A DNA stretch of 37,232 nucleotides from Deltaproteobacteria bacterium (GTDB lineage Bacteria; Desulfobacterota; GWC2-55-46), in contig JACRCC010000023.1 in the NCBI GenBank assembly GCA_016234405.1, positions 1 to 37,232 of the forward strand, given 5' to 3'. Position 1 is the first letter of the stretch. Each line of letters opens with the position of its first letter. This document shows positions 1 to 37,232 of this stretch, piece by piece. The notes beneath the pieces are model-generated. The model had not been told where the DNA came from and made no database searches. It was given only the letters and a program-made list of their open reading frames with translations. Position numbers and translations under genes: made by a program.

Positions 1-104
1 ACAGACTTTGTTTCCCCTGCGAACAGAGGGTTTGCGGCGACAAAAGCGATGACGAATAATACAAGCACGACGGATACCGCCTTCATAACATGCAGCGTCT
101 TCAT
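1..104 (-). CDS. merP: Probable MerP, N-terminal end only (runs off window)
   Basis: Only the first 34 codons are inside the window. They start at an ATG on the minus strand (102-104), preceded by AAGGAGGA (111-118) at 6 nt, an excellent ribosome binding site. The visible peptide begins MKTLHVMKAVSV, continues as a hydrophobic stretch and reaches a likely signal-peptidase site near residues 24-29 (ANPLFAG), so it is an exported protein. The name rests on position: it lies 60 nt downstream of merT in a mercury operon, where MerP, the periplasmic Hg(II)-binding partner of MerT, is expected. The diagnostic heavy-metal motif GMTCxxC would lie beyond the edge, so another periplasmic protein is not excluded. 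Confidence 0.6.
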   Translation of the reverse strand, partial: MKTLHVMKAVSVVLVLFVIAFVAANPLFAGETKS

Positions 105-164
105 AAACCATCCTCCTTGTTTTATAATTGTTCTATTCTGCCATACTTCGAATTGGAGCTTCTG

Positions 165-512
165 TCAGTCCAGCAACCATGCCGCCAAGTACGGAAAGCT
201 GAATCCAAATACGGCAAACCCTACGAGCACCCAGAACAATATCCTGTTGATCCTCCTTGCCGACGGGTTACAGGCGCCGTCAGGCCCGCAGTTGGAAGCC
301 TTGCCATAGGCGTATCGATAGGCTATGCCCCCTAATACGATAGTCAGGAGAACGAAATACGGCCTCAGCCACTCGAATCTTGAAAGGAAACCAAGGCCCG
401 TTATGCCGAATGCGAGGAATAAGGCAGGACCGATACAGCAGGCAGAGGCCAGAAGGGCCGTGAGCATGCCCCCGATGTAAACCGATATTCTATCCTTTCT
501 CCTTTCCTTCAT
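165..512 (-). CDS. merT: Mercuric ion transporter MerT
   Basis: A 115-residue inner-membrane protein that brings Hg(II) from the periplasm to the cytoplasm. Three hydrophobic segments are visible (about residues 13-35, 51-66 and 90-112). The first holds the vicinal cysteine pair C25-C26 in SACCIGPALF, the MerT hallmark. The loop after the second segment holds a second pair, C75 and C81 (NCGPDGAC), which in MerT faces the cytoplasm and hands mercury on. Length is typical for the family (about 116). The start codon overlaps the stop of the upstream Cys-rich ORF as ATGA (509-512), which suggests translational coupling within a merR-orf-merT-merP operon. Confidence 0.93.
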   Translation of the reverse strand: MKERRKDRISVYIGGMLTALLASACCIGPALFLAFGITGLGFLSRFEWLRPYFVLLTIVLGGIAYRYAYGKASNCGPDGACNPSARRINRILFWVLVGFAVFGFSFPYLAAWLLD

Positions 513-724
513 AACCCTGCCTTCGGAAGCCTGCTTTTCGATGGGCTCTCAACATCCTCACAAATCACAACGGTAGCGGGGCATCCGCAGTTCTCCTCTG
601 GATATAATGAAGTCCTTTCACACTCTTCACATATATCCTTTATTGAAATCTCCCTGCATATCCCGGATATATTGGTTGAATGCAGGGCATTATTCCCGGT
701 GACCATTCTTTTCTTCTCTGACAT
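509..724 (-). CDS. Small cysteine-rich protein between merR and merT, function unknown
   Basis: A 71-residue ORF starting 6 nt after the merR stop and overlapping the merT start by 4 nt, so it sits as a regular cistron of the mer operon. A GAGGTG ribosome-binding-like sequence lies in the end of merR, about 8 nt before its ATG. It has six cysteines, C23, C32, C35, C46, C48 and C55, in the order C-x8-C-x2-C-x10-C-x-C-x6-C (core DICEEC and ENCGCPATVVIC). It shows no signal peptide and no membrane segment, so it should be cytoplasmic. I do not recognise the family; it is not MerC, MerE, MerF or MerD. Cysteine pairs next to a mercury transporter suggest a metal-binding or metal-handover protein, but that is inference. 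Spacing on both sides argues that it is translated. Confidence 0.65.
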   Translation of the reverse strand: MSEKKRMVTGNNALHSTNISGICREISIKDICEECERTSLYPEENCGCPATVVICEDVESPSKSRLPKAGL

Positions 725-730
725 AGCCTT

Positions 731-1138
731 TCACCTCTCTTCTTCTATCGCCTTTAATATCGGGCATTCTTCCGTGGGCCGGCGTCTGTTGCAACATTCA
801 ACGAGCTCATTCAGGACTTTCCTGAGCGACTCAAGGCCCCTTATTTTCCGTTCCACCGTCGTCAGTTTGTCATTAACCTTTTTCTGCGCCTTCCCGCACG
901 CGGAAGCCGATTCGACCCTCAGATCCAGAAGGCCTTTTATTTCACGGAGGGTAAAGCCGAGTTCTTTCGAACGGCGTATGAACTTAAGCCTCTTTAACGC
1001 CTTTTCGTCATAGACCCTGTAGCCCGAGTCCTTCCTGCCAGAAGGTAAAAGGAGTTTCTGCCGCTCGTAATACCTGACGGTCTGCACGCTAACCTCCGCC
1101 CTGCGAGCCAGTTCCCCGATCGGAAACAATCTTTCCAT
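731..1138 (-). CDS. merR: Mercury-responsive MerR transcriptional regulator
   Basis: 135 residues. The N-terminal winged helix-turn-helix (about residues 4-72) carries the MerR-family signature VQTVRYYERQKLL. A dimerisation helix follows, then a C-terminal metal loop. The cysteines C81, C116 and C125 have the same 35- and 9-residue spacing as the three Hg(II) ligands of the Tn501 MerR (82, 117, 126), which separates a true mercury sensor from ZntR, CueR or CadR. C115 forms an adjacent pair with C116. The ATG at 1136-1138 has a GGGAGGT ribosome binding site 5 nt upstream. It is transcribed in the same direction as merT, as in some mer operons, not divergently, so the regulator controls its own operon from the operator at 1161-1192. 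Confidence 0.95.
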   Translation of the reverse strand: MERLFPIGELARRAEVSVQTVRYYERQKLLLPSGRKDSGYRVYDEKALKRLKFIRRSKELGFTLREIKGLLDLRVESASACGKAQKKVNDKLTTVERKIRGLESLRKVLNELVECCNRRRPTEECPILKAIEEER

Positions 1139-1160
1139 GCAAGACCTCCCTTCTAATTAA

Positions 1161-1192
1161 AGTATACACTCTATACTATACTATAGAGTCAA
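1161..1192 (-). promoter_or_regulatory. mer promoter with MerR operator
   Basis: Read on the minus strand, a -35 box TTGACT (1187-1192) and a -10 box TATACT (1161-1166) are separated by 20 nt. This over-long spacer is typical of promoters that MerR-family proteins activate by twisting the DNA. The spacer is occupied by a 22-bp operator, 1168-1189, with perfect 8-bp arms ACTCTATA and TATAGAGT around a 6-nt centre. The arms match the MerR/CadR/PbrR operator pattern. The box lies 22 nt before the merR start and should drive merR-orf71-merT-merP. Confidence 0.93.
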
Positions 1193-1393
1193 GCGCTTTT
1201 TATTCAATGCCGAAGCCGCTTCAGAAACCGCAAGATTTTATAAAGTTTTAACCGTTTGAAACTCGTGAAAACCCTCCGGCGACTTGCGGGTTTTATCCGT
1301 TATGTCATGCTTAGATGAATTACACATATACAAAGGATTCAAAAAACGCCGGTTCGACCAGCAAAAACCCGCGGTTTTACCCCTTATTTAAAA

Positions 1394-2179
1394 TTGACAG
1401 TATTATCGAAGTATTATAAGATTGAAAAAATTCTTCCAAGAGGAGCGCCCGCAATTACCGATTTTCCTAAAAATATCCTCGTCGCCAACTTCAACGCCGC
1501 ATGGAACCAGCAAATGGCGCATCTCCTTAACAGGGTCGAATATAACGTATTTACCGTAACGACCTCCTATGAGATGTTCAAGGTTACTACCGGGATAACA
1601 CCGCACCTCATCCTGCTCGACCTGCGGATGCCGTTAGTGGCAGGGATGACATGCCTTGAAAAGCTCAGAAGCAACAAGGGGTTGAACGCGATAAAGGTCG
1701 TCATGGTATCCACGGCAGCCGACCTTCCGTCCCTTAAAGAGACGCTTAAAAAAGGCGCTCAGGCGTACATAATAAACCCGATAAAACCCACCGAGCTTTA
1801 CACGACCATACACGGGCTTATAGAGCCCCACCCGAGGAAGTGTCTGAGGCTCAGGGTCATATTCAAGGCCGCCGTAACCTCAGGCAACATGATGTGGCGC
1901 CTCTATGCCACCGTCATATCCGAAAACGGCGTATTCATACGCACGGTCAATCCCCTGCCCGAGGGCACAAGCGTCCACCTCTCGCTCGAACTCCCCAGCC
2001 CCAAGCCCATAGAGCTTGACGGCACGGTCGTCTATGCGGTAAAACTCGACAAAAACAGCCTCATGGAACCCGGGATGGGGATAAAGTTCGTAAACGCCCC
2101 TGAAAAGATAACTCACGGTATCAGAAAATTCATCGAAAACGACCTTATGTGTGAGTTCGATCGAGAGGCGTTCATTTAA
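1394..2179 (+). CDS. Receiver-like domain fused to PilZ domain
   Basis: 261 residues if started at TTG 1394. Residues about 26-140 look like a response-regulator receiver and keep the phospho-acceptor position D76 (LLDLRMP). The N-terminal acidic pair is absent (ILVANFN instead of the usual VVDD), and the conserved lysine of the Y-x-x-K-P motif is N128. It is therefore probably a pseudo-receiver. Residues about 147-250 form a PilZ domain with R148 and R152 of the RxxxR motif. The second motif reads VISENG rather than D/NxSxxG, so cyclic-di-GMP binding is likely but not certain. The start is doubtful. No ribosome binding site precedes the TTG, and TTGACA 1394-1399 looks like a -35 box. AGGAG at 1441-1445 lies 8 nt before an in-frame ATT codon (1454), which would still keep the whole receiver. 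Confidence 0.85.
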   Translation: MTVLSKYYKIEKILPRGAPAITDFPKNILVANFNAAWNQQMAHLLNRVEYNVFTVTTSYEMFKVTTGITPHLILLDLRMPLVAGMTCLEKLRSNKGLNAIKVVMVSTAADLPSLKETLKKGAQAYIINPIKPTELYTTIHGLIEPHPRKCLRLRVIFKAAVTSGNMMWRLYATVISENGVFIRTVNPLPEGTSVHLSLELPSPKPIELDGTVVYAVKLDKNSLMEPGMGIKFVNAPEKITHGIRKFIENDLMCEFDREAFI

Positions 2180-2251
2180 CAACGGTTATCGGTGAACGGT
2201 GAAGGGGTATCGGTAAAAGCAAAAACACCTTCTGTTTTCAAAGGTTTTTAT

Positions 2252-2791
2252 ATGCTCTGTCCCAACTGCAAAAGATACAACGTTTCAACGGTAGAGGTAT
2301 GCGGCGCGTGCGGCACGGCGCTGCCAGCCCAAGAGACGCATTCGAGGCCCATTGAATACAACCCGCCTGTCGAGGCGCAGCCCGCGTCCGCCGCCCCTTT
2401 AAAAAAAACCGGCGTGCCGCTCATATTGCTCCTGTCTTTACTTACGATGGGGATATATTATCCGGTATGGTTCATCACCCAGTTGGAATCGCTCAACGCC
2501 ATGAACTCGACCGTCAAACTCAAAAAAGGCGCGTTCATCACGGTAATAATACTTTTCGCGCTGAGCGTCGTCGCGGCCTTCGCGTCAATCGGGCTTGAAG
2601 GAAAAGCGGACGCGGCCCGCGCCCTCGACCTCATGTCGCGGTTTTTAAACATCGCGGGAGGGATTATACTCCTCGTGGAATCCTTCCACGTGAAGCGGAT
2701 ACTCTCCGAGCACTTCAACACAAAACTCTCCGGCGCGGCCACTTTTTTCTTCAACGTGCTGTATCTTCAATACAAGATAAACAGGCTCTGA
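2252..2791 (+). CDS. Zinc-ribbon plus DUF4234-like membrane protein
   Basis: 179 residues from ATG 2252, which has AAAGG about 8 nt upstream. A GTG at 2192 is also in frame but lies in a dispersed CGGTTATCGG-type repeat with no ribosome binding site, so I prefer the ATG. The protein opens with a zinc ribbon, CPNC...CGAC (four cysteines within the first 20 residues), then a proline/alanine linker, then hydrophobic segments. The first of these, with GIYYPVW, resembles the DUF4234 family of bacterial membrane proteins; others follow near the middle and the C-terminus. Its biochemical role is unknown. It follows the PilZ gene on the same strand, and an exported-protein gene follows it, so the three may form an operon. 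Confidence 0.75.
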   Translation: MLCPNCKRYNVSTVEVCGACGTALPAQETHSRPIEYNPPVEAQPASAAPLKKTGVPLILLLSLLTMGIYYPVWFITQLESLNAMNSTVKLKKGAFITVIILFALSVVAAFASIGLEGKADAARALDLMSRFLNIAGGIILLVESFHVKRILSEHFNTKLSGAATFFFNVLYLQYKINRL

Positions 2792-2810
2792 GGGGGGAAT
2801 CCCCCCCCTC
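2790..2810. repeat. G-tract/C-tract palindrome
   Basis: GAGGGGGG, an AAT-centred loop, then a C-tract ending CTC, starting within the stop region of the zinc-ribbon gene. It could fold into a very stable hairpin but has no T-run, so terminator function is uncertain. It belongs to the G3-6/C3-6 palindrome family seen throughout the window. Confidence 0.75.
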
Positions 2811-2861
2811 GTTTGCAAACATGTCCTCGTGAAAACGGGGAGATGGGGCAAGGGGGGGGTT

Positions 2862-3560
2862 ATGAATAAGGGGGCTGAAATGATTATACGGGACTTACGC
2901 CGGTTTGCGCCGCGCGCGGCGTTTATCGCCGCGACTTTTTTTGTTATTTTGAGCCTTGCCCTTCACGTTTCATCAAGTCATGCCGCCGAAAAAAATAAAG
3001 CCGGCGGCTCCGGCGGTGTCCTGGAAACGTTAGGCATGGCGCTTGTGGGCAGCGACGACAGCGGGCTGCGCTATCACGACAAGCGCGCTAACGCGGAGAT
3101 AATCATACCGCCGCGCTATCATGTCGTAGCCGCGAAACAATCCACGCAGGTAAGCTACGACTTCGGCATCAAACACGATTCCGAGAACTTCGAGGTGCGC
3201 GTGCGTTATGACACCCCCGACAAGGTGCCCGCGATGGTTCCCGAGACATGGGCGCTGACCATGATGTTGAACATCAACGGTGGCAACGGCGATGAAAAGG
3301 AGTTGACCGCCTTCGCCCCTTTTCCGCCGCAGGCTGTAAGGGAGGAGTTTGGCGCTGACTGGGGTTTTTCATCCATGCCTTTTGACACCGGCAAACGCGA
3401 CCCGGCATGGGCTATCTACGGGGCTTGCCAGCTTAATCAGGTCTATAAAAACAAAGCCGGGGTTTACACCATGTTCCGGTGTTTTGACCCGCCAGACAAT
3501 GACCCGCAAAAACTCATGGATCTAATAATGGAGTCTTTCCACGTCGTGAGGTTCAAATAA
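2862..3560 (+). CDS. Exported protein of unknown function
   Basis: 232 residues from ATG 2862, which follows a G-rich AAGGGGGGGG ribosome binding site. A second possible start is ATG 2880, also behind AAGGGGG. A GTG at 2829 is in frame but would add an odd leader before the signal sequence. The N-terminus has arginines, a long hydrophobic core (FIAATFFVILSLAL) and a probable cleavage site near SSHAAEKN, so it is exported. The mature part is soluble, with two cysteines near the C-terminus (GACQLNQ and FRCFDP) that could pair. I recognise no family. The gene follows the zinc-ribbon membrane protein by about 70 nt, and its stop is 16 nt from the convergent rsmE. Confidence 0.7.
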   Translation: MNKGAEMIIRDLRRFAPRAAFIAATFFVILSLALHVSSSHAAEKNKAGGSGGVLETLGMALVGSDDSGLRYHDKRANAEIIIPPRYHVVAAKQSTQVSYDFGIKHDSENFEVRVRYDTPDKVPAMVPETWALTMMLNINGGNGDEKELTAFAPFPPQAVREEFGADWGFSSMPFDTGKRDPAWAIYGACQLNQVYKNKAGVYTMFRCFDPPDNDPQKLMDLIMESFHVVRFK

Positions 3561-3576
3561 TAAGGGATTAAACGGC

Positions 3577-4319
3577 TCAAGCACACTCGTACCGCACGAC
3601 GCCCACGGCCGTTATGGCCGAGGTCTCGACGCGCAGGATGCGCGGCCCGAGGCTTACGGGGACAAACCCGGCGGCCTTTGCGGCCTCCATCTCGTCTTCC
3701 TCGAACCCACCCTCGGGGCCGGACAGGATACAGACTCCTCTTTGCAGTTTCTCCCTTTCAACTGAAATAATTTTTTTAAGACTCGGAAGCCCAACCCTTT
3801 TCCAGAGCGCGATCTTGACAGCCGCTTCCGATGAAAACCCAATCGCCCCTTCAAAACTTGTATGGTCCAAGACCTGCGGTATGGTCGCCCGTCTGCACTG
3901 CTTGGCGGCCTTCAAGGCAACGTCCCGCCATCTGTGGGATTTTTTCTGTTTGGCTTCGCGTTCTTCGAGGGATGCGGATTTGGCGGATTTGAAGGGAACG
4001 ATGCGATCTACGCCGAGTCTGTCGTTTTTTGTATTATAAGCTCCATCCGCTCCTTGTCGGGCATGGCCTGAAGGAGCGTTATGTCGGGCTGCTCGCCCCC
4101 GGACGCCAACATGTCCTCGAAGACCAAAAGCTCGGCGCTGCCATTCTTAATCTTAATCACCCGCGCGCGGAAAAGCCCGCCTTTGGCGTCAGCGACGGTT
4201 ACGGCCTCACCGGGCCGAAGCCGCCGCAGCAAAAGCGCGTCAAAGGCAGTCCCTTTGACGACGCGGCTTTCGTTGAGGCTCACATCGCCTTCGAGCGACA
4301 CCTTACCCATGCAGCGCAT
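3577..4319 (-). pseudogene. rsmE: 16S rRNA m3U1498 methyltransferase RsmE, interrupted by a frameshift
   Basis: RsmE methylates U1498 of 16S rRNA from S-adenosylmethionine and belongs to the SPOUT (knotted) superfamily. Two pieces in different frames make up the gene. The N-terminal piece, 4319 down to about 4018, is the PUA-like substrate domain (RRLRPGEAVTVADAKGG), ends in ERMELIIQKTT and then meets a TAG (4008-4010). The C-terminal piece, readable from 4017 to 3577 as LGVDRIVPF..., contains the knot motifs GPEGGF and LGPRILRVETSA. Adding one base between 4018 and 4017 (GAxCTC instead of GACTC) restores a continuous protein of about 247 residues, a normal RsmE length, with the expected TTELGVD at the join. 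Either a real 1-nt deletion or a sequencing/assembly error. Confidence 0.88.
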
Positions 4320-4330
4320 AATTTATAATA

Positions 4331-4351
4331 CCCCCCTTTTCTAAAGGGGGG
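4331..4351. repeat. C-tract/G-tract inverted repeat upstream of rsmE
   Basis: CCCCCCTTT (4331-4339) pairs perfectly with AAAGGGGGG (4343-4351) and is followed by a further G-rich run to about 4361. It lies in the divergent gap between rsmE and cobQ. It resembles the dispersed CCCCCCTTTT/AAAAGGGGGG palindromes, of which a degenerate copy is embedded in the HDOD gene at 26495-26563. Confidence 0.8.
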
Positions 4352-4445
4352 GGCGGGGGGGATTTTACAAACCGCTTGCCTGTTTCCGGGAATTGATATA
4401 ACCTGAAATGCGCCTTGAATTTTAGCATTTTTCCACAGGTTGAAT

Positions 4446-4477
4446 CAACGCAAAAACCGTTCCAACGCAAAAACCGT
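4446..4477. repeat. Direct repeat of 15 bp upstream of cobQ
   Basis: CAACGCAAAAACCGT occurs at 4446-4460 and again at 4463-4477, a 17-bp period, just before the cobQ start. It might be a protein-binding site or a slippage product. No ribosome binding site is visible here, and no cobalamin-riboswitch core was found in this leader. Confidence 0.7.
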
Positions 4478-4482
4478 AATTT

Positions 4483-6024
4483 ATGGGCAGAGCGTCTAAA
4501 AAAAGCGTCTCCGTAATGATACAGGGGACTTCTTCGCATGTCGGCAAAAGTCTGCTCGTTACGGCCCTGTGCAGGATTTTTGCGGACATGGGCCTTCGCG
4601 TTGCGCCTTTCAAGGCCCAGAACATGTCCTTGAATTCCGCCGTAACCCCTAATGGGGGCGAGATAGGGCGTTCCACCGCGCTGCAAGCCCTTGCCGCCTT
4701 CATACCCCCGTCCGTTGATATGAACCCCGTGCTCCTCAAACCTTCCTCGGATTCAAAATCTCAGGTGATAATCCACGGACGGGTCTGCGCGAACATGACC
4801 GCGGCCGAGTATCATTCATTCAAAAGTGACGCGATGCAATCAGTCTCCGAGAGCTTTGACCGGCTCAGTAATGCTTACGACGTAATCGTCATGGAAGGCG
4901 CCGGAAGCCCGGCCGAGGTCAACCTGCGGGCTAACGACATCGCCAACATGGGTGTTGCGCTCATGACGAATTCTCCGGTGATAATCGCGGGCGACATTGA
5001 CAGGGGCGGGGTGTTCGCGTCGCTTGTCGGCACGCTTGAGTTGATATCCAAAAAAGAAAAAAAACTCGTCAAGGGCTTTATCATCAATAAATTCAGGGGC
5101 GATATTTCGCTTCTTACCCCCGGACTGGGGTTTCTTGAAAAACGCGCGGGTCTGCCCGTCATCGGGGTCGTGCCTTATTTAAACGGACTAAGGCTGCCTG
5201 AGGAAGACTCCGTCTCACTTGATACCATCCGTCCCGCGCCCGGCTTCAATTGGTCTTCAAATAAGACCGTTAAAATCACGGTCATAAGGCTGCCGCGTAT
5301 CTCGAACTTCACGGACTTCGACCCGTTTATGACCGACTCGGACGTCGAGATAAAATTTATTGATGAACCCTCATGCGCGCAAGGCGCTGACATAATAATC
5401 ATCCCGGGTTCCAAAAATACGATAGAAGACCTCGCGTGGCTCAAGGGGTGCGGTTTTTCCGGAGCAATCGAAAAAAACAAAGAACGCGGCGGCACGGTTA
5501 TCGGCGTCTGCGGCGGTTTTCAGATGCTCGGCAAAAGCGTCTCTGACCCGCGCGGGGTCGAATCCCGGTTGAAACGCATCGAAGGGTTGGGGCTGCTCGA
5601 GGCGCACACCGTGCTTGCAAAGAAAAAAAAGACCTTTGAGGTCAGCGCCAAGACATCAGTGCTGCGCGGCGCGTCGTTTGAAATCAAAGGCTACGAAATA
5701 CATGCCGGAGAAACTAAGTGCAAAGACAGACCGTTTGCGCGGATAACGAAAAGGGGCGCCGCGTTTGTCTCTGTCGCGGACGGCGGGGTGTCTCCCTGCG
5801 GCAGGGCCTGGGGCACTTACATACACGGGATATTCGACAACCGTGATTTTAGACGCGCGCTGCTCGATGGTGTAAGGGGGACACAGGGGTTGGCGCAGGC
5901 AATCAGCCCTAAAGGTTTGGGCCACAACGAGGCCGTCGAAGGCTCGATTACCGCGCTCGCAAAGACCGTAAAGGAAAATCTCGATATGGCGCGGCTTATG
6001 GAGATAATGGGGCTGAAGCGATAA
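4483..6024 (+). CDS. cobQ: Cobyric acid synthase (adenosylcobyrinate a,c-diamide amidotransferase)
   Basis: CobQ/CbiP amidates four carboxylates of adenosylcobyrinate a,c-diamide with glutamine and ATP, in the late cytoplasmic part of B12 synthesis. Residues about 8-230 are the P-loop, dethiobiotin-synthetase-like domain (IQGTSSHVGKS, FKAQNMSLNS, MEGAGSPAE). Residues about 265-465 are the class-I glutamine amidotransferase domain with nucleophile C343 in VIGVCGGFQML and catalytic H448 in YIHGIFDN. At 513 residues it is of normal length. ATG 4483 gives the usual short leader before the P-loop, although no good ribosome binding site is seen. No other cobalamin gene is in the window, so the rest of the pathway must lie elsewhere. 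Confidence 0.95.
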   Translation: MGRASKKSVSVMIQGTSSHVGKSLLVTALCRIFADMGLRVAPFKAQNMSLNSAVTPNGGEIGRSTALQALAAFIPPSVDMNPVLLKPSSDSKSQVIIHGRVCANMTAAEYHSFKSDAMQSVSESFDRLSNAYDVIVMEGAGSPAEVNLRANDIANMGVALMTNSPVIIAGDIDRGGVFASLVGTLELISKKEKKLVKGFIINKFRGDISLLTPGLGFLEKRAGLPVIGVVPYLNGLRLPEEDSVSLDTIRPAPGFNWSSNKTVKITVIRLPRISNFTDFDPFMTDSDVEIKFIDEPSCAQGADIIIIPGSKNTIEDLAWLKGCGFSGAIEKNKERGGTVIGVCGGFQMLGKSVSDPRGVESRLKRIEGLGLLEAHTVLAKKKKTFEVSAKTSVLRGASFEIKGYEIHAGETKCKDRPFARITKRGAAFVSVADGGVSPCGRAWGTYIHGIFDNRDFRRALLDGVRGTQGLAQAISPKGLGHNEAVEGSITALAKTVKENLDMARLMEIMGLKR

Positions 6025-6120
6025 GCGGTTACCGGTGGACGGTTATCGGTGAACGGCAAAGACAACACAAGCAAAACGGTTATCCGTTACCGATAACCGA
6101 TAACCGACAACCGATTACGG
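6025..6120. repeat. Inverted array of CGGTTATCGG-type units at convergent junction
   Basis: This fills the gap between the convergent cobQ and gph genes. The left part contains CGGTTACCGG and CGGTTATCGG; the right part contains CCGTTACC, CCGATAACCG and CCGATAACCG. Left and right therefore pair into a long imperfect hairpin. It may act as a two-way transcription end, although it lacks T-runs. Related units occur at 2181-2215 and 18841-18900. Confidence 0.8.
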
Positions 6121-6123
6121 TCT

Positions 6124-6783
6124 TTAGACGATTATCTCCTTAATCTCCCTCATGTCGTCAATCACCGCGTCGCAGGCTGTCAATTCAACTCTATCCCTAA
6201 AACCCCACGTTACCCCCACGGTAAATGCCCCTGCCGCTTGTCCCGCCTCACAGTCAATGGGACTGTCTCCCACCACTACGGCCTTAACCGGACTTACCCC
6301 GGCGGACGCTATCACCGCCTCCACCGGCTCAGGGTGCGGTTTTCTGTTTGGGTATGAATCCCCGCCCACGACCGACATGAACGCGTCTCTTAGCCCCAAA
6401 ATCGTTAAAATCTTATCGGAGAGTCCCGCCGGTTTATTCGTTACACAAGAGAGTTTTTTGCCCCTTGCCCTGAGCCAATCGAGCGTCTCCATTACCCCCG
6501 GATAAACGTGCGTGTCAACGACAAGACGGCCGGCGTAGAACTCCAAAAATTTAAGCCTCCCCTCGTCTATCCTCGAAGGAGGCTCCTTGGGCATGAGCCT
6601 TTCAAGGAGGTTTTTAACGCCCCAACCGATGTCTTTTTTTATTTCTTCAACTCCGCGAGAAGGGTATCCGAACGAATTGAGCGTCTTATTGGCGCACCAC
6701 GCGATATCCGCGCTTGAGTCAATAAGCGTGCCGTCAAGGTCGAATATTACGAGGTCTGCGTCTATCTTTTTAAGGGTTTCCAT
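6124..6783 (-). CDS. gph: HAD-family phosphatase, phosphoglycolate phosphatase-like
   Basis: 219 residues. All four HAD motifs are visible: motif I FDLDGTLIDS (nucleophile and acid Asp), motif II with the threonine of SCVTNKP, motif III lysine in NRKPHPEP, and motif IV VVGDSPID. A helical cap lies between motifs I and II (about residues 20-85), as in the Gph/PGP subfamily, which removes phosphate from 2-phosphoglycolate. The exact substrate cannot be read from the sequence, as pyrophosphatases and nucleotidases share this layout. The ATG at 6781-6783 has no strong ribosome binding site. It converges with cobQ and is otherwise alone. Confidence 0.85.
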   Translation of the reverse strand: METLKKIDADLVIFDLDGTLIDSSADIAWCANKTLNSFGYPSRGVEEIKKDIGWGVKNLLERLMPKEPPSRIDEGRLKFLEFYAGRLVVDTHVYPGVMETLDWLRARGKKLSCVTNKPAGLSDKILTILGLRDAFMSVVGGDSYPNRKPHPEPVEAVIASAGVSPVKAVVVGDSPIDCEAGQAAGAFTVGVTWGFRDRVELTACDAVIDDMREIKEIIV

Positions 6784-6856
6784 GTTTATTAGCCGCGCCG
6801 CAAGCGCCCTAAATTATCAGTATAACACGGCAGAGGTGTAAATCAGCCCCAAAAAA

Positions 6857-6905
6857 AACATCCCCTCTATCCCCTCCTTGACAAGGAGGGGATAGAGGGG
6901 ATGTT
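6857..6905. repeat. Perfect 24-bp inverted repeat
   Basis: Arms 6857-6880 and 6882-6905 are exact reverse complements with a single base between them. The arms consist of C-rich pyrimidine runs (CCCCTCTATCCCCTCC) and their complement. It lies in the gap upstream of gph and of the thioredoxin-like gene. The size and perfection are those of a dispersed REP or MITE hairpin rather than a simple terminator. Confidence 0.85.
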
Positions 6906-7009
6906 GCATAATCCGCCCCGCGTGGCATAATAAAAGTAGAGGGTTAATCATGCCCGCCTTTTCTTGTAAAAGGATCTCAGAGGGAATATAGGAGGGTGGA
7001 TTAACGATA

Positions 7010-7031
7010 CCCTCTCCCCTTGGGGAGAGGG
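7010..7031. repeat. Perfect 10-bp inverted repeat before the thioredoxin-like gene
   Basis: CCCTCTCCCC, TT, GGGGAGAGGG. It lies 14 nt upstream of ATG 7045, next to the ribosome binding site. It is a second dispersed palindrome in the gap 6784-7044 (261 nt), which otherwise shows no gene. Confidence 0.8.
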
Positions 7032-7044
7032 CTGGGTAAGGGGG

Positions 7045-7617
7045 ATGGTTATGTTTGACATTAAATGGCTTGAAAGTCTGGAACTCGCGCAAAGGGAGAT
7101 TGCCTCAACCAACAGGCTCGTCTTCCTCTTCTTCCACGACATTGCTTGCGGAGGGTGCGAGAAGACCAAGACCAACACGTTTACGCACCCTTCGGTCGTC
7201 GAGTTCATAAGCGGCGCATTTGCCGCCGTGAACTTCAACGTAACCGAGTCTCAGGAGATGACGGCAAGATATAACGTCGAGTGGACGCCGACGTTCATCA
7301 TCGCGGACGAGCACGGGAGGGAATTGGAGCGTTGGGTTGGGTATCTGCCCCCGGAGGATTTTCTATGCCAGATGCACCTTTCCATGGGGCTTGCGGATAT
7401 TCATATAAAGCGGTTCAAGGATGCGGAGTCCGCCTTTGAGTGGATACTTGATTACAACCCGAACGCCGACGCCGCCCCGGAGGCGCGCTACTTCATGGGG
7501 GTCGCGCTCTACAAAGACAGCGGCGACGATGAGCATCTCAAAAGGACTTGGGAGGCCATGAACCACAGGTATCCGGGAAATTTCTGGACGAAAAAAGCCT
7601 CCGCATGGTCGCACTGA
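7045..7617 (+). CDS. Thioredoxin-fold protein with C-terminal TPR-like region
   Basis: 190 residues. The thioredoxin fold covers about residues 8-110: strand LVFLFFHDIA, then a CGGC redox motif (C35, C38), the long helix, and the cis-proline loop in VEWTPTFIIADEHG. This arrangement resembles the Thioredoxin_7/DUF255-like single-domain proteins. No signal peptide is evident, so it is probably cytoplasmic. Residues about 115-185 (ADIHIKRFKDAESAFEWILDYNP...EARYFMGVALYKDSG) look like one or two TPR helices. ATG 7045 and ATG 7051 are both possible starts behind a G-rich AAGGGGG. A thiol-disulfide function is likely; the partner is unknown. Confidence 0.8.
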   Translation: MVMFDIKWLESLELAQREIASTNRLVFLFFHDIACGGCEKTKTNTFTHPSVVEFISGAFAAVNFNVTESQEMTARYNVEWTPTFIIADEHGRELERWVGYLPPEDFLCQMHLSMGLADIHIKRFKDAESAFEWILDYNPNADAAPEARYFMGVALYKDSGDDEHLKRTWEAMNHRYPGNFWTKKASAWSH

Positions 7618-7759
7618 CTCTGCGCGCCTCGCGTTTTTACCTTATTGTCCGAAAAAGAAGCCCGGCGACGCTCCTTTACAAACCTCCCCGCGTTTGATAA
7701 TATTTTCCCGGCGCTGTATCCCTTTCAGATGAAGCGGATACGGACACCGGGGTACGTTC

Positions 7760-8563
7760 ATGCTCAGAAAACCTTGCGTTGCCGGACGTTTCTATCCCTC
7801 AGACAAGACCCGCCTTAAAGACACGGTCGAGGGGTATCTTGTTGCAAATTTCACAAAGGAAAAAGTCGTTGCGTTGATGGCGCCCCACGCGGGATACGTC
7901 TTTTCCGGGCACGTGGCAGGGGCCGTCTACTCGCAAGCGCTTATACCGGACAACGTCGTGCTCATAGGGCCGAACCACACGGGACTCGGGGCGAACGCGG
8001 CCTTGATGTCTTTAGGCGCGTGGGAGACGCCCTTGGGGGACGTAGCCGTGAATGAAGACCTCGCTGCCCTCGTACTCGACGCCTCGCGTCTTTTCAAGTC
8101 CGACCCTGCGGCGCATCTGATGGAACATTCTCTTGAGGTGCAGCTGCCGTTTATCAAAATAATAAACAAGGCCGCCACGATTGTTCCGATAACCGTAATG
8201 AGGGCCGCGATTGCCGAGTGCATTGAACTCGGAGGGGCGATTGCAAAGGCAATCGCGGGATACGCGAAAGAGACGCTCATAGTCATAAGCTCGGACATGA
8301 ACCACTACGAACCCGATAAAAAAACGCGCATGAAGGACTCAATAGCCATAGAGCGCGTGCTTGCGCTTGACGCCGAGGGGCTTTACAAGGTGGTGGAAGA
8401 AAAGGACATATCAATGTGCGGCGCAGTCCCTGCCGTCATCGCCCTTTTCGCCGCGAAGAAACTCGGCGCGAAAAAAGGCCGCCTCGTCAAATACGCGACG
8501 AGCGGCGAGAGGGGCGGCGGGATGGAGCAGGTCGTGGGTTACGCGGGGATAATCATAAACTGA
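7760..8563 (+). CDS. amrB: AmmeMemoRadiSam system protein B (MEMO1 family)
   Basis: 267 residues, the full length of the MEMO1 family. The putative metal site is present: H43 in MAPHAGYVFSGH, H73 in GPNHTG and C220 in SMCGAVP, along with the conserved ISSDMNHYE. In bacteria and archaea this family travels with AmmeA and a radical SAM protein as the AmmeMemoRadiSam system, whose reaction I cannot state with certainty. Neither partner is nearby, so they would have to be elsewhere in the genome. The gene starts at ATG 7760 after a 142-nt gap in which I see nothing else, and the nucleotidyltransferase gene follows 13 nt after its stop. Confidence 0.9.
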   Translation: MLRKPCVAGRFYPSDKTRLKDTVEGYLVANFTKEKVVALMAPHAGYVFSGHVAGAVYSQALIPDNVVLIGPNHTGLGANAALMSLGAWETPLGDVAVNEDLAALVLDASRLFKSDPAAHLMEHSLEVQLPFIKIINKAATIVPITVMRAAIAECIELGGAIAKAIAGYAKETLIVISSDMNHYEPDKKTRMKDSIAIERVLALDAEGLYKVVEEKDISMCGAVPAVIALFAAKKLGAKKGRLVKYATSGERGGGMEQVVGYAGIIIN

Positions 8564-8576
8564 GGGTTTTTCCGAC

Positions 8577-9062
8577 ATGCTCGATTACCTTGCCATATTC
8601 AAAAAATTCAATGAAAAGCGCATCAGATATATCGTAGTCGGGGGGCTTGCGATCAACCTCTACGGTATTCCGAGGATGACCTATGACATTGATATCCTCC
8701 TTGACCTTGATGACAAAAACATAAAAAAGTTTCTGCTGCTGTTGAAGGGATGGAGTTTCAAGCCGCGAGCGCCGGTGGACATCATGGATTTCGCCATAAA
8801 AGAAAAGAGGGAGGACTGGATAAAAAACAAAAACATGAAGGCCTTTAATCTCGTAAACCCGGACTGGGCGATTTCAGAGATAGACGTCGTAATAGACGCG
8901 CCGGTGCAGTATGAAAAGGCCCGCGAGGACATGAAGCGCATAATGCTTCAAGGCGTCGCCATTCCGGTGATATCAATTGACGGACTTATGAAAATGAAGC
9001 AAAAAACCGGCAGGCAACAGGATTTGTCCGACATAAGATACCTGAGGAAATTGAAAAAATGA
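8577..9062 (+). CDS. Minimal nucleotidyltransferase (DUF6036/AbiEii-like)
   Basis: 161 residues. The polymerase-beta-type nucleotidyltransferase core is clear: YIVVGGLAINLYG with G22-G23, then the metal-binding aspartates D37 and D39 (TYDIDILLD) and a third acidic residue D103 (SEIDVVID). The C-terminal helices (SIDGLMKMKQKTGRQQDLSDI) match proteins annotated as DUF6036 or AbiEii-like nucleotidyltransferases. Some members of this fold are toxins that modify tRNA ends or partner proteins; others have no known target. The stop overlaps the start of the next small ORF by 4 nt (9059-9062), the spacing expected of a two-gene module. It could also be a housekeeping enzyme. Confidence 0.82.
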   Translation: MLDYLAIFKKFNEKRIRYIVVGGLAINLYGIPRMTYDIDILLDLDDKNIKKFLLLLKGWSFKPRAPVDIMDFAIKEKREDWIKNKNMKAFNLVNPDWAISEIDVVIDAPVQYEKAREDMKRIMLQGVAIPVISIDGLMKMKQKTGRQQDLSDIRYLRKLKK

Positions 9063-9244
9063 GGAAAACCAAGCATTGCGGTTTTGATTATTACCTGAGC
9101 AAGGATATGATAAAAAGATATTGCGAAAAGCCAGTGGAGACCAGGCTCAAGTGGCTCTACATGGGCAACCTCCTGCGCATGGGCTACGCCAAAAAGATCG
9201 TAAAGATTCAGGACGAGTTCAGACAGGCCGGCAAATCACGATGA
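9059..9244 (+). CDS. Small partner of the nucleotidyltransferase
   Basis: 61 residues, basic, no signal or membrane segment. The centre (EKPVETRLKWLYMGNLLRMG) has the pattern of the short helical proteins often encoded next to DUF6036-type nucleotidyltransferases, with a conserved K/R-L-x-W-L. It starts in a 4-nt ATGA overlap with the nucleotidyltransferase stop, so the two are surely co-translated. It could be an antitoxin or an activity-controlling subunit; this is inferred from position and size. Twenty nucleotides separate it from gltX. Confidence 0.7.
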   Translation: MRKTKHCGFDYYLSKDMIKRYCEKPVETRLKWLYMGNLLRMGYAKKIVKIQDEFRQAGKSR

Positions 9245-9263
9245 TATTAAGGAGGTCTGAACT

Positions 9264-10670
9264 TTGACCGTCAGGACACGTTTTGCTCCAAGCCCAACGG
9301 GGTATCTCCACATTGGAGGGGCGCGCACCGCGCTTTTTAACTGGCTCTTTGCCCGCCGGAATAACGGCCAATTCATACTCCGCATAGAAGACACGGACGC
9401 GGCGCGCTCGACCGAGGAATCCATTCAGGCCATATTGGACGGCATGAACTGGCTCGGCCTCGCGTGGGACGAGGGGCCGTTTTTTCAGAGCAAGATGTTT
9501 GACGTCTACAGGAAGCACGCGGCAGGTCTCCTTGAAAAAGGGTTTGCCTACAGGTGTTTTTGCGCGCCCGCGGAGTTGGAAGCCCGGCGCGAGGCCGCGC
9601 TAAAAGCCGGTAGACCCCCCATGTACGACAACAGGTGCAGGGAGAGGAAGGACGCGCCGGACGCGCCTTTCGCCGTCAGGTTCAAATCGCCGACGACCGG
9701 CTCCACCATCTTCAAGGACGAAATAAAAGGCGTCATAAACTTCGACAATTCCGCCATCGAAGACCTCGTGATACTCCGAAGCGACGGCACGCCCACGTAT
9801 AATTTTTGCGTGGTCGTTGACGACGCAACGATGGGAATAACCCACGTCATACGCGGGGACGACCACATAAACAACACGCCCAAGCAGCTGCTCATCGCAA
9901 AGGCCCTCGGGTGCGTCCCGCCGGTCTTCGCGCACCTGCCGATGATACTCGGCTCGGATAAGGCGCGGCTCAGTAAACGCCACGGCGCAACCTCGGTCAT
10001 GGCCTACAAAGACATGGGAATCCTGCCCCACGCCCTCGTGAATTACCTCGCCAGACTCGGCTGGTCTCACGGGGACCAAGAAATATTTTCCCTCGCCGAG
10101 CTTATCGAAAAATTCTCGTTTGAAAACTGCGGGAAATCATCGGGCGTTTTCAACCCGGAAAAACTCCTGTGGCTCAACCAGCATTATATAAAAGAGACGA
10201 AGGCCGAAGAGTTGGCGGGTCTTGTGCTGCCGTTTCTTGAGGCGCGGGGCGTCAATGCAACGGAAGATACCAGACTACCCAAGATAATCAAGACCCTCAA
10301 GGAGAGGTCAAAGACTTTGGTCGAGATGTGCGACGGGGCGCTTTTTTATTTCAAGGAAAAGGTAGAGTATGACGGACAAGCCGCAGCCAAATTTTTACTG
10401 CCTGAGACCATTCCTCTCTTTAAGATTCTAATCGAGAGGCTCGGCGAGGCTTCGGGATTCAGCGAAAAGACAATCGCCGAGGTCTTTGATTCGGTCATCG
10501 CGGAAAAAGGCATAAAACTCGGCAAGCTCGCGCAGCCCGTTAGGGTCGCGCTCACAGGAGGAAGCATAAGCCCCGGCATATTCGAGATGATGGATGCGAT
10601 GGGAAAAGAAACGGTTTTAAAGAGGCTCAAAGACGCGGCGAAATTTATAGAAAAAAAACGTGAGTCGTGA
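9264..10670 (+). CDS. gltX: Glutamyl-tRNA synthetase
   Basis: A class I aminoacyl-tRNA synthetase charging tRNA-Glu in the cytoplasm. 468 residues, normal for bacterial GltX. The N-terminus [20 protein letters not shown] carries the HIGH-type motif as H16-I-G-G. The KMSKS-type motif reads RLSKRHGA near residues 236-243. The anticodon-binding helical region fills the C-terminal third. The start is a TTG at 9264, supported by a perfect AAGGAGG at 9249-9255 with 8-nt spacing and by the family's usual first residues. Zinc-binding cysteines near residues 97-123 (YRCFCAP...RCRE) are present. It may be co-transcribed with the nucleotidyltransferase module. Confidence 0.97.
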
Positions 10671-10726
10671 GTCGTAACGGCGGCAATTCACGTCTCACGG
10701 CAGTCGCGATTCACGGCCGTTACTCG
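10658..10726. repeat. Inverted array of CGTGAGTCGTGA-type units at convergent junction
   Basis: The last codons of gltX and the last codons of the convergent exported-protein gene lie in this array. It contains CGTGAGTCGTGAGTCGTAAC on the left and GATTCACGGCCGTTAC on the right, with TTCACG/CTCACG units between, so GTAACGG and CCGTTAC can pair. Same family as 13519-13597 and 23323-23442. Confidence 0.78.
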
Positions 10727-11127
10727 AAGGTTATCTCCCTGATGTTTTTCCCCAATATTCTGAATGTCCCGTAACTCGTAACGCCTTGCAGCTTTGCGTC
10801 ATTTAAAAACGTTACGGTAACAACGTCGCCGCTTCGGAGCGTTATCTGAAAATCGCTCTTATCGGCGCCGGCGGCGCCTACGGAAACAACCTTTTTGATC
10901 TTGTCAAACGCGACGGTAACGGTGCCCTTGCCCCGCGTCCCGATAAAGAACGTAACGCCTTCCCAAGTCGCGTGATGTATCTTGGTCGGTATATCCTGAT
11001 CGTCTCTTACCGTGGCCTTGAAATCCACATCAGGGGTGGGGACCTCTCCGGTGGGCGTCTTGCCCATGCCGACGGCCAGCGCCCAGAAGAGCATTAAGCA
11101 AACAAGCCTTCCAAAAAACACCTTCAT
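10720..11127 (-). CDS. Small exported protein of unknown function
   Basis: 135 residues from ATG 11125-11127, which has GGAGGTG (11134-11140) 6 nt upstream. The ORF could open at GTG 11136, but that would overlap the ribosome binding site. The N-terminus MKVFFGRLVCLMLFWALAVG is a signal-peptide-like hydrophobic stretch, so the protein is probably periplasmic or outer surface. The rest looks beta-rich (FKATVRDDQD, VTVTFLNDAKLQGVTSYGTF), consistent with a small beta-sandwich or barrel. I recognise no family. A strong sigma70-type promoter lies just upstream at 11160-11188. Confidence 0.75.
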   Translation of the reverse strand: MKVFFGRLVCLMLFWALAVGMGKTPTGEVPTPDVDFKATVRDDQDIPTKIHHATWEGVTFFIGTRGKGTVTVAFDKIKKVVSVGAAGADKSDFQITLRSGDVVTVTFLNDAKLQGVTSYGTFRILGKNIREITFE

Positions 11128-11159
11128 CACAAACACCTCCGCAGAAGTGATTTTCTTTC

Positions 11160-11188
11160 ATTATGTTTTTAACCCCGCAAAATGTCAA
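11160..11188 (-). promoter_or_regulatory. Sigma70-type promoter for the small exported protein
   Basis: On the minus strand, -35 TTGACA (11183-11188) and -10 CATAAT (11160-11165) are separated by exactly 17 nt. It lies about 33 nt before the start codon at 11127. Confidence 0.78.
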
Positions 11189-11280
11189 GGGATATAGTTT
11201 AGAAGACGGGTATCCGTTCTTGACGGCTTTACCGATAATCATTATTTGACACATCATTCGACCTATAGCAACTAAAATTG

Positions 11281-11309
11281 TTGACACGGCAGGTCATATA
11301 CGGTATATC
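11281..11309 (+). promoter_or_regulatory. Sigma70-type promoter for the dCache chemoreceptor
   Basis: -35 TTGACA (11281-11286) and -10 TATATC (11304-11309), with a 17-nt spacer. The transcript would begin near 11316, about 154 nt before the chemoreceptor start. Confidence 0.75.
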
Positions 11310-11469
11310 TGAAGTTACGCATAAAAACGACTTAAATCAGTAAGGTTGCGGCAAACAGGATATAAGATGCCTTTTTGTCCATCATTATGAGAACTACTTC
11401 GCATTGAAGTGTTTTTTTGGATGCCCGGTGTAATCCCTGCGTTCGACGGTCCATGAGAGGTCATCCGCC

Positions 11470-13521
11470 ATGAAGATTAAACACAAATTCCTCGTTGTAT
11501 TCGTAATCCTCATCCTCGTCTCCCTTAGCATAACGTCCTACGTAAACTTCTCCATTACCGAAGACGCGGTAGTTGAAAACGCGTTGAAGTCAATGAGCAA
11601 CGAACTCACGCTCATATCCGCGGACGTGGACGCATTTCATGAAAAGGCCAAGAGCGAACTCGTCTTCGGGATAGAGTATCCGGTCTTCAAGGAATACTTT
11701 TCTTTAAAAGAGACAAAGGTCGGCAACAGGGTTGACAAGGATAAGGTCATTCAATTCACCGCGGCGCAAAAAAAGCTCAAGGAAAAATTGGATGCATGGA
11801 CGCTCTTCATACAGAGCAAATTCCCGATAGCAGAGACGTGCGTCATTGACGCAAAGGGTCAGGAGCATACGAGAATTACCTACGGGAAGGTCGCACCTGA
11901 CAAAGATTTCTCTCCCGATGAAAACACCGCGCCTTTCTTCGCGCCCACGTTAAAACTCGCAAAGGGCGAGGTCCACGTCCAGTATCCTTACATGTCGGAG
12001 GACGCGCAAAAGTGGGTCTTCGCGTATACGTCTCCGATAGTTCTCGACGACGGCACAATGCCCGCCTTTTATCACTTCGAGATACCGCTTGAATATTTTC
12101 AAAAACTCCTTGAGGGGAAACACTCCGGCAGGACGTTGGTAATAGACCCGTCGGGCCTTATAATCGCGGACAGCAGGCAAAAGATAGAGACCGCGTTTAA
12201 AAAAACCGATTCTCCGGATGCCGACAAACAACGCCTCAAAGACTATCTGCCGCAAGTCAATTCAATATCAAAAAACGCCGATTTTGAAAATATAATGAAA
12301 GAGATGGTCTCCGGAAAGGCGGGCGACGGCGTTTTTAACGACGGCGGAGAAACCAGATACGTCGCCTACAAAAGGCTTACAACCTTCGGTTGGAGCGTGG
12401 CGCAGATAAAATCATACTCGGAGCTTCTTGAGGGAACGTCATCGCTGTCGGCGATAAAACAAACCATCGTCATTTCCGTCATACTCGCGCTGTCCGTCTC
12501 GATTGTCGTCATATACATAATCTCCGGAAAGATTACCAAACCGCTCCGCGCGCTCACCGACGCCGTGGGGCACGTGGGCAAGGGAGATCTAAGCGTAAAA
12601 CTTCCAAAAATAAAATCCAGGGACGAAGTCGCGCAGCTCTATAACGCGATGCAGGACATGGTGGACAGGTTAAAGGAGATGATAGTGGCCGTCGAGAACA
12701 TCTCCGACAAGGTCGAGGGTTCAAGCCGGCAGATAAAGGGACTCACCGTAAACATGGCCGGCGGCATGGAGGATCAGGCCAATAAGGCCACACAGATAGC
12801 CACCTCGTCCGAGGAGATGTCGGCCACCATCACCGAGATAGCTAAAAACTCCACGTCCATAGCGGATACCGCGGTGATGGCCACCAACCTCGCGCATAAC
12901 GGAGAGGCCATAGTCGCAAAATCAATCGAAGAGGTCAGGGCAATCTCCATGATGGTGGAGGAACTTGCGCGCAACATCCAAACGCTCGGCGACCGCTCCA
13001 AAGAGATTGGCAACATCATCGGGGTCATAAACGAAATCGCGGAGCAGACAAATCTGCTTGCCCTGAACGCGGCCATAGAAGCGGCAAGGGCGGGAGATCA
13101 AGGGCGCGGGTTCGCGGTCGTCGCGGACGAGGTAAGGAGTCTGTCGGAGAGGACGGCTAAATCAACGCTCCAGATTGACGGGATGATAAAATCCATACAG
13201 AACGAGGTCAAGAGCGCGGTTACCGCAATGTCGGAAGGGACGAAAAAGGCGGGCGCGGGCGTAAAGCTCTCGGCCGAGGCGGGAAAAGCCCTTGGCGACA
13301 TAGTCGAGAGCGTAAAAGAACTTCACGTTAAGGTTGAACAGATAGCAACGGCAACGAACCAGCTCTCTAACGTTTCAGAGCAGATAAGCATGGACATCGG
13401 GATGGTGGCCTCGGTCTCAAAGGACACTAAAGACGGCACGGACATGATAACCGGCTCGGCCTCTACGCTTGCGGAACTTTCAAAGACGCTTCAAAACGCC
13501 CTCAGACGGTTTAAGATATAA
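11470..13521 (+). CDS. Methyl-accepting chemotaxis protein with dCache sensor
   Basis: 683 residues. Membrane segment 1 is about residues 7-25. A large periplasmic region (about 30-325) with strands such as [14 protein letters not shown] and [14 protein letters not shown] is the double-Cache ligand-binding type. Membrane segment 2 is about 330-352, and a HAMP domain is about 353-405 ([13 protein letters not shown]). The cytoplasmic signalling hairpin has its tip in [20 protein letters not shown] and [12 protein letters not shown], the CheA/CheW contact site. It has no C-terminal pentapeptide for tethering CheR/CheB. It is far from the che block and on the opposite strand, with its own promoter at 11281-11309. 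The ligand is unknown; dCache receptors often bind amino acids or other small organic molecules. Confidence 0.95.
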
Positions 13522-13597
13522 CGGCCGTGAACCGTGACCGTGAACCGTGAAAGGATTCGTTTTTACACGGTCAACGGTCACGCATCGCGGCCGTTAC
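13519..13597. repeat. Inverted CGTGAACCGTGA array between convergent genes
   Basis: The left part starts in the chemoreceptor stop (TAACGGCCGTGAACCGTGAC) and repeats CCGTGAACCGTGA. The right part (ACGGTCAACGGTCACGCA, then GCGGCCGTTA) ends in the sppA stop. Outer arms AACGGCCG and CGGCCGTT pair perfectly, so this is a long hairpin holding both stop codons. A bidirectional terminator role is plausible but there is no T-run. Confidence 0.85.
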
Positions 13598-14583
13598 GGC
13601 ATCCACAAATAAACGAACCTCATTCCAAACCTTTTCGTCATCGAATCCGCGTCAATATAGACGAGATTCACCATCGGCGGCCCGCCAACGGGGGCATAAC
13701 CCCCCATGTTTGAATAGACGTTATTCCTGTAAGACGATGCGGGCGAGTAGGTGATAACCCGCGCCTCCTTTATGCCGGCCGCATTTTTGGCGGCCTCTAC
13801 GGCGTCGTCGAGATACCCGAGCGAATCAATGAGCTTGAGCTCAATGGCCTGACTTGCGGAGTATATGCGCCCATCAGCTATTTTTTTAAGCTCAGGTTTC
13901 GTGAAACCAGCGAACTTCCTACCCTCCAAAATCACGTCGAGAAACCTGTCGTAGAGGCCGTCAATTACGGTCTTGAGTATTCTTTTGTCATCTTCAGTCA
14001 TCGGACGTAAAGGGGAACCCATGTCTTTTTTGTCGCCGGATTTTATGGTCTGGTCCACAAGCCCGATTTTTTCCATCAGGCCCGAGGCGTTTACGTTATA
14101 CGCGACGACTCCAATGCTCCCGGTAACGGTCGTGGGGTGGGCGATAATCTTATCCGCCGAGACCGCTATGTAGTAGCCGCCGGAGGCGGCAACGTCCATC
14201 AGTTCGGCAATGACGGGGATATTCTTTTTCTTTTTAAATTGTGTTATCTCGTGGCTGATGATGTCGCAGGTCGTAACCGTTCCGCCGGGCGTATTTATCC
14301 GTAAGACTATTGCCTTTACATGGCTGTCTTCGATGGCCATGTTCAGTTCTTCTTTTATCCTCGCGGTTATGTTCGGCGCGGTCTCGATGCCCATCATATT
14401 TTTATCATCGTCGCCGGTGATCATACCTGAGATGTCAATCACAAGCACCTTGTCTGCGCCTGCCCCGCCGATAGTTTTTTCCCTTCGCGGTTCTACGCCC
14501 GGAAGCGAGACATAGACGCAGCCCGAAAGAAAGATTCCGGCTAATAGGCTCAGGGCGGAAAAGAAAATATGGCGTTTTTTCAT
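13594..14583 (-). CDS. sppA: Signal peptide peptidase SppA, lipoprotein form
   Basis: 329 residues, the short single-domain SppA type. A lipobox LSGC with C22 ends a hydrophobic leader, so the protein is predicted to be a lipoprotein rather than to have the usual membrane anchor. The S49 peptidase fold follows, with nucleophile S134 in VAASGGYYIA and the general-base lysine in TIKSGDKKDMGSP (K186 by spacing to the Bacillus enzyme). The signature INTPGG near residue 97 is present. SppA cleaves leftover signal peptides in the membrane. ATG 14581-14583. It converges with the chemoreceptor; the junction is a repeat array. Confidence 0.93.
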   Translation of the reverse strand: MKKRHIFFSALSLLAGIFLSGCVYVSLPGVEPRREKTIGGAGADKVLVIDISGMITGDDDKNMMGIETAPNITARIKEELNMAIEDSHVKAIVLRINTPGGTVTTCDIISHEITQFKKKKNIPVIAELMDVAASGGYYIAVSADKIIAHPTTVTGSIGVVAYNVNASGLMEKIGLVDQTIKSGDKKDMGSPLRPMTEDDKRILKTVIDGLYDRFLDVILEGRKFAGFTKPELKKIADGRIYSASQAIELKLIDSLGYLDDAVEAAKNAAGIKEARVITYSPASSYRNNVYSNMGGYAPVGGPPMVNLVYIDADSMTKRFGMRFVYLWMP

Positions 14584-14626
14584 GGCGCAGACTCCTGATT
14601 TAAAACAGCCGGAATCGGCTGCTATG

Positions 14627-14648
14627 GCTCAGGCCTGAAGGCCTGAGC
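14627..14648. repeat. GCTCAGGCCT/AGGCCTGAGC palindrome
   Basis: Perfect 10-bp arms around GA, immediately after the small ribbon-helix-helix gene and followed by CTACG. Same CTGAGCT family as 28910-28927 and 29587-29604. A shorter hairpin (CAGCCG/CGGCTG) lies just before it at about 14606-14622. Confidence 0.85.
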
Positions 14649-14830
14649 TACGAAATCCTGCCCATCTTGGTGAGAAAATCCCCAACCGCCACGCGCATCA
14701 TGGCGCTGAGGTCCCACGCAGGCCCGAGTTTTTTTCGGTACTCCCTCACAATCTCATCCAGAATCTCCACCTGCTCGGCCTCGAGCATGACCGTTACCTC
14801 CGTGAATTCCCCGTCTCCATGCCCTGTCAT
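14648..14830 (-). CDS. Small ribbon-helix-helix-like protein
   Basis: 60 residues. Its start overlaps the stop of the LOG-family gene by 4 nt (14827-14830), so it is translated as a coupled second cistron. The pattern is strand TEVTVMLEA, helix EQVEILDEIVREYRKK and a second helix (LSAMMRVAVGDFLTKMG), which fits a ribbon-helix-helix DNA-binding fold in which the first strand enters the major groove. It could be a repressor or an antitoxin without a visible toxin. No partner ORF lies downstream, where a palindromic repeat and then sppA follow. Confidence 0.65.
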   Translation of the reverse strand: MTGHGDGEFTEVTVMLEAEQVEILDEIVREYRKKLGPAWDLSAMMRVAVGDFLTKMGRIS

Positions 14831-15522
14831 CTGACGCCGCCCCGATTTTTGATTTTTTTAACGGCCGCGACCTCGACGTATTTTTTCTTTTTGTTCATGT
14901 GCCTGTTCATTATGTCGAGCACCTCTTTCGTATTATCGGTCAAAACTATGAAATCCATGTCCTCGGGAGAAATGGTTTTATGCTTGACCATCGTCTTTTT
15001 CAAAAAGTCCACGAGCGGACTCCAGTATTCCGCGCCAAAGAGGATGAGCGGGAAGGGATGTATCTTATGCGTCTGGATGAGCGTCAACGCCTCGAAGAAC
15101 TCATCGAGCGTGCCGAAGCCTCCGGGCATGCACACATACCCGATGGCGTATTTGACGAACATGACCTTTCTTGCGAAGAAGTATTTGAAGTTAAGGGTCC
15201 TGTTCTGAAACTTATTTGGTCTTTGCTCTTTAGGCAGCACAATATTTAACCCTATGGAAAGGCCGCCCGCTTTTAAAGCCCCCCTGTTGGCGGCCTCCAT
15301 TATGCCCGGCCCGCCGCCGGTTATGATGCTGTAGCCGTTCTTGGCGAGGAGCGCCGAAACCTCGACGGTTTTTTTATAGTATTTGCTGTTGCTGTTGAGG
15401 CGCGCGGAGCCGAATATCGAGACCGCCGGCCCGATGTCGGCCATCTCGTCGAAGCCCTCGATGAACTCGCTGAGTATCCTGAATAACCGCCACGTCTCTT
15501 GTCCTTTTAGGTCTTCCACCAT
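14827..15522 (-). CDS. LOG family protein (TIGR00730), Rossmann-fold phosphoribohydrolase-like
   Basis: 231 residues. The family signatures are both present: GGGPGIMEAANRGA near residues 69-82 and PGGFGTLDEFFEAL near 133-146, which form the nucleotide site. LOG proteins release the base from nucleoside 5'-monophosphates; in plants this yields cytokinins, while the bacterial substrate is usually AMP-like or unknown. The C-terminus is lysine-rich (HMNKKKKYVEVAAVKK). The ATG at 15520-15522 follows GGAGACCCTAA. It precedes the small ribbon-helix-helix gene with overlap and follows the CopG-type gene by 42 nt. Confidence 0.9.
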   Translation of the reverse strand: MVEDLKGQETWRLFRILSEFIEGFDEMADIGPAVSIFGSARLNSNSKYYKKTVEVSALLAKNGYSIITGGGPGIMEAANRGALKAGGLSIGLNIVLPKEQRPNKFQNRTLNFKYFFARKVMFVKYAIGYVCMPGGFGTLDEFFEALTLIQTHKIHPFPLILFGAEYWSPLVDFLKKTMVKHKTISPEDMDFIVLTDNTKEVLDIMNRHMNKKKKYVEVAAVKKIKNRGGVR

Positions 15523-15564
15523 TTAGGGTCTCCTTATTTTCTCGTTTGCCCCTGCCGCGCCTCA

Positions 15565-15804
15565 TCATGCGCTCTTCCGATAATGCAATGAGTGCCAATC
15601 AATGACCTGACTGATCATTTTTTGATACGAGGTATGCTGCTTTTTAGCCTCTTTTTTGAATAAATCAACGCTCGATTTTTTCAAGACGATAGTTACTTTT
15701 ACATTTTCTTCTTTCAATATCAACTGGTCCGGCGCAGGGAAAAAATCCTTAATGACCCTCACCTCACCCATTGGTTCATCGGTATATCTTGTTTTGTTTT
15801 TCAT
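15565..15804 (-). CDS. CopG-family ribbon-helix-helix protein, antitoxin-like
   Basis: 79 residues. The N-terminus (EPMGEVRVIKDFFPAPDQL) and the ribbon-helix-helix core (VKVTIVLKKSSVDLFKKEAKK, then SYQKMISQVIDWHS) match the CopG-type antitoxins of type II toxin-antitoxin pairs, which bind their own promoter. No toxin ORF lies next to it. Upstream is guaA (7 nt before) and downstream the LOG gene, so it is an orphan carried in the guaBA transcript. AGGGGTTAT precedes the ATG at 15802-15804. Confidence 0.78.
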   Translation of the reverse strand: MKNKTRYTDEPMGEVRVIKDFFPAPDQLILKEENVKVTIVLKKSSVDLFKKEAKKQHTSYQKMISQVIDWHSLHYRKSA

Positions 15805-15811
15805 ATAACCC

Positions 15812-17368
15812 CTACTCCCACTCTATCGTCGAGGGCGGCTTTGAGCTTATGTCGTAGACGACCCTATTAACGCCCCTCACCTCGTTGATTATCCGCGTTG
15901 AAATCCTTCCCAAGACTTCATACGGCAGCAGCACCCAGTCAGCGGTCATGCCGTCAACGGATTCAACGGCCCTCACGGCAATGACGTTCTCGTATGTCCT
16001 CTCGTCGCCCATCACGCCGACGGTCTTGACCGGCAGGAGCACGGCAAAGGCCTGCCAGATTGCATTGTAAAGCCCGGCCTTTTTTATCTCCTCAAGGACG
16101 ATGAAGTCCGCTTCCCTCAGTATATCACACCTCTTTTTAGTAACCTCTCCGATTATGCGGATGGCAAGGCCGGGGCCCGGAAAAGGCTGGCGGGCGATTA
16201 CTTCGTCCGGCATCCCGAGCTCCCTGCCCAACACTCTTACCTCGTCTTTGAAAAGCTCTCTAAGCGGCTCGACGAGTTTTAATTTCATCTTTTTCAAAAG
16301 CCCGCCGACGTTGTGATGGCTCTTTATGGTTGCCGAAGGCCCCTTGAACGAAACGCTCTCTATCACGTCGGGATAGAGTGTCCCCTGAGCGAGGAATTTC
16401 ACGTTTTTTATCTTGCGCGCCTCGTCCTCGAAAACCCTTATAAATTCGTTGCCGATGAGTTTTCGTTTACGCTCAGGGTCGCTAATACCTTTTAACTTTT
16501 TTAAAAACCTCGTTGATGCGTCAACCGCACGGATGTTCATCTTAAAATTTTTGCGCAGCGTGGTCTCGACCTTTTCAGCCTCGCCTTTACGCAAGACCCC
16601 GTTATCTACGAATATACAGGTGAGATTTTTGCCGACGGCCTTGTGAACAAGCGCCGCGGCAACGGCCGAATCAACCCCGCCGCTTATGCCGCAAACGACC
16701 TTTTCGCCGCCAACTTTGCTTTGTATGTCTTTAACGGCCGTATCAATAAATGACTTCATGGTCCAGAGAGGCTCGCATCTGCAAATCTTAAACAGAAAAT
16801 TCCCGATAATCTTTGCGCCCTCCGGCGTGTGCGCGACCTCCGGGTGGAACTGCACGCCGAATATCATCTTGTCCGCGCTCCTCACCGCGCAGTTGGGCGT
16901 GTTGCCGCTCCTTGCGAGCGCCGTAAAACCGTGCGGCATTGCTTCAACCTTATCGCCGTGGCTCATCCAGACTTTTATTCTATCCGGCAGACCGTTCAAA
17001 AGGTCTTCCTTGCCGGCCACCTCAAGCGCCGCCTCTCCGTATTCCCTCTCCTCAGACCTCTCCACCTTGCCGCCCAAGACCTTTGAGATGAGCTGCATCC
17101 CGTAACAGATGCCGAGGACCGGGATATTGAGTTTGAAAATTTCCTTTTCAAGCATCGGTGCCTTTTTATCGTAGACCGAAAATGGAGAGCCGGAGAGGAT
17201 TATGCCTTTTGGGTTGAATGATTTGACGAACTCCATCCCAACGTTAAACGGATGTATCTCGCAATAGACCTTTGCCTCTCTCACCCTGCGCGCTATGAGC
17301 TGCGTGTATTGAGAACCGAAATCCAGTATGAGGATTTTTTGCTTATGAAGGTCCATGAGATTTTTCAC
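15812..17368 (-). CDS. guaA: GMP synthase, glutamine-hydrolysing
   Basis: 518 residues. It converts XMP to GMP with ATP and glutamine. The N-terminal class-I amidotransferase domain holds nucleophile C88 (GICYGMQ) with H175 and E177 (QFHPEVAHT). The ATP pyrophosphatase domain has the PP-loop SGGVDS at 229-234. The C-terminal dimerisation domain ends with [10 protein letters not shown], the usual GuaA end. The start GTG at 17366-17368 overlaps the guaB stop in GTGA, behind AAGG; ATG 17354-17356 is a second choice. With guaB just upstream it forms the two-step IMP-to-GMP operon. Confidence 0.98.
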
Positions 17369-18825
17369 TCGACCTTATAATTCGGCGCTTCTTTGGTGAT
17401 GGTAACGTCGTGAACGTGGCTTTCGCGCAGTCCCGACGCGGTTATCGCAACGAAGCGTGCTTTTTTATGAAGCTCGGAGATAGTCCGCGCCCCGCAATAT
17501 CCCATACCGGCCCTAAGCCCTCCGACTATCTGAAATATGGTTGACGATATCGGGCCTTTGTGCGGAACCCTGCCCTCGATGCCCTCAGGGACGAGTTTAA
17601 GCTCACTCTCGACGTCTTCTTGAAAGTATCTGTCTTTGCTGCCTTTTTTCATGGCTTCAATGGAACCCATACCCCTATATACTTTAAACGTTCTGCCCTG
17701 ATAGAGAATGGTTTCACCGGGGCTTTCATCCGTTCCGGCAAAGAGACCTCCTATCATCACCGAGTCCGCGCCGGCGGCAATCGCCTTTGTCACGTCGCCG
17801 GAAAATTTAATCCCGCCGTCGGATATTACGGGGATGCCCTTTTTCCTCGCCAAATTTTTTACCTCGCTCACGGCGCTCACCTGCGGGACTCCGATGCCCG
17901 TCACTATCCTCGTGGTGCAGATGGACCCCGGCCCGACGCCGACCTTCACTGCGTCTACGCCCGCCTTTATAAGGGCCGCGGCTGCTTCCGGCGTTGCTAT
18001 GTTTCCCGCGATAAGCTCGCAATCAAAATTCTTTTTCGTGGATTTTAGCGCGTCAAGCACACCCTTGCTGTGTCCGTGCGCCGTGTCAATCACTATGCAA
18101 TCCGCCCCGGCCTTCAACATGGCCTCTATGCGCTCCTCTCTGTCGAACGACACGCCGACCGCGGCCCCGACCATTAAACGTCCGAGCCTGTCCTTGCAGG
18201 AATTCGGATACCTCTCCCTCTTCTCGATGTCCGTTACCGTTATAAGCCCCTTCAACCGCCTCTTTTTATCCACGACCGGAAGTTTTTCTATTCTGTGCCT
18301 GTGGAGTATCTCCTTGGCCTTTTCAATGGTTATGCCGACCGGCGCAGTTACGACGTCAACAGTCATTATTTCGGATATCTTTCTCTTGGGGTTTTTCTCG
18401 AATCTTAAATCCCTGTTGGTGAGGATGCCGATGAGGACGCCGCCGTCCCTCACAATCGGAAAGCCGGAAATCTGCTCGGCCTTCATTATCTCAAGCGCGT
18501 CCTCAAGCCTCTGATCCGGGTGCAGGGTGCGCGGGTTCCTGATGATGACTGATTCGTATTTCTTTACCTTGTCCACCATCGCGGACTGCTCCTCGATGGT
18601 AAGATTTTTGTGTATTATTCCAATCCCGCCCTCAGAAGCGATGGAGATGGCCATGCGGGTCTCCGTTACCGTGTCCATGGCGGAGCTCATGAGCGGGATA
18701 TTGAGCCTTATCCTTCCGGTCAGTTGAGTGGAAAGATCAACGTCTCTCGGAAGGGTCTTTGAAAAAGCCGGGACAAGGAGCACGTCGTCGAAGGTGAGCG
18801 CGCTTTTAATCTTCATCTCCGTCAT
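17365..18825 (-). CDS. guaB: Inosine-5'-monophosphate dehydrogenase
   Basis: 486 residues. IMPDH oxidises IMP to XMP with NAD, the first committed step of guanine nucleotide synthesis. The catalytic loop [13 protein letters not shown] contains nucleophile C303. A tandem CBS (Bateman) module occupies about 95-205 ([21 protein letters not shown] and KGLITVTDI), often an allosteric ATP/GTP site. The active-site flap region and the C-terminus are intact. ATG 18823-18825 is preceded by AAAGGAGG at short distance. It overlaps guaA by 4 nt. A repeat element (18841-18900) separates it from ppx. Confidence 0.98.
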
Positions 18826-18840
18826 AAAACCTCCTTTAAC

Positions 18841-18900
18841 CGGTTATCGGAAATTAGTTTAAGTAAGGATACCTTAACTGATACCCGCTAACCGATAACG
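18841..18900. repeat. CGGTTATCGG inverted repeat overlapping the ppx 3' end
   Basis: CGGTTATCGG (18841-18850) pairs with CCGATAACG (18892-18900); an inner TAAGGATACCTTA palindrome sits between. The right arm encodes the last residues of Ppx (V-I-G and the stop). Same unit family as 6025-6120. Confidence 0.8.
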
Positions 18901-19865
18901 CCTTTAATTTTGAGCCTGTCAATTATGTTGCCTTCAAGAAGTCCCGCGTCGCTCACGACCACCAAATCAAACCCGAACATATCCATGACAAGGAGCGTTA
19001 TGGCTGAGCCGGGTATTATAAGGTCTTCCCTCCCCTTTTCAAGCGAGAGCACGGATGAACGCTCGGCAAGACTCATACCGAGCAACTTTTTATACAACAC
19101 GGCTATCTTTTTTTTCGTCAGAACATAATTATTTATCCTATCCCTGTCGTAGACCTGCATATCCATATCGAGCGCGGCGAGCGTCGTTATCGTGCCTGCG
19201 GTGGCGACGAGCGCGGCGCCGCCGCCCGCCGAATACCCTGACACGCCGGAATTTTCCATCTGAGACTTAAGCCCGGTTAAAACCCCCTCTATCTCTGTTT
19301 CAAGACCCTTGATGTCGTCTCCTGACGGAGGGTCGGCCGTGAGATATTTTTCCGTAAGATGCACGACACCCATCTCCATGCTCCACGCGGCAACAAGAGG
19401 GGTATCCCCTATCCGCTCATTTCCGTCAACCGCGATAAATTCCGTTGAACCGCCGCCGATGTCGAAGACAAGGATTTTTTTCGCGCTAACATTGAGGACG
19501 GATAGCACGCCGAGCAATGATAACCGCGCCTCTTCCTGTCCGTCTATCACCCGTATCTCAATGCCGCTCCTCTTGTAGACCTCTGATACGAACCATGCGC
19601 CGTTGCGCGACCTTCTCACCACGCTCGTTGCAACGGCCAAGATACCGTCCGCGTTCTTCTCGACAATGGTCTTTTTGAAATCGTCGAGCGCCGCAAAGGA
19701 CCTTTGCGCTGCAACTAAGTCAATGCCCCGTTCCTCCGAAAAATTCCCTCCGAGCCTCGTTATCACTCTTTTGTGCGCAACGGGTTTGAGCTTGCCGTTT
19801 TCTCCTCGGTCCGCGATGAGAAGCCGCAAGGTGTTCGTGCCTATGTCAATGGATGCGTATCTCAC
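18888..19865 (-). CDS. ppx: Exopolyphosphatase/GppA family phosphatase
   Basis: 325 residues, the short Ppx/GppA form with the two actin-like lobes but no C-terminal HD domain. Motifs are [11 protein letters not shown] at the N-terminus, [11 protein letters not shown], the [12 protein letters not shown] segment and the second phosphate loop DIGGGSTEF. The family removes phosphate from polyphosphate ends or from pppGpp; the sequence does not decide which. The start overlaps the exbD stop by 4 nt (19862-19865), so it is the last gene of a carbonic anhydrase-exbB-exbD-ppx operon. A small insertion-like GDTPLVAAW near the middle is encoded by a G/C-tract palindrome (19398-19410). Confidence 0.92.
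19398..19410. repeat. AGGGG-TAT-CCCCT palindrome inside ppx
   Basis: Perfect 5-bp arms around TAT, read in frame as part of GDTPL in the Ppx protein. Member of the G/C-tract palindrome family. Confidence 0.8.
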
Positions 19866-20308
19866 TTATGCGCGGGGTTATTCCCGGTTGCGGGTAATTC
19901 GCCCTTTTCGGTTGCAATGGACAGACGCTCGGCGCCCGCGAGCCTTGCGGCGTCAAGCGCCCTTACGACGACGTTGTGAAAAGACATGCCGTCTGCCTTG
20001 ATGATGACGTTTTTATCTCCCGTGCGTTCGAATTCGCGCTTCAAGAGCGCTTCGATGCCGTTCATCGAAACCTGAGCGCCGTTGAGGTCAACGTCCCCAT
20101 CGGCGCTTATGGATATGACCGCGCCTTTACCCTTTTCAGCCCCTGAGGACACGGCCTTAGGCAGACTAACCTTAAATGATTCGGTGATGATGAGCGGGGC
20201 GGTTACCATGAAGATGACAAGGAGCACCAACATCACGTCCGTAAGCGGCGTGATGTTTATCTCGGCCATAGGCCGTTCACTATGCCCGTTTCGTATCTTC
20301 CAAGCCAT
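19862..20308 (-). CDS. exbD: ExbD/TolR-type proton-channel subunit
   Basis: 148 residues from the ATG at 20306-20308. A single N-terminal membrane segment follows the signature [20 protein letters not shown], with the proton-path aspartate D24. The C-terminal periplasmic domain ([22 protein letters not shown]) is the TolR/ExbD fold. Together with ExbB it uses the proton gradient to drive TonB or Tol partners. An in-frame ATG at 20350 has no ribosome binding site and would add 14 unusual residues; starting at MAWKIRNG matches the family. A GAGGGG ribosome-binding-like sequence sits inside a palindrome 4 nt before the chosen start. It overlaps the exbB end by 29 nt. Confidence 0.93.
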
Positions 20309-20942
20309 CTTTGAGGGGTATCCCCTCTGCGCCGGGGGATAATATGTCATCTACAAACTCGATTGATGCCTTTTCCAAATTCAACGCATGTTTATTAATG
20401 GAGCGCACGAAATAGTTATATGCGATGACCGCCGGTATCGCGACAAAAAGCCCTGCGGCCGTTGCCACAAGCGCCTCGGCTATGCCGTCGGCAACCGCGG
20501 CAGGGCTTGCGCCTTGAGAAGCTGCAAGGCCGCTGAAGGCGTTTATGATGCCGAGCACCGTCCCGAAAAGCCCCACGAACGGGGCAGTTGAGCCTATGGT
20601 GCCGAGCACCCCGACGAACCTGTCGAGCTTGGCTATCTCCGTCCTTCCGGCCAATTCCATCGCCGACAAAACAGATTCCCTGCCGTTGCTTTTCTTTGCG
20701 TATCCAGAAAAATAGACTGAAAAGAGCGGCGACGGCCGTGAAGCGCAAAGACCCGCGGCTGCGGCAGGGTCTTTTACGGCGCGGGTCAGCTCGTCGCAAG
20801 ACGACTCGAGGACTATCCTAAACCTTCTGAATGTCCAAGCCCTCTCTATCATAACCGCGATGGAGATTACGGAAAACAAAAGCAATATGACTACGGTTAT
20901 GCCGCCCTTTGCGAGAAGCTCCATGAATGTGAGACTTGCCAT
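20280..20942 (-). CDS. exbB: ExbB/TolQ-type proton-channel subunit
   Basis: 220 residues with three membrane segments (about 13-33, 105-130 and 150-172). The MotA/TolQ/ExbB core is clear in [20 protein letters not shown] and [21 protein letters not shown]. It forms the inner-membrane pentamer around ExbD that converts proton flow into mechanical work. It lies 12 nt after the carbonic anhydrase gene and overlaps exbD. No tonB or tolA is in the window. The C-terminal tail ([15 protein letters not shown]) is encoded in part by a G/C palindrome and looks like an addition. Confidence 0.93.
20313..20327. repeat. GAGGGG-TAT-CCCCTC palindrome at the exbB/exbD overlap
   Basis: Perfect 6-bp arms with a 3-nt centre, coding for the end of ExbB and lying 4 nt upstream of the exbD ATG. 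In the mRNA the GAGGGG that could serve as ribosome binding site would be paired. Confidence 0.85.
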
Positions 20943-20954
20943 TTGACGATTTGT

Positions 20955-21464
20955 TTATCTCCCTGTATAGTCCTTTGCGTATTCAATATAGTTGAGGGCA
21001 GATTGTTTTATCCGTTCTTTTTCTTCTTCCGTTACCCTGCGGACAACCTTCGCGGGCACGCCTACAACGAGACTGCCCGGAGGCACCTTCATGCCCTCTT
21101 TGACGAGCGCGCCCGCGCCGACGATACAGTCCTCTCCTATCTCGGCGTCGTCGAGCGCTATCGCCCCCATGCCGATAAGGCACCTGTCCTTGACGACGCA
21201 GCCGTGCAAGGTTACGTTGTGCCCGATGGTTATGTCGCTGCCGATTATCAAAGGGTATACGTCTTTCGTGACATGCAGCGTGCAATTGTCCTGAACGTTG
21301 GTGCGCTCGCCGATTCTAATGTAGTGCACGTCGCCCCGGACCACGGAGTTGAACCAGACGCTTGAGAACTCTCCTATCTCCACGTCGCCGATGACCCTCG
21401 CGCTCTCGGTAATAAAAACCGAGGGATGAACCTTGGGCATTATGCCTTTATACGGTATTAGCAT
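20955..21464 (-). CDS. Gamma-class carbonic anhydrase-like hexapeptide-repeat protein
   Basis: 169 residues of left-handed beta-helix hexapeptide repeats, typical of the YrdA/PaaY/CaiE group. The three zinc histidines of gamma carbonic anhydrase are present: H64 (NCTLHV) and H82 and H87 (IGHNVTLHGC), the last two at the same 5-residue spacing as in Methanosarcina Cam. The family hydrates CO2 or remains without known activity. The protein ends with a helix (SALNYIEYAKDY) as in the family. ATG 21462-21464 follows AAGGG. It is the first gene of the operon leading to exbB, exbD and ppx. Confidence 0.9.
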   Translation of the reverse strand: MLIPYKGIMPKVHPSVFITESARVIGDVEIGEFSSVWFNSVVRGDVHYIRIGERTNVQDNCTLHVTKDVYPLIIGSDITIGHNVTLHGCVVKDRCLIGMGAIALDDAEIGEDCIVGAGALVKEGMKVPPGSLVVGVPAKVVRRVTEEEKERIKQSALNYIEYAKDYTGR

Positions 21465-21875
21465 TCCCTTGCCTTAATAAATTTTTCAATCTTAGCAGAA
21501 GAACACGTGAATCACAAACAAAAAGGAAGGTCGCTGTCCCGCAGGGGGATAAAGTCAGACATAAGGAAACTCTGATTAATTGCCCTCTGTTGTCATTCTG
21601 AATATAGGCTTAAAAGCCTTGAGCAAGCATAGACTTGTTCAACCCTTACTCGGCACAACGTTTAACATACTCCGCCAGACGTATTAAGTCTAACAGAGCG
21701 AAGCGAAGGATCTGTTTCTTCCTTGTCGTTCCGAGCGAAAAGCGGATTCTTCCCCATTCGCCGCGCTCAGGGCTAAAGGCTCACTCGCTCAGGATGACAA
21801 AAAAAAGAATAAATCAGAGGTTCACTAAAGGTCTGAGCTGCAGGGTGATTCACCCTTCGGGCGGCTTATGACCCA
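21465..21875. other. Gene-free gap containing a MITE-like element
   Basis: 411 nt between tilS (ends 21876) and the carbonic anhydrase gene, both on the minus strand. About 258 nt of it is the repeat element at 21566-21823. The remainder includes a half-copy of the CTGAGCTGC repeat (about 21831-21842) and a short GGTGATTCACC palindrome near 21843-21853. No coding sequence is convincing. Confidence 0.7.
21566..21823. mobile_element. MITE-like element, copy 1
   Basis: About 258 bp. The left end GAAACTCTGATTAATT (21566-21581) matches the reverse complement of the right end (21808-21823) at 14 of 16 positions. Inside each end lies a second inverted pair, TGTCATTCTGA (21591-21601) and GCTCAGGATGACA (21787-21799). 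It encodes no transposase. The same ends and inner pair recur at 26609-26777, which shows a dispersed non-autonomous element. The inner TGTCATTCTGAGC...GAAGAATCTGC sequence resembles repeats common in many bacterial genomes. Confidence 0.75.
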
Positions 21876-23309
21876 TTACGCCTTCTTGAACTCTATCTTC
21901 AATATCCGCTTGGTAGTTTTTTTCACCTTGCACAGATCGCTCTGTTTGATGCCGGTCAGCCACAAAACCATCACTCCATCGCCTGAGACGACAAGCGGCG
22001 CATACAAACGCCGCGCAGTGGGTATCTTTTCCTCGATAAAAATTTCTTTTACCTTTTTGTGCCCCTTCATTCCAAATGGGACTATCCTGTCGCCGGGCAT
22101 CATGGATCTGATACGCAACGCGCACGCGCCGTCCAAGTGATTTGCGCGGCATATTTCGTCATAATCGAAATATGCGGTTTCTGTTTCGCTCCGGGAAAAA
22201 ACCGGGGGCTTATCCAACAGGGTCGCGGTGAATACCCCGTCTAACTCCGTGATGCCCGGGACCCGAAGCGTCAGGTTAAAACCGCGGGCGCGGGCTGGCG
22301 GAAAATTTGAAAAAATAATCCTGTCGTATTCCCGCTCGACCCAAACGCCCTTCGCATGAAAACCCGCGTTTGGCTTTGCTCCACGGAGCATCTTGATGAA
22401 CGTCTCCACGTGACTCGAATTGGTGTCGGCCGCGCCGATAAGGTCTTCCGTAATCTTTACGAAAAAACGGGCCAAGACAGCCTGATGCGCGCTCCTGAGT
22501 TTCAAACGGTCGAGGACTATGACGCCTTTTTTCCTCTCAATCACGGTAAACTTCAGCGCCCGGACGGCGACCCCTGAGAGGTAATCGTCATCCGCCCTGA
22601 GTATCCGCGACTCCCTGCCAAGCGTTTCGATTATGTTCGGATTATATCGTTTTTTGATTATCGGCAGGAGATGCTGCCTGATGTCGTTCCTCAGATATTT
22701 TCCCGTGAGGTTGGAGGAATCCGTAACAAAAAGTATGGAATTTTCCTTTGCGAAACGCTCTATATCCGCCCTCTCTATTCCGATAAGCGGCCTGACGATA
22801 ATGCCCCGCTTCGCCGGGATGCCCGACAGCCCGTGAAGACCGCTGCCCTTGAGAAACCGCATCAGAACGGTCTCCGCGTTATCGTCAAGGGTATGGCCCA
22901 CGCATATCTTCGCGGCCCGGTATTTTACGGCGGTCTTGAAGAGAAAGGCGTATCGCATCGTCCGAGCGTGGTCCTGAACCCCGGAGCCGGACAGTTCCCC
23001 TTTCTTTAGGGTCGCGCCCGCGAACTTAAACCCTAATTTTGAAGCAATTCGCTTTACAAAGTTGAAATCCCGCAGCGACTCCCTGCCCCTGAGGTTGTGG
23101 TTCAGATGCGCGACTATAATCTTCAACCCGAATTCATCCTGCATGACCGCCAAGAGGCGCAGCATGACTATGGAATCGAGACCGCCGGATACGGCGCACA
23201 CCACCGTGTCGCCTTTTTCAAGCATGGCGTGTTTAACGATAGTCTCCCTGACGGAAAGGGTTATATCCCCCTTCAAGCAGGCACGGCGGGTTTTGGGAGG
23301 GGTGGACAT
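21876..23309 (-). CDS. tilS: tRNA(Ile)-lysidine synthetase
   Basis: 477 residues. TilS attaches lysine to C34 of the CAU-anticodon tRNA-Ile so that it reads AUA codons. The N-terminal PP-loop ATPase carries SGGLDS (41-46), followed by LNHNLRG and CVGHTLDDNAETVLMRFLKG, which are TilS-specific. The C-terminal TilS domain (DRIVPFGMKGHKKVKEIFIE, VLWLTGIKQSD) is complete. ATG 23307-23309 follows GAGGTC. It is downstream of the HD-GYP gene, separated by a repeat array, and upstream of the MITE-bearing gap. Confidence 0.96.
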   Translation of the reverse strand: MSTPPKTRRACLKGDITLSVRETIVKHAMLEKGDTVVCAVSGGLDSIVMLRLLAVMQDEFGLKIIVAHLNHNLRGRESLRDFNFVKRIASKLGFKFAGATLKKGELSGSGVQDHARTMRYAFLFKTAVKYRAAKICVGHTLDDNAETVLMRFLKGSGLHGLSGIPAKRGIIVRPLIGIERADIERFAKENSILFVTDSSNLTGKYLRNDIRQHLLPIIKKRYNPNIIETLGRESRILRADDDYLSGVAVRALKFTVIERKKGVIVLDRLKLRSAHQAVLARFFVKITEDLIGAADTNSSHVETFIKMLRGAKPNAGFHAKGVWVEREYDRIIFSNFPPARARGFNLTLRVPGITELDGVFTATLLDKPPVFSRSETETAYFDYDEICRANHLDGACALRIRSMMPGDRIVPFGMKGHKKVKEIFIEEKIPTARRLYAPLVVSGDGVMVLWLTGIKQSDLCKVKKTTKRILKIEFKKA

Positions 23310-23322
23310 AAGACCTCATTAA

Positions 23323-23442
23323 GGCCGTGATGCGTGAATGGTGAAAAGGAAACGGCCGTTATGCTCACGCATCACGGCCGTTTTGTCCGTTCACGGTTCA
23401 CGACTCACGCATCACGGCCGTTTTGTCCGTTCACGGTTCACG
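23323..23442. repeat. CGTGAACCGTGA/TTCACGGTTCACG array with a 39-bp tandem duplication
   Basis: This lies between tilS and the HD-GYP gene and overlaps the 3' end of the latter (stop at 23431-23433). Two identical 39-bp copies, 23364-23402 and 23404-23442, are separated by one base; each contains CACGCATCACGGCCG and GTCCGTTCACGGTTCACG. Upstream units (GGCCGTGATGCGTGAATGG) are in inverted orientation, so the block can fold. Confidence 0.88.
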
Positions 23443-25011
23443 GCCTTTTACAATCTCGCTCTCGATGAAGGCATCAACGATGGCGGGGTCGAATTGGGTG
23501 CCGCGGCACCGCGCGATTTCTTCGCGCGCCATCTCGGGCGTAAGCGCGGTCCTATAAGGCCTTGTCGAGGTCATTGCATCATAGGTATCGGCTACGCAGA
23601 ATATACGGGCCGCCTCAGGGATGTCCAAACCGGCAAGCCCGTACGGATAACCCTTCCCGTCCCAACGCTCGTGATGGTAAAGCACAACGGCCTTTTCTGC
23701 GGCCATGAGGTTCAGGGGTCTAAGTATCTCCTCGCCGCGCAGGACGTGGGACTTCATTATCTCCCTTTCGTCTATGCTAAATCCGCTCTTTTTAAGGAGT
23801 ATCTCGTCCCTCACGCCTATCTTACCGATGTCGTGCAGGGGCCCGGCGTAACTGATGCTGTCGAGCACCACCTGCGGGGATTTAAAAGACTTTGCAATCT
23901 TGAGCGCATACTGGGTAACCCTGTTGGAATGGTCTTTAGTGTAAGTGTCTCTGGCGTCAAGGGCGTTTATGAGTGAATTCAAAGCGCCGATGATGCTTGA
24001 TAAGATATTTTCCGAGAGGGCGATATTTTCGAGCTTCAAAGACGCCTTTGCGGCAAGGTTATTGAGGAGGGCCACCGTATCGGCGGTTATCTCTCCGGCG
24101 CTGTCCTTGCAGTTCAAGCCGACTATGGCGAGCACCTCTTTATTGATAATCATAGGGGCCAAAAGCAACGGCCTCCTCTTGCCCGTGCCCATGCCGTCCG
24201 AGACGAGGGGGATAAGTTCGTCGTTGTCAATCATCAGATACGAATAACCGCGCGTCCTTAAAACGCTCCTGAAAGGCTCCATCCCAGGGGTGAAACGCCT
24301 TCCGATTATCGCGCTGTCCCTAAACCCAGTGGCGGCGCGCGCGACGAAGTCCTTGCCGCCGGCCTCGGCGGTGAGGACAAACGCGCTGTCCGCGTCCGCT
24401 ATAATCTGTCCGAGGTCCATGACCTTGCGGTATATGGCGTCCCTGTCGTTGCTCTCGTCGAGCGTCTCGCTGATGGTGTGCAGGACGGAGAGTTCCTTTA
24501 TCTTGTCCTCAAGCCGCTTTCTCGCCGCCTCCGGCATGGAGCCTACGGCCCCGGACAACTTGCCGCCCCGCGCGCGCATCTCGGCCCTGATGACCTTTGC
24601 GCCGTCGGCGGCCCTTCTGACGCAAATTTCGAGTTCTTCGGCCTTAAATGGTTTGGGGAGGAAATCAACCGCGCCGTCTTTCATGGCCTCGACCGCGAGG
24701 TCAATGGAAGGATACCCAGTGATCATTACGACGGGGACGTGGGGGGCGGCCTCTTTGGCCTTGTGAAGCAGATCTATGCCTGACATGCCCGGCATGTTGA
24801 TGTCCGCGAGCACGATGTCGTAGTCGTTGACCTTGAGGTCCGCGATCGCCGATTCCGCGCTCCTGAATTCCGCGACCTTCCACCCTTTTCGCGCAAGGAT
24901 TTCCGAGACAGCCTCGCGCACGGCGTCATCGTCGTCAACGAGCATTATCCTGAATTGATCCGCGGGCGCTATGCCTACCTGCAAGTTGATGCTCCGGGGG
25001 TATTGCCCCAT
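23431..25011 (-). CDS. Receiver-GAF-HD-GYP cyclic-di-GMP phosphodiesterase
   Basis: 526 residues. Receiver about 20-140 with D70 (LADINMP) and lysine in LPKPFKAEEL. A linker helix leads to a GAF-like domain about 172-335, then an HD-GYP domain about 345-515. The catalytic motifs are whole: H393-D394 in PLHDIGKIG, HHERWDGKGYPYG with G454-Y455-P456, and VADTYDAMTSTRPYR. The enzyme should hydrolyse cyclic-di-GMP to GMP or pGpG under phosphorylation control. The ATG at 25009-25011 has no clear ribosome binding site, and the first codons lie in a G/C palindrome (24996-25009), so the true start may be further in, near APADQFRIMLVDDD. It follows the lone receiver gene by 59 nt. Confidence 0.94.
   Translation of the reverse strand: MGQYPRSINLQVGIAPADQFRIMLVDDDDAVREAVSEILARKGWKVAEFRSAESAIADLKVNDYDIVLADINMPGMSGIDLLHKAKEAAPHVPVVMITGYPSIDLAVEAMKDGAVDFLPKPFKAEELEICVRRAADGAKVIRAEMRARGGKLSGAVGSMPEAARKRLEDKIKELSVLHTISETLDESNDRDAIYRKVMDLGQIIADADSAFVLTAEAGGKDFVARAATGFRDSAIIGRRFTPGMEPFRSVLRTRGYSYLMIDNDELIPLVSDGMGTGKRRPLLLAPMIINKEVLAIVGLNCKDSAGEITADTVALLNNLAAKASLKLENIALSENILSSIIGALNSLINALDARDTYTKDHSNRVTQYALKIAKSFKSPQVVLDSISYAGPLHDIGKIGVRDEILLKKSGFSIDEREIMKSHVLRGEEILRPLNLMAAEKAVVLYHHERWDGKGYPYGLAGLDIPEAARIFCVADTYDAMTSTRPYRTALTPEMAREEIARCRGTQFDPAIVDAFIESEIVKGREP
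24996..25009. repeat. G/C-tract palindrome at the start of the HD-GYP gene
   Basis: CCGGGGGTATTGCCCC, coding for residues 2-5 of the annotated protein (G-Q-Y-P), directly next to its start codon. Imperfect member of the palindrome family. Confidence 0.65.
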
Positions 25012-25048
25012 TCGATTGTGAGCTGAAAACGCGGCAGTTGCCGACGGC

Positions 25049-25063
25049 GGGGGGGTAGCCCCC
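25049..25063. repeat. GGGGGG-TAG-CCCCC palindrome
   Basis: It lies in the 59-nt gap between the receiver gene and the HD-GYP gene. The hairpin would form just after the receiver stop codon (25071). Confidence 0.7.
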
Positions 25064-25070
25064 TTGACCT

Positions 25071-25589
25071 TTACGCTTTTTTAGGAACGCCGGGCCTCTT
25101 TTGCGCAATCACGTTATCTTGACCGCCGGATTGGTCGAGCGCTATTTTTAGGGCTGAAATCTCGGCGTGCGCGCTCCTCAAGTCATTGAGGAGCGACTTA
25201 TTGTGAGAGGCGAGCGACAAACGCTCGGATGCGTTTCTTATCACGACCATCAACTCATCGAGGCTGAAGGGTTTGGCTATGTAGTCATAAGCGCCCGCGT
25301 TGATGGCCTTTACGGCTGTTTCAATTGTAGCATAACCTGTGATGATTATCACGAGTATTTCTTTGTTTAGTTCCTTTATCTTCTGAAGCAGCGTGAGGCC
25401 GTCGAGAGCCGGCATCATAAGGTCGGATATCACGATGTCAAAATGCTCGCGCATGAGCATCAAGATGGCCTGCTCGCCGTCTTTGGCGTCGGAGACGGAA
25501 AAACCCCAGTTCTTTACCGCATCCCTGAGGACTACCCTTATGTCAGCGTCGTCGTCAACGATTAGTATTTTGAAATTAGATGTCTTCAT
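25071..25589 (-). CDS. Single receiver-domain response regulator with coiled-coil tail
   Basis: 172 residues from the ATG at 25587-25589 (MKTSNFKILIVDDD). An in-frame ORF continues upstream to 25694, but those codons translate the repeat fragment at 25590-25659 and overlap the HDOD stop, so they are not accepted. Receiver about 6-125 has D11-D13, phospho-acceptor D56 (VISDLMMP), and ITGYATIETAVKAINAGAYDYIAKPF-type NtrC-like features. A helical tail (LLNDLRSAHAEISALKIAL) has no output domain, so it probably acts through protein contact, perhaps with the HD-GYP protein just downstream. Confidence 0.9.
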   Translation of the reverse strand: MKTSNFKILIVDDDADIRVVLRDAVKNWGFSVSDAKDGEQAILMLMREHFDIVISDLMMPALDGLTLLQKIKELNKEILVIIITGYATIETAVKAINAGAYDYIAKPFSLDELMVVIRNASERLSLASHNKSLLNDLRSAHAEISALKIALDQSGGQDNVIAQKRPGVPKKA

Positions 25590-25659
25590 AGAAGAATCTG
25601 CTGAGCGGAGCATCTGCTTCTTCCGCTGTCGTTCAGAACGGAGCGAAGAAGCGGCGGCC
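25590..25659. repeat. Fragment of dispersed GAAGAATCTGC-type repeat
   Basis: This fills the gap between the HDOD stop (25660) and the receiver start (25589). It contains GAAGAATCTGCTGAGCGGAG, then CTGCTTCTTCCGC and GGAGCGAAGAAGCGG, self-complementary parts of the inner sequence seen in the MITE-like element at 26609-26777. The element's terminal repeats are missing. Confidence 0.65.
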
Positions 25660-26598
25660 TCAATACAGCTTGATGCCCTGACTGAAAGCCTCATGGACGT
25701 TCTCTACGAGTTTTTTAAAACCCTTTTCGGCGATGCCGAGGGAGTCGCTTAAATTCTTCATCGTCGGGGGCATAACACCGGACGAGGGGATACCCCTTCC
25801 TCCTATGCCGAGGGTAAGACAAATCATGTCGGCAAAGGTTATGACCGTAACGAGGTTATACATATAACGCTCGTTTATAAATTCATCGGGGTTGTCGAAT
25901 TTTTTCAGCAAAGCCGCGAGCGTCTCGGGAAACCCCCATTTCTTGACGATACCCGCGCCTGCATTGCGCTGGTTAAAGGGGGGTATCCCACCGTCGTCCG
26001 CAATGGGGTTATTGCGCGCCTCGGCGATTTGAATGGGGGTATCGCCGCGTTGCAGCCGTCCATAAAGCGCTGGGGCTTCGTTTATCAAGTAGACCATGCC
26101 CACGTCGTGCAGCAGCCCGCCGATAAAGGCGTCTTCGGGGTCTACAAGCTTGGTGTGCCGCGCGATTATGCTCGATGCGATAGCACAACCCATCATGGCG
26201 GTCCAGAGGAGTTCCTCGTCGCGTCCAAAACGCTTAAAGACGGCGCGCAGAGACGTTGCCACGACGATATTCCTCACCGCGTTGAAGCCGAGCCGCATTA
26301 TGGCGTGGGTGAGGTCCGGCATGGTCTTGCCTCCGCCGTAAAAATCAAAATTGGCAATATTGAGTATCTTGGACGCGAGCGCGGCGTCGGCGGCTATGAG
26401 ACGGCGCAGCTTCTCGACCGAAACGTCGGTATCGGACAAGAGGGACAAGACCCTCTGCGCCTTTTCCGGAAGGGAGGGCAAAGCCGCCGTAAATGGGGTA
26501 ATTCCCCCCTTGAACGGAGGGATTACCCCGGCCGGGGGATGCCTCCCTTTGGGGTTATTCCCTCGCTGCGGCGTGTTTTGTTTAACGGTTTTCGGCAT
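25660..26598 (-). CDS. HDOD domain signalling protein carrying repeat-encoded insertions
   Basis: 312 residues. HDOD domain about 38-255: AADAALASKILNIANFDFYG, ...AIMRLGFNAVRNIVVATSL, then GGLLHDVGMVYLINE. HDOD proteins are catalytically inactive HD relatives that act in signalling with chemotaxis and cyclic-di-GMP proteins. The first 37 residues (GVIPPFKGGITPF) and internal stretches (NNPIADDGGIPPFNQ, GGRGIPSSGVMPP) are encoded by G/C-tract palindromes and look inserted in frame at domain edges. The start at 26596-26598 lies just inside the MITE border, with no obvious ribosome binding site; a later start cannot be ruled out. It sits between the PilJ-like receptor and the lone receiver. Confidence 0.88.
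   Translation of the reverse strand: MPKTVKQNTPQRGNNPKGRHPPAGVIPPFKGGITPFTAALPSLPEKAQRVLSLLSDTDVSVEKLRRLIAADAALASKILNIANFDFYGGGKTMPDLTHAIMRLGFNAVRNIVVATSLRAVFKRFGRDEELLWTAMMGCAIASSIIARHTKLVDPEDAFIGGLLHDVGMVYLINEAPALYGRLQRGDTPIQIAEARNNPIADDGGIPPFNQRNAGAGIVKKWGFPETLAALLKKFDNPDEFINERYMYNLVTVITFADMICLTLGIGGRGIPSSGVMPPTMKNLSDSLGIAEKGFKKLVENVHEAFSQGIKLY
25785..25797. repeat. AGGGG-ATA-CCCCT palindrome inside the HDOD gene
   Basis: Perfect 5-bp arms around ATA, encoding part of GGRGIPSS near the protein's C-terminal third. Confidence 0.8.
25975..25989. repeat. G/C-tract palindrome inside the HDOD gene
   Basis: AAAGGGGGGTATCCC, encoding DGGIPPF in the middle of the HDOD domain, where aligned family members would have a short loop. 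Imperfect but the same centre TAT. Confidence 0.7.
26495..26563. repeat. Cluster of four G/C-tract palindromes at the HDOD 5' end
   Basis: Alternating G-runs and C-runs with centres TAATT, GAACGGAGGGATTA and GGCC (for example GGGGTAATTCCCCCC, then CCGGCCGGGGG, then CCCTTTGGGGTTATTCCC). All are translated in frame into the proline/glycine-rich N-terminus. A degenerate CCCCCCTT/AAGGGGGG unit like that at 4331-4351 is part of it. Confidence 0.75.
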
Positions 26599-26608
26599 TA
26601 TATATTTG

Positions 26609-26777
26609 GGAAACTCCGATTAATTCTACGATGTTGTCATTCTGAGCACATTCGCAACGCTTCAGTGTAAACTCCGCGAAGAATCTGCTTGTTTCGTTGC
26701 CGTTGAGGTGCGAAGCAAAAGCAGATCCTTCGCTTCGCTCAGGATGACAGAAAGAAAGTAAATTATCCTGAGCTTCC
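26609..26777. mobile_element. MITE-like element, copy 2
   Basis: 169 bp. The left end GGAAACTCCGATTAATT (26609-26625) resembles the reverse complement of the right end (26758-26777, GGAAGCTCAGGATAATTTAC). Inner inverted pair TGTCATTCTGAGC (26635-26647) and GCTCAGGATGACA (26737-26749). The element fills the entire space between the PilJ-like receptor stop (26778) and the HDOD start (26598), with only 10 nt left over. It is shorter than copy 1 and lacks a transposase. Confidence 0.75.
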
Positions 26778-28865
26778 TTAGTGGGTATCCCCCTTGAGCA
26801 TAGCGGCGGCGGACATCCCGGACGCGATGCCCTTCTCGACAGGCTCGGACACGGCGCGCATGTCCATAAAGGACGTCTGCTTGGCGACGGTGAATCGAGT
26901 TACGAGCGACTTCAAATCGGTTGCAAGGCGCGCCATTTCCGACGTGGCCCTCGACACCTCACCGATGGCCGTAACGTTTGCCTTGGCCACGTCGGCTATG
27001 GAGTCCATGTTCTGGGTTATCTCATCCGTTGTGGAACTCTGCTCCTCGGCGGACGTGGCGATATGACTTATCATGTCGGTAACGTTCTCTACGCCCGATA
27101 CTATCCTCTTTAGGGCGTCTCCTGCCTCGTTTGCGAGTTTTACGCCTTTTTCAACCTTAGTAGTGCCATCGGCCATAGCGTCAACGGCCTTAGAGGTCTC
27201 GGTCTGTATGGTTCCTATCATGGCGCTTATCTCTTTTGTGGCCTTCGTCGTCCTTTCGGCGAGTTTTCTCACCTCGTCCGCGACCACGGCGAAGCCGCGC
27301 CCCTGCTCCCCGGCCCTTGCGGCCTCGATGGCCGCGTTGAGCGCAAGCAGGTTGGTCTGGTCCGCGATGTCGTTTATGACCGAGACTATGGTGCCAATCT
27401 CCTCGGAACTCCTGCCGAGTTTTTTGATGGTATCGGATGTGACGGAAGTGGATTCTGAAACCTCTTTCATGGCAATGATGGCCTGAGAGACCACGTCGCC
27501 GCCCTTTATGGCTATTGCTTGCGCGCCGCGAGCCGATTCCGAGACCTGCTGCGAGTTCTTTGCGACCTCGATGACCGTGGCGTTCATCTCCTCCATTGCC
27601 GAGGCTATCTGGACGGTTTGTCCCGACTGCTTGTCGGCCCCGGCCGCTATCTGGGTGGCCGAGGACGCGAGCTGCTCCGAGGCCGAGGCGAGCTGCGACG
27701 ACGAATCGGATATCCTGCTTATCAGCCCCGACATCTGGTTTCCCATCTGGTCAACGCTGTCGCCGAGCGACGTAACCTCGTCTTTCACGTCCATGCCCAA
27801 AAATGCTATCTTGACTCCCGCCCTCTTAGTGAGGTCTCCGCGCGAAAAGCCCTCCACCGTCTCCTTGACCCTCAGTATCGGCCTTAAAAGATGGTGGTTG
27901 GTGAGCCACATGAAAAACATGGTGCACACGGCGGATATCAGCACGGCGACCATCATGACGAGCAACCCGTTAGCCGCGGACTTATCGGCGAGCAAGGTCA
28001 TCTGGCCCATAAGGTCTTCGGCGGCGTTGACTAACTGAGGGGTGTGGATGTTTGCGAGTTCCGTGTTCTTCTTGTAAAATGTGTCCTTCTCGCCCATCAC
28101 ATACAGTATCTGCCCCCTCCTCTTGCTCCAAAGCTGCTCGGCGTTTACAAATTTTGCGATAAGATCCCCGTGCTTGGCGGGCACGGGTTTCAGTCCGAGT
28201 TCCTTTGAACCGTAGCGCAGCCCCTTAAACGTGGCCTCAAAGTCGTTCATAGTCGTCTGTATATCGGCGCCGACCTGCTTTAAATCGAAATTCGACCTTG
28301 CGTAACGCTCCACGAGATAGGCCATCTTGGCGGTGCGCATACGCTGCAAACCCGCCAGATCTATGCTCTTGCCGTAAGACTTGTCGTTCAGGGCCACAAA
28401 ACCCAAGACGATTTCGTTGAGCTTCCCGACCATCACAAAGGTGCCGTCCTCAAGCTCGCGCGTCATTGACGAGAGGTTGTCGCCTGCGGACATGGCCTCG
28501 TCCAACCCGTCTCGCATGGCCTTCCATCTTGAGACTACGACTTCGAATTTTGCAAGGGCGTCGGTCTCGGTAATGGGCTGGACGTTCTCAGAGCCTTTGC
28601 GGAGCGTTTCAAGCGACGAGTCGAACTCCTTTTTCTTGGTTTGGAATACGGCCTCGAGTTCCTCTTCGCCGTTCAAGATGTGCCTGTTGAGGATATAGGT
28701 CAGTTCTACGGCGCGCTTCCTTAATGTGGCAACCGAGGTTATCTGCGGGTATTTTTTGGTCATCCCGCCCACGAGCTTGTATATTACGGGTATCTGAATA
28801 ATGAAAAGAATGATAAGGAAGACATAACTGCCGACAAGCCTTGATTTGACCGATTGGATGTTCAT
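26778..28865 (-). CDS. Methyl-accepting chemotaxis protein with PilJ-like sensor region
   Basis: 695 residues from the ATG at 28863-28865, which has GGAGG 5 nt upstream; a GTG one codon earlier is too close to it. Membrane segment 1 is about 12-32. The periplasmic part is long and helical, with [18 protein letters not shown] resembling the PilJ/type IV pilus receptor motif. Membrane segment 2 is near [20 protein letters not shown], followed by HAMP and a long signalling hairpin with tip [20 protein letters not shown]. No methylation-pentapeptide is seen at the C-terminus. The last codons (KGDTH) lie in a G/C-tract palindrome. It is the dedicated receptor of the che block, downstream of cheW. 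Confidence 0.95.
26783..26793. repeat. GGG-TAT-CCC palindrome at the 3' end of the PilJ-like receptor gene
   Basis: GGGTATCCCCC, encoding the KGDTH end of the receptor, 2 nt before its stop codon and directly beside the MITE right end (26777). Confidence 0.75.
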
Positions 28866-28909
28866 CACGCCTCCGTGTTGTTGGGTGAATCAATTCTATG
28901 ACAAGCAGC

Positions 28910-28927
28910 TCAGACCTTTAGGTCTGA
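28910..28927. repeat. TCAGACCT/AGGTCTGA palindrome
   Basis: Perfect 8-bp arms around TT, preceded by AGC, in the gap before the PilJ-like receptor. CTGAGCT family. Confidence 0.85.
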
Positions 28928-28949
28928 CTTATCATGGCCGCCCCCACCC

Positions 28950-28977
28950 GTAAAGACATGCCTTAGCATGTCTTTAC
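28950..28977. repeat. Perfect 12-bp hairpin GTAAAGACATGC/GCATGTCTTTAC
   Basis: Arms 28950-28961 and 28966-28977, loop CTTA. It lies in the 167-nt gap between cheW and the receptor gene, downstream of the cheW stop. It may reduce transcription reaching the receptor; no T-run follows. Confidence 0.88.
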
Positions 28978-28979
28978 AT

Positions 28980-29003
28980 CCCTCCCCCGCGAGGGGGGAG
29001 GGG
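28980..29003. repeat. CCCTCCCC/GGGGAGGG inverted repeat
   Basis: CCCTCCCC...GGGGGGAGGGG around a CGCGA centre, directly after the 12-bp hairpin. Together with the palindrome at 28910 it packs three hairpins into about 95 nt. Confidence 0.8.
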
Positions 29004-29032
29004 AAAAAGGGATTGCTCATCTAAGCCTTGAG

Positions 29033-29527
29033 CTACGCCGTTGCGACGATGACGTTGCCGAGCGCGTCTTTTTCGGATCGGGTGAGGATCTTCCCGACGT
29101 CAAGGAGTATTATGAGCCTGCCGTCGAGTTTGCCCACTCCCTTTATGTATTCGGACTCCACGCCCGATATTATCGAAGGGGGGGGCTCCACCGACGCCGC
29201 GGGCAGCCTCAAGACCTCGGAAACCGCGTCCACCTTCAGACCGACGGTCTTTCCCTCGACCTCGACGACGATTATCCGGGTCTCGTTAGTCCTATCCTCA
29301 GAGGGCAGTCCAAAGCGCTTTCTCAAGTCCAATACCGGTATGACCCTGCCGCGCAGGTTTATGACCCCCTCCACGAAGTCCGGCGTGCGCGGCACCTTGG
29401 TGAGGTGCATGTGCCTTATTATTTCCTGCACGCTCAATATGTCGAGGGAGTATTCCTCGGTGCCGAGCCTGAACGTAACAAGTTGGAGCACCTCTTTTTT
29501 GGAATCGCTTTCGTTTTTAGGCTGCAT
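29033..29527 (-). CDS. cheW: Chemotaxis coupling protein CheW
   Basis: 164 residues, a single CheW SH3-like fold about 14-155 with LVTFRLGTEEYSLDILSVQEI, VINLRGRVIPVLDLRKRF and GRLIILLDVGKIL. It links CheA to receptor tips in the array. The ATG at 29525-29527 has AAGGAGGTTTATAT before it. It is separated from cheB by a 146-nt gap with a palindrome (29587-29604) and followed by the receptor gene after 167 nt. Confidence 0.96.
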   Translation of the reverse strand: MQPKNESDSKKEVLQLVTFRLGTEEYSLDILSVQEIIRHMHLTKVPRTPDFVEGVINLRGRVIPVLDLRKRFGLPSEDRTNETRIIVVEVEGKTVGLKVDAVSEVLRLPAASVEPPPSIISGVESEYIKGVGKLDGRLIILLDVGKILTRSEKDALGNVIVATA

Positions 29528-29586
29528 ATATAAACCTCCTTAAAGACAGGTATCGGTTTTTGACGGGCGATGCCGCCATACAAAAT

Positions 29587-29604
29587 TCAGGGCTAAAGCC
29601 CTGA
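29587..29604. repeat. TCAGGGCT/AGCCCTGA palindrome
   Basis: Perfect 8-bp arms around AA, followed by GCTGCG, in the cheB-cheW gap. CTGAGCT family. Confidence 0.85.
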
Positions 29605-29673
29605 GCTGCGCTGCAACGGCATTGTAAGGAAATCAAGAATATTCTAATACAATGCGCCCCTCAAGGCAAACAC

Positions 29674-30717
29674 TTAAATCATGTTTACTATCTCGGCCGC
29701 TATCTTATCGAGAGGAACCACCTTGTCGGCAATGCCGGCATCCACCACGGCCTTTGGCATCCCGTAGACCGTGCACGTGTCTTCGGACTGGGCGATGGTT
29801 TTCCCCCCCTGAGATTTTATCGCCTTCATGCCTTCAAGCCCGTCGTGCCCCATGCCCGTGAGGATTACGCCCATTGACATCCCAAGATAACACTCGGCGA
29901 CGGACTTCATGCAGACGTCAACCGAGGGCTTATAGAGCAAATCTTCAGGGTCGTTCTTTATCTCGACGTAGACCTCCGTGAGACTTCTCTTTTTCATCCT
30001 TGTCTGCGTGCCTCCGGGGGTGAGATAAACGCATCCGGAGAGAATCTTTTCGCCGTTTTCCGCCTCCTTGACCGGGAGTTTGCTGAGTGAATGAAGCCTC
30101 TCGGCAAATGCCCCGGTAAAGGCCTTTGGCATGTGTATGGCCACGAGAAAGGGCGTAGCGAGGTCTCCGGGCAGATGAGTGAGCACCTCTTGAATCGCCC
30201 TGGGCCCGCCGGTTGAGGCGCCTATGGCCACGAAACCGACCTTCTGCGTGCCGCCGAAGCCTTTGCGGACGGTAATGACCCCCTCGGGTTTTCTGAACGG
30301 CCTTACGCCGGCGAGCCTGTTGGCTTTTCTGCCGAGGGCCTTTGTCTTTGCAATCAGTTCCTCTTGTATCTTAAGGATGTCTATCGCCGAGGTTACGAGG
30401 TTTTTCGATATGTAATCCGCCGCCCCCCTGTCAAGGGCGTCGAAGGTCGCGTAGGCACCTTCTGTGGTAAGGGAGGAGACCATCAAAATCGGGAGCGGCT
30501 GCTTCTCCATTATGATGGACGTCGCCTCAAGGCCGTTCATCCTCGGCATCTCGACGTCCATTGTCACTATGTCGGGGCAAAGAGAAAACGTCTTTTCAAC
30601 GCCCTCGGCCCCGTCCCGCGCAGTGCCGATCACTTCAATCTCAGGGTCCGATTCCAACATCTGCTTGATTACCCTCCGCATGAACGCGGAATCGTCAACC
30701 ACGAGCGCTTTTATCAT
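29674..30717 (-). CDS. cheB: Chemotaxis response regulator / protein-glutamate methylesterase CheB
   Basis: 347 residues. Receiver 1-120 with D54 (VTMDVEMP) and K105 (YISKN). Linker, then methylesterase domain with catalytic S168 (GASTGGP), H195 (IHMPKAF) and D292 (GMGHDG), the CheB triad. It removes methyl groups from receptors and deamidates glutamines. The start overlaps the cheA stop by one base (TAATG, 30715-30719), so it is translationally coupled to cheA. Confidence 0.97.
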   Translation of the reverse strand: MIKALVVDDSAFMRRVIKQMLESDPEIEVIGTARDGAEGVEKTFSLCPDIVTMDVEMPRMNGLEATSIIMEKQPLPILMVSSLTTEGAYATFDALDRGAADYISKNLVTSAIDILKIQEELIAKTKALGRKANRLAGVRPFRKPEGVITVRKGFGGTQKVGFVAIGASTGGPRAIQEVLTHLPGDLATPFLVAIHMPKAFTGAFAERLHSLSKLPVKEAENGEKILSGCVYLTPGGTQTRMKKRSLTEVYVEIKNDPEDLLYKPSVDVCMKSVAECYLGMSMGVILTGMGHDGLEGMKAIKSQGGKTIAQSEDTCTVYGMPKAVVDAGIADKVVPLDKIAAEIVNMI

Positions 30718-32585
30718 TAAATAAACCCGGCCTTGTCCGTCAGGTTTTTCTGCTGCCGCCTCGACACGGACTCGATGAGTCCGGCGACGTCGAGGATGAG
30801 GATAACGGTGCCGTCTCCGGTGATGCAGGCGCCGGCGATGCCCTCGGTGCCCTTGAGATACTCGCCCATTGATTTTAAGACTATCTCTTCCTGCCCGTGA
30901 AGTTTATCCACGAGTATCCCGACGTTTTTCTCCCCTATGCCGGTTACTACGACGTACTTCCATTCCGCGGCTTGGGAGGTCTTCAAGGAGCGGCCAGAAA
31001 CGAGGTTCGAGAGGCGCACGACCGGATAGACGTTTCCCCTGATATATACAACCTCCCTGCCCTCGATGGACTTTATGTCATCCTCCGCCAACCTCAAGTT
31101 CTCCACGACCGTGGAAAGCGGTATTCCGTAGACCCCTCCGCCCGCCTCAACGGTGAGCGCTTGTATTATCGCAAGCGTCAAAGGGAGCCTGAAGACTATC
31201 TTCATGCCCTTGCCGACCTCCGAATCTACGACGATTGTGCCGTTTATGCGGGTGATGTTGGTCTTCACCACGTCCATGCCCACGCCGCGCCCTGAGATGC
31301 TGCTGACCTGCTTTGCGGTGGTAAACCCGGGTATGAAAATCAGGTTCAGGGCCTCCTTGTGGCTCATCTTTTCGGCCTCTTCTTTTGAGACAATCCCTTT
31401 CTCGACGGCGGACGTCTTGACGTATTCCGGGTCTATGCCCTTTCCGTCGTCCGAGACCGAGACTATAATGTGTCTGCCCTCCTGATACGCGCTCAGCGAG
31501 ATGACGCCCGCGCGGGGTTTACCTTTTGCGGCCCTCTCGTCCGGGGTCTCTATCCCGTGGTCAACGGCATTCCTTATGAGATGCACGAGCGGGTCTCCGA
31601 TTTCCTCGATGACGGTCTTATCCAATTCGGTCTCTTCGCCGCGCAGGATAAGGTCAACCTCTTTGTTATTTTGTCTTGCAAGGTCCCTCACCATGCGCGG
31701 AAACTTATTGAAGACCTTTGCTATGGGCTGCATCCGCATCTTCATGACGGCCAATTGGAGGTCGGTCGTAACGAGGTCGAGCTGCGCTATCGCCTCGTCG
31801 AACTGGGCGGTAAGCTCGGCCTCCGCGTTCCACTCGCCAAGTTTTCCGCCGAGCCTCATCATCCTGTTCCTTGAAAGGACGAGTTCCCCCGCGAGGTTCA
31901 AGACCGAATCGAGCCTCTCGATGTCAACCCTTATGCTCTGCTCCTTTTCTTTCGGCTGAGCCTCGTCGGTCTTTGAGCCAAGGGGCATAACGTCTGTTGA
32001 GCGGCGATGCATCGAGCTGCCGTCCGCAGGCGCGGATGACGAGGCTATAGGTATCTCGGCCCCGGTTGTAATCCGCGCGCGGCTCATCTCCTGCTCCACG
32101 AAGACCTCCACCTCGGATGCCTCGACGATTGGGCGTCCCTGCCCCTCGGCGACGGGGGGATACCCCCCCTCAACCGGCGCGCTGACGGATGCGCCGCTCA
32201 AAATCGCCTTGAGCGCGGCGATTGCCGGGGCAGTGTCTTCTTGCCTGTTGTTGCGTTCTTTTATGTTTTTAAGGAGGGTCTTTATGAGGTCTATGGCGCG
32301 AAGGAGCGAATCCATGATCCCGGGGGTCATGGTCATTTCATTTTTTCTGAGTTTATTCAGGACGTCTTCGGCCACGTGCGTTACGTCCACCATCTGTTGG
32401 AAGCCTAAAAAACCGGCCGCGCCCTTGATGGTGTGAACCGACCTGAAGATGTCGTTTAAAAGCACCGAGTCGCGCGGGTTTTTTTCAAGCCCGATGAACT
32501 TCTGGTCGAGCGACTCCAACGACTCCGAACTCTCGACGATAAAATCGCCTACAATCTCATCCATTTCATTGGAGGAAAATGTCAT
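30717..32585 (-). CDS. cheA: Chemotaxis histidine kinase CheA
   Basis: 622 residues. HPt domain 1-115 with phospho-histidine H51 in FRSVHTIKGAAGF. A low-complexity linker about 128-220 replaces the usual CheY-binding P2 domain and holds GGYPPVAEGQGR, encoded by a palindrome. Dimerisation helices about 222-290 (DSVLNLAGELVLSRNRMM). ATP-binding domain about 295-475 with HLIRNAVDHGIE, SDDGKGID and SGRGVGMDVVK. CheW-like domain about 480-610. All kinase motifs are intact. CGGAG precedes the ATG at 32583-32585. It is upstream-coupled to cheZ and downstream to cheB. Confidence 0.98.
   Translation of the reverse strand: MTFSSNEMDEIVGDFIVESSESLESLDQKFIGLEKNPRDSVLLNDIFRSVHTIKGAAGFLGFQQMVDVTHVAEDVLNKLRKNEMTMTPGIMDSLLRAIDLIKTLLKNIKERNNRQEDTAPAIAALKAILSGASVSAPVEGGYPPVAEGQGRPIVEASEVEVFVEQEMSRARITTGAEIPIASSSAPADGSSMHRRSTDVMPLGSKTDEAQPKEKEQSIRVDIERLDSVLNLAGELVLSRNRMMRLGGKLGEWNAEAELTAQFDEAIAQLDLVTTDLQLAVMKMRMQPIAKVFNKFPRMVRDLARQNNKEVDLILRGEETELDKTVIEEIGDPLVHLIRNAVDHGIETPDERAAKGKPRAGVISLSAYQEGRHIIVSVSDDGKGIDPEYVKTSAVEKGIVSKEEAEKMSHKEALNLIFIPGFTTAKQVSSISGRGVGMDVVKTNITRINGTIVVDSEVGKGMKIVFRLPLTLAIIQALTVEAGGGVYGIPLSTVVENLRLAEDDIKSIEGREVVYIRGNVYPVVRLSNLVSGRSLKTSQAAEWKYVVVTGIGEKNVGILVDKLHGQEEIVLKSMGEYLKGTEGIAGACITGDGTVILILDVAGLIESVSRRQQKNLTDKAGFI
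32154..32169. repeat. GGGGGG-ATA-CCCCCC palindrome in the CheA linker
   Basis: 6-bp arms around ATA, read in frame as part of EGGYPPVA (about residues 138-144). It lies in the linker between HPt and dimerisation domains, a place where extra residues are tolerated. Confidence 0.85.
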
Positions 32586-32621
32586 TGCCGCTCCGTTTCG
32601 TTGAATTTGCGCGCCAACGGA

Positions 32622-33224
32622 CTAAGCGCCGAGTTCCTTGAGTATCTTGTCAACCACGTCCTGATTGAGTTTCATCGGCTCGTTGGCCACCTCTTTCAAC
32701 TCGTTCAACATGGCCTTCTTGTCGCGGAGTTTTATGGTGTCGTTGAAGTCGAAGTTTATGGCAAGTTCAAGGAGTTTACTTTCGACGATGGAGAGTCCCT
32801 CGACGACCTTTTTGAGCTTCTGCCCCGTGAGGTCCTGAAAAGACAGGCTTGAAAATATTTCCATGAGGTCTTTTTTCATGCTGTTGCTTATGCCTTCGAG
32901 CTTCCCGAAGAGCGCCGCGCCTTTTTTCTTTTCCTCGGGAGAAAGCCCCGCTGCCCACTCATGAAGCGACCTTATGACGTCCTGCGCCTCCTCATGTTCC
33001 ATGAGCAGGTTTTCAAGCAGCGCAATTATGTTGTTGGCGGCGTTTTCCAGCTCGCCCGCCACGGCGGACAACTGCCGGGAGGCCTCCGGGAATTTTTCGG
33101 AGGATAGTTTTACCGTGGTCTGAAGGCTGTCAAGACCGGTGCGCGTCTTATCCACGAAGCGCACCAACACGGACAGCTCGTCTTTAATCCTTTTTAAAAC
33201 GTCATTCCAGTCTTCATTGCCCAT
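32622..33224 (-). CDS. cheZ: CheY-phosphate phosphatase CheZ
   Basis: 200 residues, long four-helix bundle with the catalytic motif SLSFQDLTGQKLKKV (glutamine corresponding to Q147 of the E. coli protein). The C-terminus NQDVVDKILKELGA matches the CheZ C-terminal helix that docks on phospho-CheY. It speeds dephosphorylation of CheY. The ATG at 33222-33224 has AAAGGAG 7 nt upstream. It sits between cheY and cheA, a proteobacterial-style arrangement. Confidence 0.93.
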   Translation of the reverse strand: MGNEDWNDVLKRIKDELSVLVRFVDKTRTGLDSLQTTVKLSSEKFPEASRQLSAVAGELENAANNIIALLENLLMEHEEAQDVIRSLHEWAAGLSPEEKKKGAALFGKLEGISNSMKKDLMEIFSSLSFQDLTGQKLKKVVEGLSIVESKLLELAINFDFNDTIKLRDKKAMLNELKEVANEPMKLNQDVVDKILKELGA

Positions 33225-33263
33225 GTTGCGTCTCCTTTCAAAAGATATCCGGTTTTTACGGTC

Positions 33264-33653
33264 TCACGCGCCCTTGAGCTTTGAGAGCACCATGTCAATC
33301 CTCTCCTTGAGGACCGCGGCGGTAAAGGGCTTTACTATATAATTATTCACGCCGGCTTGAACCGCGTTGACGACGTTGTCCTTTGCGGCCTCGGCGGTTA
33401 CCATAAGGACCGGTATCGCCTTCAAGGCGGCGTCTTGTCTTATGGCCGTGAGGAGTTCTATCCCCGACATGTTCGGCATGTTCCAGTCCGTAATGACAAA
33501 GTCAATCTTGCCGGCCCTCATCTTCTCAAGGGCGTTCTGCCCGTCCACCGCCTCCTCCACGTTCTTATAGCCTATCTCCAACAGTATGTTCTTGATGATA
33601 CGCCTCATGGTGCCAAAATCGTCTACCACTAAAAATTTCATGTTCTCGTCCAT
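33264..33653 (-). CDS. cheY: Chemotaxis response regulator CheY
   Basis: 129 residues from the ATG at 33651-33653 (GGAGGGAA ribosome binding site); the in-frame extension to 33698 lacks one. Single receiver: D11, D12, phospho-acceptor D56 ([12 protein letters not shown]), T86, K108 (YIVKPF). It is close to enterobacterial CheY ([28 protein letters not shown]-like). It lies directly upstream of cheZ, so it is the likely CheZ substrate and motor or pilus output. Confidence 0.96.
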
Positions 33654-33709
33654 CGTGTTCCCTCCTCTCATGGTCGCGTCTGCAATCAACGAGGCCAAAG
33701 CCTCGCCCT

Positions 33710-34072
33710 TCAGATGACCTTCTGTATTTCGTAGAGCAGTTTCTGCGGGGTAAAAGGCTTCGTGAGATACGTCGTAACGCCGGCCTCGAACCCCATCTTC
33801 TTGTCCGCCTCGCTCGCCTCGGTCGTAACCATGATTATCGGTATTTCACGGTAGGCCTCGTTCCCGCGGATGGTCTTGGACATCTCAAGCCCGTCCATCT
33901 GAGGCATATTGAGGTCGGTTACTATCAGGTCAATCTGGTTCTGGGCGAGCACCTCAAGGGCCTCGAGGCCGTTTGAGGCGCCTATTATCTTGTACCCTTT
34001 TTCCTTGACGATATACGTCAAAAGCTTTCTCGTCGTGTCGCAGTCGTCCACTATCAAAATCTTTTTTTCCAT
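33710..34072 (-). CDS. Second CheY-like response regulator
   Basis: 120 residues from the ATG at 34070-34072 (TGAGGCG upstream); the ORF is open to 34102 but that would overlap the cheR end. Single receiver with D9, D10, D53 ([12 protein letters not shown]), T83 and K104 (YLTKPF). It lacks an output domain and differs from the other CheY in the N-terminal half. In two-CheY systems one may drive output and the other act as a phosphate sink or for adaptation; which does which cannot be read. Confidence 0.93.
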
Positions 34073-34082
34073 CGCGCGCGCC

Positions 34083-34943
34083 TCACATTTTCTGGTAGAC
34101 AACGGATCTTTCCATGCTCACCGGCCTAAAAACCCTCGTGATGCTGTGCAGGGATTCGGAAAAACCGACCAATAGAAAGCCGCTCTTTACGAGGGAGTCG
34201 TAGAGGTGGCTTACGGCCTTTTTCTTTGATGTATCGTTGAAGTATATTAGCACATTCCTGCATAAAATGATATCCACCCCCCGGATCATCTTCGTCTCGA
34301 AGGCGTCAATGAGGTTTATCTTTTTGAACTTAACGAGTTCCGTAACCTTGGGGCTTACGGTAAAGGTCTCCCCGCCGCTGAACTGGAAGTACTTCCTCAG
34401 ATAAACCTCCGGGGTATTTCTGAGCGTATACCGGTCGTACTTTGCCGAGAGAGCGGCCCTAAGCACGTTGTCGCTTATGTCGGTGCCTATAACCTCTATG
34501 GTCCAGCCCTTCTGAGGAAGTCCTTCCTCGAGGAGCATCATCGCAAGCGTATAAGGCTCCTCCCCCGTTGAACAGGCCGCGCTCCAGACCCTGATGGTCT
34601 TGGAGCCGTTTTTAATCTTTTCCTCCAAGACGCGCGGGACGATGCCTTTTTTAAAAACGTCGAGCTGAACCGGGTCCCTGAAAAAACTCGTCTCGTTCGT
34701 TACTATCGAATTTATAAGATGCTGGTACTCCCTGTCCCTATCGGCGTCGTATGAGAGAAAATAATAATAGTCTTCGAAGGTCTTTAAATTTTTCTCATCG
34801 AGTCTGCGTAAAAGTCTGGTCTCGAGGAGATACCGCTTGTTGTCGCCGAAATAGACCCCGCTTTTGGAATATACGATATCCCTAAGAAGCTCAAAGGTCT
34901 CGCGGGAGAGTTTGGGCTTACTGTCGAGTCCCAAGGTCAGCAT
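34083..34943 (-). CDS. cheR: Chemotaxis protein methyltransferase CheR
   Basis: 286 residues. N-terminal helical domain about 10-80 (ETFELLRDIVYSKSGVYFGDN), then the SAM domain: VWSAACSTGEEPYTLAMML, VIGTDISDNVLRAA and DIILCRNVLIYF, with SFFRDP as the CheR signature. No TPR tail. It methylates receptor glutamates. Its ATG at 34941-34943 overlaps the end of the HEAT-repeat gene by 7 nt, which suggests coupled translation. Confidence 0.97.
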   Translation of the reverse strand: MLTLGLDSKPKLSRETFELLRDIVYSKSGVYFGDNKRYLLETRLLRRLDEKNLKTFEDYYYFLSYDADRDREYQHLINSIVTNETSFFRDPVQLDVFKKGIVPRVLEEKIKNGSKTIRVWSAACSTGEEPYTLAMMLLEEGLPQKGWTIEVIGTDISDNVLRAALSAKYDRYTLRNTPEVYLRKYFQFSGGETFTVSPKVTELVKFKKINLIDAFETKMIRGVDIILCRNVLIYFNDTSKKKAVSHLYDSLVKSGFLLVGFSESLHSITRVFRPVSMERSVVYQKM

Positions 34944-36856
34944 TGAAGTATCCCGATTGCGTCTCTTACCGCTCCGGATACCGCGGTATCCGGGTGGTCT
35001 GCGAACCTTTCAAGGACGGGTATGGCTCTGCTCGTGCCGGTCTTTTCAAGGGCCTTTGCGGCCGCCGCCTTTACCGGAGGCGAGTCGTTGACGAGCATCT
35101 CAAGTATTCTTTCTTCAACGTCGTTTTCCCTGAGTTCTCCCAAGAGGAGCACGGCATGGTACCTGACCCAAATATTGCCGTCGCTGAGCGCCGCTATGAG
35201 CGCCTTTTTTATCTTCTCGCCGCTCCAGCCGCCCAACGCCTTCAAGACCGAGAGTTTCACCTCGTCGTCGTCGTCTCTAAGCCCGCTTATCACCGCGTCA
35301 ACGGCCTCGGGCGCGCCGATGCGCGCCAGGGAGTTGTACGCGGCCTTTCTTACCGACGGGTCCGCGTCATGGGCTGCCTTTTTAAGGTATTGCAGCGCCT
35401 CTTCGTCTCCCACGAGCCCAAGCCCTCTGGCGCCCATCTCTCTTAACTCTGCCCTCTCGTTTGTAAGGAGTTCGTAAAAACCCTTCTTGACCATGTCCGC
35501 CGGTATGAGGGCAAGGACGTCCGTTATCTCTTCCATTACGTCCCTGTAATTCTCGACCCTCAATGCGTCGAAGAGGCTGCGCACCGCCCCCTCTCCGGCA
35601 AGCGTCGCATAAGCCCTTGCCGCCGTCTTTCTCGCGTGTCCGTCTGCGCTTTTCAACGACCCTGAGAGCACCTCGATGGAATCAATCGAACCTATGGCCT
35701 CGAGCGCCGCGACCACCTCGCGCAGCTCGTGCCTCGACACCGTTTGCATAAGCCCCTTCAAGACCGGCACCGCGTCTTCGGACTTCATCCCGCCGAGCGC
35801 CCTTACGGCCAGCCTCAGATTCCTCTCTCCTTTTTTGAGTTCTTCAAGGAGTATTACCGGTATCTTGCCGTGCCCGGCCATCGAAACCACGACATCAACG
35901 ACAAGCGCTTCCATCTCCTCGGTCATCTCTTTTTGAGCGTCCAAAAATGCAAAGACCTTTTTAAGACCCTCAGGCATCTTGAGAAGTCCCAGACCCTTGA
36001 GTCCGCTTATGCGCACGCCCTTTTCCGAATCGTCAACCGCCCTTGTGAAAAACGCGAGGTACGACGCCTTAAATCCGGCAGACGGCCTGAAAGACGACCC
36101 CGGTGAAAAGGCCTTCTCAACAAGCTCGACTATGGATGCGACGCCGACAATCTCTCCCCGAGAAAGGAGCGGTTCAAGGCGCAGGAGTATGTTCGCGGCG
36201 TCCGACGTGGAGGCTATCTTACTTACCGCGTCTATCGCGGCCTCCCTCGTGAGACCAGTATCGTTTTCTATTATCTTCAAGAGGGGTGGGAGAGCTGCGG
36301 GGTCGCACAAAGAACCGATGCTTTCAATGGCTGAAAACCTAACCCAGATTTCCGGGTCGCTAAGCGCGCCGAGAAGGGCGGGCATTGCGTTTCTTGCGCC
36401 AACCCTGCCCAGACACACGGCCACCGCGGCCCTCACGTTGGCGTTTGCGTGATTGGTAAGCGTCATGAGGACGTCAACCACGCGCTCTTCTTTCATGTTG
36501 GCGAGTATGTCAACCGCGAACTTCACGACGTCGTCGTCAGGGTCGTTGAGGAGCGTAGAGAGGACGGGCAGGGCCTCGGCGCCTATGAGCTGGATTATCT
36601 CCACGCCCATGTTTCTAATCGAGGGATCGTTTGAACGCAAAAGCGGAGAGACCGCCTCCGCAACGCGGCTCCCGCCGATGGACGTGAGGGCGTTGAGGCC
36701 GGCCTCGCGCACGCCGAGGTTCGAGTCGTAGAGCGCGTTGACGAGTTCAGGGATAAACTCCGCGTCCTTTATCTCCGAGGCCGATTCGCATGCCGCCCTT
36801 CGGGCGTCAGGGTCAACGTCCTTGAGCCTTGATATTATTGCCTGGGTTTTGTTCAT
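34937..36856 (-). CDS. HEAT-repeat protein heading the che operon
   Basis: 639 residues made almost entirely of HEAT/PBS-lyase-type helical repeats of about 31 residues (for example DSNLGVREAGLNALTSIGG, DPDDDVVKFAVDILANMKEE, DADPSVRKAAYNSLARIGA). A regular set of roughly 15-19 repeats is visible, with a less clear stretch near 250-330. No signal peptide, membrane segment or enzyme motif. Such solenoids bind proteins. Because its stop overlaps cheR, it likely has a chemotaxis-linked role, for instance array scaffolding or target recruitment; this is inference. ATG 36854-36856 has no strong ribosome binding site. Confidence 0.9.
   Translation of the reverse strand: MNKTQAIISRLKDVDPDARRAACESASEIKDAEFIPELVNALYDSNLGVREAGLNALTSIGGSRVAEAVSPLLRSNDPSIRNMGVEIIQLIGAEALPVLSTLLNDPDDDVVKFAVDILANMKEERVVDVLMTLTNHANANVRAAVAVCLGRVGARNAMPALLGALSDPEIWVRFSAIESIGSLCDPAALPPLLKIIENDTGLTREAAIDAVSKIASTSDAANILLRLEPLLSRGEIVGVASIVELVEKAFSPGSSFRPSAGFKASYLAFFTRAVDDSEKGVRISGLKGLGLLKMPEGLKKVFAFLDAQKEMTEEMEALVVDVVVSMAGHGKIPVILLEELKKGERNLRLAVRALGGMKSEDAVPVLKGLMQTVSRHELREVVAALEAIGSIDSIEVLSGSLKSADGHARKTAARAYATLAGEGAVRSLFDALRVENYRDVMEEITDVLALIPADMVKKGFYELLTNERAELREMGARGLGLVGDEEALQYLKKAAHDADPSVRKAAYNSLARIGAPEAVDAVISGLRDDDDEVKLSVLKALGGWSGEKIKKALIAALSDGNIWVRYHAVLLLGELRENDVEERILEMLVNDSPPVKAAAAKALEKTGTSRAIPVLERFADHPDTAVSGAVRDAIGILQC
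34974..34993. repeat. Perfect 20-bp palindrome near the HEAT gene 3' end
   Basis: CCGGATACCGCGGTATCCGG is its own reverse complement. It codes for HPDTAVSG in the last repeat, about 50 nt before the gene end. It contains two inverted GGATACC units, sharing the TATCC core with the G/C-tract family. Confidence 0.85.
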
Positions 36857-37232
36857 GCGGTTTTAAAAATTATTTTGACAATCGCCTGATTTTTCTTATT
36901 TTTTAACAATTTATCTGGAAAAATGCAAGGAGAAAAAAGAGGGCTTTGCGATGCCGAGTTATTTCCCTTGGGATTCCCGCGGCCGCTGCTTTTATATTAT
37001 CACAAATCCTCGATATTTTTAATCCCATTTCATCGTTCCCACGCTCCTGCGTGGGAACACATCCATGGACGCTCCGGCGTCCAGCCCTGCAAATACCGTC
37101 ACGTCCGTCAGGTCATGTTGAAGCTGAGACGCAGAGCGCCTACGGGCGGCGTTCCCACGCTGGAGCGTGGGAACGATAAGGAGTCTGCGCGATGGGACTT
37201 TTAGTATCCAAAGCAGACTCACCCGCACCTGC
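36857..37232. other. Gene-free right edge with composite repeat
   Basis: 376 nt upstream of the HEAT gene. The left part is A/T-rich and probably holds the che operon promoter, but no box pair is convincing. From about 37035 to 37174 it is a repeat element. Two or three overlapping ORFs here translate the repeat and are not accepted as genes. Confidence 0.65.
37035..37174. repeat. Composite inverted element GTTCCCACGC...GCGTGGGAAC
   Basis: A hairpin at 37035-37058 (GTTCCCACGC, TCCT, GCGTGGGAAC) and another at 37151-37174 (same arms, TGGA loop) bracket a smaller hairpin GGACGC-TCCG-GCGTCC (37067-37082) and CGCAGAGCG-type sequence. This layout resembles a repeat found in many unrelated bacterial genomes, whose spurious translation contains RRSVGT and VPTLQRGN. 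The function is unknown. Confidence 0.85.

Follow-up and report, generated by a model that had tools for sequence, protein, structure and literature searches.

The 37,232-nt stretch of Deltaproteobacteria bacterium DNA analysed here (the window; assembly GCA_016234405.1, contig JACRCC010000023.1) carries between merR and merT a genuine gene for a six-cysteine protein of 71 amino acids (509-724, minus strand, coordinates including the stop), which is best called a new, rare accessory of a known mer system. The product may be a MerR-controlled cytosolic thiolate metal-site protein that serves as an Hg(II) acceptor or buffer beside MerT, a reading to which we give a probability of about 0.45; metal binding, the metal bound, the partner and the direction of transfer are what we infer from sequence comparison and gene context. 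In the mer literature searched, no description of the protein was found.

The ORF and its translation (ATG at 724, stop ending at 509) give the product MSEKKRMVTGNNALHSTNISGICREISIKDICEECERTSLYPEENCGCPATVVICEDVESPSKSRLPKAGL. A preliminary description had reported a 71-residue ORF between merR and merT, which was confirmed and, the strand having been absent from that account, assigned to the minus strand; its 6-nt gap from merR and the ATGA shared by the TGA stop and the merT ATG (509-512) both proved exact, as did, in a pattern check of the window copy, the cysteine spacing C-x8-C-x2-C-x10-C-x-C-x6-C. A clear ribosome-binding sequence (GAGGTG) precedes the ATG. The product contains no hydrophobic stretch (maximum 19-residue Kyte-Doolittle value 0.37) and shows no recognisable signal peptide, so that the earlier label 'cytoplasmic' is reasonable for a protein predicted to be soluble. 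Cysteine-richness alone is weak evidence for a gene, since among the window's 179 stop-to-stop frames spanning 60-110 codons there are 6 with at least six cysteines; six cysteines being not unusual at such a frame length, the reality of the ORF must be decided by conservation.

A scan with one genome per species produced a relative with 73% identity over 71 residues at L003:1886-2104 (plus strand), L003 being a 3.5-kb contig of a Nitrospirae groundwater MAG with the gene order merA < > merR - ORF - merT - merP - thioredoxin-like. Scanning of the 63 genomes of the window's class yielded a further relative, 43% identical, at L021:1513-1707 (minus strand) in G309, a genome of the same family as the window genome, in the order merR - ORF - merT - AhpD/CMD-like protein. 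The AhpD/CMD-like protein 3' of merT in G309 (L021:815-1159, minus strand) has a CEPC motif and a terminal CC pair. The ORF occupies the merR-merT slot in all three known members, with the ATGA overlap in two (window and L003) and a gap of about 10 nt before merT in L021. A conserved link to merT had been named beforehand as something that would support a role, and the link holds in 3/3 genomes having the ORF, a small sample of three members only, one of them from a 3.5-kb MAG contig. Carriers thus amount to 2 of the 63 genomes of the window's class and one genome outside it; no further clear members were found in the window's phylum (about 395 genomes scanned), or in the order (176 genomes) and the phylum (about 395 genomes) of the L003 genome, and the plasmid and viral-contig collections held no relatives. 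One match in genome G220 (E 0.006, two stops) was rejected as spurious, lying antisense to another gene.

The closest other MerT proteins (L005-L007) are 64-70% identical to that of the window. In L006 merR runs directly into merT and in L005 the ORF is likewise missing, while the L007 contig ends inside merT, leaving the upstream slot out of view. As these close mer operons (L005, L006) are without it, the ORF is an optional accessory of a rare mer-operon variant and, given that operons with 69-70% identical MerT do without the gene, is not involved in MerT function in general. In L005 (genome G090) the slot is filled by a gene for a seven-cysteine thioredoxin-like protein (L005:1167-1424, plus strand), a relative of which is found 3' of merP in L003. 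The window and L003 genomes appear to belong to different classes, since the order of L003 (176 genomes) is larger than the whole class of the window (63); their MerR and MerT proteins are nevertheless 84% and 88% identical, respectively, pointing either to transfer of the cassette between lineages or to mis-binning of the 3.5-kb L003 contig.

The core of the ORF is under strong purifying selection: over 35-36 codons, window and L003 differ at 3, 2 and 14 sites in codon positions 1, 2 and 3, respectively (dN 0.056, dS 1.84). Between the same two copies dN/dS is 0.27 for the whole ORF, 0.12 for merT and 0.21 for merR, and the N-terminal 20 residues of the product vary freely. Because dN lies far below dS in the core, and because the third genome keeps the frame, the place and four cysteines, the ORF is more than a chance frame. 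The G309 core reads CGEISVKDVTADCEKATLYPEENCGQPTSYTVCEE; in the three-sequence alignment C23, C35, C46 and C55 are invariant, and the G309 copy has T in place of C32 and Q in place of C48. The conserved signature is therefore not the six-cysteine pattern but C-x11-C-x10-C-x8-C, with E25-I-S-x-K-D and L-Y-P-E-E-N-C-G-x-P. The preliminary description had tied its proposal to conservation of cysteines and reading frame in related operons, and this was borne out for the frame and four of the cysteines, and not for C32 and C48, neither of which survives in the most divergent copy.

Downstream of the ORF, merT (165-512, minus strand) encodes a mercuric transport protein of 115 aa (PF02411, 62.9 bits against a cut-off of 32.9; NF010314, 70 bits, under its strict cut-off) whose TM1 contains CC and whose loop contains C-x5-C. 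It is followed by the 5' part of merP, covering the signal peptide region (1-104, minus strand, start at 3-104; 82% identity to residues 4-37 of the L003 MerP), which is truncated by the contig end, window base 1 being the end of contig C94. Upstream, the merR-type regulator gene (731-1138, minus strand; Pfam MerR_1, 71 bits) has cysteines at the Hg(II)-MerR positions (SACGK; ECCN...EEC). Its product scored alike against the TIGR02051 MerR (120 bits) and ZntR (129 bits) models, in both cases below the NCBIfam cut-offs, so that the regulator is MerR-type with a metal not settled by family model, and the mercury assignment of the operon rests on merT and merP in the window and on merA in L003. 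MerR-family promoters are recognised by a dyad between hexamers with a 19-20 bp spacer. Such a promoter lies upstream of merR (1161-1192, minus strand; -35 TTGACT at 1187-1192, -10 TATACT at 1161-1166, 20-bp spacer), and between its hexamers sits a merO-like operator, the perfect 22-bp dyad ACTCTATA-n6-TATAGAGT (1168-1189; sole match in the window, 0 expected), which is also present in L003. The 20-bp-spacer pattern recurs upstream of merR at L003:1405-1436 (plus strand) and L021:2147-2178 (minus strand), with hexamers and spacing identical in L003 and slightly changed in L021. With this promoter and dyad upstream of merR, the small protein is most likely encoded second, after merR, in a transcript under MerR control. 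The host system has what marks a mer operon, namely a MerR-type regulator with a 20-bp-spacer promoter and the transport genes merT and merP.

Sequence searches of Pfam, NCBIfam, PHROG and PDB gave no match for the ORF product, in keeping with the earlier statement that it falls outside the standard mer accessories (Pfam, NCBIfam). Like MerC, MerE, MerF, MerG, MerH and MerD, it is specified by an optional gene beside merR/merT; unlike them, it has no transmembrane segment and no match to their families. As a small thiol protein of a mer system it resembles the Hg(II) carriers MerP and NmerA (HMA, PF00403), from which it differs in having no GMTCxxC, no PF00403 match and no signal peptide. The TRASH spacing is C-x19-22-C-x3-C, which is absent from all three members, as is a Pfam match. 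The mer accessories recorded in published surveys are merT, P, C, F, E, G, H, B and D together with archaeal TRASH genes; stand-alone TRASH proteins have been reported from archaeal mer operons only (PMC3466566). Those of Sulfolobus mer operons are likewise small and cysteine-containing and have been proposed to act in Hg trafficking (PMC3466566), and the ORF product may work like them despite failing their cysteine spacing. CopZ-type [2Fe-2S] (BFD-like) proteins are also cysteine-rich and mer-linked, a CopZ-like protein with 12 cysteines being encoded 3' of merP in G090 (L005:2146-2607, plus strand). Proteins of the BFD/CopZ [2Fe-2S] class are recognised by CxC ... CxnC together with a profile match; homology to them, prompted by a C-x2-[IV]-[ST] stretch followed by a helix, was rejected (hhalign probability 0.2%, E 0.26), and CxxC/CxxC motifs are not present in the ORF product.

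The only distant similarity of the ORF product was to the zinc finger at the C terminus of TtuA-type tRNA thiolases, whose zinc is held between two CxxC motifs (PMC3980101). A three-sequence profile matched such fingers in six genomes of the phylum of the L003 genome (E 3.5e-6 to 9e-4 per genome), with DRATLHPCEECGQPTSATICSYC aligned against CEKATLYPEENCGQPTSYTVCEE. The one matched protein tested has the TtuA N-terminal LIM domain and a finger matching TtuA crystal entries. Shared features are an L-[HY]-P-x3-C-G-[QC]-P-[TA]-x4-C stretch and an identical C-x8-C spacing of the inner cysteines. In hmmsearch the match scored 30.2 bits and none of 150 cysteine-preserving column shuffles exceeded 10.9, for a comparison picked post hoc, and hhalign gave a probability of 96% for a comparison selected after a search of several hundred genomes. 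On these grounds the protein could be a zinc-ribbon-derived mini-domain with a structural Zn(II) on its cysteines, serving MerT or MerR, for instance, as an adaptor and not as a mercury carrier; we regard this as a possible, if doubtful, explanation. Unlike the TtuA finger, the ORF product keeps only the inner cysteine of each CxxC knuckle, so that half of the zinc ligands are missing, is not attached to a PP-loop enzyme and has a different genomic context; with the outer cysteines of both knuckles replaced, formation of the TtuA zinc site in its original form is not possible. Nor is the predicted fold a ribbon: AlphaFold2 with two-sequence alignments returned a beta-alpha-beta sketch at pLDDT 56-57, too weak for a fold search, in which, at this low confidence, strands 1 and 2 carry C23 and C55, respectively, the helix carries C32 and C35, and a loop carries C46 and C48. 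Zinc-ribbon ancestry with an altered ligand set, as distinct from membership of the TtuA-finger family, is possible. As an origin for the ORF, no TtuA of this type was found in the host genomes, in a search run without a positive control.

The constant position immediately 3' of merR in the same transcript could also reflect a regulatory protein, MerD-like in role, which would modulate MerR or sense cytosolic Hg(II). This seems unlikely, as the product neither contains a DNA-binding domain nor resembles MerD (Pfam, NCBIfam), and the tie to merT is as close as that to merR. More improbable still is a leader ORF with the sole role of setting the merT level by translational coupling: the ATGA overlap in 2/3 members, the merT ribosome-binding sequence inside the ORF and the nearly identical 3'-end DNA of window and L003 would fit it, but purifying selection acts at the amino-acid level and is concentrated in the cysteine core rather than at the junction, L021 has its gap in place of the overlap, and L005 and L006 have merT without the ORF. 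A spurious or decaying ORF, suggested by the cysteine-rich frames elsewhere in the window and by the absence of the ORF from most mer operons, is largely refuted by the finding that three genomes retain the frame, its location and the core, dN being much lower than dS.

A role as an Hg(II) acceptor is favoured by the conserved merT-linked slot, the four invariant cysteines, purifying selection, the MerR promoter and the lack of a membrane segment. The neighbouring genes merT, merP and merA and that for the thioredoxin-like protein all encode thiol proteins of the Hg-handling kind. The established cytosolic Hg carriers rely on CxxC or vicinal cysteines. Against the acceptor role stand the L021 copy, in which neither CxxC nor vicinal cysteines occur, the two variable cysteines of the six, the operons L005 and L006 without the ORF, the low-confidence fold and the sample of only three members. 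Under the acceptor reading, the four conserved cysteines of the cytoplasmic mini-protein would form a thiolate metal site; Hg(II) would first reach the C-x5-C cysteines of the MerT cytoplasmic loop and would then move by thiol exchange to the Cys4 core. Where MerA exists, as in L003, Hg(II) would be handed on to the MerA N-terminal HMA domain, and where none was found, as in the window genome and G309, the protein would hold Hg(II) as a buffer. Exchange of Zn at the inner side of MerT may be an alternative.

The L003 MerA, a fragment, has an HMA domain. No MerA above the TIGR02053 cut-off was found in the window genome (G000) or in G309; for the former, absence of merA is not proven, G000 being 97.8% complete and merP running off the contig. 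The earlier suggestion that the protein replaces a cytosolic step is thus ambiguous: the L003 operon has an HMA-bearing MerA, and in the two other genomes none was found over the cut-off. Upstream of merR the window and L003 are similar in DNA as far as about base 1310, near the point at which the L003 merA starts, so that the window operon either lost merA or never had it upstream of merR; a merA past the contig end is possible. A response-regulator/PilZ gene (1394-2179) stands in the window where L003 has merA. Further along, a gene for an RsmE-type 16S rRNA methyltransferase (3577-4319, minus strand) is split across separate ORFs (PUA part 4008-4319, methyltransferase part 3577-3915) by a real frameshift or an assembly error. 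G309 encodes HgcA, the mercury methylation corrinoid protein (L057, G309:C31:17641-18609; 408 bits, cut-off 275), and no HgcA was found in the window genome. A stretch of G309 (L054:6475-11611, plus strand), on the same contig, encodes a multi-CxxCH protein, an inorganic-anion permease, an ArsM-like methyltransferase and a MerA-like flavoprotein, the last scoring below the MerA cut-off.

In the usual account, the acceptors of Hg(II) from MerT are the MerA HMA domain or cellular thiols. If real, an acceptor devoted to this task in the cytosol and co-expressed with MerT would be a new step in Hg(II) passage, and its occurrence without detected MerA, once together with HgcA, would raise the question of the purpose of imported Hg(II) in these organisms. 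The broader proposition, that the protein is a new kind of carrier or sink for mercury in the bacterial cytosol, distinct from both HMA and TRASH proteins, enabling MerT uptake without mercuric reductase, including in the hgcA-carrying relative, is rather unlikely. Should the protein prove to be merely a structural zinc protein, it would still be a previously unnamed mer accessory.
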